Source: Neopestalotiopsis rosae
Lineage: Eukaryota; Ascomycota; Sordariomycetes; Amphisphaeriales; Sporocadaceae
Assembly: GCA_023078685.1 (NCBI GenBank)
Contig: JALGAS010000011.1
Location: 558,001-622,000, forward strand
Direction: 5' to 3'
DNA length: 64,000 bases
Position numbers and translations under genes: made by a program. The notes beneath the pieces are model-generated. The model searched no databases, was not told where the DNA came from, and saw only the letters and a program-made list of their open reading frames with translations. Numbering within the stretch: the first letter of the stretch is position 1; the number at the start of each line of letters is the position of its first letter. Positions 1-64,000 of this stretch are shown here, one piece after another.

Positions 1-825
1 CCTACCTAGATATTCTACACGCAGTTCATCCCTTTTTTGTGTGTTTCTTTGAGCGGCTCAACTCGGGCCAGCAGACGGATTTCGACTTGAATGCAGGCAA
101 TGTGCCCTTTTTTTGCCTTTTTGACCGTCAAGATATGCTCGGAAGTGACTTTACCACGTCTCAATGGGATGTGACGTCTCAAGTTTCAGCTGAAACCGGC
201 CGAGCAGGGCCTCCATGACAGCCTCCTAGGGTGCCCGGCCGCGACTCAACCCAATCACACGTCCGGATCGTGCTCGGTATTAGCTGCTTATGGATAGATC
301 TCGAACATGCCCATGCGAATCCACCGTTTGAGACCGCTAGGAGGCCCTCGTTAATTGTCTTGTCTGTACATACTCAGAGAGCACTGAATAGGCACGGATC
401 CAGGTCTTTGGCAACGATGCATGCCTGTCTCTGCCAGTCATCAAGTAGCATTCCCATTATCCAAGCAAGCCTAGGTCTAGGTCTAGGTAAGTAGGCAGAG
501 AGGTAGGCGAGCCACCCGTTACAGACGGCACGCGATCGTCAGTAATCAGTCAGTCAACTTGACAGAAACGATCCCATGTTAGCTGTTTCCTTCCATTGCA
601 CCATTGCATGTAGCCGCCTTACCTTTCTCTCAACACTACCCGGGCCTGGCTTGAATGTGATGGCATCGTCAGACGTGTCGTTGTGATGATGCTATTGCTG
701 TAGTTTGTTTACCCTTCACTCATTATGTTTCTTACATCTTGCCTTCTATAATTCAACATACCCATTGACTGGGTCTTTGTCTTCTCTTCTCGGCCGCTGG
801 ACGCCGTTGAGCCAGTCGCGCCGTC
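1..825. other. Intergenic region, left edge
   Basis: No gene is supported here. The open frames are short and lack recognisable domains. A short TAGGTC-type direct repeat lies near 470-488. The last few hundred bases presumably hold the promoter and 5' leader of the large membrane-protein gene that starts at 826. Confidence 0.5.
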
Positions 826-3800
826 ATGGCGACCTCAGGGACTGTACAGGCCTTGATCGCGGCCTTCTTCTTGTAAGTTACTATTCCAAGTTCAACCAAG
901 AGAGACATGGCCATGTCTCCCTTCTTCATGTCACTGATAGCAGACCATGCAGTGGTATCCTCGTCAATACCTCGTCGGCTGGACTCTTTCTCTACATCAA
1001 AGGCCATGGCTCAACAATCTTTCGGGACGGCTTGAGGCTGGCCCTCATCTTGTTCCTAGCATCATCGGCCCTTTGGGCGCAGGTCGAATTTCTTTCTACT
1101 CTAATCGACTCAAATGCATCTTCAACTTGCCAAGCCGCGGTTGTCATCTCATCCCTCTTTGATCAACTTGCGAGGGTATCGATCGAGCAGTTTCTCATCT
1201 GGGCGATCGCAAAGGATGGACGCAAGTCGGCGGCCGGACTGGCCACCCAGGTGCTCTTGCTCGCGCGTTTCGTCGTTGGAATGGTCTTTGTCGGCGTGAC
1301 CAAACCACAATTCAATTCTACATGCGTGCCGCTATCGAGTATAGAACCGGTCGCCATTACTACAATCGCTTTGGATGCCGTGATCCTCACCGCCATTGCT
1401 GCGTTGGCTTTGAGTGCCAGATCAGGCAAGACGGTCGTTCTTATCCTCGCATCTCTTGCTATATGGATGGGGGTGAGTGATACTATTTATTTCATTTTAT
1501 AAGTGGTACGACATGCTAATATGGATCATGGTATAGACAAGCGTTACTTTGCTCCTTGGTATGAGCACGATTGACATGTTCTTTAGAACCACCCTGCCAG
1601 CCATTGGACTGCTCATTCTGACATGTGAGTCTTTGGATCTTGGTCGACCATCATTACCGCTAACTTGAACTCTCAGCCCTGGTGACAATACTTTCTAGTA
1701 TATTGCCTACAACTAAACCCCGACGACCACTGACTCCAGATTCACCAACGCCGCAAACCATGAACAGGAATCTGGACATTTCCACGTCAGCTTCCGACGA
1801 CTATCCGCCATCTCGATACGCTGAATTGAAGGGAATTGGAGGTATGGTCGTTACCGGAATTCCAGACTCCGAGTTGGCGCAAAAAGCGCTGCCTACTCTT
1901 GCCCGCCCTGTTACAGGTGTGACAGGCATTGGCGGTGTTCCCGTACAAGGGCAACTATTCCCTCCACCAAGATCCAATACGGTAGACCAGGTGACTTTAC
2001 AGAGCGAGGTGCGAACCCGGATCGATTTGCCACAACGAAGCAAGTCAAACCCGCCTAAGAAAATGACGAAGGGGAAGCTGGTCATCTCTGCTCCGATCCC
2101 GATCGACAAGCCCGAGACTCAGGATGCTTTCAACAAGATCCCGACTATAGATCTCGCGACTGCTGCCAAGAACGAGCAAGAAAGGAGAGATGTCTACGCA
2201 CGGAGAAAGTCAGCACTGATAGCGAACAGGCCGGCCCCAAAGCCTCCAGTCATGCTGCAGAAAGAAGAGGCACCAATGCGTTCCACGAGCATCAAGCGTC
2301 AGGAGGTTGAGCAAGAGTCTTTCACGGAAGTTGCGCGTACAAATTCGACAAAGACGGCAAAGAGTGGTGGTCTATCCGTTGAAGGCAACGCCTCGTCTAC
2401 TTCTGCCCAGCTATCTCCAGGAAACGAGGAACTGAGAAGAAGGTCACCGCGACAGGTCATGCCGACCGCGATACCGGCAAAGACTCCAAACAAGGCTTCA
2501 ACTTTCCAGCCCATCACCCCAGGTCAGCCGTTTCGGATTCCAATTCCTCGCGCGCAGCCACCACCACCAGAACCAGCATCCGTTCAAGTACCTCCCGAGC
2601 CTGTCAAGACGCCTCTACAGAGACGACCAACCAATGGCCTGCCCTCCAACCCACGCGCCCAGGCTGTGAAGAGGACATCTGATGAGAAGAGCGGGCCGGA
2701 GCCGGGTCAGACCGTCATGTTTATCAACAAGATCACCTATGACGATCCTGCATTTGTAAATGACATTATCCAGGGAGCCACCGCGACCAAGACACCGCGC
2801 TCGCCGCTCAAGTCCTCCAACTCGGTTGTCCACCGCCCGCGCCCGATCCCACGAAACAGCAACAAGGACCGTCTGGTATTTCCGTCAGAAGTATCGGCAG
2901 GGCACAGAAGATCCAAGTCGGCTGGCTCCATATTGAACAGACGGTCGATCCTTCAATCACAAGCCGGAAGTCCAACACAACTACCACCACTTCCTCCGCC
3001 GCCGCAGAGCCTCGGAGAGGTTCAAAGGCCTCAGCCGAACGACACCAAGAGCATGACATTTGACGAAAAGATGTCCTTGTTCTACACTGCTGGGCCGCTG
3101 AGTGCGTCATCGGTTGCGTCAACGCCAATGATGAAGAGGAGGTCATCCGTGCCAGAAATGCCCCCTCTACCTCCGGCGCTGCCGCTTGAGCAAGACGCCC
3201 CCAAACCTGAGGGTGAGCTTCGCAGATTCACACAAACGACAGCTACCGATCGCACCAGTATTCGAACGCAGAGCATTCTTGGAGTTGATGGTCTCGAAAG
3301 CCGGGATGATTCTGAAACAAACACAATTGTGGCAGATGGACTGAGCAACTTTAGATTAACTGACATCGCCTCGACTAATGACAATGCCCTCGACTTTTCC
3401 GATAACAGGCGACAGTCGTCACCAGTCATTCCTGTTCTGCGATACTCGAGTTTGACTGCATCTACTGTAGGAAGGACTCACGATGAAGGTGTCACTGACT
3501 GGGGATCAGTACATTCCCCAGTCGCCCCGATAGACATGTCGGCCACTCGCCTCAATGTGCGCTCAACTTACATCAAGAAGGACTCCAAAGTGCCGTCCAT
3601 TATGAGCGGATTCGGGGATGAAGTAATGACAGTAATGCTGGATACGTCATCAGAGCATTCGACCGCCAATCGACAATCGTTCTTCCTGGATGACGAGTCA
3701 GTACCCGATGTCCCACAGTTTGAGCAGAGGCTGTCGAAATGGCATCACCGCATTGGCGAAGAATGTCCCACTTTCTCTACCAGAAAAGAAAAGGTCAAGT

Positions 3801-6800
3801 CGCGAAAGATGCCTCCGCCTACACCGCTGCTCTTGCGCACGGCAAGCAAGAAGACCGCCGTTGTCATACACACCGCTGAGCCCTCACCTCTGGAGTCGCC
3901 AAACGCAGCTTATAACAAGATCCAGGCCCAGCTTCAAAGGTTTGATGAGCCCAACAGAGATTCCATTGGTAGCGAGGGCAGGCGAATGGCCCTCCTCGAG
4001 GATTTGGAACTTGAAATGGGCCAACAAGAGAGCCGATGGCAGACCATGCAGAACAACCTAGACCGCAACTCAATCTCTACTCTGCAGACAGACTCCCGAC
4101 CAGTCTCAATCTACAGCCCGGCAAAGTCAAGCACTCGCCCACAATCTATATCTTCAGCTCTTGCTGAGCGCCGAGCGTCCCGAAGAGCTCGCCTGAGCAG
4201 GCCTAATCTGTCAAAAGAAGACCTCATGGCTGCCACTCGAGCATCTCTGGCCTACAACTCTGGAAACCAGCGCGAGAGTATATTCCAGATGCGCCTGGCT
4301 GCAGCCGAGTTGGAACTTGCCGAAAATGCTCCAGAGCTCCTAATGAACCGAAGCAGCTTGAATTTCTTCACTGTGTCCAAGGCTGATCTCGGCAGTCCGA
4401 CGCCACCGGAGAGCGACGATTCTGAGTATGAAATGGAATTTCAAGCTCAGCTTCTTTTGAGTGCCAGGACATATGAGCCGCCAGCTGCCAAGGTTATCCA
4501 CCATTTGTGGCAGGCCAGCCCGCCCAGGATCGAGTCCGCCGCCGGGCTGATGTGGAAAGCACCAATGCAGGCATCGGACTCCGACGACGGGGTGGAGTTG
4601 CCGGGATTGTCTGTCCGCCCAGCGATCAGGAAAAGTGCAGAGCCCTTGGAGATTTACAGTACTAGGTTATGGCAGAATCCGCTGTCATCTGCAGAGTCTG
4701 AACCTAGTCTTGGACTATGGGGTCAAAAGTTGTCTCACCCGGCCTCTGAGCCTGCAAAGCCGGTCAAGGCGCGTCCTCTCACCCAGCGCCCACCTCGTCG
4801 TAATAAGCGTGTGACGCTTCTTCCCGATATCCGTAAGTGAAATACAAAATCTAGATTCCTTGCTTCCCAAATATCACTAACAAAAATGACAGTCGAAAGC
4901 CCGGAACCTCTTCCAGATAAGCGTGGTACCCTTGGAATCTTCCAATTCCCGTGGGGCGAGCGCAGCGCGAACGCCACTGTGCAGCCGCGCCCAAGCCAGG
5001 TTTTCATGGCCATGCCGGGCACCATGACCAGTGGTGGACCACGCATCAGTGCCTCCTTGGAAGCCAGGGCTAGGCAGCTCGAGGCGGACGAGTACGAATC
5101 GTCCTTCTTTGACGATTACGATGAAGAAGACGAGGGCGACAACTTTGACGACGAGTATGAGGACAGTGGTGACGAATTCGACGAAAACACTCTCTGGGAG
5201 ATTGCTGGCTTGCTTCAAACCACTGTCCCGTCGCGAGAGAGCCTCTTCCCCTCCGAGTTCAGTCCCTCGGTCATTGATGACTACATGGTGGAGCGAACTT
5301 CGGAAGGGCATGTGGAAGAGTACGATGAGGAAGACTTTGACATGGTGTCGGAAGAGGACTCAGTCAGAGAAACACTTGCACTTTTCCCCAAGCCTCATGA
5401 TGAAGTTACCAAGACCTTCTTGTGGGAATTCGATACGAAGCCAAGGGCTTCCCGGGAAAGCTTTGGTCTCCCCCAGCCAGAAGATGATGTATGGCAAAGC
5501 TACATCCCAGATGAGGCAGAGGCAGTCAGACTGCGAAGTCAATTCGCGGACCCAGCGACGCTCGAAAGCAATCAGCTATGGATGCCTGCGTCCTTGAAGA
5601 CTGTGGCAAAGCCTCTCATGTGGGTTCCTCGATCAAACTCCTCCAAGAAGCTGCAACATTTCGGCCTGCCTCAACCAGACCTGGCCATCTGGTCGACCTA
5701 TATCCCTCGCCCCGAAAGTCATGTACGACCAAATGCGCGAGTTGCCGAGCCCGCCAAGATCGAGAGCACTTCACTTTGGACTCTAGCGACAATCATTCCC
5801 AGAGCAACAACGTCACTTCTTTGGGCCGGCTCGATGCCAGAGCCCCAAATTTCCGAAGCTACATCTGAGAAACAAACTCCTGCTGTAGAGCAGCAACGAC
5901 GCAGCTTCATGTGGGAGAAGCCAATGACTTTGCCCCAAACACACCTCGATGGCCTCTTCAATGCAATGGTTGCCCGAGCCGACTTCCGAAGGACATCAGC
6001 TGCCCCTATTGCAGCTGCCATGGCCAAGAAGCCGCGCGCCAACAAGGAGCCTCTCCAGACCCTTACAACTCGAGGACTATGGAAGACTATCCCAAAGCTG
6101 GTCGCACGTTCAACAGGAAAGCGCCAAACTCTGTGGTCCTCGACTTCTGTCCGGGTAGCAAATACTACAACTCTATTCCAGCTTGATGCCAACCGCAAGA
6201 CATATAGGACTACGACTGCCGAGCCAGCAGCTCTGAACATGGTGACCAAGCCAAGAAAATCAAACGCTCCACTCCCTAGACTTGAGACTTCGAACTTCTG
6301 GAAGTTCACTGGTGGAAAGAAGGCCGAGGTCAACTGGATCAAGCTGTCCTCAGTCAAGACGACCTCCAGCAAGCCCGTTACCTCGTCGCAAGGTCTCTTC
6401 AAGATGGACTCGACGAGAAAACAGTGGCGCACAACATCAGCTTCGCCTGCCGCGCTGGACATGGTTACAAAGTCGCGTACCGTCGTTGCACCTATGCCGC
6501 AGCTAGAGTCCACTCGTCTTTGGTCGCCTACCCGCACCGCCTCTGTCGAGGCTGACTGGATCACAATCTCATCAGTGCGACCCAGAAGTCCTTCGATCGC
6601 ATCTGTTGCGTCGATAAACTCAGCACTGTCCTCTCCTACCACGGACGCATCCTCCATCAGGACGACCAGCACCAAGGCGTCCACTATTGCACCATCGGTT
6701 TCTAGCATGTTTGGATTCCGTGGCTTCTTTGGACGAAAGAAGGCTGAGCCCGAGATGCCAAGCACCCCCGAGGACGCTGCACTACCGCGTGTCCCTGAGA

Positions 6801-7537
6801 TCCCCGACGAGGCTTTCATCGTGAAGAACCTTGATGAAATTCCCCGCAAGAAGGTTGTGCGCAAACAGGCACTCCCAACCCGTCGTCCCAGCGTTGTTTC
6901 AGAAAGTGACTGGGACAAGGCTCTGGAAGAGGCCATCAAGGCCAGCCACATTGCCTCCAAGATTGTTCGCAGCGCCTGGTCCCCCAAGGAGTGGTCGGTA
7001 GCCCTCAACCAAGCCATCGCCGCCAGCTACCCCAACAACCGCTTCTCGAGGGGACAGGTGCTGCCTGCTCAATGGGACGAGGAGCTTCGCGAGGCCATTG
7101 CCCGCTCCCAGCGTCCGGTCCATGACGTCTCGAAATGCCACCCCGTCTTCTTTGGCTCAATGACCACCACAGCCACTGATGTGCACCCTGCAATGTACGG
7201 TATGATCAAGGACACTGCCACCCTCACCAAGAAGACTACCTCTGAGCGACCGCTTCTCTGGTCCAAATCGGTGGCCTCCGCATCGAACTCTGCTGGAGAC
7301 ATGTGGGCGCCTTCGGCAAATCAGACAATCGGCCAGGTAGCTCCAAGCCTGCCAGAGCTGCAAGTTGCTTCAACCCGCAACCACAGCAAGACCCTTTCCT
7401 CCAAGATCCCAGTGCCGAGCTTCAGCGGTCCCAACGGCCAAGAAATGTGGAAGCGCCAGGAAGCTCCGAGCAAGAAGCGTGATTGGCTTGACGACACCAT
7501 GAAGAAGCGATTCACTCGCGTTGAATTGAGATACTAG
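826..7537 (+). CDS. Seven-transmembrane protein with giant disordered tail (unknown function)
   Basis: Proposed CDS is join(826..872, 953..1472, 1537..1624, 1677..4832, 4893..7537), 2,151 aa. All joins keep frame and use GT-AG signals. The acceptor at 951-952 is preferred over two alternatives a few bases upstream because it gives an unbroken hydrophobic first helix. Residues 1-230 contain seven hydrophobic segments, so the N-terminus resembles a seven-helix receptor or membrane protein. I recall fungal proteins auto-named 'family C-like GPCR' with this layout, but cannot confirm it. About 1,900 residues follow, rich in Ser, Pro, Thr, Arg and Lys, with proline runs, an acidic patch (nt 5095-5200) and many Leu-Trp or Met-Trp motifs after nt 4490. 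No enzyme domain is visible. The intron at 4833-4892 divides what could be mistaken for two genes. The family is unknown to me; the gene call is firm and the receptor idea is inference. Confidence 0.8.
6173..6610 (+). repeat. Tandem 74-residue repeat inside the coding tail
   Basis: Two adjacent coding units, 6173-6394 and from 6395 to about 6610, are offset by 222 bases (74 codons). Both run in the same order: LF-x-(L/M)D, then a (K/R)-x-(Y/W)RTT segment, PAAL-(N/D)-MVTK, AP-x-P-x-LE(T/S), an FW or LW pair, and a second W-I-x-(L/I)-SSV block. The DNA has diverged more than the protein, so the duplication is old and apparently under amino-acid constraint. Confidence 0.65.
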
Positions 7538-7944
7538 ACTCGCATCCCTCATTCTCTAGATAGTGGATTTTTCTTTACTTATTGTCAATCAGCGATGGAA
7601 AGGCATGCATATTTTCTACATCATTCCTTGGGAATGCATCAATACCCCCATTCATTTAGGATGGTAAACATTTCTTTTACTTCAGAAAAACTCGAAAAGA
7701 ATAGGTAGTATTGGTAATGATATCACGCTTCACGCATCATGGTATCATGGGATCTCATTTTCTGTACTAATTCATACCATCATGGCTATGGTCGCTTTTG
7801 CACTTTAGCTGGACAATAAAAACAGATTCCCTAATATCCTAAAATCGACTGTGACTGTACAATGTTTTCTTTTAGATCGCTTGTGTCGGGTCATTAGTGC
7901 ATCTCCATGACATGTTCGTAGTCACTTGAGGCAGCGCTCCTCAC
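7538..7944. other. Intergenic region between convergent genes
   Basis: AT-rich spacer between the stop of the large membrane-protein gene and the stop of the convergent DUF6594 gene. It should hold both 3' untranslated regions; an AATAAA-like hexamer (ACAATAAAAAC) lies near 7813. No gene is seen. Confidence 0.5.
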
Positions 7945-8891
7945 TCAACCACTATCTGCATTCAAGCCCACAAATACCACCAAAACTGCTGCATAGGCTG
8001 CAGTACTTGCCATCACATCCATCGGCTTTGAAAGCGACACGGCCATCAAAAAACCAAACACGATAATAAAGACCGTCGTCGAGACAAGCGTTGTGTACAA
8101 AGTATTGTGCAGTACCATCAACCACATGGGAGCAATCAAGAAGATTGCACCCAGCGCCGCGAGTGCCAGGCGTTCGCGAAATGCTTTAAAGCGACTTGCT
8201 TTAAGATTTTGATCTCTAGTACCTGCGATTGGTGATATTTCTGCTGAACTATCCTCCCATTTCCGCGTTGATATGAGCGGCTCCTGCGAGTCATATTTGT
8301 TTTCTAAACCCTTCAGCGCAGCGTCCAGCATATGTCTATCCAATATTCGTTCACCAGTAATCACGAAGGGATCTGCGAGCTGCCAGATGAACTTTTGCAT
8401 GTAATCGAAGTCTTGTAATGCTTGGACTAGGCACAGGTCGTCAGCAGAGTAAATTTTGTCAGAATTCATGTTTTTGTGGGTAGCACAAAGTTCATCTCAA
8501 ATAAGACCGTACCGTATTGTCTTAGATCATCAGCCCAACCTGGGGGCTCTCTTGCTCCATGGCGAAGATCCACCGCGTGCTCCAAGAGCTTACGCTGTAG
8601 TTGCCTCAGATGAAGTTGCTGGAGCTCAGTGAGATAAACTCGGTAGCTGCATAGATCTTGAGTCCGGCTTTTGATTTTGTGGACTATGTTATTCCGATGG
8701 TGTTGTCGCGGCCAGGTTATATCATCAAAGTCAAGTCGAGTATCCTTGTTCGGTACATTAGCCTGGAGCTCGAGGTCTTCTTGTCTGTTCGCGAGGCTGG
8801 AAAATCCAAGAATTCTACGGACCACCGGTGCCGCCCATGACTTTAAATCGAGGAAAGTCAGATGCATGTCAATTCGTAATGAAAAGTACAT
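7945..8891 (-). CDS. DUF6594 domain membrane protein
   Basis: Proposed CDS is complement(join(7945..8426, 8513..8891)), 286 aa. The 86-base intron joins '...LRQY' to 'VQALQDFDYM', recreating the conserved centre of fungal DUF6594 proteins. Recognisable family parts are the basic helix with YRVYLTELQ, a following PPGW motif, a DPF-x(5)-ER-x-LDR segment, and three C-terminal hydrophobic helices, the last containing AAYAAVLVVFVG. The family is widespread and expanded in filamentous ascomycetes; its function is unknown. The N-terminus is short and poorly conserved compared with the family, so an upstream exon may be missing or the true start may be the internal Met 8 codons later. The protein is predicted to be membrane-anchored through its C-terminus. 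Confidence 0.75.
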
Positions 8892-9544
8892 ACAAATGTT
8901 TTCAGAAGTGAGAAAACGCCGCTACATGACTGGCTTGGCAGCCAAAAGAAGAAGAAGAAGAAGAAAACTGCAGAGGTGGGTTTCTAAGGGGGGACGATGA
9001 CAAGATTTTGGCTCGTATACTGCAACTTGGGCATGAACTTGGAGCAGGTCGCGTTTCTATCTACAGTGATAACTGGCTCGCTTACCAAAACGTGTAGGCA
9101 GGCAGCGGCGGCCTTTCAATGTGATGTCTTACGTAGAGTCTTCTCCGACTGGCGGGATTCGGAAAATTGAAGAGAGTGGCGGTCTAGGGTTGGAACTTGG
9201 CATGCGGCTTATTTTCAGGTTGGATGACGACAATACCGTAGACAGGTCAGCGCCGACCCAAAGTCGCAACATGCAGAACCATGGCTGTACCTGAGAGGGC
9301 GCGCGCAGACCGGTGTGCAACATGACAAGCAAGGCATAAGCATCGTTGCAACCTGCTCAAGACAAGAGGACTACACCCTTAAATTTGGAAAGTGTTCTTT
9401 CTGGTTGCTCAGAAGAAGTCGTTATGTACATATATATATATCTTCGCTCCTTGTGACTTCGTGAAAAGTCGTATTTGCCCTAACTCACAAACGGACCTTC
9501 ACTTGCTGACGTGAACACTATTTGCTCCAAACTCTCTTGACTTA
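8892..9544. other. Divergent intergenic region
   Basis: Shared upstream region of the DUF6594 gene (minus) and the gene at 9545 (plus). It contains a short GAA triplet run near 8945-8965 and an AT dinucleotide run at 9430-9441. No gene is seen. Confidence 0.5.
9430..9441 (+). promoter_or_regulatory. TATA-like element upstream of the 9545 gene
   Basis: An alternating AT run (6 AT units) lies about 105-115 bases before the ATG at 9545, a reasonable TATA distance in filamentous fungi. It is supported by composition and position only. Confidence 0.3.
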
Positions 9545-10075
9545 ATGGAACTTCACGTTGAAGTCAAAGTCTCTGAAGAAGACAAACGATTATCGCTTTG
9601 GATCTCACATGCCGAGACCGCCCGCAGATACTTCCAGTATCTGTCGGAGCTACCGAATCTGGATGAGGCGTTCCCACCTGAGCACCAATGGAACATTACT
9701 TATCCATGCGACAACGATCCCACAAAGCTGTCAATGATTCTTCCAGAAAGCATAGAGTTGGGAGAAGCTAGTCGTTACGACATTGAACTTCTCATTCGAG
9801 ATGAGGATCAAGCAAAAGTTTGGGGCAAATGTATGCTTCTGTGGGAGGAGAAATCGTCGAACTCTTCGGGATCTAGTTTCGTTCTCTCGCAATCACTCAC
9901 AGTCGAAGACCTCCACAATACCATGAAACGCCATAACAATCCAGTCATATCCATGCCTTCCAGAGAGTACCCATCCGTGCGTGGCATAATGAGCAACAGT
10001 GCCTTCGATTCCGCGCGTACAAGAAATTTAATCACGGACGATGTCCAGAACATTATTTTGTCAATGGACATCTAG
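9545..10075 (+). CDS. Hypothetical protein, 176 aa
   Basis: Single-exon frame with an ATG start and TAG stop. The translation is soluble-looking, fairly acidic, and has no signal peptide or membrane helix. The N-terminal 100 residues alternate charged and hydrophobic positions, as in a folded beta-rich domain; the centre has a Ser-rich stretch near residues 103-112. I do not recognise a family. Codon usage looks coding, and the upstream AT run would suit a promoter. It is divergent from the DUF6594 gene. It could be a lineage-specific protein. Confidence 0.5.
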   Translation: MELHVEVKVSEEDKRLSLWISHAETARRYFQYLSELPNLDEAFPPEHQWNITYPCDNDPTKLSMILPESIELGEASRYDIELLIRDEDQAKVWGKCMLLWEEKSSNSSGSSFVLSQSLTVEDLHNTMKRHNNPVISMPSREYPSVRGIMSNSAFDSARTRNLITDDVQNIILSMDI

Positions 10076-11339
10076 CAAGTTCGTGATGAGGGCAGGATAT
10101 GTTGGTCTTGACGGCCGTACAAACTACTGGAGAATTCAAGGACTGGTCGTTTTTTGCTGGTATTAGGCTGGATAATGATTCACAAGATATGTAATGGATT
10201 AGAATGAACTATCGAAACACACAATTTTGAGTTGTCTAATTCTTGTCTGATCGCAGGTAAAACACTTGTGCATGACTTTTCGTATTACGTTTATGTCTCA
10301 ACGCCTTGATCTATGAGTATGGTATTTCTACTCTCGTTATGCGAGGGTAGATATTGTGTGATGATCGCCACACATTAATTTGGTGAAACGTCCAGCTTTA
10401 TTGACTCAACGTGGGTTTGTACGATTAAACCATAACAGTGATGACTATATTATCGTAGCCATCTTTCCGCGATTGTCGAAAGGCAGCGCCTAATCTTATT
10501 ATGTTAATTTGCTCAACCTTATAACACTCGTCCGTAACCCACACTTGGATATGATACTTGTGCACGAGGCTATTTCCTTTACATCTCATATATTGGGTTC
10601 GTACAGATACAATTGAGATGATTGGAAACCAGTGTTTGATTTTAGATTACAGCAGAACGAAGCCAGAAAAAATATGTCCTTTTCTCTTTCATTTTCCTTC
10701 CCTTCTCTTTGCAACATATATTGAATTAAATAATCCTTGTGTGTAGACTTTTGCTGCACTCAAGGTGTAGAGTTGTCCTAAAATCAACAAGATCAACAAC
10801 ATTTTTCCTGGGGACCTGACACGAGGATTTATAATTGAGTTTTCAAGGGAGAACATATATTCGAATATCTATTGGATTGGCTTCAAGTCACTACAACATA
10901 CCGTACGACTTAGTGTAAACGATTATCAATGGCCGCGCCGGGTGGAAATTGGGTGGGCCGAAAAGCAGCCGGCAGCGGTTGTTCTCTGCTGAGTGCTCGG
11001 TATTTTTTAAAGTTCCAATGGGTAAACAAATAGCACAGCACAGCGGACGACCCCCCTGTCCGCACCATTGAAGCTTTCCCCAGAACTGCCGTCGCGCATT
11101 GCCTTCCCCGAGGTTCGTTTTGCCGGGATAAAACTGGAGAAGACCCGCCTAAGGAGTTGGCGCGCCTACGACTCCCGATCCAGCATCAATCAATCGGATC
11201 CGGCTTCTTGTCGTCCCAGTACATAGGCTCACGTATATCTTGATATTCAACTTATCGTCGAATTCATCATTAGGCGACAATTGCTCGGCTTCGTGCATCG
11301 CCAATTGTTCACAGACTCGATATCGATTGATACGCAGAC
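10076..11339. other. Intergenic region upstream of the FAT1-like gene
   Basis: AT-rich for the first 850 bases, more balanced from about 10930. Short frames on both strands lack domains and coding bias. The last 300 bases probably contain the promoter and leader of the acyl-CoA synthetase gene. Confidence 0.5.
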
Positions 11340-13681
11340 ATGGCGGCAGTTGGTGAGAAATGCTCTCCCCTCTCTCCTCTCTGATTAACTTTACCCCACC
11401 ATATGCGGGTGACGTGGTCCCTAACAACTGTGAATAGCTGCATCAGTTGCCGCCACTACGGCCGGCCTTGCCTACATCGACGCCAAGTATCACATTCGTA
11501 AGGACTGGGCTATCATCAGGGGCAAGAAGAAGGCTGCCAAGTTATTGCAGAAAGCCGGTATGTTGTATGCAGCGTCGAATCTCTAGAGCACCACTGACAG
11601 GGTTTCATATAGTCAAGGACAAGCGGGTATCACCCTACTACTTCTTTGAGCAACATGCTCAAATCAAGCCAAATGAAGAAGCCATCTGGTGGCGGGCTGG
11701 CAGCTTTACGTGGTCTGAGACGTACTCCCGTGCGAACCAGTATGCGCACTTCTTCCTCGCCCAGGGCGTACAGCCCGGGGACCTGGTTGCACTCTTCATG
11801 GGTAACAGTCCCGACTTCATCTTCGCCTGGCTTGGTCTGTTCGCCATTGGCGCCGCACCGGCCATGATCAACCACAACCTCACCAAGGCAGCGCTGCTGC
11901 ATTGCTTGGGTATCAGCAAGGCCCCGCTCGTGCTCGCTGACGGGAGACCGGAGCTGTTGGAGAGAATTGAAGAGGTTAGGGACGATTTAGCCGAGAGGGG
12001 CGTCAAGGTCATCACCCTTGGGGATGTCAGGGCTGATATCAATGCCACAACGACAGAAAGACCTCCGGACAGATTGAGAGATGATGTCAAGCCAGGTTCA
12101 CCTTTTGGTCTCTTCTATACCAGGTTTGTTCTTATCCTGATCAACCGACCATACATTATGACTGATTAGGGAATAGTGGCACGACTGGTATGCCCAAGGC
12201 CTGCATTGTACCTGCAGCCGCTGCATTCAACCATGGCGTCAGCGTGAGTGTCGCGGCTCTAATCCAGCAAGGAAGTAAGCTGACAAGATGCAGAGGCAAT
12301 GCGGTTTCGCGATTGTAGGCGGCGAGAACGAGCGCTATTACGACTGCATGGTAAGTTGTCAGAGTTCGCATCGGATTGCGTTCGGACGTGAACTGACGCG
12401 ATGACAGCCATTGTATCATGGAACTGGAGGTATCAGTGGAATGACGCAGATTCTGGTGAGTCAAGCAAGCGACATTCCTCACTGCGATTTTGTGCTTACT
12501 AACTCCTCAGACTGGAACTACTCTATGTCTCGCGCCCAAATTCAGCGCATCCGGATTCTGGGATGACATTCGTGCCTCGAGAGCCACGTGGTTTGTCTAT
12601 GTAGGCGAAACTCTGCGGTATCTGCTTGCTGCACCGCCATCTCCCAGGGACAAGGACCACAACGTCCACTCCATCTACGGAAACGGCTTGCGGCCGGACG
12701 TGTGGAAGGCGTTCCGGGATCGCTTCGGCATTGAAAAGATCTATGAGTTCTTCAACAGCACAGAGGGTGTCCTCGCACTGGAAAACCCGGCGAGAGGCGA
12801 ATTCCATGCACACAGTGTTGGGCATCATGGTCTTTTGCTCAGAAACCGGTATCATGAAACCTACATTCCGGTTGCGATTGACACGGACACTGGCGAAATT
12901 GCCCGGGATGCCAAAAGCGGATTCGCCTCCAGAGTGCCGTATGAGGCAGGAGGCGAGATTCTTGTTGCGCATCCCAGCGCCTACACCCCGCCCTTTGTGG
13001 GCTACCATGGTAACCAGGAAGCCACCGACAAGAAGTTTGTGCGAGACGTCTTCAAGAAGGGCGATGTCTACTACAGAACGGGCGATGCATTAAGACGTGA
13101 CACTGATGGTCGATGGTACTTCATGGACAGGTGAGTGGAGCCAATCATGGTGAAATCATGGAGAGTATACTAATGTGTGCAGACTGGGAGATACTTTTAG
13201 ATGGAAAGGCGAGAACGTCTCAACTGCCGAAGTGTCTGAAGTGCTTGGACGCTACCCAGGCGTGTCCGAGGCCACCGTCTACGGAGTGGGTCTTCCGGGA
13301 CACGATGGCAAAGCCGGCATGGCAGCCATCTACATTGACCCGGCCACCAAGAGCTTTGATTACGATGGGCTCTTGAAGTATGTTGCATCCAGAAAACGCA
13401 TTGCCAAGAAGATAGAGAGAAAGCTAACATGGACAAACAGACACTCCCGGACTCACCTGCCCAAATATGCCGTCCCAATCTTTATCCGCCAGATCAAGGA
13501 ACGGTCGGCGACGCACAACAACAAGCAAAACAAGGTGCCGCTCAAGAACGAGGGCATCGACCCAGCCAAAGTCAAGGGCGATCCCATCTTTTGGATAAGC
13601 GATAACGGCAAGGGGTCGAGTTATGTGCCGTTTGGACAGGCTGAGTGGGATCTGCTCACTGGTGGAAAGGCTAAGCTGTAG
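11340..13681 (+). CDS. FAT1: Very-long-chain acyl-CoA synthetase / fatty acid transporter (FAT1/FATP family)
   Basis: Proposed CDS is join(11340..11352, 11438..11557, 11613..12123, 12177..12243, 12294..12350, 12408..12455, 12511..13130, 13183..13377, 13441..13681), 623 aa, usual for the family. A 13-base first exon supplies the start. It activates long or very-long-chain fatty acids to CoA esters using ATP. Evidence: an N-terminal hydrophobic anchor; the AMP-binding motif YTSGTTGMPK, rebuilt across the junction 12123/12177; the YRTGD motif; and the FATP signature around RLGDTFRWKGENVSTAEV, rebuilt across 13130/13183. The intron 13378-13440 is 63 bases and free of stops, so an unspliced reading would add 21 residues; removing it restores LLKHSRTHLPKYAVP, normal for the family. 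The C-terminal tripeptide AKL fits a type 1 peroxisomal targeting signal, so peroxisomal import or activation is the likely site. Confidence 0.92.
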
Positions 13682-14835
13682 CTTGTATACATAGTATGAT
13701 ATCAATGTGCGGATTGGAGAACTAGGAACATTAAGGAATGGACAAGAATTTAGACTACATATTTACATCATGACGCACGTCGACTTGAGACCCTGAGCAT
13801 ATAGGAGGTATAAAAGGGGGAAAATAGCAGAATTAGGTTTTTGTTTGGTATAACGGGCCTTAGACATCTGCAGGACTAAGAGCTCATATAGGCTCGAGAA
13901 TTGCATACTATTTGCGTGGAATACCACATGGCCGGACGGACCAGAGCTGCAACAACTGCCATATAGTCGACCTATCGATTAACTTCATGCTTATCTCAAG
14001 ATTTGGAGGCGTAATCTTAACCTTGTTGACTCGTCTGCCCCTAGCGGCCCTGAGGGGTTTAACGCGCCCTTGGCCCATTGTAGCGTGGCGGGTGACAGGC
14101 ACCCAGTCTTGCCAGTCCCCTGAAGCGCTGGGATTGCAGCGATATGTTGCTGCCAAAGGGTCCCCCAACCTAAACTCCTCCTGGGCCCTGGCCCCCTCCA
14201 GTGGATCCGCCTCATTTCAGCCCACGATCTAACTCGACATCACACCAAAGTACAGGGCCGGGGGTTGTACCAGTATTATGAGTTGAGGTAGCACCTGCAG
14301 GCTCTCAGCAGCAGAGCCAAGCAGCAGTTCAGCGCTCCAGCCCATGCAGGTCAGGGCCTTTTTTCGTTGGTCGGTCGGGCTGGTCGGTCGATCGGTTGGG
14401 AAGGGGTCTTCTTGTTTTCCCAGCGGTGCATTTCGCGATTCGCGCGCCGTCCTCGCTGATTGCTGACTTACATTCCTTTCTCTTCCCATCCTCGCGAGAC
14501 CTCTCATCCCACGAGAGTTTGCTGCGAGGAGTAGGAAAAACCACGCGGTTGGGAGTCGCATTCCCCCGGAGTCTCACAACCACACCGCCGACGTGGGAGA
14601 TCGAGACACGCATACACATGAATGCATGAAGACCGACATGTCGCTCATTTACACCAATCTGATTTGATAACTATCACAAGCCATTCGTTGTCCTCGCTGT
14701 CCAAGGAGGAACTGGGGAAGGAAAGCCCGGCATTGAAAGAGCAAGGGCGAGCCGCTACCCTGGCTTTCCCCGAGACAATTCATCACATTCATTCACTATA
14801 TTCACTTTCGTTATACTATACTATTCGTTTCAGCA
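13682..14835. other. Intergenic region
   Basis: Spacer between the FAT1-like and CalA-like genes. The stretch 14030-14240 is GC-rich with short frames on both strands, none recognisable. Bases 14770-14835 are CT/AT-rich, as is common just before fungal start codons. No gene is supported. Confidence 0.5.
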
Positions 14836-15624
14836 ATGAGACGCACCACATTCAACACCTTTGCGGCCCTAGCTGGCGCACGGAGCAGTCTTGCCGGGAC
14901 CACAATCTGGGCAACGCCGCACGACAGCTACTCGTCGTCCATTGGCGTCCTGGGATGCAAAATCGACACGGACCGGGTGGCGTACTGGCCCGACTCGGTG
15001 TCGTGTAGCAACATTTGCGTGTCCGTCACCTATGCGGGGCGGAGCGTCAAGCTGCTGCGCGTCGACCAGTCGCAGGGCGCCCACGACATGTCCTACGACG
15101 CCTGGAACTACCTGTATACGGGCGAGTCGGCCCTGGACAGCCCTACGGCCGGCGGCGCCGTCGAGATGGAGTACGAGGACCTGGACGCCAAGGAGTGCGC
15201 CGACCTGATCCACACGGACGGGAGCAAGCTGCCCCTGAGCGCGTCCAACTCGATGAACTTTCTCGCCAGCTGCCTCGACGCCGAGAGCGGCGACGACAAC
15301 TGGGTCGGCGACAACTACGTGCTGTACAACATCCTCGACTCGATATGCTCGTGGGGCTACGATGAGGAGTGCACCCTGGACTGGCCCAGCGCCAACCAGG
15401 CGACCTGCAAGAACCCGCTGGGCACGCCCGTGACCCTCACCTCGGAGCCCGTCTACAACATCCTCTACCCTTCGGGCGAGAAGGTGCTGGCGTCTACGGG
15501 CCAGGAGGTCTCGGACAGTGCCCAGAACGGCAGCAGCAGCACGGGCAGTGGATTCGCGATACCAGACTCCAAGTGGCTTACGGCTTTGGCAACACTCATT
15601 TCAGTGTTGTCCCTATCTGGGTGA
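14836..15624 (+). CDS. CalA-like secreted thaumatin-domain cell-wall protein, probably GPI-anchored
   Basis: Single-exon 262-aa protein. The N-terminus is a weak signal peptide (about 20 residues). The central part (about 38-195) matches the CalA/thaumatin-like family of Aspergillus: GCKIDTDRVAYWP, a CSNIC pair, the SYDAWNYL segment, LPLSASNSMN, YVLYNILD and a spaced Cys-x(7)-Cys. Even numbers of cysteines suggest disulphides. A Ser/Gly-rich linker (about 225-243) precedes a terminal hydrophobic stretch, which fits GPI attachment. CalA proteins act at the spore and hyphal surface and affect wall and germination in Aspergillus; the role here is inferred. The coding sequence is notably GC-rich with C- or G-ending codons, consistent with high expression. 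A GTGAGT lies at the very end, so an extra short 3' exon cannot be excluded. Confidence 0.85.
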   Translation: MRRTTFNTFAALAGARSSLAGTTIWATPHDSYSSSIGVLGCKIDTDRVAYWPDSVSCSNICVSVTYAGRSVKLLRVDQSQGAHDMSYDAWNYLYTGESALDSPTAGGAVEMEYEDLDAKECADLIHTDGSKLPLSASNSMNFLASCLDAESGDDNWVGDNYVLYNILDSICSWGYDEECTLDWPSANQATCKNPLGTPVTLTSEPVYNILYPSGEKVLASTGQEVSDSAQNGSSSTGSGFAIPDSKWLTALATLISVLSLSG

Positions 15625-16055
15625 GTTTATTGAATTGTTGCAGCTTTCGGAGAGGCGGTTTTGTATTTATAAAGATACCCTTGGTTTTTAATGAAGAGGA
15701 ATTCCGTCCTTACTGGTTGTAGGTCCGACAAGGATTCGCATGGGCATGGGAAAGGGTTTGGGGTTTAAGCAATATGATCTGGTTCTCAGTCGCCAGCCAA
15801 TATTCGAGCTGGATGACTTGAAGAGAATCATTTGCCCATCGAGGCATACATGTATGGTACAAAGTGTCATGATGGAGTTATATCAGGGTTGCTGTATCTG
15901 ACACTAGAGATACCGAAAACAGAAAGTTAAAGGCCAAAGATGATTGCCCGGGAGTGACTACTCCCAAATGCCGTGAATTGTATGCCATTGGGTGCACGTA
16001 CTGCTGCTACGCAATATCTGCTTCAAGAAAGGGCCCACGCATCGCTAATCTAGGT
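15625..16055. other. Intergenic region between convergent genes
   Basis: Spacer between the CalA-like gene and the 3' end of the permease gene. It should hold both 3' untranslated regions. No gene is seen. Confidence 0.5.
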
Positions 16056-17915
16056 CTAAATGTGCTGGCGATGATGCTTCAAGTCGACCTTTCTATATCT
16101 TATCACCTCTACACCCTGTTCATCAACAATACGCTGCGCTTCGATCCGGTAGCCACCAATTGCCGGCCAGATCTTTGTCCAGCAAACCCAGTAGACCGCG
16201 CCCAGCAGCAGCACGCCGACTCCAACGACAGGAAATACAAAGTACGGGTATCCCTCAGCGTTCCAGTCTCCATCAGGCGGGATGAATGGAACAAGCGCCA
16301 GAAACACGTTTGCTAGCAGGTACAGCACCGTGATTGGCAGGTATGAATGCCATGGCGATGTCCAGTTCTCCGACTTGCTCCAATGAAGGTAAATCAGTCC
16401 AGCGGCGACGAAAGCGTTGATCCAGGCTCCGGGGTACGTGTATAGATCGACGATGAAGTTGTAGGCAGGGCCTGCAGGGGGTGCGATCAAGACAATGACC
16501 GTGACAAGCCAGTGCAAAAAGAGCTGTGTGTCGCGGTTAGCTGGAAATCATCTTGGGCAGACTGGGTATATACTAACAGCTGGTGCGGGCGCATTGAACG
16601 GTTTTACAGATGCCCAAAATTTGCTAAACGGTAGCAAACCTTCTTTGCCAAATTCTTGATTCAGCCGCGCATGGGCAAAGCTCACCGCAAGCACGTTTCC
16701 CAGGTTGCTCAGAGCCACAAAGGTGGGTAAACTTCGCGCTGCTGCGCTGTCGCCAAACACGTTGCGGAAGAAGACGCCCGCCACAATAACTTCAGATGTT
16801 GCCAGGTCCTCTTTGGATATGGCTGCAAAGTATGCCACGTTGGCGAGAATATACAAGATGGTGACGCCGCCAATGGCAATGGGAGCAGCAACCGCGAGCG
16901 TCTTCTTTGGATGTCTCAGCTCTCCAATCACATAGTTGGCATTCTCCCACCCTTTGTAGCTGTATATGATGCGGAGGAGGGCCTGGGCATACGCATAAGC
17001 ACCACCCCCGCCCCATCCATCGCCCTTGTAGAACTTGAAGGCGTCGTCAAAGTTGTGCGGGTCGGGCACCAGACGACGACCGGCCAGTGCCGCAAAACCG
17101 GAAAAGACAATTAATAGCAGCACGACCACTTTGAAGACGCCGAGCACGTTGACGAGTCTCAGGCCCCATTTGGGAAAGACGGCGTGCAGACCGACAGCAA
17201 ACGTGGCGCAGGCAATGCCAATACCACGGGCGGCCCAGCCGTCGGGTGCTGTGCTCCCAGAGGCGAACAGGATGTACCGCCCAAAGGCCAACGAGTTCCC
17301 CGACGAGAAGCCAAGGAGAATCATCTGGGAAGCCAAGACGCATGTTGCCAGATACCGCGGGTGACGATAGACTCTTTCGAGGTAGTTCTTCTCGCCTCCT
17401 GACAATGGAATCGCTAAACCAAATTCGAGAAACACACTTAAGCCGCAAAATGTGAGGATTCCACCTGCATTGATGTGAGACACGACCACACGGTAATTTT
17501 GATGTCCCAGATGCGAGGGAGAGATATTGCTACCACATACCAATCAACCACAACATGATTGAGACTCCGACTGACCCAGTAGCGGCAAAGATTCCGGAAG
17601 GCGTTGAAAAGACTGGTCATTCAAAATTAGCTCTGATGTCATTTCGTGGTCGACGTGAAACTCACTTCCGGTTCCTATCATTTTATTCAGAATCAAAAAG
17701 ACGGCGCCAGTGACGCCAATCTTTCTGGACTCATCATATGCCTGCACCACCTCGCCGACAGGGTCGTTCTCATCGCGAGTAATGGCGCCGACATCTTGAT
17801 CGCGGGTAGAAGAATCCTTGGACATGGTGCGCAAGAGTGGCGTCTCCTCAGTTGTGTCTTGAGTAGACATGACGAGAAGAGAGGAGGGGACAGGACTTTC
17901 CCCAACAATGCTCAT
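16056..17915 (-). CDS. MUP1-type high-affinity amino acid (methionine) permease, APC superfamily
   Basis: Proposed CDS is complement(join(16056..16523, 16578..17464, 17541..17612, 17666..17915)), 558 aa. It is an integral plasma-membrane importer of the L-type/MUP1 group. Evidence: a hydrophilic N-terminus with the EETPLLR segment; a first helix with the NKMIGTG-IFSTPSGI motif, rebuilt across 17666/17612, as in APC permeases; then a GILTFCGLSVFLEFG helix and about ten further hydrophobic segments. KGWENANYVIGEL, KKTLAVAAPIAI and the late FLHWLVTVIVLIAPP helix also fit MUP1 proteins. The start at 17915 is preferred; a second Met follows 15 codons later. It is divergent from the CorA-like pseudogene. 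Substrate (methionine or a neutral amino acid) is inferred from the family only. Confidence 0.88.
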
Positions 17916-19090
17916 GCAACGCTGGCTTAAGTATGAGCCAAACCCAGCAGACGGCAAGTACGGTACAACTTAAACGTTACGCGACAGAGTGGGGGAGGAA
18001 ATACCAAGACGCATTCGCAATTCACAGGTTCGTCTTGGCAAAGGGCGAAGGATGGTTACCTGGGATGATAATACATGTATTTTCTTGGACTCATGGATGC
18101 ATCACGAGAAATGTCGATTTGACCGAAAGGACCCTGTCTGTCTTGTACGTAAAGTGAACATGGTCATTTCCAAATTTGATATACATGGGCTGTTTGCTAA
18201 GAAATTGGCAGTCGATGGCGATCATTCACGCAATTCTCGAGCATGTTGTGGTTTTCTTGGGTTGTGGACCAATCGAGTCCCAGCGACCACAGCGCCCACT
18301 GCCGTTCGCCATGGGCCCTATAGAGCACGCCATATCTGCCTAACCCTGTCCTTTGCTTGAGTAACTCGTGTGACCGCCGCGACAAGCCGCGAGCCGCACT
18401 ATGTGAAAAAGTCTAAAGTGACTGTTCACCTTCCTGTTTCAGACTGACAGAAAGTAAGCATAAGGAAAAAGCGTAGGTATTGTCAAAATCGGGTCGATTG
18501 ATAGTCTACAAATGAAAGCTGATATCCGGCTCTGTTCGTACCTATTTCATATACTACTCCAGAGCGGTGAGTTTCCGCACCGCCTCGAAAATAGAATTAT
18601 CACCGCATGCTTTATTGATACTTTGAGAAGGTGAAAGGTACTTCTGAACTCCCAGGAGTGTATGATCATCAGTTGGAGGCACTTTAACCTATCGAGAACA
18701 GTAGACTATACAGGCATATAGTCTCGCATCGTGGGGTGGAGGAACAGGGCCAGGGTTAAGTCGGGTCAATCGTGATCCTGCTTGGCCTTCGCTGGATCTC
18801 AGGGTCCGTGCCGGCATTAGGGTTGTGCATATACTCGCTTCAATATCTGAGTGCTACTGCTATTAAGATACATTTTAACATAGTCATGCAGCCAACCATA
18901 AGCTGGTAATCAGACCGAACGATTATCAATGATGACTTTTCGAGGCGAATACTGGCTGCACTGAGGCGGTCTGCTATTTTTAGCAACACCAACGATTTGG
19001 GCATGTTCAGCTCTGCGTGACCGCTACTCTTCGACGTGCGACAATTTGAACTTCAACCAGGAACTACGAGGGGATCTTCTAGCCGACAAT
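17916..19090. other. Divergent intergenic region
   Basis: Region of 1.2 kb between the MUP1-type gene and the CorA-like pseudogene. Short unrelated frames only. The frame before 19091 is open back to 18965 but has no ATG, so an upstream exon of the CorA-like gene remains possible. Confidence 0.45.
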
Positions 19091-20884
19091 ATGCTCAAAG
19101 CCTTCCAGGAGAAACTTCCCCTGAGTGATTGGCGCTGTCACCATGCTTACTTGGAGGCTTGTCAGTATGGAGATGTGAGTGCAACCATAGCTGCCATGAC
19201 ATTATTGTCTATTGAGCCTAACAATTCCAGGAGTTGGACGCGCTTGGAAGAACTCTTACGGTTCAGCCGCTCAATGAGTCCGACATTGCTAGCTGGGCAT
19301 GGCGCAGAGATGCATTTGCAACACCACCAGAACCATCACACCGTGGCAGTCCGAATGCCAGGCTCAGAATATTGTTCACTCAAACCACGTCGCGCTTTCG
19401 AGGCTATATTCCAGAAGTACTCGCGAATGCTCACGTACTGGAAGCCCTGCAATTGCCTCCTCATACCTTTAGTTCGTTCCAATTAGTATCTGGAATGTTT
19501 TCCTTACACACATATCCTGAAGGATGCACCGTCGAAAGCTGTAGCAGAATCGGTAGGTATCAATCTATTCCAGGTTTTCGTGTGTAATTAACACGTCCTG
19601 AAGGTCTGATTTTTCGGACTCCTCATATTAGATTGAATGGATATCAAATTGGCGGATAGGCTGTTTCTCATGATTTCGATACTGCTACTACCACGGCACT
19701 GATCCTCGGAAATTGTTTTGACCTCGACCGCGATGATGACCGCGTCAGATTCGAGGTGCCCAGGCCGAAACTGGAAGAATTCGCCAATCAAGTGAGGGAT
19801 TGTGGACATCTCTGGAGGCATCCTCTGCTCTTGCCTTGCCTGCTTCTGGGCTTACATGCGCGTCTGGTTCATTCTCACATACGAAAGCAAAGCGACCCGA
19901 CGCTCAGTGCACTCGAGACAGTCATCGGGGTTACTACAAGAAAAGACCAGAAAATTACTGATGCCGATCTCCACAAGATTTTGAATGACGGAGGTGATAA
20001 TTCTGAGTTTAAATCTGATCCGAGTCATCGTCTCACAGGCGAATTGTTCGTCGATGGTCAGCTGCAACGGAAACAAGCCAAGACCCTGACGCAACTCATC
20101 AACAGTATCAGTAAGAGGATGACTTACCTCAAACGCTCACCACAGTGGGACTTGGACTGCGTCAAGTTCCTGCGGCGAATCCTTGATGCAAGCCCGAGGC
20201 TGTCGAATCACCCTAGTGTTCCGGCTCAGACATTCCGAGAGACCCTCGACTATGTGGAAAGCTACAGTGAAGTATGCCTCGAAGTCACAGTGACGTCCGA
20301 GGCTAGAGTGCAGCTTCATCTCAATATTGTAGGTTCAATCCATTCGGATACTGTAGAGACTGCCAGTACTTACTTGTGTTGATTCGAAGTTGTACACGTC
20401 CGTTGCACAGGATGACGGAGAGACCAGCGCAAAACTGGCAGCAGCTGCGGGCAGGGACAGCACATCAATGAAGATTATTGCTCTGATCACAGCTGCATAT
20501 TTGCCAGCAACCTTTGTAGCGGTAGGTACGCCAATTTGGGGATATCAGCCTGTAGTTAACATTGTCTAGACACTATTCAGCATGGGCATGTTCGAGTGGA
20601 AAAGCAACGGCCAAGATGCCGACGGAGCTGGTACTACATCAAGCTCGATTTCCCCAGAATTTTGGATGTATTGGGCTGTCACCATCCCCCTAACCGTCAT
20701 CACTCTGGCTGGATGGGGATTTTGGTGGAAATTTGAAGAAAGTCGTTTCGATGAGACAATGAAGAAAGCCGAGAAGGGCATACCTTCAGATCAGTCTCAT
20801 GCTCTCGATGCCAAGAAGTCTGGGTCCAAGGACTTCTTGCCCTTCTTACACAGGCGGCCGGAACCCAGGCGACCGCAAGTCTAA
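19091..20884 (+). pseudogene. CorA-like Mg2+ transporter family membrane protein, interrupted by an in-frame stop
   Basis: Reconstructed exons are 19091..19174, 19231..19552, 19604..20328, 20411..20521 and 20570..20884 (519 codons). The C-terminal part is typical of fungal CorA-like proteins: a long helical region, RDSTSMKIIALITAAYLPATFVA, then TLFSMGMFEW and a second helix ending in WWKFEESR. Exon 3 stays in one frame throughout, but contains TAG at 19657-19659, between a NGYQIGG segment and an AVSHDFDTATTT segment. I tried the nearby splice sites and found none that removes the stop while keeping frame. The rest of the gene looks intact, so inactivation would be recent. Alternatives are readthrough, a base-call error, or an intron I failed to see. 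The start is uncertain. Confidence 0.65.
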
Positions 20885-21434
20885 TCAAGGGCACGTACTC
20901 GGCAAATGTGGAGCAGGGCTCACGGATGCGAAGAAACGTGTGTAGAATGCATCGTCATTCGCGTTGCAGGTGTTCTTGAACATATCTACGTATACGAAGT
21001 TGACCTAGAGAGAGAAAATTTCGTGATTGGCTGATTTATCGGTAGATGTGAGGTGCAGAGTATAAGTCATGTGTTTCCAGATCGTAGGTCACCGTCTAGT
21101 ATGAAAGATGTTGTCGGATCTGACACCCTGTCCGATGCCCAGTGCCGCGCCTGTAATTAAGCAATGGAGACCCCCGGCATTCTTTCCGGCATCGGAAAAC
21201 CGCCGGGATTTTGCGAATGCGGGGGAGGGGAAAGGGTGTCTTAGCTTGTCCACCTCCACCTCCAGTGACCGTTTCCAGTGAGCGGCGCCTTGTAGTGGAA
21301 CTGCCATAGCTACACGATCCGACAAGAGGCGACATGTTATATGCAATGCAGCCGCCCATCATGAGGTCGCCCTTGGACTTTCAAGGTGTTTCCTCTCATA
21401 CTGAAATCCAGCTCCCTGATTGAACAAAAAGAAG
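20885..21434. other. Intergenic region upstream of the DUF1537 kinase
   Basis: Putative promoter of the kinase gene. It contains several CGG/CCG triplets between 21175 and 21205, including CGG-N8-CCG at 21175-21188, which is the style of site bound by Zn2Cys6 dimers. No gene is seen. Confidence 0.45.
21175..21205. promoter_or_regulatory. Clustered CGG/CCG triplets (possible Zn2Cys6 sites)
   Basis: Within 31 bases there are three CGG and three CCG triplets in opposed orientations: CGG-N8-CCG at 21175-21188 and CGG-N4-CCG at 21193-21202, about 230-260 bases before the kinase ATG. Opposed CGG triplets are the classical target of Zn2Cys6 dimers. Such motifs are common by chance, so this is only suggestive. 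Confidence 0.3.
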
Positions 21435-22877
21435 ATGGCATCGACCACGAACCTCGAACTCAAGCCAACCCTGGCCCGCCTGCCTCCTCCACCGCCAGCA
21501 GACCTGCGATCACAAGTCCAAGAGCTCCTGCGCGACCCCAGCTCCAAGGTCCCCATCCTGGTCGCCCTCGACGACGATCCGACAGGCACACAGACCTGCC
21601 ACGATATCAACGTCCTCACCGTCTGGGACACTCCGACCCTCGTGTCCGAATTTCGCGCCACCAAGAGCGGCGGCGGCTTCTTCATCCTCACAAACTCTCG
21701 AGCGCTGCACCCGGGTCCAGCCCGAGCACTGATCACCGAGATATGCGCCAACCTCAAGGCGGCATCAGCCGAGACGGGCACGCCTTTCGAGATTGTCCTT
21801 CGTGGTGACAGCACCTTGCGCGGCCATTTTCCCCTTGAGGCCGAGGCCGCTGAGGACGTACTCGGTGTGGCCGATGCCTGGCTTCTCTGCCCCTTCTTCT
21901 TGCAAGGCGGGCGGTACACCATTGATGACGTGCATTATGTGGCCGAGGGCGATGTGCTAGTACCGGCGGCCGAGACGCCGTTTGCCAAAGATGCCACCTT
22001 TGGATACAAGAGTTCGAATTTACGGGACTACGTGGTTGAGAAGAGCAAGGGAGTTATTCCCCAAGAAAAAGTCACAAGTCTCAGTCTCGAGACAATCAGG
22101 ACAGGCGGGCCAGACAAGGTGCTAGAGCAGCTCAAGAGTGTAGCCAAGGGAACGGTCATTGTCGTCAATGCAGCGACCGAGGCCGATGTTGATGTGGTCA
22201 TTCTTGCGCTCCTCAAGGCCGCCACCGATGGCAACCGGTTCCTGTTCCGAACCGGAGCTGCCTTTGTATCTGCGCGCCTGGGTATTTCGCCAATCTCTCC
22301 CATCTCGGCCAAACAGCTCAACCTTTCCGGGGCCGTTGGTGGTCTGGTCATTGCCGGGTCGTATGTTCCAAAGACCACAGCACAACTAGACGTTTTGAGG
22401 ACAAAAGGCGGAGATAAGCTAAAGAGTGTAGTGATTGATGTGCGCACGCTGCTGAAGTCAGAAGACAGCGCCAGAGACGAGATGGCCAAAGCTGTAAAAA
22501 CTGCCGAGGAGGAGATTCAGCGTGGCCAGGATGTGCTGGTAATGACGAGTCGTGAACTAATTACTGGTGACGACGAAGCGAAGAGTCTGGATATAGGCTC
22601 CACCGTAGCCAAGGCATTGGTGTCGTTCCTCGTCGATCTCAAGACGAAGCCACGCTATGTCATTGCAAAGGGAGGCATCACATCATCGGACATGGCCACC
22701 AAAGGCTTACGGATGAAGAAGGCGGCCATTGTAGGTCAGGCGGCTCCCGGTGTTCCTCTCTGGCGCTGCGACGAACCAACAGCCAAATGGCCTGGTCTGC
22801 CCTATGTAGTATTTCCGGGTAATGTTGGCTCGAATGATACCTTGTATGAGGTTGTAGAGGGCTGGCGAGTGCAGTAA
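21435..22877 (+). CDS. Four-carbon acid sugar kinase family protein (DUF1537)
   Basis: Single-exon 480-aa protein from the ATG at 21435. The family phosphorylates four-carbon sugar acids or their oxidised forms (threonate, erythronate, 3-oxo-tetronate) with ATP. Both halves are present. The N-terminal substrate domain begins with ALDDDPTGTQT and has the LTNSRAL and RGDSTLRGHFPLE motifs. The C-terminal nucleotide domain includes VMTSRELI, AKGGITSSD, PGVPLWRC and a final FPGNVG motif. Length matches bacterial members (about 420-480). This fold is well studied in bacteria, where it lies in sugar-acid catabolic operons with dehydrogenases, aldolases and transporters. Here an oxidoreductase, an organic-acid-type MFS carrier and a regulator follow within 11 kb. 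The exact substrate cannot be read from sequence. No targeting signal is seen; a cytosolic location is expected. Confidence 0.9.
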   Translation: MASTTNLELKPTLARLPPPPPADLRSQVQELLRDPSSKVPILVALDDDPTGTQTCHDINVLTVWDTPTLVSEFRATKSGGGFFILTNSRALHPGPARALITEICANLKAASAETGTPFEIVLRGDSTLRGHFPLEAEAAEDVLGVADAWLLCPFFLQGGRYTIDDVHYVAEGDVLVPAAETPFAKDATFGYKSSNLRDYVVEKSKGVIPQEKVTSLSLETIRTGGPDKVLEQLKSVAKGTVIVVNAATEADVDVVILALLKAATDGNRFLFRTGAAFVSARLGISPISPISAKQLNLSGAVGGLVIAGSYVPKTTAQLDVLRTKGGDKLKSVVIDVRTLLKSEDSARDEMAKAVKTAEEEIQRGQDVLVMTSRELITGDDEAKSLDIGSTVAKALVSFLVDLKTKPRYVIAKGGITSSDMATKGLRMKKAAIVGQAAPGVPLWRCDEPTAKWPGLPYVVFPGNVGSNDTLYEVVEGWRVQ

Positions 22878-22935
22878 TCGGTTTTAATAAACAATGAATC
22901 TTGTATTATTGCCTTTCGAAGTGTCCAACCATCAA

Positions 22936-25432
22936 TCAATATGAGAACTGGCTCGTCAATAGATTGTATACATCATTTGCCGAGTCACTCCCAAATGCTT
23001 CATAAATGAGGCTGTCATTCATGACAGCCAAGTCATCCAAAAAATTATGCCTTGGTCCTGCGCCACCGGTCGTCGCAAACGCATTCCATGCCACGCTACC
23101 ACCACTGGCAAAGTCACCATTGTGATTATCAATCGCTGGCGCTTGATGACCCGGGCTGGGACCGTATCCCATTGGCCCAAAGCTGATGACAGAATCTGGG
23201 GAGACGCCGATACCCATCTCTTGGGTCTGCCTATTCGATTGTTTCTTTGAAATCTTACCCAGATTTTCCAACATCTTCTCCAAACCGGACGCAATATGGT
23301 ACAGGAGGTGTCTCTCAGAGGTGACGGAACTCTTTAGAAGTACAATCATGCGCTCGAGCAGGTGAGAAACGTAATTGGACTCGACATTCAGGCCCATGAT
23401 GCGGTTCCACTTGGTGGCCACCTTCATGAGAAAGACGGACGCAAAGGCAATCATGGTGTGAACGTACAAGGGGGTGCCGACGAGGGCGCGGCGCATGTCT
23501 TCCTCCTCGAGCACAAAAGTCAGGATGCTGGCCGCGGCCGAGATGGCCATGTTGGCAAACTCTTTGCGCTCGGTCGACAGCCGGCCCTGCGAGAGGCTCA
23601 CGCCGCGGATGGCGAGCGAGTTGAGCTGCAGCTTGGCAAAGTACGAGTAGAGTATGATGCCCTTGGGCGGGAACGAGCCGATGAACCGGTTGTTCTCCTG
23701 CCGCGCGTTCCATCGCATGCGCCACTGGTCAATCTCGAGGTTAAAGTTGCGCAGGTCGGCAAAGTCGCTGCTGGCGGTCTCGCCGCCTCCACCTTCCTCA
23801 CCGCCGCCGCTCCCGTTGTTATTGCCATCGTCATCTCTCAGCATGGCGCCCGCCGTCGAGTGCTGGAGCGGTAGCTTGCGCTCGACGAAGCGGTCGTAGA
23901 TGCGCGTCAGGATCTGCATCAGCGCCACCTGCGAGAGGATGCGCCGGTCCAGGGCGTCGGCAAACGGCGACTGCAGAAAGAGCTCGTGCTCCCGGATCTG
24001 CAGGGACTCGGCAATCATGGGCGGCCTTCCGTAGGCGATGGAAAAGTGGTGATCGCACACGTAGAGCATGTACCACAGGCGCGCACGCAGAAAATGCTCC
24101 TTGTCGCCCTCCAGGGCTCGTGAAAAGGATTGATGGACGTTGAGCTCGGTCGCGATCCGTATAGCGTGGCCCGAGAGTTTCCAGGAGACTAGATAGTAGT
24201 TAGTCATTTCATTCAGACACGAAAGAGTCTTCCATATGAGCAGCAAAAATCAAGAACGTACCTTCGGACAGCCAAAATGCAGCAATACACAAGGCGCGTA
24301 CATCATCAATGTTGTGGTAGCGACTGAACATGGAACTAGAAGTCAAGGCGAGGAATTCCTTGTAACACTTGTCGAACGTCTCTGCACTTGTAGGTATATG
24401 GAGTGCGGTGACGGTCAGAATCGTGGCCGTGAGCAGCTCGGAAGATTTTCGTATATCGGCAAAGCTTGGATGTGTCTGTTCCAGCCCTACCCACAAGTAG
24501 TGATTGAGGCTTGTATGGAAGCTGGTCGTGTACCACTAATTAGTCCTTAATATCGTGCAAGTCTATAACGTCTGATGAACGAACCTCCGATACAGATCTT
24601 CAGCTTCAGGCAAGGAGATGATGCCTCTCGAAATAAAGTCGTTGACTTCCCTGTTACCACCAGCTTGCGAACGAGCAGTCTTGGCCTTGTTGCTGCGAAT
24701 GTTTCTGAGTCGCGTGACTTCATAGAGGCTGCCCATGGGCTCTTCTACATTCACGGAGCCGCCAGGGCCTTGCTCGCCATTGCTCGTTGCCTCGGGGGAG
24801 TTCTCCCTCGTCATGGCCATGCGCATATTATCCTCTGCTCCTGGTGGAAGTGCTGCCATGGCCGGGCTGCTTTCACTATCGCCTCCCGTATGAGCCTGGT
24901 AACCCGGAGTTGGGGCACGGCCTTGATATGGGCTCTCTATTGCCGCGCCTTGACGGACCAATGTTGCTACTAATTCTCTCATTTGTTTTATTTCCTCCCT
25001 CATTGAGTCAATTTTATGCCTGTTGAATCGGTCATCATCCAGACAACTGTGGCAGCACTTACTGAGCAAACTCACTCGTAGCTCTGTGCTGATCGGGACG
25101 AGCCCATATCAGATGCCGTGTCGGTCATGACAACTCTTTTGAAAATGCAGGTGGCTATATTCCTGCGCAGGCAATTCTTACATTTGGTGTCTCCTGGCAA
25201 GACCTCGCATTTCATCTTTTGCTTTTTGCACTCGACACCTGGTTTTACAGTTCAGTCATTCTGGTTCGTCGGTCTTGTCATGGTCGGGTCACTTACACGC
25301 GCGAGGCTTGCGCCCTGGTCCCGTCCTTCGTACGCCTTCATAGCGTGGGGTCTGGCTCGGAGTCTCTGGTACTGACCATTGAGTGTCTCTTGCTGATGCA
25401 TGCGGCGTCTGTGCAGACACTGACTGCTCCAT
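22936..25432 (-). CDS. Zn2Cys6 transcription factor with fungal-specific middle homology domain
   Basis: Proposed CDS is complement(join(22936..24188, 24262..24521, 24585..25019, 25076..25238, 25297..25432)), 748 aa. The zinc cluster is split by the first intron: the first Cys codon spans 25297/25238. Cysteines lie at about residues 46, 49, 56, 65, 68 and 76 in a C-x2-C-x6-C-x8-C-x2-C-x7-C pattern, preceded by the basic GRKPRA. A short coiled coil (about 100-130) may serve dimerisation. The fungal transcription factor domain follows, with HYLWVGLEQTHPSFADIR, a RALCIAAFWLSE helix, rebuilt across 24262/24188, and the YGRPPMI motif. An in-frame stop upstream of 25432 supports this ATG. It sits between the DUF1537 kinase and the DUF1330-like gene and is divergent from the latter, so it is the best candidate for local pathway regulator. 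The target is inference. Confidence 0.88.
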
Positions 25433-26133
25433 GGCACTGACGGTCTCTCGATCATGGATGTGGCTCTACCAAGTTGTGCCCCTACGCTGAACGGGAAATC
25501 GGGAAATGCAGCATTCATATGCATTTCTGAGCCAGAATGCCGCCAGCAGTTGACCGGCTTTTCGGTCTTTATTTTCCGTAAGCTGTTTGCCATGTTTCTC
25601 CACAATCGCACCCCTAGCGACGAGACTATAGGTGATCCTCTGGGGATGCGGGGTGTTGCTCCAATTCACGGACAAGTGTCCGGCTGCTTATTATAATCCA
25701 GGCTTATTCGTTCCCGACAATGTGGTGCACAAATCCTTAGTGGCACCAATGTAGGAGAGAGAAGCAATTCAAGGAGCTGTTTGCTGAAAACAAAATGTTG
25801 CATTGATATTCCATGCAATTTCAGCCAAAGTACTGTTCGTTCATGTACATGACATCGCGTCACTAGAGGTAGTATTTGGCAGTGAACAAATACACAGTGG
25901 CACGCTACATATATGCCTAGGGTGATACCCAGGCAAGTTCCAAAACACCGTCTTGAATCTCTTGGCTGGTGAGTCGTACCAACTGCAAGCCATACGGAGT
26001 AGAGAGAAGTGTATTAAATAAATTCCTTCAGACAATCTCGTCGGATCGTCCTGCAAGATCGAGCTACAATAGCATGCGCGGATTCTTGCAAGTTCCACTT
26101 CGTGATAATCTACTGAGAGACTGGCAAACTATT

Positions 26134-26180
<47 letters not shown>

Positions 26181-26705
26181 CATCAAATTAACTGCATCTC
26201 TCATCGGAGATAAAGAATCATACCCAGAACCGAAACGACACCACTGTCATAAGGTCTATCTCCAACAAGACCGACTGTTCTCTAAGAAGTGAGAAGAAAA
26301 TGCTTGACTTTCGAACCCAACCCCTGTTAGATTCACGTCATTTCCAAATTCAACAGCACGAAATCGTACGCATCTATCATTTGACGGCACCTTTGGTCAT
26401 GTACAGACGAATTGATAGAGTGCGATAAAAACTACAAGGTTTCATGTGGTTATGTGGGCATCATATCATTTCGCTGATGGTTATGCCGAAGCAAGTATGA
26501 GTCACGCCGCAGGAGTTTAAGGGGTTTGAAGGGTTAAATCCGCCATGTTCACTTGGGCTTTCCAATTAAGGCAATACTGCTTGTTTTGGGCTTGTAGCTT
26601 TTAGAGTATTAAGAAGATGGTTTCCGTCTCTGGCCAAAGTTGTCCTGGTCCATAAGACGATTTCCAGCGCATTTTGATTCCCTCATTTGCAATAACACGT
26701 TCAAC
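25433..26705. other. Divergent intergenic region with long C homopolymer
   Basis: Upstream region shared by the Zn2Cys6 gene (minus) and the DUF1330-like gene (plus). It contains a 43-base C run at 26135-26177. Short frames here carry no recognisable domain. Confidence 0.5.
26135..26177 (+). repeat. Poly-C homopolymer, 43 bases
   Basis: An uninterrupted run of 43 cytosines between TTT and TCC in the divergent promoter region, about 530 bases before the DUF1330-like ATG and 700 bases before the regulator's ATG. The G-rich complement could form quadruplex or triplex structures. Exact length is likely unstable and prone to sequencing error. Confidence 0.9.
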
Positions 26706-27575
26706 ATGGCTCCTGTCACTGCCCATCTGCTCGCACTGTCGCATTCTACGAGCCCGAAGTCTTTCGAGGACGCCCTCAAGACCTTTCATTCGCAAGTCGG
26801 CGGCTCAAGCCTACTTTGGGCTGGCTATTGCCATCACTGGATCCATGAACCGCAACTTTCCCGTCCAGCTCTTACAGGAATTGGCCCCATTCTGAAGCGG
26901 TGGGATTTCGTGGTGATTACAGATCATGCCATCTCCGACACCCAGAGCCTCCCTACCAATCTTCTGAACCTCGTCTCAGATAGTTGGTCGATAGTCTTTG
27001 ATGCCGCGGACGCCGTGATCAAAGGCGCCGGGGACTCGTTGAGAGATATCATCACGAAGTCTCCTCCGACGCTACCAGTAGGGTGGTCTCCCCAAGATCT
27101 CAGTGGTCTTCGCAAGTCAATCCCTCCATCGGATCTCGTCACATCTCTGGGTACACGATCGCCCGTCTTTGGCAAGGACAAGTCTGCGAGCTTGATGGAT
27201 TTGAAGACCTTTGTCGAGTTATATGTGGTCCGGGAACCCGGCCCTGTCTTCATGTTCAACTTGTTATCGTTTTTCCCCAATCAAAAAGCACAGTATATGA
27301 AGTATGTTTCGGCATTTATTGAAGATATTGGACTAAAGTATGGAGCCCAGCCCGTCATTTACGGCTTTGACGCTTCGGAATGGACCTCGAAGCGCGAGGA
27401 TGTAGCAGACCCGGGCGGATGGGAGAATGTTGCCGTGGTTGGATATCCAAGCCTCTTGCATTTCGCCAAGATGCTTGACGATACCCGCTACGCAGAGCTG
27501 GATCGAGCTTACAAGGGAGGTGTCGTCCGTGATAACCCTCTTATCTGCTGTACCACGGTTGATTTTAGTGCCTAG
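26706..27575 (+). CDS. DUF1330-like dimeric alpha/beta-barrel protein
   Basis: Single-exon protein, 289 aa from the ATG at 26706. The first 170 residues form a repeat-like half with GIGPILKRWDFVVITDHA. The last 110 residues contain VFMFNLLSFFP, a helix with YMKYVSAFIEDIGLKYGAQPV, WENVAVVGYPS and a C-terminal DNPLICCTTVDF strand, the pattern of DUF1330/ferredoxin-like dimeric barrels (usual single domain about 95 aa). Such small barrels include monooxygenase-like, lyase-like and isomerase-like proteins; no catalytic residue can be assigned. Fungal two-domain versions are known to me only as hypothetical proteins. It lies between the regulator and the MFS carrier, so it may help in the same pathway. 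Confidence 0.7.
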   Translation: MAPVTAHLLALSHSTSPKSFEDALKTFHSQVGGSSLLWAGYCHHWIHEPQLSRPALTGIGPILKRWDFVVITDHAISDTQSLPTNLLNLVSDSWSIVFDAADAVIKGAGDSLRDIITKSPPTLPVGWSPQDLSGLRKSIPPSDLVTSLGTRSPVFGKDKSASLMDLKTFVELYVVREPGPVFMFNLLSFFPNQKAQYMKYVSAFIEDIGLKYGAQPVIYGFDASEWTSKREDVADPGGWENVAVVGYPSLLHFAKMLDDTRYAELDRAYKGGVVRDNPLICCTTVDFSA

Positions 27576-27735
27576 GTTGGCAGCGACGAATTGGTTGGTT
27601 GAAGCACTGTTGGAATTCGAAAGTCATAGTTCTGGCAGTCTCATTCTTTCGGGTAGACTATGTTCATATTTTCGAGTAGTGAGAATTGAAGCACAATCTT
27701 GTTTTTTAATATGCCATTGTAGTGATTTCGTATGA

Positions 27736-29644
27736 CTATGTTTGGTACTTGGCGAGTTTGCCGCTTCCAGCACCACCCAATGGCCGGCCGGCAGTGGGAT
27801 GTTCATGATGATGAGCAGCCGCCTTAGACTTGCCCTCCACATTTCCCTCCTCCAATGCATAACCATCGACCTCTAACTGTTCCATCGTCTTGTTGTCTCT
27901 CTTGAGGTAGAAGGACAGAACCAGCGTTGATACTAATGTGACGACGCAAAGTGCCAAATTGACACCCCAAGCTAGGTTGGTCGCATGGTCAGCGCACATC
28001 CAACTTGGTGGGAGGACTCTTTTATTTGCTTACCTGTGGTATATCTCGGACCGGCACTGTCAGGATACAGGTAAGGGGTCCAGACAAGAGCAAGATTACC
28101 AAGAGAATTGTTCATGGCGAGCCCAATCGCACGTTTCTTCTGCGGACGAGCGGCAATGTTTGCCATCCACGCATTGGAGATTTGGAAGCAGCCATATGTT
28201 CCAGGAAGCATGAGAAAGAGCGCAAAGTAGCGAGCGCCGATATTTGTCGTTGCGACCGTGATGATGATGCCGACGATGGCAACAATAGTAGGATATACAA
28301 TGTGGGGAGAACGCTTGCTAGTCTTGTCGGAACACCAGGTGTTGAACAAACAAAAGCAGGCAGTAAAGAGGTATGGCTAAGCACGATACTATCAGTATTA
28401 ATCCCTAGAAAACAGGGCCAACTCATTTACTTACAGGTGCAGTCAACAAGAGCGTGTGTATGGTGCTGAAACCGAAGTTCTTGACGAGCGTGGGCAAGAA
28501 ATTGGTGAGCGAAGCAACAGCCTGCAGACACATTTGATTGGCAATGCAAAGCCAGATTCTAAAGTCTTTGGCTGCCATTTTGAATGCGTGCCATGTTCTG
28601 ATTTCCGACTCCTCCTCTCCGGCGTCCTCGATCAGTCGAACAACTCCGAGGGCCTTCTCTTCTTGGGTCAGCCACTTGGTCGTCGCGGGCCAATCTGGAA
28701 TGACAAAGGCGGTAGCGCATGCAAATACAACAGTGGCAGCTCCCTCGATGATGAACAGCCAGCTTCAAACTCGTCAGTAACTCTTGAACTGAGAATATTC
28801 ATCCATGTTTGGTTCAATATAACATACCGCCAGCTCGCTATGGCATTGCCTTGGAATGCAGCAGCGATACCCGCGGCAAAGAGTCCTCCAAAGGCTCCGC
28901 TCAGCATGGCAGCACAAAAGAAGATGCCCAGTCGAAGTCCAAGTTCTGCTCTTGTATACCAGCCCGAAAATAGGAAGGCGACGCCAGCAAAGAAAGGGGC
29001 TTCGGTGATTCCAAGGAAGAAACGACAAGCCGCCATGCCTGCAAAGTTGTGCACTGCGCCAGAGCAACCGCTAACAATGCCTGGCTCTCGTGTCAGTCTC
29101 TCACGCAGTTGTTCATACCGCTGCGATCGATCTACTCACCCCACAGAACCATGACAACGGATAGATATATACTTGGCCTGGTCAACCCCAAGATCATGTT
29201 GCTGGGCACTGATTCAGGCGTCAGTTTGCCTGTTTTTCATAGCTCCACAAATGAGCGTGTCTACCTTGCATCAGGATGTAGCCGATGAATGTCAAGCTGA
29301 GTACGATATTATACTCGACACCGACGAGGCCGATGTCAGCCACAAGGCCTTGAACTTTGGCTTGAGGGAGCGCATTTCGATCGATGTAATTCATGATGTA
29401 CATGAGGATCTATTTCGGGTAGAAAGAATTGATCAGAATCATTAAATATTGACACTTCGCATGTTTTCCCAGCCAGGAGCGTGTAGAGGGATAGGGTACG
29501 TACGAGTATAGGCAGCAGTCTCATGTCAATTTTTCTGATCAATGCCTTCTCTCTGGCAACTCTTTCCTCAGGCGACCAAAATGCGACAATGTCGGCGTAG
29601 TTTGGAGCAGAGTCATCTGCAGGTCCTTGACCGGTGTTCGCCAT
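27736..29644 (-). CDS. MFS transporter, anion:cation symporter family (Dal5/allantoate permease-like)
   Basis: Proposed CDS is complement(join(27736..27971, 28034..28376, 28435..28762, 28828..29080, 29140..29208, 29265..29409, 29504..29644)), 504 aa, seven exons. Evidence: an N-terminal cytoplasmic segment with EERVAREKALIRKIDMRLLPIL; the first helix with YIMNYIDRNALPQAK; QVPSNMILG at a rebuilt junction; then FFLGITEAPFFAGVAFLFSGWY, the SWRWLFIIEG motif, KDFRIWLCI and a late NIGARYFALFLM helix. Twelve helices are expected. This family imports organic anions (allantoate, nicotinate, pantothenate, sugar acids) with protons at the plasma membrane. It is divergent from the SAF-domain oxidoreductase over 0.9 kb and close to the DUF1537 kinase. 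A sugar-acid substrate would fit, but this is inferred from context. The C-terminus is His- and Gly-rich. Confidence 0.88.
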
Positions 29645-30126
29645 GCTGGGCAATACTCAGGTACGAAATGACGTTGAATCAGGAGTAGTATTTCTTCAAA
29701 TATAGACAAGCCAAGCTATTTTTTCTCGTAGTACTTTCTTGTATAGACTGAATAAACAGTCCAGCTGCGGCCGAGCTCTCTCCATAATGGAAAGGGGAAT
29801 TCCTGCCAGTCTTATGCTCAGCAAGAAAGGGGGCCTGGCAAGCAAACAATCTCATTCCAGCATCATACCACCAGACCGTAGGCCATATCTCAGCCCTGTA
29901 CTTGGCGTGCCCCGGCTTTTACACTAATTCCCCAGGCAAAACAGATTTCCCCAGACTTTGTCTCCATTCTCCATGGCGTCCATCCGGGGTGCATGACGCC
30001 GTTGACCCTCGTGTTTGCCCTGTGGAGAGGCTGGATTAGCGCCCTGATCCGCGTCAAGTCAATGATTACCGTTTCCAGCAATTCCCGATTTCCCGGAGGC
30101 GTTTGTGCGATAGAATAGCTCCAAAT

Positions 30127-30140
30127 CGGGACATTCCCCG
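30127..30140. promoter_or_regulatory. CGG-N8-CCG inverted triplet
   Basis: CGGGACATTCCCCG, an inverted CGG pair spaced by 8 bases, in the divergent promoter. The same spacing occurs upstream of the DUF1537 kinase (21175-21188). It is a candidate Zn2Cys6 dimer site, but can arise by chance. Confidence 0.3.
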
Positions 30141-30360
30141 CAAAATCTGGACCATATCATTAACAATGAGTCTGAATCGCGAAAGGTATCGTGCCGCAGT
30201 GGGCTGTCACTCATGCGTTTTCGTCGGATGATACTGGCCGAAGGAGGTTGTGTCACCGGTAAATAGTGCGATTTGCCGATGCAAGCTATACACTTTGCGG
30301 CGGGGGAAACGACAACACACTCGTGCGGTCGGGCTGAGATGACTGACAAGTTTGAGAGCG

Positions 30361-30367
30361 TATAAAG
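30361..30367 (+). promoter_or_regulatory. TATA box for the SAF-domain oxidoreductase
   Basis: TATAAAG lies 155-161 bases before the ATG at 30522, followed by a CA/CT-rich leader. The distance suits a fungal core promoter. Confidence 0.45.
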
Positions 30368-30521
30368 CAGTTTGAAGATGAGATATTCGTCTCTAAGTGC
30401 TCAAGAGCATCAAAACCCAATACATACGCCCGTCCACACACATTTTTGAATCAGAATAACCTTGCTCTCACTCACCTCTCGATCTTTACGCACCACCAGC
30501 CAAACCTATAAATCATTCACC

Positions 30522-32129
30522 ATGACTAGCCTGTCGACCAAGCTAGCCGACCTGGAAGCGGCAGGGAAGCCCATCCAGGTCGGCATCATCGGAGCAGGCA
30601 AGTTTGGGTCCATGTTCATTGCCCAGTCCCATCGGACGGTGGGCATGAGACTGGCGGGCATTGCGGATCTGTCGTCGGATCGCGCCTTTGCCTCTCTGAA
30701 GCGGACCAACTTCCCGACCGACAAGTATGACACTACTGTCAATGCGTCGATATCAGAAGGCATCAAGGCCGGCAAGACAATAGTCACGACCGACTCGGCT
30801 GCCCTTATTGCTACTCCCGAGATTGATGTCATCCTCGAAGTCACTGGAAACCCGGCAGCGGGTATTAGACATGCGCTCTTGGTGAGTTTCACCTGTCCTT
30901 AATGATCAGGGCCCCGATCACGGATAGCTCACACTTCTTCTATTCAGTGCTGTGAGCACAAGAAGCACATTGTCATGATCAACGTCGAGGCAGACGTACT
31001 AGCAGGTCCTCTTCTAGCAAGGAAAGCGAAAGAAGCAGGCATCATTTACAGCATGGCATATGGCGACCAGCCAGCCCTCATTGCGGAAATGGTAGACTGG
31101 GCGCGGACGGCAGGATTGTGAGTCACCACTGGACTATCATTTCTTTACCATTGGGAACATAGCAACTAACACGGTACTCCCCATAAGCGACGTTGTTTGT
31201 GCTGGAAAGGGAACCAAGCATCTACCGCAATACCATTACTCCAACCCGGATACAGTATGGGACTATTATGGTTTCACAAAGGAACAGTTGGAGTCGGGTG
31301 ATTTTGTAAGTTCCAGTCAAGGCGGATCTATATCTGCACCGCGAAATTTGTGGCTGACTAGAATCCTTTTCAAAAGAATCCTCAAATGTTCAACTCATTC
31401 CTCGACGGAACCAAGTCGGCTCTAGAAATGGCGGCCGTGGCCAACGGCTGCGACTTGAGCCCGCCGTCCGAGGGCCTCCAGTTCCCGCCCTGCAGCAAGG
31501 GGGACCTGCCCGAGGTGCTCAAGCCCGAGGCGGACGGCGGCCAGCTCAAGAAGAAGGGCACGGTCGAGGTGGTGTCGTGCATGGAAAAGGACGGGCGCTG
31601 GACGTTTGACCACCTGCGGTGGGGCGTCTACGTCGTCATCGAGGCGGCCTCGCAGTACCAGATGGACTGCTTCCAGCAGTACGGCCTCAAGACAGACAGT
31701 ACCGGCAGGTACGCGGCCCAGTACAAGCCCTACCACCTCATTGGCCTCGAGCTCGGCGTCTCCATCGCCACCATCATGTGCCGCGGCGAGCCCACGGGCC
31801 AGACCAAGACCTGGGCCGGCGACGTTGTGGCCACGGCCAAGCGCGATCTCAAGGCGGGCGAAACGCTTGACGGCGAGGGCGGCTTCACTGTCTATGGAAA
31901 ACTCATGACGGCCGAGGATTCCATGGCCATCTCGGGCCTGCCGATTGGTCTCGCACACGGGTTCGTGTTGAAAAAGGACATCAAGAAGGATCAGGGACTG
32001 AGCTGGGACGACGTGGAGTACAGCGAAAAGTCGCAGGCTGTTGCCGTGCGGAAGGAGATGGAGGCTATCTTCAAGAAAGAGTTTGCGCTGAAGTCTGGCA
32101 AGTCTAATGGCGTCAATGGTATACATTGA
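30522..32129 (+). CDS. NAD(P)-dependent oxidoreductase with homoserine-dehydrogenase-like Rossmann domain and SAF domain
   Basis: Proposed CDS is join(30522..30881, 30948..31117, 31188..31305, 31377..32129), 466 aa. The N-terminal Rossmann domain has VGIIGAGKFGSMF; the second exon continues with CCEHKKHIVMINVEADVLAGP and YGDQPAL, as in homoserine-dehydrogenase-like proteins. The C-terminal SAF module (about 375-440) is marked by ATAKRDLKAGETLDGEGGF, the GLPIGLAHG segment and DIKKDQGLSWDDVEY. Two-domain proteins of this type occur in bacterial and fungal sugar-acid gene neighbourhoods; the precise reaction is not known to me. The last intron has two candidate acceptors 15 bases apart, both in frame; the downstream one is preferred because a CTGAC branch site lies at a suitable distance. 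Context with the DUF1537 kinase and the divergent carrier suggests it oxidises or rearranges the substrate of the same route. Confidence 0.85.
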
Positions 32130-32394
32130 GTGTGAATCGTCGGTACTAGCTAGGAACAACCCAGTTTATATCCTTCCAATCTATCTATACAATCTAGTAA
32201 ACAGCTTACATGCATGAACTAGTGATACATTGGTGGTGATTTTACAATCTAAAAACTAGTACAGTAACTTTTGTTTATGGTTGAGAAAAGCCTAGAATGG
32301 TGTGAACAGCAGTCCAGCTTGCTTCCATTACTAGATGGCTTCTATCTCTCATCGCTGACAAGCAAGAAGAGTACGGGCTCTCGGGTGTTAGTGC

Positions 32395-34020
32395 TCAGCT
32401 GTCGAAAATTGGACCATAAGCAGGAATGCCACTACTCTCAAGATCAAACACCATCTTCTTTGTAAAGCCAGGATTGCTAATCACAATCACTGCTTCAGCC
32501 TCAAATTCCCTCACCATGCTGAGAACTTCAGGTAACATATCACGTCTTCCTCCCTGACTTGTGTCCATGATCAGAGGGTTGCTGTCCATCTTCTTGACCA
32601 ATTCAAGCGTTCGTGGCCCGTACGTCTGTAGCGGACATCGCGATTGCCAAATGACGCGGATCGGAGGCATGTCCTTGTAGCCAACAAAGGACAAGCAGGG
32701 GCCGATTCCTGAGCCTGTGGTGACCACAACTAGTCTGTTGAAGACCTTCATTGCATATGCCAGGCCACAGATGGGCACGGCGCGAACCCATAATTTTGTT
32801 GGCTGCGTCTCAATGACTGATTTTGTCCAATCGCCGGCGTTTGATACCAGGCAGGAGAAATTCGAATCTGGAGTATCAAGTTGATCGGTAAAGGCTGCAA
32901 AACTGTGCCAGTCCCTGAGGGGGTGTTTTGCGAGTGACAGACCTCTTCCCCATCTGGCTTGTCGATGGCTAAAGTGCAGTCGTGTTGCGTGCGGAGATAA
33001 ATATTCAGGAGTGACGTCAACCTTGCGTAGCATTGTCCAAGGCCAAATCGCCGCCACACTGGACACCAAAAGAAACCAGAAAGTTGGAAAGGTTACGAGA
33101 TATGCACCGATAGATGACGACCGGCCCAGTTCAACCTCATCATAGGCCTGAGTCAGAAGCAGTGCCCAGAGGAATGCTAATGTAAACCAACTTGCAAATC
33201 TGTGTGTGATTTCGAACGTGTCATGGCGGCGTCGACGAATTGATGGGAAAGCCACGACAATGATGCTGATCAGCAAGGCCATGACCACAATAGCCATGGC
33301 GAGGATGAATGTAGGTCGTGGACTGCTCCACGGCTTTGTGAAGGCGAAGAGGGCGACGAATATCATGGTCCACATGCATGCTGCTATGCCAGTTCCACTG
33401 TGAACTCCTCCAATATGGAATATCTTGCAAAGTCTTCTCCGCAGCCACAATGGAGATGACCGCGGGATCGCACCGCACATGACGAAGAGTGCATTGACCA
33501 CGACGGGCGACCGCGTCAACGTACAGACCATTGCATTTGCGGATGCCATGTGTATGCAAAATATGGCAGACCTTTGAAGGGTTGTTTGCATGTCGGCCAT
33601 CTCCTTGAAGCCCAGTACCACACCGACCAGCAGTGGTAGCATATTGCCAATGATCATGACGCTGAACAACCGGCCATATGTATTGCATGGGCCATGCCTC
33701 AGTCTTGATGACCACGTTCGAACTCGATTCGGTGTTTCAGGGACGGGTTCTGGGGGTGACGAGGTTTGCTCCGCGATGCTTTTGCATAGTCCTGAACGCG
33801 GGACATGAGTTCCTTTTTTCGGTGCTGAGTTGTCTGTTGAGCACTTATCGTCCCAAACTTGTCGAATTGTTTGTTCTGGACTGAAAGATTCCAGTTCGAC
33901 TGCGCTGTTGTTTGCGGTTGTACCAGCAGTTATGCTGTCCCAGCCATATGTCGCCACCGTTGTTGCAGAGCCATTGCCCCAGAGCTGGCCAGCCTCGACC
34001 GGGACAGCCTTGCCGTCCAT
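32395..34020 (-). CDS. tmpA: TmpA-type integral membrane oxidoreductase
   Basis: Single-exon 541-aa protein. Residues 1-110 are hydrophilic and disordered. Residues about 118-335 carry six hydrophobic segments (for example MIIGNMLPLLVGVVLG, ALFVMCGAIP, GTGIAACMWTMIFVALFAF and WFTLAFLWALLLTQAY). A reductase-like C-terminal half follows, with RLHFSHRQARWGRGLSLA, LRDWHSFAAF and the nucleotide-binding TTGSGIGPCLSF. This matches the TmpA family (Aspergillus nidulans TmpA, linked to conidiation signalling) and the C-terminal two-thirds of TmpL. No paired bis-His haem motif is obvious to me. It is divergent from an AMP-forming ligase gene, and TmpL proteins join just these two parts in one chain. 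Redox partner and substrate are not known. Confidence 0.82.
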   Translation of the reverse strand: MDGKAVPVEAGQLWGNGSATTVATYGWDSITAGTTANNSAVELESFSPEQTIRQVWDDKCSTDNSAPKKGTHVPRSGLCKSIAEQTSSPPEPVPETPNRVRTWSSRLRHGPCNTYGRLFSVMIIGNMLPLLVGVVLGFKEMADMQTTLQRSAIFCIHMASANAMVCTLTRSPVVVNALFVMCGAIPRSSPLWLRRRLCKIFHIGGVHSGTGIAACMWTMIFVALFAFTKPWSSPRPTFILAMAIVVMALLISIIVVAFPSIRRRRHDTFEITHRFASWFTLAFLWALLLTQAYDEVELGRSSSIGAYLVTFPTFWFLLVSSVAAIWPWTMLRKVDVTPEYLSPHATRLHFSHRQARWGRGLSLAKHPLRDWHSFAAFTDQLDTPDSNFSCLVSNAGDWTKSVIETQPTKLWVRAVPICGLAYAMKVFNRLVVVTTGSGIGPCLSFVGYKDMPPIRVIWQSRCPLQTYGPRTLELVKKMDSNPLIMDTSQGGRRDMLPEVLSMVREFEAEAVIVISNPGFTKKMVFDLESSGIPAYGPIFDS

Positions 34021-35268
34021 TGCCGTGGATCAGGATCGTTCTTGACCGCGAATAAGTCGTGATTAATACAAGAAATAGGAAAAGAAGATGCGTGAATATA
34101 GCATGTTTGAGTCGTCAAGATTTTCCCTCGTACAAGAATGTCAGTAACGCTGGACTGACAGCTGTCAGAAAATTACATGTCACCATGACAGTATATATAA
34201 GTGCTGTTCCCGTGTCAACAAAAACAATAAGTAAATCTCTGCACAAGGACAGGAAAAGTTTCTCGTATCACGCCTGGTTTGGGTTTGTGTTTTAGGCAGT
34301 CGAAACTCATTCCCCTGTCTGGAATGAAGATCACCCATGTAAGGCTTCCTGGCATGCCTGACTCCCATAGGCTACATGGATGCTGTAAGCAGCAGACAGA
34401 CATATCGAAAGCAAAAAAAATGTTAGGACGCAAAGAAAAAAAATATCCAAGCAGTCGATAGGGTTTCACCGTGGCAATATGTCAAAGCGCCGCGTCAGAT
34501 TGAGTAAACACTCAAAACACTTGATCTTTCCAACGTCATTCGATAGTGACATGCAGAGAAGCAAAGCAAAGTTATTTTGGGGCCCGGCACCCAGGAATGG
34601 CAAAAGCATGGCCAGGGTGGAATGGGTGGCCCAGAGATCCGGTCCCGGCAAACTGGAGTGCGCCGCGTGGGCATTGCGCCACCGAGGGCATCGTGAGATG
34701 ATGCGAGGTCCGCCATGTCTTACGGTTGCAGCAGGGCTGTCTGAACCTTAATATATGCCAACTCTAAAACTCAGATGCATGGCAAGCAAGAAAAGAAATC
34801 ACGAACGGTACTTATGTTTTTAATGGGCCGCCGGAGATTCGGTACCGTGGTGAGTTTTCCAGAAGCTGCCGCCAACGCACGTATGCTCATCGGTAAAGGA
34901 TGCAAGGGGGGGCCATCTTTTGAGACCACTCCAGTCTTGTCAAAGTCATATAAGTTGCTGTGAGACCAAGCTGATGGGCCATTGGAATCTTACCTTAGCC
35001 TCTGTTTGGTCCCAGATCTTCCTTTCCAATAGTCTCCCCCGGGCTTGCTATGCAAGCTTTCATTGACTTGATACTATCGAACCTAACTTTCCACACCCCG
35101 ACACGACCACGCCGCAAGGTGTGCAAGCAAGATCATGTATCGCATATAACGTACGGGAGGCTGGGAGACGGGCGATCTTGGAGATCTCGGTAAACGAAGA
35201 CGATTGTTCTTCGCCTTTTGCTTTTCTTCACCGAGACTGTGTCCACGTTGCTTTTTTGTGCAGTCGAA
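34021..35268. other. Divergent intergenic region between tmpA-like and AMP-ligase genes
   Basis: Shared upstream region of 1.25 kb. It contains an A-rich run at 34409-34442 and a CGG-N10-CCG at 34832-34847. Short frames on both strands are not recognisable. No gene is supported. Confidence 0.5.
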
Positions 35269-37330
35269 ATGAAAAGCACAACGGAGGTTTTGGCTCCGAC
35301 CGAGGATCTCTTGTCCTTCGCTTTCGCAAAACAGAGAACTTTTGATGACTCAAAGCCGTTGTACGTCAGTGCCGACGATCCGCGGCAGTCGCTCAGTTAC
35401 AAGCAGACCTTGGAATACGTTCGACAGTTGATTTCCGGACTTAAAGCTTTTGGACTTGCAGATGGCGATGCCGTACTCGTACATCTTTTCAACAACGTCA
35501 GTCTTAGCCTCGGTATGGAAGAGACCTGCGCAGCTAACAGCGCGCTCAGTATGCCTATGCACCCATCCTCCTCGCCATTATTGGGGCCGGAGGCATCATC
35601 TGTGCCACCAATCCGACGCTCAAGAGTGAGCTGGTGAATATCTTTGACATTGCACGGCCCCGCTTCGTCATTACCACGTCGGATTTGCTGCTCAACTTGC
35701 AGAAATGGGTGCCAGACATCAGCCTTGACAATGTCCTGATCTTCGATGATCCCATGTCTCCAAGATCCCATGATGGCCGTCCAGACTTGAATTGCGGCCG
35801 AGGAAGTATTGATGCCTCTCTCCTGAGCCATGGTGAGAGGGATTGGAAAAGAATACATACGGAAGATGAAGCAAGAAAGACACCAGCTTCCTACTTCTTG
35901 ACATCTGGCACAACGGGTTGTCCCAAACTGGCCACCCTGTCACACTATTCCATGGTTTCTCATTTCAAGCAGATCCACCAGGACGTACCGTACGAAGCAA
36001 TACGACTGTGTTGTCTGCCATTGTTCCACATCTTTGGCAGTGCCTGGGCCATGGCACTGACGATTCGCCATGGTCAACCAGTATACATCATGCCTCGCTT
36101 TGTCATGGACAAATACTTGGAGTATGTTGAGAAGTTCCAGATCACAGAAAGCTGCCTCGCACCACCAATTGTGGAAAAGCTGAACAATCTCGATCCATCT
36201 CCTAAAATTCAACTGGCATCTCTCCGTTTTGTTGCTGTAGGAGGCGCACCCATTACGGCCGCCACCATGTGCACATTCAGGTCAATGCTGCATGACGCAG
36301 CGACATTGAGTGGCTGCTATGGTGCAACGGAAATGGGAACCATCAGTATGTTTCGATACGGCGAGCAAGTTGACTATGGCTCTGTCGGGAGACCACTACC
36401 GGGAGCCAAGATAGAGTTGAGACCGATCGAGGCCAATCATCTTGGTACGGCAAAGGATCATGCAGATCCAGAGACCTGGACCGAGATTGTTGTCTCAGTG
36501 CCCTCTCACATGGAGAGATATCATGGCGAACCCGAGAACAGCAGAGTCAATGTTCAGTGGTATCGCACGGGTGACTTGGGTCGGATGGAGAATGGCAAAT
36601 TGTACATTGTTGGCAAGGTCAAGGATATTATGAAGGTAAATGGGTGAGTTGATTATCTGATCAAGCGCAAGAGAATTTGACGATCGGCGACTAACATTCT
36701 GCTGGACCAAGTTTCCAAGTCTCGCCGACCGAGATCGAGGCCGTTTTGCTGCGGCATCCGGACATTGTCGACTGTGCGGTTTCTAAAACTGTGCGCAACG
36801 AGGCCGAAATGCCACGTGCCTACGTTGTGAGACGTAGCCAGACTCTTTCCGAGAATGATGTCGTCGACTTTTCCAGGCGGCAGCTAATCAGCTATAAGAC
36901 ACTGACAGGCGGCGTGGCCTTTGTCCACCAAATACCGAGGCTCGCCAGTGGCAAGATTCAGAGATACAAACTTGCCGACCTCTCATTGAATACGAAATGT
37001 GATGTGCAGGAGATACAAGAAGACGGGAGAGGGGAGGAGGGGGAAGAAGAAGAGGAGGAGGAGGAGGAGGAGGAGGAGGAGGAGGAGGAGGAGGAGGAGG
37101 AGGAGGACGCTGAGCCAGGTTGTGCACGTCCAACACGCATTCTTCGCAAGCTCATTCGCCGCGCAGGCTTGAGCAATGGAGGCTGGGTCGTTCGAATGCT
37201 GGCATCAGAGCATTGGATATCGAGGGAGTATTTGAACCCATGGTCAGCCTCGAGCATTGGGTTGTTGAGTTGTGCAGTCGGGGTCGGTATCTGGTATATG
37301 AGAGCATGTGGTGAGGAAGATCCTAGGTGA
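35269..37330 (+). CDS. AMP-dependent acyl-CoA synthetase/ligase (4-coumarate:CoA ligase-like) with poly-Glu tract and C-terminal membrane anchor
   Basis: Proposed CDS is join(35269..35496, 35550..36643, 36712..37330), 646 aa. It should activate a carboxylic acid to an acyl-adenylate and then a thioester. Visible motifs: HLFNN joined to YAYAPILLAIIGAGGIICATNPT at the first junction; the P-loop TSGTTGCPK (about residue 193); the GCYGATEMG motif; YRTGDLG; VKDIMKVNG joined to FQVSPTEIE; and the catalytic-lysine motif RLASGKIQR. After this normal end the chain continues with 21 consecutive Glu (37043-37105), a basic helix, and a final hydrophobic helix (SIGLLSCAVGVGIWYM) that should anchor it in a membrane, an unusual tail for this family. 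No peroxisomal tripeptide is seen. It is divergent from the tmpA-like gene. The acid substrate is unknown. Confidence 0.87.
37043..37105 (+). repeat. GAG/GAA trinucleotide repeat coding 21 glutamates
   Basis: Three GAA codons are followed by 18 GAG codons without interruption, in frame inside the AMP-ligase gene between its catalytic part and the membrane anchor. A near-perfect triplet repeat, likely polymorphic in length. Confidence 0.92.
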
Positions 37331-37776
37331 GAGAGCTAGAGCTTGAAGATGGTGAGACCTGAGATTCGCAGAAGGCGGACGCTAATGTCGCCATCTGCAC
37401 TCACTAACTTAGGCGAGCTGCACATCATTTTAGCGCAGGCGGCAGCTGAGACAAGCGCTAAGCGGTCAGATCGACCGCTGGAATCTAGTCCGGAGATACG
37501 CATGTTGGTATACCCCTGGACGTCGTATGTGGAATTGTAGAGTCGGGTAATGGAATACAATAATAATTAATAAGAGATCCATCATATTCACGAAAACATA
37601 CCACCAACAGTAACTCCAAAGGGATCATATGAAGCGTTCATCAAAGGAGTGTAAAAACTGTCAAATAAGAACATCATACTCGAATCTACTGCTGCCCAGA
37701 ATTTGCACATCTTGCCCCCTTCCCTATTGCACCCTCGCCATCATGATCTTGATGTGGTCCGCCCAAAGTCCAAACT
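37331..37776. other. Intergenic region between convergent genes
   Basis: Spacer between the AMP-ligase stop and the Ecp2-like stop. AT-rich near 37555-37625 and presumably holding 3' untranslated sequence. No gene is seen. Confidence 0.5.
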
Positions 37777-38211
37777 TTATACGTTTACATGGAGCCGCCA
37801 TTGAGCGTCCATCTCGCCGCACCTCAGACTGCCACCGCCAGCCACCCAGTCATTCCCTTTATTCCAACGAGCAATGGCATCGCCAATGAGATCAATCATG
37901 TCGTCGCGACCCATGTACCAGCCGCCATTGTCCTTGGCGCTTACGGCAAAGGTGCAGGTGCCCTCGGTCAAGATGGCCTTGAAGTCCTTGACGCCCGAGA
38001 AGAAGGCGCCTCCCGCCGGCTCGGCCTCAAGCTTGAGCTTGATCTTGTTGCAGTCGCTCTTGAGGGCCTGGCTCGGCTTGTCCGTGATGCGCTCCCACGT
38101 CGTCTGGCCGCACTTGTTGGCGTACCGGCTGCCATCATTCCACGTCATGCGCTGAGCCGTCGCCGTCGGCAGGGCGAGGAGCCCCAAGCTGAGTAAAGAG
38201 ATGATTTGCAT
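37777..38211 (-). CDS. Small secreted protein with Hce2/Ecp2 effector-type domain
   Basis: Single-exon 144-aa protein with a clear signal peptide (about residues 1-19, ending ATAQ). The mature part matches the Hce2 pattern: an early Cys-Gly pair, a Ser-Asp-Cys, a GTCTF strand, a GRDDMIDLIGDAI helix, a SLRC, and a final W-R-L-H-V strand. Four cysteines give two likely disulphides. Ecp2/Hce2 proteins are secreted; those of plant pathogens can provoke host necrosis, while others are thought to act against microbes or insects. Which applies here cannot be told. It lies at the edge of the metabolic region next to the AMP-ligase gene, with its own promoter side facing the SDR gene's 3' end. Confidence 0.8.
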   Translation of the reverse strand: MQIISLLSLGLLALPTATAQRMTWNDGSRYANKCGQTTWERITDKPSQALKSDCNKIKLKLEAEPAGGAFFSGVKDFKAILTEGTCTFAVSAKDNGGWYMGRDDMIDLIGDAIARWNKGNDWVAGGGSLRCGEMDAQWRLHVNV

Positions 38212-38586
38212 TGAAAGTATTTCCGTGTCTGTGTCTATTTGTGTCTGTTTTTATTCTTGCTTGTACGTCTTTACTGTTAGAATTGTCGATCAGACGCCTG
38301 GCACAGGGAATGCCTAGTATTTCTGCAAGTGTCCTAAAGAAGAGTGATTTCGTGATATTTGCCCCAATGCTAGACTGCCAAAGAAGTCAAATTCCATGAT
38401 TGCACTGGGTATCAAAGAAATCACATTTGACTGGGTCAGGCGTAAACTTCACAAAGAAGAACAAAGAAACTCATCTGATTGAGTTGAGGGACAAGTCGAT
38501 AAAGCACTGATATATTTGGAAAGGGAAACTAATGTTCAAGTATTGTCTTGTTTGAATCGAGCGGCAACGATGACAAACTTGGTGCT
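38212..38586. other. Promoter region of the Ecp2-like gene
   Basis: Spacer of 375 bases between the Ecp2-like start and the stop of the SDR gene on the same strand. No gene or clear motif is seen. Confidence 0.5.
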
Positions 38587-39682
38587 TCACAATGTCGAGA
38601 CCTGCCAAGACTTTACCCGTGATTGCACTCTGGCCAAATCTTCATGCTTCAAAGCAGCTGCGGCATCGTACGACCTACGATAGACGCCCAGATTCTCGGA
38701 AAAGAGGGCTTGACGGTCAGACCAGCCCGTCACATTTCTGATTTTGTCACTTCCAACCCACTGGCTGAAGCCAAAGATCAGAGCCATACTCTTATCTGCA
38801 TGAGTGCTTTCGACTCCGGACTCGAATCTGAACCCTTCTGAAAAGCCGTACTCTTTAGCTGTGGCTTCAAGGACTTGTTCTGCAGTCTCGTACTTGGATG
38901 CTGAGATATTGTAACACTGCCCCGCAACGGCAGAGCGATCCTCGTGCTCGGCAAGTGCCACATAAGCCTCGGCGCAATCGTCAACGTGCAAAGCATGCAT
39001 GATACTCTTTGGGTTGATGTTTCTTAGCGTCAAAACCTTCGCGTCTGTCGCAGCAACGGCTGCCGCAAATTCAAATATGGCTCCGTAATAACTGCTGCTA
39101 TGGCCATAGACGTTTGTAGGGCGAAGCACAGCAGCATCAAACAAGTCGGTCTGCTCCAGCATTTTTGGAGAATAGTTTGCTCGAGCTGTCATGATGCCTG
39201 GAGGGTTCACTACAATAATATGGTTAGTTACCCACTTTACCAAAAATGAGGAATTGCTTACAAGGTGAAGTCTCGGTGTGCGGACTCAATCCCGGTGCAC
39301 CATCGACATCCGTCATGCCGTAGTCTTTACAGCCAGAACTCCATAAGACAAGGGGACGCACATGATGGGCGTTGCTGACTTTGGCAATACTCCGGATCGC
39401 TGCGATAGCGTTCGCAATGTACGTCTCGTAGTCGGGAGGTTCAATGCAGCCGACGATAACATCAAATGTCTTGCTGTGAGCGTGCAAGGCCGCTTGTATG
39501 CCATCGATGTCGCTGACGTCCCCAATCACGGGAATGGTCTCACTGAGGGCGAGCGCGGCTGCGGCTTCTTGACGGCGCACCAGGCCAAGCACAATATAGC
39601 CCGCTCGAACAAATGCACGGCAAACAGCGGCGCCAATATAACCATTAGCGCCAATGACGAGAACTGTCTTTCGCGGCGACAT
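38587..39682 (-). CDS. Atypical NAD(P)-dependent epimerase/dehydratase (extended SDR)
   Basis: Proposed CDS is complement(join(38587..39209, 39262..39682)), 347 aa. The N-terminal dinucleotide motif is LVIGANGYIGAAVCRAF. A later LRPTNVYGHSSSYYGA segment and HALHVDDCAEAYVALAEH match the extended SDR/epimerase fold. The junction restores SPHTETSPLNPPGI. The usual catalytic YxxxK is not seen: the corresponding place reads N-Y-S-P-K, with Ser pairs in LWSSGCKDYG before it. The member may therefore bind a nucleotide cofactor without classical chemistry, or use other residues. It is on the same strand as the Ecp2-like gene and the downstream-lying regulator. Substrate unknown. Confidence 0.82.
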
Positions 39683-40086
39683 GATAGACGGCACAGATGA
39701 TTTCAGTCGGCCAAGCGTGCGGGTGTAAAGGCAGGCCCCAATGTGAGGGGAAACCCGGTCAATTATAGTGTATTTTGTGCAAAGTGCGCAAAGTCTGTTT
39801 TCGCAGGATGTGGAACGCGCAAGTCAAATTCGGATCAATTAGTAATTGACCATGAGGCTTTGACACCATGAAGCGTACCATGGAAGCATATTGAGCCGGA
39901 CAGATAATGTATGATACTCTACCTATCGACTGTATAGGGTAGTTGGTATCACCTCATCAACATTTAGCGGAAGATAAGCGCCAAACTGACCCACGTATGA
40001 TGACCTACTTGGGTATGTTGGGCGGGCCAAGGTTATACCGGATGACTAATGTGATATATGTCCTTGTAAGAGATATGTAGATCTTC
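39683..40086. other. Intergenic region upstream of the SDR gene
   Basis: Spacer of about 400 bases between the SDR start and the 3' end of the second Zn2Cys6 gene, both minus strand. AT-rich, no gene seen. Confidence 0.5.
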
Positions 40087-42724
40087 TCAACCGCGAGGTT
40101 GACGCATGAAATCTAAAAAGCCTCCACCGAAAAAGTCCTCCATACTTGGTATAACGGGTTGTGAGATTTCATATCCCATCTGCAGCGGGTCCGAGGCCAT
40201 GGGAAACGTGTCTGTCCCGCTTCCAAAATCCTCATTATCATATGCACGTTGATCCGACAAGGATGACGGCGTTGCTCCGTTGTCAGTGCCGGTCGGGAAC
40301 GATGGGGGGACTGGTAGATCAGATGTGGTCCAGTTGGGCGCGTGTCTACGGCTTTGCTCAGAGGATCCTGTTTTGCGAACCTCGTGATGGGGCCTGCTGG
40401 TTGTACCCGTCCTCGACTCTACCTTTTGTCTTGCGAGTGTTGCAAATTTGATCGCCCAGGACTTGCTTGGGGTCCTCATGCACCAATCTTCCAGTCTCGA
40501 GATGAGGCCAATGCTCACTTCGGCAGATACTTTGGATTGACTTTCATCATAGTGCGCCAATATCAGCGCAGAGTACCCAATGACTAGGCATAGGTAGGTT
40601 GGAATCGTGTCCATGAGAAAGGATGGCATGTCCACAAATGTCTCTAGCACAGAGTGTGCATATCTTGAGCAATGATACTGAAGCATTTGCGTGCTGTTTT
40701 TGGATGCTTTGGTGTCTGATGCATTTGAAGTACTATTCGCAGGCGAGCCAAAGGGAGGATTGGCCAGAAATGTCTTGGGGCTCATGGCATCGCCACGTTC
40801 CTCTAGAGCTCTGACGGAGAGGATTAAATAGGCAGCGTAATAACCTATACGGAGCATCGAGGCAGTCGACAGGGCTAGAAGTAGTCAGACTCTGCTCGAT
40901 CCGTCGGTGCCGCGGCTTCAGAGGGGGCTACTCACACATGAGATGATTCCACTTTTGTTTCCAGGCTCTGAAATCTTCGCACTCTCCGTTTGAGTCTAGG
41001 TAGGAGCGACGCGACAATTTTTGGTGCAAGACAGAATACAGCAGAATCTCGGCTACAAGCATGCCGTCTTGCATACTTGCTTGGTAGAAACTGAGCAGAA
41101 TGTTGCATTGGTTGATATAAGGTACGTGAAGGACCGAAGGTCTTCCTGTGGTGGCAGACCAGCTAGGTAGAGAGCCTTTGATCAGTATTGGCCTATTGTA
41201 TATTCATCATTTCCACAAAACTTACTGCAAATGATGCAAACAAATGGTCGACCAAAGATGTATAGCGTGACGATCTTGTACCGTCGATACTCCCCGTCTG
41301 ATGTTGGTCACAATTTTGGAAAAGCTGATACTAAGCATGGCTTGTTTGACACAGTAGCCGGTCAATAGCCAGCTGTCGATGTACTCGGGGCCATCCTGTG
41401 GCAATCAGTATTGACAATTCATGATCCATGAGGAAGAACGTACAGCGTGGTCACTCATGACGAGAATGGCATTGATCTCTTCCAGGTTGAGAGGACTTGA
41501 CAAGAGTGCTTGGCCTAGCGTGATGCGAACTTGTTCGTAGACTTGGCGGTGCATTGGTGTACCGCAGAGATCTTCGCGGTAGAGAATGGCGCAAAGACAG
41601 CAGACACTATGCAGAAACGCGGAGACCTCTCTGAGATCACGGCCCGGCGTCTCCGTGGGCTCATAGACAGAGAGCAAATGGCCATGGTGCCGTAAAAATC
41701 TGGAGTCATTGGTGTTAGTTTCGAAATGTGTCGACACCGACTTGATGACAACTCACAATCGAATGAGTTCATTAGCTGTCTGCTCATTGAGTAGTTGCAA
41801 CTGCATGAGGTCGAGTTTGACGTGCTCTAGTCTCCGGTAGCCCTGGGTGACATGTTCGCCAATCTCTCTCAATACCACGGTGGGGGCTGACTTGATGCCG
41901 ACATCAACGGGGTCTGCTATATTCTCAGGGCTGTCGTCGTTGTCTGGGGACTCGGTTGAGTCGTCGTCTGCGTCAGTGACTGACAACTTGGGGTTGTGTA
42001 TATCATTGGCGGCGCCTGCTAAGCCGAATTGGCGAGTGACCAATTCGATCATGCCCTTAATCTCTGCCAGAGACTTTTCATGCCGCCCGAGCCTATAAAT
42101 GACGGGTATGAGAAACGGATATACTTTGTCTTGAAATGGCCATTGTCTTTTTTCGATGTTTTGTACTTTTCTTTCAAAACCGGCACAGGTGACTTATAGC
42201 TTCGACTTACCGTTCTTCAATGCTTGTGGAATTATCCACTGCTTTGGGGTGTGTGGGCACATCAAGAATTTCTCCTTTTAGCGAGCACTCGATCCTACTA
42301 CTATTTAGAATTTTCCTTCTTTCATTTTCATTCTTTTTTTTCGATGATAATTATCATTATCCTTGAATTAAGGTTTAGCAACAGACCTGAGAGTTACACA
42401 TCGGTGGCATGCTTGAGAGCCCGGATCATACTCGCAACGACATTTGAGTCTCTGACATGACTGACATGAGAAGACGCGCCGTCTGCGCTTTTGGCCCGTG
42501 GCACCGGCAGATGCACCGCCAGAAGAAGACTTGTCGACTGCTTCATCCTTTTCGTTCTTGGGAGCCTTGCGCTTTACTGGTCGTGTTGAACCGCCAGTAC
42601 TGGTACTATTGTTGTTGGAAGCGGGTTCTGATGGAGCCGTAGTAGACGACGGGGTGTCCTCGGCGGGCCGGTCGGGCCCAGACGAGTGGCCTCCTTCGGG
42701 AGCGGCAGCGGCAGCAGCAGGCAT
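40087..42724 (-). CDS. Second Zn2Cys6 transcription factor
   Basis: Proposed CDS is complement(join(40087..40874, 40936..41162, 41226..41395, 41444..41699, 41757..42092, 42211..42294, 42387..42724)), 732 aa, seven exons. The N-terminus is Ala/Ser/Thr-rich, then KRRRR and a zinc cluster with Cys at about 87, 90, 97, 106, 109 and 116, spaced x2, x6, x8, x2 and x6. The sixth Cys lies in exon 2 and depends on the acceptor used after a TAGTAGTAG run; the third TAG gives canonical spacing. The middle region has an acidic stretch and a leucine-rich helix (HVKLDLMQLQLLNEQTANELI). The regulatory domain has YIDSWLLTGYCVKQAMLSISF and CLHHL-HWSATTGRPSV, rebuilt across 41226/41162. A low-complexity Pro/Ser tail ends the protein. 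Targets unknown; the SDR gene and the sugar porter are the nearest metabolic genes. Confidence 0.85.
42295..42303 (-). other. Triple tandem splice acceptor (TAGTAGTAG)
   Basis: On the minus strand, intron 1 of the second Zn2Cys6 gene ends with three consecutive TAG triplets. All three acceptors keep frame and would insert 0, 1 or 2 serines next to the last zinc ligand region. Only the last gives the usual six-residue spacing. Confidence 0.7.
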
Positions 42725-45580
42725 TCCAAATCCAAAGTAAAATGTATGTTCCCACTCTTTGGGGATATTTTTTTTGCTTTCGATTTGTCGTACGACGATG
42801 GTATGAAACTTGGGACGAAACTCTACAGCAAGCCGGCGGAGAACGCTGGCGGGCAGTCAGCGTTCATAGCTAGGATATGGCCAGCTTAAAGGGAGCCGTA
42901 GAGGCCCCACACAAGCAGTTCTCATTGGTTTGGGCGGCCGCCGATCTCCGACGGAACATCTTTGCACACCCTGTAAATCACATGTAGCGACCTCGTATTT
43001 TAACTCTGTCCTTTTATTCCCGTCTTGTCAAAAAGACAGCAGGCATCTTTTCGAGCTGACCTATAAATCTCCGGCTGCCCCGTCATATCCGTTTGCGTTG
43101 ACCGACAAAGTTTCTGGGCGGCGGACGCAATAACTTTCCTACTTGAGACTGGTTTCTGGTCGACAGGTTTCACAAGTTGTGATGTTGTACCCAGTTCATT
43201 GGAATAACTTATACAATATATATACGTGCACTAATAACCAGCAGAAGATGCAACCCCGGCGAGCCAGGATTCTCCAGCTGCCTGCCACTCGAATGGCCAA
43301 TGGTTTGCATTGCATTCGTAACCTAATTCATACCGGCTGCCTACCCCAGATATTTATCCAGCGTGGAGCTATGTACTACCTATGTATGGCCTGCCGTCTG
43401 CCATTGCCTGCCTGCCACAAGCAGCAAAATGGAGGCGCGTCCCCTCTCAACCTGCTGCCATTGTAAACCACCATTATTGTGCGATTTAATTATTAAAAGG
43501 TTGAAAGCAAGTCAGAACACTGGTAACGACGACCAGAATCCAATTCTCGCATTGTGTGATACCTTACCGAGTTACGCAACGGGGGAGGTTATCAGCGACG
43601 AATTACACCACGGTCGCAAGTAGGGAGTAAGCTTAGTAGATCCTACCGAGTACGGTAGGTCCCAAGATCCACAGCGTGAGACTATTGGACCAATATGTGA
43701 CTACTCCAAACCCCCGTCTGTCGCAACCAGAGGAAATGGATACATTCATATCGTGTGTATGTAGCCATGAATTCTTTGACAATCATGAAGACTGTTGCCA
43801 CGAATGCATGGTTTCACCTACATGTTAATGTTCACGGAGACTTTGAACCCGTTTGAGTAGTCTCCTATCTGGTCATCTCGTCCCCAGCGTGTCGAGTCTC
43901 GTCATGGGAAGATGCAATGAACGCCAGTTTCTCTATAGTCAAGACGCATTGCCTAGTATAATGGAGCTGCTGTCTCTGTAGGGCCGCACATTTGAAGGGA
44001 GCCTTCTCTGTAATTAGCCGGAGATGCTTTCGATCGTGCTTAAGGGAGATCTACAGAGGCGCATGAAAATCTGCCCGCCACAGACCAAAAGGCTCTCGGG
44101 CAACCGTCGTCCCATTTTGGCCCTGAGTATGATGAACAAGCAATGCCCCTGGGCCACATTATCTTTCCAGCGAGGCTGTATCGATCACCTACGAGTAAGA
44201 CACATTATGCGGTTTGCAACTCGGCACACGCTTTGTCAAGCCCTCTCAGAGGTGAATATTGACGCATTAGGGGCAACTGAATTGGAGGAACGCAAACTCA
44301 TGGAATGTTCTCATGAGTTGCAACAGCTGAGCTGGACTAAGGAAAAGGGCGCATCCATCGAATTCCAGTTTTGCACACTTCGTGACCGTAAATTTCATAC
44401 TGGACCTATATTTTCAAGTCCTCAAAATTGTATTGCAGACGATGAGAACTGTTGACATTCATTCCTCCTATTCTCGAGATCAGCGAGTTGACACTGCGCT
44501 TAGTACCAATGCTGCTTAGATATCATTATCCGACACGAAATGATCATATAAGGACTTGGGTTCTACACATTTGATTGAGGTATATAAGATATTGTGGAAC
44601 GAATGGGAGAATGATTTCATGTATCTGGCGAGATCAGCCGAGATGATTGGACGTCATTTACCTTTATGGCAAATGATTCTAGTATAGGGGTTATGAGACA
44701 TGCATTGAACACATTCGAGGGACCCGATGTCGCATTACTCTTCTTTTCATATTGATATAACACGATCCAAATCCTACTTGTAGAACACTACAATCAGGAC
44801 AAAAGTGTATGATTCGATTTCAATGTCGCACCTCGCCGCTCAAAGCAAGTCTTTCTCTCCGAAGTTTGGCTGTTTTGTAATTCTCGACATCCCTGGATTC
44901 ATACTGCATGGACCATTTTCATGTTCGATGTTCCTTTTTAGCATGGACCGAAGCAATTGGAAATGACAATCTGCCAACTTGATGTGCAGATCTGACACGT
45001 AAGGCGCATTCAGGTTGACCGTACACATATGAACAATAAAGTCCTTTGACATTGCACAGCAGCCCAAACAGCCCCATGGTCGCTTCACCGTCTGCAGAGC
45101 CAAGCCATTCGGAGACCAACCCGCGGCGCATGCAGCTTACCTACCTTGTAATGTAACATATTGATGATGTGCGTGCCAGACGGCAGAACCCTGGCGAATG
45201 GGAAGCGGTAACGTCTCGACCCCTCCGCATTTGCAAAATGCGGAGCGACAATGTTGTGGCATCAGTGTGGGGGAAGAGAGAAACGGAGAGAGAAAAAGCA
45301 GCGCTGCTTGTCAAGAAAGATGTTACATATTGTCATGGAGGGGTTTTAGGGGGCGGCAATTGCATATGTATCCAAAATTGGGGCAGAAGCATGTCTTTGG
45401 CTATGTCGCGCGTTCAAGCGTTGCTGGCTGTGGACTTTGCAGTGAGACATACGATGGTGTCCTTTCTTGTCTGTCTAGACTTTTAGTAGACACCCAACCT
45501 ACATTGTGATCTTTCATATTTCTGGTAATTCTGGCTAATCAAATTCCATCTTCACCCGCTGAGCGAGCAGCATACTTGTC
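42725..45580. other. Gene-poor stretch, 2.9 kb
   Basis: The longest stretch without a supported gene. It is AT-rich between about 44450 and 44830. A 143-codon frame (44024-44455, plus) and shorter ones show no domain, and the two strands give competing frames. It may be regulatory DNA or a decayed element; I see no terminal repeats or transposase motifs. Confidence 0.45.
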
Positions 45581-47620
45581 ATGGTGACATTTGCAAAATC
45601 GACCGTGAGGCTGCATCTGGTTTGTGCATTCTTCGCTATCGGTTCCTTTGTATGGGGGTAAGTCACAGAATGCGTCCACCCTTACCCGCCCGTATAATTT
45701 GAGAAGTTTGGACCAGGAGTACTTTTGAAGCAAAGTGCAGTGAAATCCTAACATCGAAATCCTATCATCTAGCTACCATGTCGGCGTTCTCTCATCCGTG
45801 TTGGTCCATCCAGGGTTCACTGAAGCCTTGGGTCACCCCACGGCGGCGCAGAAAGGTTTAGTAACGGCGATATACTACCTCGGAACCTGGTTCAGCTATG
45901 TGTTTCTCTCCTCTCCGCTTGCCGATGCCCTCGGTCGGCGATATGCGGCACTCGCGGGAACGGCCATTGTCGCCGTCGGCACGGGCTTCGAAGCCGGCGC
46001 AAGCGCTCCCAGCGCCTATGGTTTGTTCGTTGTCGGGCGCATCATCAGCGGGATAGGTGTGGCGATCCTGTCCACTTCTGTTCCTCTTTACCAAAGGTAT
46101 GTTTGGTCATAGAAAGCATATTTGACTGTTGTTGTTCTTGAGCTGATCACGATGCAAGTGAGGTTTCACCAGCAGCACAACGTGGCCGCTACGTAGTTCT
46201 GAACCATGTTGGGTTTGTCGTTGGACTTGCTGCAGGGTTCTGGTAAGTGTTTACTCATTCTAGATAAAGTTCATATTGTACTGTTTGATAACATGAGAGG
46301 TAGGGTTGGATATGCTGTCACGTTTTGGGAAAATAATGCCCATCAGATTTACGTGTCCTGGCGCTTCTCGATTGCCATAATTCTTGTCCCTTGTATCATC
46401 TTTGCAAGTGGGCTGCCTTTCCTCCCGGAAACGTGAGTGTTGCAAACATTCCCTTTCAGTTCTGCATCGATTGTAATTCATGTCATTGACTCTGCGTAGT
46501 CCGCGATGGCTGGTGGAGCATGGTCATTATCACCGTGCTCAGTGGTCTTTATGCTGGTTCCGCGAGGGCAGCCACACCGAGGACGAGATCAAGGCGGAAC
46601 TCGCCAAGATTCAAGTCTCTATCCAGGACCAACTTGCTTCAAGGCCCGTCTGGTTGTCACTCTTTACGCATCGCGATCTATTCGACCGTCTGTGGCGCGC
46701 GTCTTTGCTTCAATTCATGTCACAGATGTGCGGAGCTACGGCCATGAAGTACTATCTTCCAACGCTACTTGGAAAACTGGGAGTACCGACTCGCGTTACG
46801 CTTCTGATTGGCGGTATTGAGTCGACTTCGAAAATCGCCATGACTGTCGTGGAGATGCTCATCATTGACAGAGTTGGGCGGAGAACTACTCTAGTCGCGG
46901 GCTCAACCGCCATGGGAATTGGCATGCTTGTACGTGAATTCATGATGGATACCGGAATCACTGCGCTCACTAAAAGGTACCAGATGAATGCAGTTCTCGG
47001 CGAGATATATCCCGATAACCAGAATCGTGCGGCTGATATCGCATGTATCGTCTTTGTTTTCATATATGCTTTGGGATACAGCATGGGTTTTGGGCCTGCG
47101 AGTTGGGTTTACGGCTCAGAGGTAAGCATTTATGCTTGGCCAAAAAGAGCCTACATTGTTCTCAGACTCACTCGTATAGATCTTTCCCACCGCAGTTCGG
47201 GCTCGTGGTCTGAACCTTTCGGCATCTGGCGGCGCCATTGGTTCGATAGTTGTTGCCCAGGTTTGGCCGGTCGGAATCGACAGAATCGGTTCGCGCATTT
47301 ACTTTTTCTTTTTCGCAATCAACGTCATCTGCATTCCAGTAAGCTTTTGGTCATGGCTCCTTCAGCTCTATGAAGGATGTATCTCCGCTGACACTCTTTT
47401 AGATCATTTTCTTGTTCTATCCCGAGACCAAGGTTCGTTCCTCCTTTGTTGCCAATGAACAATGATGCTTGATATCATATATACTCACGTTTGTCTTTCC
47501 CAGGGTCGGGCGCTGGAGGATATCGATGATGTATTTTCAAAGGTCCTGAATAGACAGAACAGTCATGAGAATGAAGGGCAGAGCGAGATCGCCATTGCGT
47601 ACCATGTAGATGATGGATAG
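45581..47620 (+). CDS. MFS sugar transporter (sugar porter family)
   Basis: Proposed CDS is join(45581..45657, 45773..46096, 46159..46242, 46304..46432, 46500..46929, 46984..47121, 47180..47338, 47403..47432, 47504..47620), 495 aa, nine exons including one of 30 bases. Family motifs appear in order: LADALGRRYA after helix 2; SEVSPAAQRGR; LPETPRWL, rebuilt across 46432/46500; IDRVGRRTT; VYGSE-IFPTAVRARG, rebuilt across 47121/47180; and YPETKGRALEDIDDVF, rebuilt at 47432/47504. Twelve helices are expected in the plasma membrane, importing a sugar or polyol with protons. The intron 46930-46983 is 54 bases and has no stop, so an unspliced reading would insert 18 residues; removal restores a normal helix. 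Helix 1 is short, and the N-terminus is only about 10 residues, shorter than many porters. Substrate unknown. Confidence 0.87.
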
Positions 47621-48536
47621 TCATTCCTTGACGATCTGGACAATCCGTCGCTAAACACATTATGCGATCACGTAATTTTACCATGAGAAACAACCATTGC
47701 CTCGTCTCAACACTTCTAAAATCGAAAGACCTCTTGTATTCATCCAGTGGTCGTTTTCCTGAGTGCTCGAAATTTGGAAGCACTTTGATTGTATCTCCAC
47801 CAGACCACGTGGGAGGAGAGAGAAAAAAGAAAAAAGGCCTTTTCTCTCAATCATCTCTGGTATTTCCAACCGAGAGACCTTCATTTCCAATGTTCAAAAT
47901 CTAGCCCACCAGTGTTTGATGCTCTGTCCCGCCTCAGTGGTGTGATGTCTTGCCAGCTCAGGATCATTTCGCAAGCGCTTAGGTTCACATGGAGTTGTTA
48001 CTCAGCGCGTCAGCCGCGTAACGCGAATCCCAACTTGTGGCTGATGGAATCGTGCCATATCGTATGATGACTACCCACCAGAATGCTTCTTATTCATTGC
48101 TCTCTCCAAGCATTAGGCAGCGCTGACAATAAACTGCAGGCGGAGATAATGGTCATCCGCACGCAAAATCCAGCGCTTGCTGGTCACAAAAAGCAACTTT
48201 CGCTGGTGGAGAACCTGAATCCCTCACCGAGACGTAGGCAAGGCAGGGCTGCACAGGATTCTTAGGCGAATGGGCGGTCCGACTGCGATCTGCACAGGTT
48301 TCCACCTCTGTCTTACTGGCTTGGCTTGGCTCAGTACGAGTCCTCTTCGACTGCTCGTGACAACCGTACTTTGAATACTTGGGTAGGTACGCGGTTAGCC
48401 ATGGCATTACCCACCTTCTTGGACTTGCTGGATTCGGAGATATATGCACATGCGGGAAGATCTCGGCGGGCAGCGATCGGCACAAGGGTACAGTCAGGCA
48501 CGAGTACATTACTACATGGGTATTCGTAGAGAGCCT
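47621..48536. other. Intergenic region between convergent genes
   Basis: Spacer of 0.9 kb between the sugar-porter stop and the stop of the conserved protein at 48537. A purine-rich run (GAGAGAAAAAAGAAAAAAGG) sits near 47817-47836. Short frames only. Confidence 0.5.
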
Positions 48537-49366
48537 CTAATCTACATCAGGGGATTCTAGAACAGCGCCGTGTTCATCGGCACTAACACTGGTCTCCGAC
48601 GACCCCGTTGGAGCCTCTTGCTGCTTGTCACCAGGAACCTCTCCCTGGCTTGCAGCAGTAGCATCGTCGGCTTGCGGCTGCCCTTCGTCCGGCTTCTCCT
48701 CCTCGCTCGGCTTCGGCGGCGGCTGTACCCGCATCTCAGTCCTCAGCAGTTCCACCTCCAAGACCGGGGTCCCTTCTTGCTGCAATTTTGATTTGAGGCC
48801 GTCTTGCTCCAGGTCAAAGTACAATGCCCAAAAGTCTCCCTCCTTGACTGCCAAGAATCCTTCCCAGCCACCAAAGGTCAGGCGTCGATCTTGTCGCGTA
48901 CAGTCATAAGGACCCGTATAATTAGGTTCTGCATAGGGTCGTGTCCCGAATTTGACCTCATAGGTGTCTCTGTCCACATAGATCCAGTTCATGATTGGGG
49001 GCTCGTCACAGATTTGGGACACCAGACCAGAGTATTTGGTGTCTGGGAATGCCAGGAAATAGCCAGCGAATGGGTAGCCAAAAGGTACATCATGAGCCAG
49101 TCCAGTGTCAATGTAGAGCTGTTGAATTCCATAGTCAGTAAGAAAATATGAGAGGACTTGACAACACAGGCATTTCTTACCTTGTCTCCAGAGAGGACGA
49201 CCCTACGACCTTCCAGAACACGACTGTGTTCTGAGGACTTAGGACAGTGAATAATGAGGTTGTTCTTTCTGCTTCGGTGTTCATCTCTTCGTGCACGAGA
49301 CTGAGTATGCCGGATAGCCTCTGCAGTTCCAAAGACCGCGGAGAAGGCGACGATGAAGGTTGTCAT
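48537..49366 (-). CDS. Conserved fungal protein of unknown function, 255 aa
   Basis: Proposed CDS is complement(join(48537..49118, 49181..49366)). The N-terminal 15 residues are hydrophobic (TTFIVAFSAVFGTAEA) and could be a signal peptide or anchor, although the next part is basic. Exon 2 starts with LYIDTGLAHDVPFGYPFAGYFLAFPD and then VSQICDEPPIMNWIYVD, a block I recall from many filamentous-fungal proteins without a known role. A RQDRRLTFGGWEGFLAV segment follows. The last 70 residues are acidic and disordered (Glu, Pro, Gln, Ala, Ser). No catalytic motif is seen. The 62-base intron joins a Lys codon to Leu in frame. Confidence 0.75.
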
Positions 49367-50039
49367 GTTTGCTAGTGTCTTTGTGAAATCTTGCCTCGTG
49401 ACTAGTCGAGAAAGAATCGTAATGCTGAAAGATATAGTCCAGAACCAGAGTGATTAAGGACAGAACCCCGGATCTTGCTTTTCCTTTGACTTAACCCACT
49501 ATAAGGCAGACTTAAAACAGAACGATGCGTTTCAGCTCTCATGGGCCAGGCTTCGAGCCCGATCCAGTTCAGTCTTTGACATCCGCACTGTTATACTCTC
49601 GAAATAGGAATTGCGGATTTGTTCAGCCGCCACGCCATTTCCAGAGTTTTTTCCACTCACACCGACTACGGAGATCATGGTCACAAGGCGAGACGGAGGA
49701 TCAAGTACGAATCTCCCGAGTCAGCGTAGCCTCCCTTGAGTTGAAGGGTCACACATTGTCTATGCAACGGGTCCTGCCCGACGTTGCACGACACGACCAC
49801 GAACATCCTAGTTCCACGACCGCCGCCCTCCGGGTCTCGACTATTCTCCATGCATACGAGCGTCTGTATACTTCAGCTTCAATGTACGTCCTTCACTGAC
49901 CCTTGCTTATGGCTTGAACAACTGAGGACAGAATATTTCCCGTCAGTGGAGATCGGTAGTAACCCGCGAAGACGAGCAGACCAATACTCTATTATATGGT
50001 TCGATTCTTCTTCTGGAATAGGTGTATATATAGAGCATC
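49367..50039. other. Divergent intergenic region
   Basis: Upstream region shared by the genes at 49366 (minus) and 50040 (plus). An AT-rich TATATATAG sits at 50024-50032, immediately before the downstream ATG. No gene is seen. Confidence 0.45.
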
Positions 50040-50917
50040 ATGTCAACCTTGAAAATGGATGATCTTGCCAAAGCAGAGCAAAAAGGCAGTCAACGCAAAG
50101 AACCCACTCCAAACTCAGAGAAAGATCATCAACTTCCCAACACGTCTTCGCAATCAGACTCTGGTTTATCCAAGTCGTCCCGTCCTACCACCCCCATCGC
50201 TATTCAGGAGCCCTCAGCTTCTTCAGCACCAGGCAATCTGTCCTCCCATCAGAAATCACACATAACCGGCAGCCGCCCACGCCGCTCAGACTCTTCGTCT
50301 TCCACCTCGTCCCAACTTCATCGCAAGAAGTCGCAGACATCGAGCCTTCGACGTCAACTCATTGGATCCGAAGAGTCAGATACTGAAGACTTGGCATCTA
50401 TACTACCCCGAATCTTCGACATGTCTTCCCCGTAAGGGTCAAATAAACCTCATGAATGAACAGCAAATGTTTGAAGGGTACATACGGTATACTAACCAAA
50501 ACTTTACAGGGTCAAGAACGATCCCTTGGCCCCGACCAAGACCAACTCGGACGCTTCCAAGCTCGGTTCCCACACCACTTCGGACACTGGCAAGCTCGGC
50601 TCCTTTGGGGGCGGCGACCACGGACATGGCGCTGCCGGCACCCACGGCGCCTCGCTCCCCATGCCCGGGCTGTCCGGCAAAGCCAATGGTCCGGTCGGTG
50701 AGTCGTTTGCGAAACCCCCCCCCCCCCCTTCCGACGAAGTAGCATGGAATTAATGCTAATCTAAAGAAAATTTTCAGGAAACCTACTCAGAGGCCCCGTT
50801 GATGACAATGGAAAGCTCAAGAACGCAGCCCTCATGGTTGGTGTCAAGCTTGACCTTGAGGCCGAAGTTCACCTCACGGCAAGGGTTCGCGGTGACATCC
50901 TGGTTGGACTTTACTGA
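50040..50917 (+). CDS. Conserved fungal protein with disordered N-terminus and conserved C-terminal block
   Basis: Proposed CDS is join(50040..50431, 50510..50697, 50778..50917), 239 aa. The first 130 residues are Ser/Pro/Thr/Lys-rich and disordered; the middle is Gly/His/Ala-rich. Exon 3 encodes a compact end: NLLRGPVDDNGKLKNAAL, then VKLDLEAEVHLTARVRGDI and a short LVGLY tail. I have seen this last block at the end of fungal proteins of unknown function. The second intron (50698-50777) contains a 14-base C run at 50715-50728. There are no membrane helices and no signal peptide. The joins use good donors and are in frame, and the stop directly follows the conserved block, which supports this model over longer frames downstream. 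Confidence 0.72.
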
Positions 50918-51609
50918 GTTTCGTATTGTCCATCAGATGCGCATTGGCGATCTACAGATTATTCTTCATCTAAAAATCAGAAACTTGAAGATGGACCTAG
51001 CCAGTAACGGGAAGATGTTGCGCCTTGGAATGGTGGCATGGACGCGGGACATTTTGGTCGTTGGGTTGAATGATTTTAGCTTCACCACTGATGATATGGT
51101 GGGTTTTGAGTTTGACTAGGTATCTTTGTGGACTGTCCTTAAATTTCTCTTCTTCAATATATTTGTTTAAACATAATGACTCTCACTTGTCGCTCGATAT
51201 TTCAAAACAAGCCTAGCCATTGTTGAAGTGACAACCCTCACTAGCCATAGAACACAAACTATGCCGTGACCCTAACCCTGGCAAAACCTAGCACGAGAGA
51301 CAGGTACAGAGTAGTAAGCAATGTCGCCAACCATTGAAGGTCTCGGTCTAGACGACAGACTAATTGAAGATATCTGAATAAATGCAGTTCAACGATCAGG
51401 AGCCTTGACTTAAGCCTTTGCGCCGTTGTACATAGCTCACGAACCTAATATCACGACCATGAGCACCTGACTTGTGCAAATCCAATTCTGGCGGCTACGG
51501 TGATCCCATTGTACTTTCTTTAGGCAGTGTAAAATATGTAAATAATGGCGTAAACTCTAGCCTTGTCCAAGGCATAAAATGTAACCGCTTTGGTGAGTGG
51601 AATTGATAT
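50918..51609. other. Intergenic region between convergent genes
   Basis: Spacer of about 0.7 kb between the gene at 50040 and the PEX23/30-family gene. A telomere-like CCCTAACCC occurs at 51270-51278 as a single copy only. No gene is seen. Confidence 0.5.
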
Positions 51610-53638
51610 TTATTCGAGCCCCATGGCAACATCATCGCCAATCCCCCAGCTCTCCTGTTCCCGTCGGCTCCCATGTATTTCCAGTTCGAGAGCTGGCTCT
51701 AGATTGCCCTCGCCATCTCGAATACTACTCGCCTCGCTCGTTCTTCTGCTTTTCCTCTTCTCTGACGCCGTCGTCGACTCGCCCGTCTTCCTCCTACGAA
51801 GCGGTGGTGGTTTCGACGTTGCGCTGCTTCCCACACCCGAGAACCTCCATCTACTATTTGACTTGGAAGAACTTGAGAGTACGGAGACGCTGTCAGCATC
51901 TTCGTCTTGAAAAGGGTCCGAATTGGTCGATCGCATTGAGTTGGGAATTGAGGATGAGTATACATTGGAAGCCTCTGCCGCTTGCTGGGCAGAAGCATTC
52001 GTTCGAGGTGGCAGCTTCGGGGGTGACGGAGATGTCGACGGCTCGTCGACAACAGCTTCATTTGCTGCCGACTGCTCCTGCTCGACTGCGTCCTTGTCAA
52101 TCTCCACCAACTCGGCATCGCGATACCATTTGCGGCGACGTGTCCACTTGCCCCAACCATCTTGACCTCTCCGGCCACCATTCCACTTGATCACATGTTA
52201 GCATCGCTTGTTCTAGTTCGGAGACGCGGGATTAGCATAACCAAGAAAGACTCACCTTATTGTCGTAGTATATCCATCCATTCTTGCCCGCGTCGCCGTC
52301 GAACTCGGTCTCGTCCTTAACATCCCCAACAACACCGTCCACACGCCACATACTGTTCTTGGCCCACCTCCACTTGGCCACACCATCGTCGACCTCGGGA
52401 AGCTCAAACTGGTCTTTGGGTGGCACGGCGTTATTGTGCTCATCTGTCCATGACGGCCGTTCGTATGCGAATAGACTGTTTGTCCAGCCCAAGCCAACCC
52501 ACCGCCTCTGATTCTCATATATGATAAAGGTAAACTTAACTCCGGTCTCCTTGCCCGAGTACGATCCCAAGTTTCGCCTGAGGGCCGCTGTCAAGGCCGA
52601 GTGTGACTGTGATTTTTGCAGCGTTCCAACTTTTTTCTCCTGGCCGGCGGGTGTAGGCTTCTTTGGTCCTTCAAATTCGAGGCCCGTGACAAATCTAGCC
52701 ATCTTGCGCACGGCGGCGCTGCGCCACAAGAGCGTTCGCGTCACCCTCGAAACCTTGGAGTGCCATGTTAAAACCAAGGTCCCAAATACGATGACGACTC
52801 GTTTCGTGGTGATGATGCGCCACGGCGGTAGAGTTAATGCGATCCAAAAGGGTGTGATGGCTAAGATTCGCACAAACAAGGTCGTAAGTGCAGGTCTCGT
52901 GGTTGCACTCGTTGCTGTGCGCTGCGTGCTGAGGAAGTCGGTCATGACCAGTAACGGTTCCAGCAGAATATTGCACCTCGTAGTGAAGATCTTTAACGTC
53001 TCGACGATTTCGTCCAGCGTCTTTTGGTGTCTCGTGCTCGTGATTTCACTCGTATTCCTCTGGTGCGCCCCCGCATTACCGCCGCCGCTTCCGCTTTGCG
53101 CCGAGGCGCTGCCCTTGGCCTTCTTGCTCGCCGTGCTATTGTTGCTGGTCCAGCTCGGATGGTCGGCCCAGCCGCTGCTGCTCAGAGGACTATACCGCCG
53201 CCCGTACATGCCTGCGATGATGCCGGCAACAGTTATAATGGGGCCGGCCCAGCGCAGGACAGCATCGCCATATTGTACGGCAGCCCAAAAGACGACCAGT
53301 AACAAGAAGCTCTCCCACGGATCGCCCGTCGTCCAACTCAAAAGACCCGCCAACCTGTTTAGTGGCAGCAGGAATGGATGGCTATATGCAAGAGCTCTCG
53401 TGACTTGGGGCGGCGTAGCGAGGAGCAGAGGCGACTTCTGGTGCACCAGCACCGTCGACTGGCGCTTGGCCGTGGAAAGGTTCGAGGATGAAAAGGCGGC
53501 ATACGTGGGCTGGGGCGCGGTGCCATAGGGGCTGTTGGTGTTTTCGAGGGCAGGCGTGCTGCTGCCACCGGCGCCGTCGAGGTCGCCGCTGCTGCCGACG
53601 CCGCGGGACGCGGATCTGGGTGTCGACATCTGGGTCAT
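51610..53638 (-). CDS. PEX23/PEX30-family integral membrane peroxin with dysferlin domain
   Basis: Proposed CDS is complement(join(51610..52185, 52256..53638)), 652 aa (a second Met lies 3 codons later). The first 95 residues are disordered. A Pex24p-type membrane region follows (about 95-330): LLPLNRLAGLLSWTTGDPWESFLLLVVFW, a second helix at WAGPIITVAGIIAGMY, and RILAITPFWIALTLPP. Then comes a dysferlin domain (about 375-480), with FIIYENQRRWVGLGWTNSLF, YERPSWTDE, and WIYYDNK joined at the intron to WNGGRRGQDGWGKWTRRRKW. The tail is Ser/Pro-rich. Such peroxins sit in the ER and at ER-peroxisome contacts, where they control peroxisome number and size. The 70-base intron splits the second dysferlin half; a reading without it would lose the end of the domain. 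Confidence 0.9.
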
Positions 53639-55299
53639 CCAGGGCGTGTCCTGTTTTGCGGATTAATATTTCTGGTGCCTGCCTATGCAATCATCATATC
53701 GATGAGACAGACGATATAGAGGAAAGTGTCGAGGGCCAGAAGTCACATTGTTTGTCTATGTGAATAGATATACCCCCCTTCTTTTTCCAAGAGGTGCAAG
53801 AGAACAAGCTGCTGCTGGTGGCCTCCAGTCGTGCACTGGCGCCGGCCGTTGTACTATCACGGACCAGGGAACGAAGCTTGCTTGGGACATGTATGCAAAG
53901 GAAACCAACCACCCACTGACCGCGAGGAGATGAAAGAGCAAGTACTTCGTAGGGGCACTGGGTCCGACCCAGGTATTGGCCCTTTGCAGTAAAACCAGGA
54001 AATAAATAAATAATTGAAACTTGCACTCACCAAGGCAGCCATGAAGCAAGTCAAAGCTGCTTCACCGGGACGTGTAAAGGAAGAAAGCCCACCCTCAGGG
54101 AACTAGGTAGCTGCCTACCTCTCTGCCTTACCCACTGATCTTGGCTGCCAAAAAAAATCCCCCCTCCCAACCGTGTCGCAACGTCATCGAGGGGCGGGCG
54201 GCCACTGGCGGGAAAGATTGGGGCACTTCCAACAGAGCAGGGGAGGTCCGGTCCACTGTGAGGTTGAGGTATAATAATGTGTGTAATAAGTGTAGGTTGG
54301 TCGTGTATCGTTCAACCTTGTCAATACTGTTCTTGACGTCCCTTTAAAGTATGCGTATTTAGCCCCGGAGATTGTTTAGAATAAATAAAAATGTGGATAT
54401 TATTTCTTCAATGTGAGACAAACAATTCTCGTTCATATCAAAAGGAGAAAAAGAAGAGGAACGGGCGTGGAACGGTTGCGCTGTCAGCTGGATCCTTGGG
54501 TAGGGGTTATTAGAAGCTCGGGTCGGTAAGGTCATACCGGAGGCAGGCTAGTCTAGCTCTCCAGCGCTATCTAATCACTAATTTTCATTCGCCGTTGCAG
54601 CACCCATGGCGGGGGCCACGCGACTCCCAAGGTTCGCCTCGGCTTTCACATGCATCAGATGCTTGCTTGCCTTTGGGGGTTGGGTTGGTATGGTATGGCC
54701 ATTGACGAACAAACTAAACCCCTTAGCAACTATAGAAAGGGAGATCCTCGCTTTCTTATTCCCACATTTGCCTACTCTATACATGGACGATTCACGCTCA
54801 AGCATATTACATTGGAAAGTCACCGTGCGAGCGGGTTTTGATTGACTCGAATGCTGGCCGAGTCGCTCATGCACCATTGATTATAGAAAAGGAGGGGGCT
54901 ATTACATTATTCATCTCTGGGTCTGATTCCGTACCTATGAGTGACACGTGAGCCAACTCATCAACATAGCCAAGCTCCGTGCGACCCGTCTCCGAGTATT
55001 TACTTTAGACCTTACACTATCACTTTCTCACATTCTCACCTCTTCATATTGCCTTGCTTCCTTCTTCCTTGCTTCAACTTGAGCACATCTTTCTGCGCTT
55101 GTCCCTCCATCTCTCCCTCATTTATATACCTACCACTGTAGCACTGTCTTCAAAGGAAAACTAAAGCTTGCTGAAACAAAGGGTATCAAGAGTCCACACC
55201 ACAAAGTTGTGGTGAAAAGCATCACAGCGCATACTACAATCCGTCGAGGGGGAGAGAGTTGGGGGACACATCCCCCATTCGTTCGCAACGAGGGCATTA
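53639..55299. other. Intergenic region, 1.7 kb
   Basis: Between the PEX23/30-family start and the 3' end of the PWWP-like gene, both minus strand. It probably holds the peroxin promoter and a 3' untranslated region. Short frames (for example 54578-54877 minus) have no recognisable features. Confidence 0.45.
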
Positions 55300-57941
55300 T
55301 CAGCCGCTCCTTGTCTGAAGTTGCAGCCCCAGCTCATTGCGTTTCGTGCGGATCCAGTCAATGAAGCTGCGAGCCTGTCGTTTGCCATGTGGCATCGTGA
55401 GATCGCCATGCTTTCGATCAAACACCAATCGAACCTTCTTGTCCTTTGTGCACAATGTGATCTGAGTATTTCCTGGGATCTTTTGCACTTCGAGGCATTC
55501 CCATACCGCAGCATCGATATTAATATCGATGGTTGATCCTCCATGAGATCGTAATTGGCTGGGCAAAGCTTCTTGAAAGAGCTTAATGCCACCCGCATCC
55601 GCATTCTCCCAGTCCCAATGACTACCATCATCTGCGTGATAAGATGACAACTCAAACAAAGGATTGGCATCTGGATTGTTCACAGCTGTGCTGACCTCTA
55701 CAACAGGCTTGTCAGGTGACATTGCGGGAGTTTCTGTCGGCGTCAGAATCTCTGCAGGAGTAGTGGCATTAGGATTGATAGGCGCCAAGGCCGTCTCTGG
55801 ATTCAGAGGTCGCTTCATTGTTCGCTTTGCTGTCAGTTTTCGTCCTACTGGTCGCAGCTCAAACATCGGGAGTGACGTCTCTTCCTGTCCTGCCGCTTGT
55901 GCCTTGCCGCCGTCATCTATTTTCGAACCGTTCAGTGGGAAATGAGGATCTGCTGACTCATTATTGGGAAACTCTGGCGATGCCGCTTCATCGGCCAACT
56001 GCCTGGCTGCACTCATGTCTTTTGCATGGTGACTTTCACTAATAGTCGAAGTAGTCATGTCGGTAGCGATTTGATTGACGGCCCCATCTGGTGAGTCTTG
56101 CGATTCATCGGCTTCTTCCTCTGTGTGGTCCATATCTGACCACACGGGGAGCGATGAAGCTGCTCTGGGCATGCCGGGATACCATTCTTCTAGATTCCAC
56201 GTCAGTCATGAAGTGTAAGAAGTACGGATCTGCACTTACTCCACTGTCCAGAAGCCCTGGCAGTCTCGCGCGCTTGCCAGCATTCGTATCCCTCACGTCG
56301 AGCGATGAAGTCTCTGGCTTCGTTGAAAGCTTTCTCCTTATAGCCTCTAATCTTTGGTGCATTCTTTCTATAGAGCTCGAATCTCGACAAGTCCGTGGCC
56401 GGTACCCAGGAATAGGAATATTCTTCATCGAAAAACATGACCGGATACTTTTTCGCAGAGTCTCTGGTTTTCGGTTTGCCATCGGGTCCCGTCTTCCAAC
56501 CAAGAATTTTGTCGTTCCGATCGCTGTAGACATAACATCCAGGAGGTTTGGAGGATTGGTTGAGGAGGCCAGTATCGACTAGGCTATCTTCTCGCATAGC
56601 ACCAGGTGTGAGATCATCCCATCCCAGGATAACGACTGGCCATACTGTGATTTTCTTGGCGCCGCTTTCATCATCGTCGCCTTCATTATAGTTGCAATTG
56701 TAAATGTGAAAAGGCTTGACGTTAGTCATACAGTGCTTCTTGGGGAGTGGGAGGTCAATGATCTTGGCCTTGGATTTTGATGCTTGTCTTTGGACGATAT
56801 TCGTGGTCAGTGAAGACTCTTGGAACAGCTCTTCCGACGATGGATGTGGTTGGAATTCTGCGTCGTCGTCATTGAAGGGATATTTGACCTTCTTTCCACC
56901 TTTGCCACCATGATTCACATTGTTTCGAGGGATGTAGCCTTTCTTGTAGGCTTGCTCGACCTCGTCATTATGTTGAGTCATGAGGTGGTTGTTGCAATCC
57001 AACACACGGCGACCGAATTTCTCTATGGCAAGGGCCTGATCTCGGTTGGGAATATTGTGTGAGTTACTATTCATGTGCTTGGCGGCCGCTTGTACGGCAA
57101 ACTTCTTAAAGTTGACACCGTGCTCCTCGCAGTACAGGACATAAAAGACGCTTGAGTTGTTAGGCCATTCGACAATTGTGTCCCAGAAACTTTCTTGCGT
57201 GGCACGACGGCGGACTTCCTGGTAAGTTATGGTACCACATTCAGTCTGCTGCTTTCCCTCACCGTCGTCAAGTCTGGGACGCTTAGCATGGTCAGGCGGA
57301 GCCGATTCGACTGAGGGAGCTCTTCGTTTCTGGTGTTGAGGTAAGCCACGGACGCTGAATGTCACCATGAGCCTATTTTGGGCGTCAAGAAGCTGCGATC
57401 GTACCTGAACAGATGGGGCCTTGGCCACCAAAGGTAAACTCGAATCTCGATCGCTCGCTGTTGAGGCGACGGGCGGAGCATGAGGCTGGGATGTTTGAGG
57501 ATAAGGATTTTGAGAGATGTTGGGCGAGGCAGACGAAGCAAGGGCTGCTGAATCTGCCACTTTCTTCACCTTGTGAATGTGGGTAGCTGGAGAGTGACGC
57601 TCGTCTGAACTAGGTTTGAGGGTGGGGGGAGGGATGGAAGAGAATCGTGCTTCTTTCTCCTTTGGCTTCGGAGCTGGAGAGGAGTTGTCCTTCAAGGCCC
57701 GTTCCTTGGCATCATAGAGGGTATTGATTCGCTTCAGTTTCTTGTTCTTGGCTTCTTCCAGTTGTGAATATCGTTCCAGATCAGGCTCAGACGTGGTCAG
57801 CTCAGCCGTTTGACGCATGTGTTTGAGTATCACATTGTCTCTTTCCCGTTTTCGCTGAATTTTCAAGGTCCGTAGCTCCTCGTCTAGAGGCGGCTGCACC
57901 TGGGCCTGTTCAGCCTGTTCGGCCGTGATCTTTTGGCCCAT
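55300..57941 (-). CDS. Nuclear-looking conserved fungal protein with PWWP-like segment
   Basis: Proposed CDS is complement(join(55300..56189, 56240..57941)), 863 aa. The N-terminal 100 residues are a charged coiled coil, followed by a Ser/Pro/Ala-rich part with basic clusters (KRRAPS, AKRPR) that resemble nuclear localisation signals. Residues about 245-330 look folded and include SVFYVLYCEEHGVNFKKF. A segment with VWPVVILGWDDL and later YPVMFFDEEYSYSWVPATDLSRF recalls the beta-barrel of PWWP/Tudor readers. The intron joins GQW to KEWYPGMP in frame. The C-terminus has a conserved-looking end with WECLEVQKIPGNTQITLCTKDKKVRLVFD and RSFIDWIRTKRNELGL. I do not know a characterised homologue; a chromatin or DNA-repair role would be inference. 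The ATG is in a good CACCATGG context. Confidence 0.7.
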
Positions 57942-59377
57942 GGTGGGCAGATAGGCAGATGGGCAGATGGGCAGATGGGCAGATGGGTAGGCAGTGCGCC
58001 TTCGCCGAGATGAAATTTGTTGCTGCGACCACTTGCAGTTGAGGTGGATGGTTGGTGAGTGACTGGAGGGGAAAGGGAGTATATGTGTAGCCTGTAGCTA
58101 CGCAGGCACTCGATTATGTTGTGATGGAATACTTTTGTGTAGCTTAAGACTTCTCAAGAGGATGATGGAGAGGGCATTGCCGCTTTCATGCCTGCCTTCG
58201 TCTGTCAAAGATACTCAAACGCGTCGCGGTGATAACTGAGTCTGGGCGGAAGTGAAGGGCGCGAGAAACAAAACAGAGTTGTCATTAAAATGTGAGAAGA
58301 GCTGCTGGCGCATTCAAAAGGATAACATTGAATGGGCCCCCCTAACCAGACAACCAGAGCTGTAGTTTGAGATCATGTAGGCGAAGGGTTGCTGGGTGAG
58401 AAGCTAGCTAGCTGGGCAGGTTTCTTAGGTGTGGCCCACGCTAAAGCAATTTTCTACCCCTCTGGTTGGTTGCCCCTGCCTACCTGGACTTTTATCAAAG
58501 AAAAGACAACCGACTGCATGTGCATTCCCTACACCTTTCTGTGAGCACATTGGCAAATAACTATCTAGGTCTATGTAGTTCAATATCAATCAATTGTGAT
58601 CTTGACTGATTTTTACGATATTTCACACGTGTATGCTGAGAAAAGATCTTATTGAGCTGTAATCTCGACTAACACGCGAGTGTGGTCATATGGTTAGCCA
58701 CATGGACAGACATGAACGCGTTTGTAGGCGAACCCCATGAGCTATGGGCATACTTTGCATTGCTTGCTATTCAAACAAATATACGCATCAGTATCTGTAC
58801 CCCAGTTGTTAGCATCTTAACACATCACTCGAGTTCACACGAATCTTTGGCACATTTTGCCCTTTCTTTTTTTCTTAGAAAACGAGGAATTTTGCACAGT
58901 CAAGGCATTTGCTACAGTAATAGGGTTGCATTACTTCGTACTTAGGCAGCGACTGCCTCCAAGCTGGGGTATGAAAAGAAGAAATGAGAAAAAGAAAGCA
59001 AACAAACAAGGACTTATACATATGGCTGTGAAGGAAAAGAGTGAAACCCATTCGAAATCCCAGGGTCACCCGTCCAGTCCATGGTTCTAATAATTTCAGC
59101 AACATGCGCATATTTGGCGCACTGCTTGGCATCGCAATTGGATTCAAACCATGCTTTCATCAAAGTAGTTATAGATAGGAAACTGTAAATCATCAAATTA
59201 TTAATCCAAATTATGTTGTCAGACTTTGTCTTGTCTTCACTGTGCAAATGTTCGAGCCACAATTCCTAAATGCTCTCCTCATATGAATCTGGCGGCCGTG
59301 GATGGAGTACAGCACCGCCAAGTCGCGAATAGTCACGGTATCGTAATCCCGAAGCAAGCTTCTCTTTCCGTTTCCAG
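57942..59377. other. Intergenic region
   Basis: Upstream of the PWWP-like gene. It begins with the 8-base tandem repeat and contains short frames without features. AT-rich from about 58550. No gene is supported, although a frame at 59266-59586 (minus) continues past the stop of the Cys-rich gene in another register. Confidence 0.45.
57945..57984 (+). repeat. 8-base tandem repeat (GGGCAGAT), 5 copies
   Basis: Five consecutive 8-base units, four identical and one with A in place of the first G, begin four bases upstream of the start codon of the minus-strand gene at 57941. On the transcript they would read as ATCTGCCC units in the 5' leader. Confidence 0.85.
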
Positions 59378-60042
59378 TCACCAGGTATAGAATCCTCCGC
59401 TATCTCTCTCTTTGCCGGACCTCGATGTTCGCCAGCCTCGTTTAAAATCAGCCATTTCCCAACTGTGCATCTGAAGATCGGAGCCCTGGGCACACCCTTG
59501 ACATTCCTCGCCACGGAACTCCTTTTCCTCCTCACGACAGCCAACAGAGCAACGTCCAAATCCAAGACCTTTTCGTCTGGCTTCACGGCACATGCTCTGT
59601 CTACAGCTCTCCGAGATGGAGCTATCGCAAGTCGGGCAGATGGATTGTAGTTTTACACAATAGCACATCTTCTCTCGGGCTTGCAAGTGCAAGCGGTGAA
59701 GGGACTCGGGTCTAGTTGGGATCTCTGTGTCCGGGCCCGATATCAGTTAGAAAATCACTCCACGACTTGTAGCAAAAAATCATGAAAAGAAGGTCATGTA
59801 TCGCAGTCCGAAGTGTAACATCTGGCCCCCGTCGGGGGCCACGGTTGTCCATCTTGTACATACCTTGGATCGAGGTGACGTGAGTTGCCGGCGGATTCGG
59901 CCTCTTTCTTAGACCCTGCGCTTGGAGAAGCTGTGTATTGAGTTGATAACTCTCGCGGCTTAGAATGTTGATCCTCACCCGGTCTTTTTATCACGATCCC
60001 TTGATCTATATCAGATTGTCTAATGAATCGCCCATCCCCCAT
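59378..60042 (-). CDS. Small Cys-rich hypothetical protein, possibly part of a longer gene
   Basis: Proposed CDS is complement(join(59378..59711, 59864..60042)), 170 aa. Exon 1 is hydrophilic (MGDGRFIRQSDIDQ...) and ends at a strong AAG/GTATGT donor. Splicing to the acceptor CTAG at 59713-59712 keeps frame and leads to a region with about ten cysteines (CYC, CPTC, SCRQSMC, CSVGC, EECQGC). This spacing recalls small fungal Cys-rich proteins of unknown function. No signal peptide is present, so it would be intracellular unless more exons exist upstream. Around 59390 the sequence also reads well in a second frame to 59266, which hints at a frameshift or another intron near the end. An 87-codon stop-free stretch upstream (60239-60499) could be a further exon. 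Confidence 0.4.
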
Positions 60043-60238
60043 CTTAACCACTCACTACCCGAGGATTTCCCTTTTGGTCTACCTGCGTTTGAAGGTGGCA
60101 CGTTGGCAACGGTCTAAGGGAGCAAGACTGTCGGTGCCGATCCACAATGCTGTACAATGCCGTCGATTTCACTCTGATGGCAATCTGCTAGATCATGGCC
60201 TCGATGTGACAAATGCGGGCTCACAGTGAGGAACATAC

Positions 60239-60499
60239 AATGGCATCAGAAACTTTAGCTCTCGTCGGTTTCAGAATGCTGTGCGCCGGCTCCGTCGTCG
60301 ATCCTGCGCTTGTCGCTGTTGCCGAGACGTCACCTGGGCCGTTCGGGATCGAGACCCTCTTCTCAGACTGTTTGGATAGGTAGCCAGCCATGTACGACGT
60401 TGGTGTACTGTCAGGTCCAATGCGGGAAGAATCAATCTCGCGTTCATGGTCTAGAATGGTAAGCCGTTTTGTTTCGATTAGGTATGCTATCGACCATTT
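60239..60499 (-). other. Coding-like stop-free stretch, possible exon
   Basis: On the minus strand, 261 bases (87 codons) are open, flanked by a CTTAG acceptor and a GTATGT donor. The translation starts KWSIAYLIETKRLTILDHE and is Ser/Thr/Pro-rich later. It has an internal ATG at 60391. It could be spliced in frame to the ATG at 60042 (196-base intron), making it part of the Cys-rich gene, or it could be the last piece of a decayed gene. The beginning vaguely resembles the end of MFS sugar porters (ETK-x-LT), which is weak evidence. Confidence 0.35.
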
Positions 60500-62140
60500 C
60501 TAAGTCAGAGCCAAGTCAATTCGTTTACGAGACGGATAAATTATGGACCATTTATGCAACCACCCCTTTCAAGCATTGATCAGGATTCAGCGTACTTGAC
60601 AGTAGTACGTTTGTGTCTAACAAGCCCTAGTTTATCGTGCAATCCCCTTGTTCACACCTCCATATTTTCTTGTGATTGGTCATGTTTCTAGATAGCATCT
60701 TGGGCATTTTAGTAACATCTCATCCTCAAAAGATCTTGAAGTCCTTGTCAGTCGATATTCCATGATCTTTGTGAGCCAGATTGAGATGGATTTGCACTGC
60801 CGATGTCGTGTTTCCGTGCACACGTAGCTCGCCGAGACTTCATGGGACGTTTTGTAACGTCAGACGCGGTCATCCAGTTACACCAAGAAAGCCCCAAAAT
60901 CTGGCGGCTTGTCTAAATTGTCAAAAGCAGTGTAAATACAACCTCAAGATCTAGTAGGTCGAATAACTTACTCTCAAAAGAAGATCACCCCGACACATCC
61001 TTGGGGGATATGTCGCTGTGCGCCGGATGGAGAATTGACTTGAATGGGATTCAGCATCAGAAGTCGAACCCGGCTTGTTGTACGATCGCCATACGATCTC
61101 TTGTCATCCCATCACGTCCTGACCTTGTGGTACTGGTGGCCAAGACAAATCCAAATACGAAATAACTATACTCTCTCGTTGGCTATCAGGGAATTGCCGT
61201 TAGCACTTGAATCCAATTGTACATGCATGCTATGTGTTTCCGCATTATAGGACTGTATATCAAAAAGGGCAAGAAATACACAATTGTTCAACAATCTACT
61301 GCATTATACGCGGCAACAAGAATCCGGTCTGATATTGAGTCCCTCTCAAGAAGGCACTCTATGATTGGTAAATCTTTCCAAGTGCCTCTAAGTGAAACTT
61401 CCAAGCTGCGCTTTCTGGCTCTCATCTCGTTACTCTTGGATCACAAAGGCATCGAGAAAGGCACCCAGAATCGTCTTATTCCATGCCGCGGAGATGCCCA
61501 GCAAGATACGGCCACAATAAGTGTATAGATCTTTTCTGCCACAATCCGAACGAGGTTTCTTGGGAAGGCAAAGATGGAGAGCGGAACTGAGATATGTACC
61601 ATGAACCATCACCATGAATATTCTTTCCATCACACCTGTTCTCAGAAAAGATGAAACTCCCACATGCGCGACGACAGTCATGATTGAATGGATCATTTAC
61701 CATTTTCACTCAACGACATCATCGTATATACTACCGTGAACCCGGTCAAGTGGCAAAGGTCATTGCCGGCTCAACGGAGAACTGAACTACACTAAGGATT
61801 CAGCTCCTTGCCAGGCAACCTGGCAAGGGGTCTTGGCTTTGGGGGGCCTCTTCACTGTAAGTGGAGAAGCCTCCATCTGATCTACGTACTAGTTTACTCG
61901 CTACCTAGGATAGATACGTGATACGATGAGGTATATTGGTGTATACTCCTTCACCGCACAAGAACGTATAACCCCGCAGTCTCCCGGACGGGCCCTGAGA
62001 AAACTTTTAGAGGAGCCTCCCTGCAATCGATCTGTGAAGTGACACAAAAGTCCTGTTGTGTATACGTTTCTGTTTACGAACGAAGCTCAAACCTATCTTG
62101 TCAATTCTCGTTTTCATTCGCATCCTTCTGACTGTTTATC
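60500..62140. other. Intergenic region, 1.6 kb
   Basis: AT-rich, with short competing frames on both strands (61217-61528 plus and 61430-61709 minus overlap). An imperfect palindrome TTGCCAGGCAACCTGGCAAGG lies at about 61808-61828. No gene is supported. Confidence 0.45.
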
Positions 62141-63162
62141 ATGGTGGCTGTGCGGACCGTAGATTTGCCCTTTCTGGGCATCCGTGCCGGCTACGCCTTG
62201 GACGAAAAGACATTTGATCCTTCGAAGCCGACGTGCATGCTCATAAACTCCATGTGCATGACCTCGGCTCTCTTTCGGCCACAATTCGAGGATGAAGCGC
62301 TCGCAAAGGTGATGAACCTCGTTGCCATTGAGCCCCTCGGCCATGGCGCAACCACATGCGCCTCTCAGCAGTTCACCTACTGGGACTCGGCCAGAATGGC
62401 GCTACTCGTCTTGGACCACCTAAAAATTGACAAGTTTTTTGCTCTTGGAACGAGCCAGGGTGGCTGGATGGTGACACGCCTGGCTCTGCTGGCTCCCAAC
62501 AGAGTACGTTGCTTCACCTGATCAAAGCCACGTGCAACCTCGACCGAGGACTGACGCTTCTCTTCTGTCTATAGATTCAGGGCCTTCTCCTGTTGGGCAC
62601 TTCCATGGACTGTGAGTCGGCCGACTCGCGTACCAAGGGCTGCTGGGACCCCGTGCCTTTCTTCAAGCCCTTTATACAGTCGTGGACCAGCGCTGAACCC
62701 ACGCCGGATTTTGTTCCCAGTCAAGACTGGCTCGGAGCCTGCACCGGCCTTGGGTTTGGATCCGCAGGCACTGCAGAGAACACGGACTTTTGGAACCGCA
62801 GCATTAGCGAGGTATACAAGGGCGATGAGGGTAGGCGAAAGCTCAAGATGGCCACCATCTGTCTGGCCGAGAGAGATAGTCTCCTACTCAGGCTCGAGTA
62901 TATTACGTGCCCGGTACACTGGCTCCAGGTATGTCAGACTTCCCTGCATCGACAGAACTTGAAGAGTATTAACGAGTATGATCACCAGGGCACCGAAGAT
63001 GTCGTCTATTCGACACAGATTGCCACTGAACAGATTGCGCTATTCACTTCTTCTCGCGATGCTCATGTCAACTTCATTGAGGGTGGAGCCCATTATCTGA
63101 GCGCTTCGAACCCTGTCGAGGTAAACCAGGCTCTGTTAGCCTTGGTTCAGAAATCCTTTTGA
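62141..63162 (+). CDS. Alpha/beta hydrolase fold protein
   Basis: Proposed CDS is join(62141..62503, 62575..62928, 62989..63162), 296 aa, usual for the fold. Evidence: an early strand CMLINSM; then AIEPLGHGATT, where the strand and loop after it often carry the oxyanion-hole region; the nucleophile elbow GTSQGG with Ser at about 105; and a C-terminal GGAHYLS with His at about 274. The acid is likely in the strand before VHWLQ-GTEDVV, but cannot be fixed. The second intron (62929-62988) is 60 bases without a stop and thus could be read through by error; removing it restores a normal length. No signal peptide is present. It could be a hydrolase, haloperoxidase-like or esterase enzyme. It is convergent with the TOR gene. 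Confidence 0.85.
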
Positions 63163-63596
63163 GAGCTGTAGGTAAAGTCATCAATGTACATTAGGAGCAC
63201 GGAATGGTGGCCAATCAGGAAGGCATCGGGATATTATGTCATGAACCTTTTTGCGAGCTATGTAACATGCGCATCTTTGTCGGTAGAAATCCTTGTCAAG
63301 ACTTTTTAGTATGACTTGAGCAATGATTCTCAAGTTGATTGTACCTACCAGGCTTCCAGCCTCGCATTAGATACGTACATACCACAGACGGGACTCCTCA
63401 GCTTCCCTCCAAATCATCGCTTATCTCCAAAGGTATAACGCCTTTTCCTTATCTACATCGGACGCCAAGCCATAGATACTCCAACACGCCTGCGAAAAGA
63501 TTCAACCGAATTGTCATACGAAGACAGGACCCCATTGTACGAGATATCAACCGCGAGAGCTATCGTATACCCCCGCGTACCAGAGACGGATTGGAT
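63163..63596. other. Intergenic region between convergent genes
   Basis: Spacer of 434 bases between the hydrolase stop and the TOR stop. It should hold both 3' untranslated regions. An open frame here on the plus strand runs antisense into TOR and is not convincing. Confidence 0.5.
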
Positions 63597-64000
63597 CTAC
63601 CAGAACGAGCACCAACCTATGTAATGCTGACACAGGTTCTCCAGTCTGGTAGCCTCCATAATGAGTTTGTTCACCTGGGCATTAACCTCCAGCTCCTCGC
63701 CCGGCTTGAAATCACGGCCGTGTAGCTTTTGAGATACTCTGTCAAGAACCTCAAGAGCACGTGCGTTCTGCGGATCTGCTTCCATCGCTCCGTCGATACC
63801 GTTGGGCATCACGCTCGAGTTGGTGCGAGCACGTGGACGAGGAGGTCCGCCAGCTGTGACTGAAGCGTCGGGCGCATGTTGCTGGGCGGCGAGATACTCT
63901 GAGGGAGGGTGCTCAGCATCCAGTATCGACGGGCGACGCGCTCGCGGGCCGTGGCCGTTATCAGTCGTAAAGTTCGGTCCCGCTGGTGAGGCAGTCTTCG
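63597..64000 (-). CDS. tor: TOR serine/threonine kinase, C-terminal FATC end (partial)
   Basis: Only the last 133 codons are in the window; the gene continues beyond 64000. The end reads [18 protein letters not shown], then [14 protein letters not shown]-like [19 protein letters not shown] and IGWCSFW-stop, the nearly invariant FATC domain of TOR kinases. TOR is the catalytic core of the TORC1 and TORC2 complexes, which couple nutrients to growth; in fungi it acts at the vacuole and plasma membrane. The 60 residues before FATC are disordered and Pro/Arg/Ala-rich, corresponding to the variable stretch between kinase and FATC domains. No intron is seen in this part. Whether the gene is complete cannot be judged here. 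Confidence 0.95.

Follow-up and report, generated by a model that had tools for sequence, protein, structure and literature searches.

A DUF1537 kinase and a DRL-family oxidoreductase encoded close together in Neopestalotiopsis rosae may both aid the breakdown of four-carbon sugar acids

Described routes and enzymes

The three-step route of L-threonate catabolism, attributed to Guo et al. 2024 in PMC12540250, comprises the dehydrogenase LtnD, the kinase 2-OtnK and an F_bP-type 2-OtnC. The same paper describes the Arabidopsis LTD protein (AT1G18270), in which LtnD, 2-OtnK and 2-OtnC are fused into a single protein with two full LtnD units. The fungus Neopestalotiopsis rosae encodes members of the same families (an LtnD-like dehydrogenase, a DUF1537 kinase and a class-II F_bP aldolase), and its kinase is nearest to an Arthrobacter kinase encoded in a locus of this type. 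It differs in that the set, known here from sequence, is split over two contigs and in that an additional oxidoreductase of the DRL family and a carrier are encoded by the kinase gene. Like Arabidopsis, the fungus is a eukaryote with LtnD-like, OtnK and F_bP-aldolase modules, but in the fungus the genes are separate. A four-step route (LtnD/OtnI/OtnK/OtnC, the E. coli ygbJKLM type) has the DUF1537 kinase step in common with the fungus; the fungal kinase is, however, not of the YgbK type, and no YgbM or YgbL-like match was found in the parts searched.

The second family of interest is that of DXR-II and the DLO1 and DLO2 proteins, described from a screen of eubacterial proteomes (PMC3847144). 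Thr229 is absolutely conserved in DXR-II and Gly121 is also a DXR-II trait, whereas position 229 is occupied by Pro, Ser or Ala in DLO2 proteins and Ala and Ser are named for position 121 of DLO proteins; Methylobacterium is among the DLO2 genera (PMC3847144). The fungal DRL protein belongs to this family over its full length, with NAD-binding, DRL_cat and SAF domains, but several DXR-II residues are changed and its gene lies beside that of a DUF1537 kinase. DLO2 was called uncharacterised in 2013 (PMC3847144), and among the matches listed from the open-licence PMC literature (titles and abstract beginnings) we found neither a later DLO2 function nor a fungal DUF1537 pathway; the available portions of PMC10971088 and PMC9966272 likewise contain no such fungal pathway.

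The gene block and its products

The block (positions 21435..32129 of the 64-kb stretch analysed, hereafter the window) is real and contains all five genes of the original prediction, which had read it as a possible cluster for four-carbon (C4) sugar-acid catabolism. The kinase gene (21435..22877, + strand) is intronless and encodes 480 amino acids; its label as a DUF1537 (four-carbon acid sugar) kinase is borne out by Pfam matches to SBD_N (3.3e-58; 197.6 bits, cut-off 25) and NBD_C (3.1e-41; 142.1 bits, cut-off 28.3). The next gene (22936..25432, − strand), with several exons and a start codon placed by eye, encodes the expected Zn2Cys6 transcription factor, which matches Zn_clus (1.3e-5, on the spliced N-terminus) and Fungal_trans (1.1e-6). 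The carrier (27736..29644, − strand), putatively of the anion:cation symporter sub-type, also proved correctly named as an MFS protein: its seven exons give a clean spliced reading frame of 504 amino acids that matches MFS_1 at 2.2e-32. It is 28% identical over 384 residues (157 bits) to an MFS protein adjoining DRL in a bacterial locus (L022) and 33% identical over 229 residues (119 bits) to part of another MFS protein of its own genome; by these alignments the carrier has no special closeness to DRL-linked bacterial MFS proteins.

Between the carrier and the kinase side of the block lies a gene for a protein of 289 amino acids (26706..27575, + strand). This is a real gene, since a protein search recovered two relatives (96% and 79%), but the DUF1330-like barrel that it was said to encode is not confirmed: the protein matches no Pfam family at E values up to 5 and no NCBIfam family, and the sole source of the DUF1330 name is the UniRef name of one relative. 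Its structure model is poor (mean pLDDT 43.5) and unfit for a fold search. The protein is probably outside the conserved system.

The oxidoreductase gene (30522..32129, + strand; exons 30522-30881, 30948-31117, 31188-31305 and 31377-32129) encodes 466 amino acids in a model that differs from P0001 by one residue. The domains behind its earlier ‘Rossmann/SAF’ label are there (DRL_cat 2.1e-57, 194.1 bits against a cut-off of 27; SAF 1.1e-8; NAD_binding_3 7.4e-6), but Pfam domains, similarity to PDB entries 3upy and 3upl (8.3e-57 and 9.4e-57) and active-site comparison led us to replace that generic label with DRL/DLO2-like. At position 229 the protein carries Ser, as do the 8 other fungal rows. 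Relative to DXR-II, His250 is changed to Gln, Phe178 to Trp and Arg320 to Lys, and the substrate-binding Lys191 and Lys193 are kept, as is Gly121. Ser229 is a DLO2 trait but Gly121 is not, and Methylobacterium is among the nearest rows in a tree built without a labelled DLO2 reference. The protein would best be described as a DLO2-like member of the DRL/DXR-II family. The fungal DRL sequences are nested within a proteobacterial clade (SH-aLRT 95).

As predicted, the carrier and oxidoreductase genes are divergent, and the two gene models leave a common intergenic region of 0.88 kb (29645..30521) between them. A CGG-N10-CCG site is found in this region and the pattern occurs in all four promoter regions, against 0 of 200 resamplings. 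As a common Zn2Cys6 motif it is not significant once all patterns tried are counted, and we set it aside because 199 of 3000 resamplings place some pattern of the tested set in each of the four regions and because the motif is frequent in the window (22 matches in 64 kb).

Genome-wide Pfam searches (53.8 Mb) give one match each for PF07005 and PF21135, both inside the block. Kinase and DRL genes, each the sole copy found in the genome, are 7.6 kb apart; by arithmetic made post hoc, the chance of two single genes falling within ~10 kb of each other is a few in 10,000. The closest named relatives are from Pestalotiopsis, Neopestalotiopsis and Seiridium, the last two being Sporocadaceae (Amphisphaeriales), so that the earlier placement in the Hypocreales was wrong. 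Co-location in relatives, named as a check for all five families, is suggested for the kinase and DRL genes: four species names are common to the kinase and DRL listings (120 x 120 listed rows), and in two of these the pair seems, from contigs of equal size, to share one contig, while the other two do not show it on one contig.

Bacterial relatives and their gene neighbourhoods

In a quick tree with long-branch warnings, built after four kinase rows had been removed for their length and without the published Arthrobacter ZBG10 sequence, the fungal kinases join the Arthrobacter kinase of an LtnD–kinase–aldolase locus (L197; SH-aLRT 97), apart from the E. coli YgbK types. HMM scores also place the kinase with LtnD–kinase–F_bP aldolase loci rather than with YgbK. 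We refer to the bacterial kinases most like the fungal one as K1 and to their DRL-linked sister group as K2; the fungal kinase is 42% identical to the K1 kinase of L237, 40% to that of L197 and 34% to the K2 kinase of L097. An LtnD-like gene lies beside K1 kinases in 10 of 12 fetched regions, plus L197, and other neighbours include a class-II aldolase (L197 and L248) and Dak together with RpiB (L237 and L239). The kinase passes no NCBIfam equivalog, the best being OiaK at 34.7 bits (cut-off 700). The tree and the HMM scores assign the kinase to the 2-OtnK branch of DUF1537.

Bacterial genes were called by third-position GC and family searches, longest-frame calling having given antisense frames in GC-rich loci. 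In one actinobacterial family (199 genomes), the fungal-like DRL genes number 22, and 16 of them have a DUF1537 gene no more than 12 kb away; all 11 members of a distant DRL group lie 186–426 bases from one, and a second DRL group has one nearby in 1 of 13 cases. These counts rest on 131 kinase rows, three fragmentary ones having been excluded along with DRL rows with E > 1e-16 and second pieces of a gene already counted. In the same genomes, K2 kinases were found near DRL in 16 of 29 cases and K1 kinases in 0 of 36, with the short fragments G099 and G206:C19 left out and the pieces of four genes joined and given one place each. Gene rows such as the Tropicimonas operon DRL-ABM-OtnK-OtnC-OtnI (L093), DRL-OtnI-HIBADH (L072) and DRL-GntR-MFS-kinase-class-II aldolase-ABM (L095) illustrate what is, as far as neighbourhoods can indicate, a recurrent bond between the DRL family and DUF1537 kinases. 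The actinobacterial DRL-GntR/FCD-MFS-DUF1537 operon, for which we found no earlier description among the matches listed from the open-licence PMC literature, resembles the fungal block in uniting oxidoreductase, regulator, carrier and kinase; it differs in its bacterial regulator, its other type of MFS protein and its K2 rather than K1 kinase.

The bond appears looser among the 80 bacterial DRL loci nearest to the fungal gene. A DUF1537 gene is present in seven, one of them (L085) a 117-aa frame piece, and was not found in 73 with two queries and some short flanks; the queries were an HMM of the fungal kinases (alone 5 of 80, missing YgbK types) and YgbK, so that kinases unlike both would escape. 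An MFS gene of the L022 type lies within 5 kb of DRL at 13 of the 25 loci that belong to the proteobacterial clade and at 0 of the 55 others. A PhyH-like dioxygenase gene adjoins DRL in 16 of the 80, which, together with the 73 loci in which no DUF1537 gene was found, suggests that DRL may serve other substrates.

A candidate route split over two loci

The original prediction remarked that an aldolase partner was not seen in the window. A class-II aldolase gene does exist, but on another contig: at C12:1,391,163-1,397,856, genes for an LtnD-like protein, a class-II aldolase, a Dak kinase and RpiB lie side by side. One NAD_binding_2 stretch and two NAD_binding_11 stretches are found in the LtnD-like protein, unlike the two full LtnD units of Arabidopsis LTD, and its best NCBIfam model is L-threonate dehydrogenase (297.3 bits, below the cut-off of 350). 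The aldolase is 33% identical to that of the Arthrobacter locus L197; other aldolases of the same genome are equally close, and the family is silent on substrate. We rejected the D-threonate kinase/PdxA2 route because the PdxA family (PF04166) has no match in the genome (5 of 14 control genomes match). For the four-step route, an E. coli YgbM (OtnI) query, run without a positive control and where introns are possible, had no match in the genome, and no YgbL-like (OtnC) gene was present in the 8 loci examined of 14 PF00596 match rows.

We propose, with a probability of roughly 0.5, that the fungus degrades C4 acids by a three-step route which is divided between these two loci and to which DRL would add a second point of oxidative entry. 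The likeliest substrates are L-threonate and/or D-erythronate, which might arise from ascorbate in plant tissue. The acid would be oxidised to an oxo-tetronate; this would be phosphorylated by the DUF1537 kinase of the block, and a class-II aldolase-family enzyme would then release dihydroxyacetone phosphate. The C12 locus would provide the L-threonate-dehydrogenase-like enzyme and the aldolase, with the Dak kinase and RpiB perhaps acting on C4 ketoses. The block would provide the sole kinase found, an MFS carrier that may import the acids, a Zn2Cys6 regulator that may act locally, and the DRL/DLO2 oxidoreductase, which could bring another C4 acid to the same kinase. If the pathway is split in this way, a view confined to the block hides its aldolase.

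How far the neighbouring genes act together is the main point of dispute. The kinase might work with the C12 dehydrogenase and aldolase on L-threonate whilst DRL and its divergent carrier form a two-gene module of their own that came from proteobacteria and acts on some acid. The count of 0 of 36 for K1-type kinases near DRL favours this, as does the nearest bacterial clade, where 13 of 25 loci pair DRL with an MFS gene and yielded no kinase close by, and Arthrobacter itself keeps DRL-GntR-MFS (L077) apart from kinase-LtnD-aldolase (L197). Against it stand the closeness of two genes each found once, the two other fungi that seem to hold both on one contig, and three bacterial settings in which the DRL family is coupled with DUF1537 kinases; we consider it a serious alternative, though less probable than our proposal. 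The opposite reading, that of the original prediction, is a complete import-oxidise-phosphorylate cluster of five genes for one C4 acid. All five genes are there, and actinobacterial operons likewise unite DRL, regulator, MFS protein and DUF1537 kinase, but with the aldolase and LtnD-like genes on C12, K1 kinases not linked to DRL and only two relatives of the 289-aa gene, a single complete cluster is improbable; what survives of that prediction is the C4 chemistry suggested by the LtnD-like neighbours of K1 kinases and the bond of DRL with DUF1537.

Other chemistry for the kinase is scarcely more probable than such a cluster. The enzyme might act on an acid that has five or six carbons or is branched (of the apionate type, for example) or on 4-hydroxy-L-threonine: its sole NCBIfam match, far under the cut-off, is to a 3-oxo-isoapionate kinase, and PMC10971088 reports a DUF1537 kinase that phosphorylates 4-hydroxy-L-threonine. 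The L-threonate-dehydrogenase-like neighbours of K1 kinases, with Dak and RpiB in two loci, speak for C4 substrates instead, and LtnD, kinase and F_bP aldolase are the published L-threonate set (PMC12540250). Least probable by far is that DRL is a true DXR-II, acquired by fungi for methylerythritol phosphate synthesis. The resemblance to the Brucella DXR-II structure over the full length (8.3e-57) and the retained lysines and Gly121 are what such an enzyme would show, but we set an isoprenoid role aside because the active-site residues are changed, including the Thr229 that marks DXR-II (PMC3847144); moreover, four DLO members tested did not complement a DXR mutant.

The split route with two entries, our preferred reading, can be carried further, if only tentatively. 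DLO2-type DRL proteins may act as dehydrogenases (perhaps oxidoisomerases) of C4 aldonates and so supply DUF1537 kinases with substrate; bacterial pairings of the two would have arisen in several separate lineages, and fungi would have recreated such a pairing by bringing a proteobacterial DRL next to the 2-OtnK-type kinase of their own, so that one kinase is served by LtnD for L-threonate and by DRL for a second C4 acid. At a more general level, the comparisons suggest that kinase and DRL both aid the breakdown of C4 sugar acids, for instance the threonate that derives from vitamin C in plants. If this is correct, DLO2 would gain a testable role, ascomycetes would join bacteria and plants in having the three-step L-threonate route, and there would be a hint as to how plant-associated fungi could use the breakdown products of ascorbate.

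Genes of the block and their host

The genome assembly of Neopestalotiopsis rosae comprises 53.8 Mb in 17 contigs. The DUF1537 kinase gene (21435–22877, plus strand) lacks an intron, and both SBD_N and NBD_C score above the Pfam cut-off. It is followed by a regulator gene (22936–25432, minus strand) encoding a Zn2Cys6 motif and a Fungal_trans domain, the gene for a 289 amino acid protein (26706–27575, plus strand), a seven-exon MFS carrier gene (27736–29644, minus strand) that yields a clean spliced protein of 504 amino acids, and the oxidoreductase gene (30522–32129, plus strand), whose 466 amino acid spliced product differs at one residue from a database protein of equal length. A 43-C homopolymer between the regulator and 289 amino acid protein genes (26135–26177) is possibly assembly-sensitive, and a frame called by eye at 36695–37330 resembles acyl-CoA synthetases and contains a long glutamate run.

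Pfam and NCBIfam searches gave no family for the 289 amino acid protein. A protein search, in which 1,185 word-sharing candidates were scored, identified two relatives, in Neopestalotiopsis clavispora and Pestalotiopsis fici; the earlier DUF1330-like label matches the UniRef name of the latter but no Pfam or NCBIfam family. The closest named relatives of the kinase and oxidoreductase are found in Pestalotiopsis and Seiridium. As Seiridium and Neopestalotiopsis belong to the Amphisphaeriales, the placement in Hypocreales implied by the original prediction is set aside.

Affinities of the oxidoreductase and the kinase

The oxidoreductase had been described as a Rossmann/SAF protein. SAF and homoserine-dehydrogenase-type NAD domains are indeed found alongside DRL_cat, and the protein aligns along its length to Brucella DXR-II (structures 3upy, 3upl); it is more exactly a member of the DRL family. 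One paper describes DLO1 and DLO2 as uncharacterised sister families of DXR-II, with four DLO members tested failing to complement a DXR mutant; it reports that position 229 is an absolutely conserved Thr in DXR-II while DLO2 proteins carry Pro, Ser or Ala there, and it ascribes Gly121 to DXR-II (PMC3847144). Position 229 is Ser in the window protein and in each of the eight other fungal rows, which likewise carry Trp in place of Phe178 and Lys in place of Arg320; the substrate-site residues Lys191 and Lys193 are retained. Gly121, a poor fit to DLO2, is also retained in the fungal oxidoreductase; judged by sequence, we would nonetheless call it DLO2-like. No function for DLO2 was found in those parts of the open-licence PMC literature that were available. 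In a quick tree of 126 rows, the nine fungal DRL rows form one clade within alpha- and beta-proteobacterial rows; the joint clade (34 rows, SH-aLRT 95) includes Acetobacteraceae, Methylobacterium, Herbaspirillum and Caballeronia. Movement of DRL from bacteria to fungi, the presumed direction, would fit this branching.

The fungal kinases form one clade with an Arthrobacter kinase (locus L197; support 97) in a quick tree for which the program warned of long branches, and whose topology is independent of its row labels, given by HMM score. This clade adjoins kinases of Microbacteriaceae DRL operons; E. coli YgbK and its relatives branch a long way off. Among bacterial kinases nearest the fungal one (K1), an LtnD-like dehydrogenase is present in 10 of the 12 regions examined, and at L197. 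Two K1 loci (L197, L248) carry a class-II F_bP aldolase and two others (L237, L239) carry Dak and RpiB.

DRL genes and their neighbours in bacteria and fungi

The fungal DRL alignment and PF07005 were used to search 199 genomes of Microbacteriaceae, the family of the Herbiconiux genome with locus L097. In the fungal-like DRL group, 16 of 22 genes have a DUF1537 gene no more than 12 kb away, and for 15 of these the distance is within 2.5 kb. Operons of this group run DRL–GntR/FCD–MFS–kinase; in Leucobacter, genes for a class-II aldolase and then an ABM protein come after the kinase. A DUF1537 gene is nearby in 1/13 cases for a second group and 0/9 for a group with DXR-II-like residues. In a distant group (DRL_cat by Pfam in both members checked) it is found in 11/11, 186–426 bases away on the opposite strand, and YgbK- and YgbL-like genes, encoding canonical 3-oxo-tetronate enzymes, adjoin in the six regions examined. 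Distant DRL proteins with such YgbK/YgbL-like neighbours (L181–L186) have Glu and Asp at the DXR-II Lys193 and Thr229 positions (6/6), suggesting that they may use a different substrate. Genomes with either fungal-like DRL group encode a DUF1537 protein in 21/26 cases, against 70/173 others in the family (Fisher p 2e-4, ignoring relatedness).

Of the 80 nearest bacterial DRL loci, seven show a DUF1537 gene within the flanks examined, and one occurs anywhere in the genome in 19 of 20 DRL genomes hand-picked from the 80, against 3 of 14 unrelated controls. Consecutive genes in Tropicimonas (L093) encode DRL, ABM, OtnK, OtnC and OtnI. Several DRL operons (L085, L088, L093, L095) encode a small ABM-family-like protein, of which the fungal 289 amino acid protein might be a functional counterpart. 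At 16/80 loci, a PhyH-like (phytanoyl-CoA dioxygenase family) gene takes the place of the DUF1537 gene, thus tetronates need not be the substrate of every DRL. These frames, our own calls with Pfam confirmation for L058 only, adjoin or overlap DRL in proteobacterial loci L041, L043, L045, L052, L054, L058, L061, L068, L069, L075, L078, L081, L082, L090, L092 and L094. Two PAC2-family genes lie immediately upstream of a deltaproteobacterial DRL gene (L049, 8186–9899).

Evidence against a single fungal cluster is that 0/36 K1 kinases lie near DRL, compared with 16/29 in their sister group K2; nothing therefore indicates that the fungi received the pair as a ready-made bacterial operon. The bacterial affinities of fungal DRL and kinase also differ. 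Either the two were joined within fungi or they are adjacent by chance. A real pairing is favoured by each being the sole copy found in the genome, and by an L022-type MFS gene within 5 kb at 13/25 DRL loci of the nearest bacterial clade against 0/55 others, a count whose query came from that same clade and for which some flanks were short. Also in its favour, of four species names common to the kinase and DRL lists, two have both genes on contigs of equal size, Xylariales sp. PMI_506 (1,126,920 bases) and Xylariaceae sp. FL1272 (366,234 bases); contig sizes differ in Seiridium cupressi and Lasiodiplodia theobromae, possibly through the pooling of several assemblies.

Candidate partner genes on a second contig and a proposed route

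An aldolase partner, as noted originally, was not seen in the window; a candidate class-II aldolase gene (PF01116) is instead found on contig C12 (1397023–1397850), divergent from an LtnD-like frame (1394591–1395973) past which lie genes for a Dak kinase and RpiB. PF01116 gave seven match rows in the genome, and this aldolase is assigned by position because similarity to the bacterial enzyme cannot separate the fungus's own aldolases. The top NCBIfam model for the LtnD-like protein is L-threonate dehydrogenase (297 bits, below the cut-off of 350). Dak exceeds the glycerone kinase cut-off (603 vs 575) and RpiB that of an actinobacterial ribose-5-phosphate isomerase model (186 vs 168), its second-best model, D-erythrulose-4-phosphate isomerase, falling under its own cut-off. 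With the block kinase, these genes match the bacterial L237/L239 set, the aldolase being extra in the fungus. A profile search of the genome found no PdxA. Elsewhere on C12, at 1,412,124–1,416,500 (in L105) and some 14–19 kb from the set above, are genes for a short-chain dehydrogenase, another class-II aldolase and another RpiB, the two RpiB proteins sharing 72% identity across 131 residues. This arrangement suggests duplication of a C4-sugar module.

No fungal DUF1537 pathway was found in the available portion of the open-licence PMC literature. The regulator may, from its position, control the route; a CGG-N10-CCG motif common to the promoter regions did not reach significance. In the proposed route, a C4 acid would be imported by the MFS carrier, oxidised to an oxo-tetronate by the block DRL, a putative step, or by the C12 LtnD-like enzyme, and phosphorylated by the DUF1537 kinase; the C12 class-II aldolase-family enzyme would then release dihydroxyacetone phosphate. 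The proposed order of dehydrogenase, kinase and aldolase is that of the published three-step route, to which the fungus would add DRL and the carrier.
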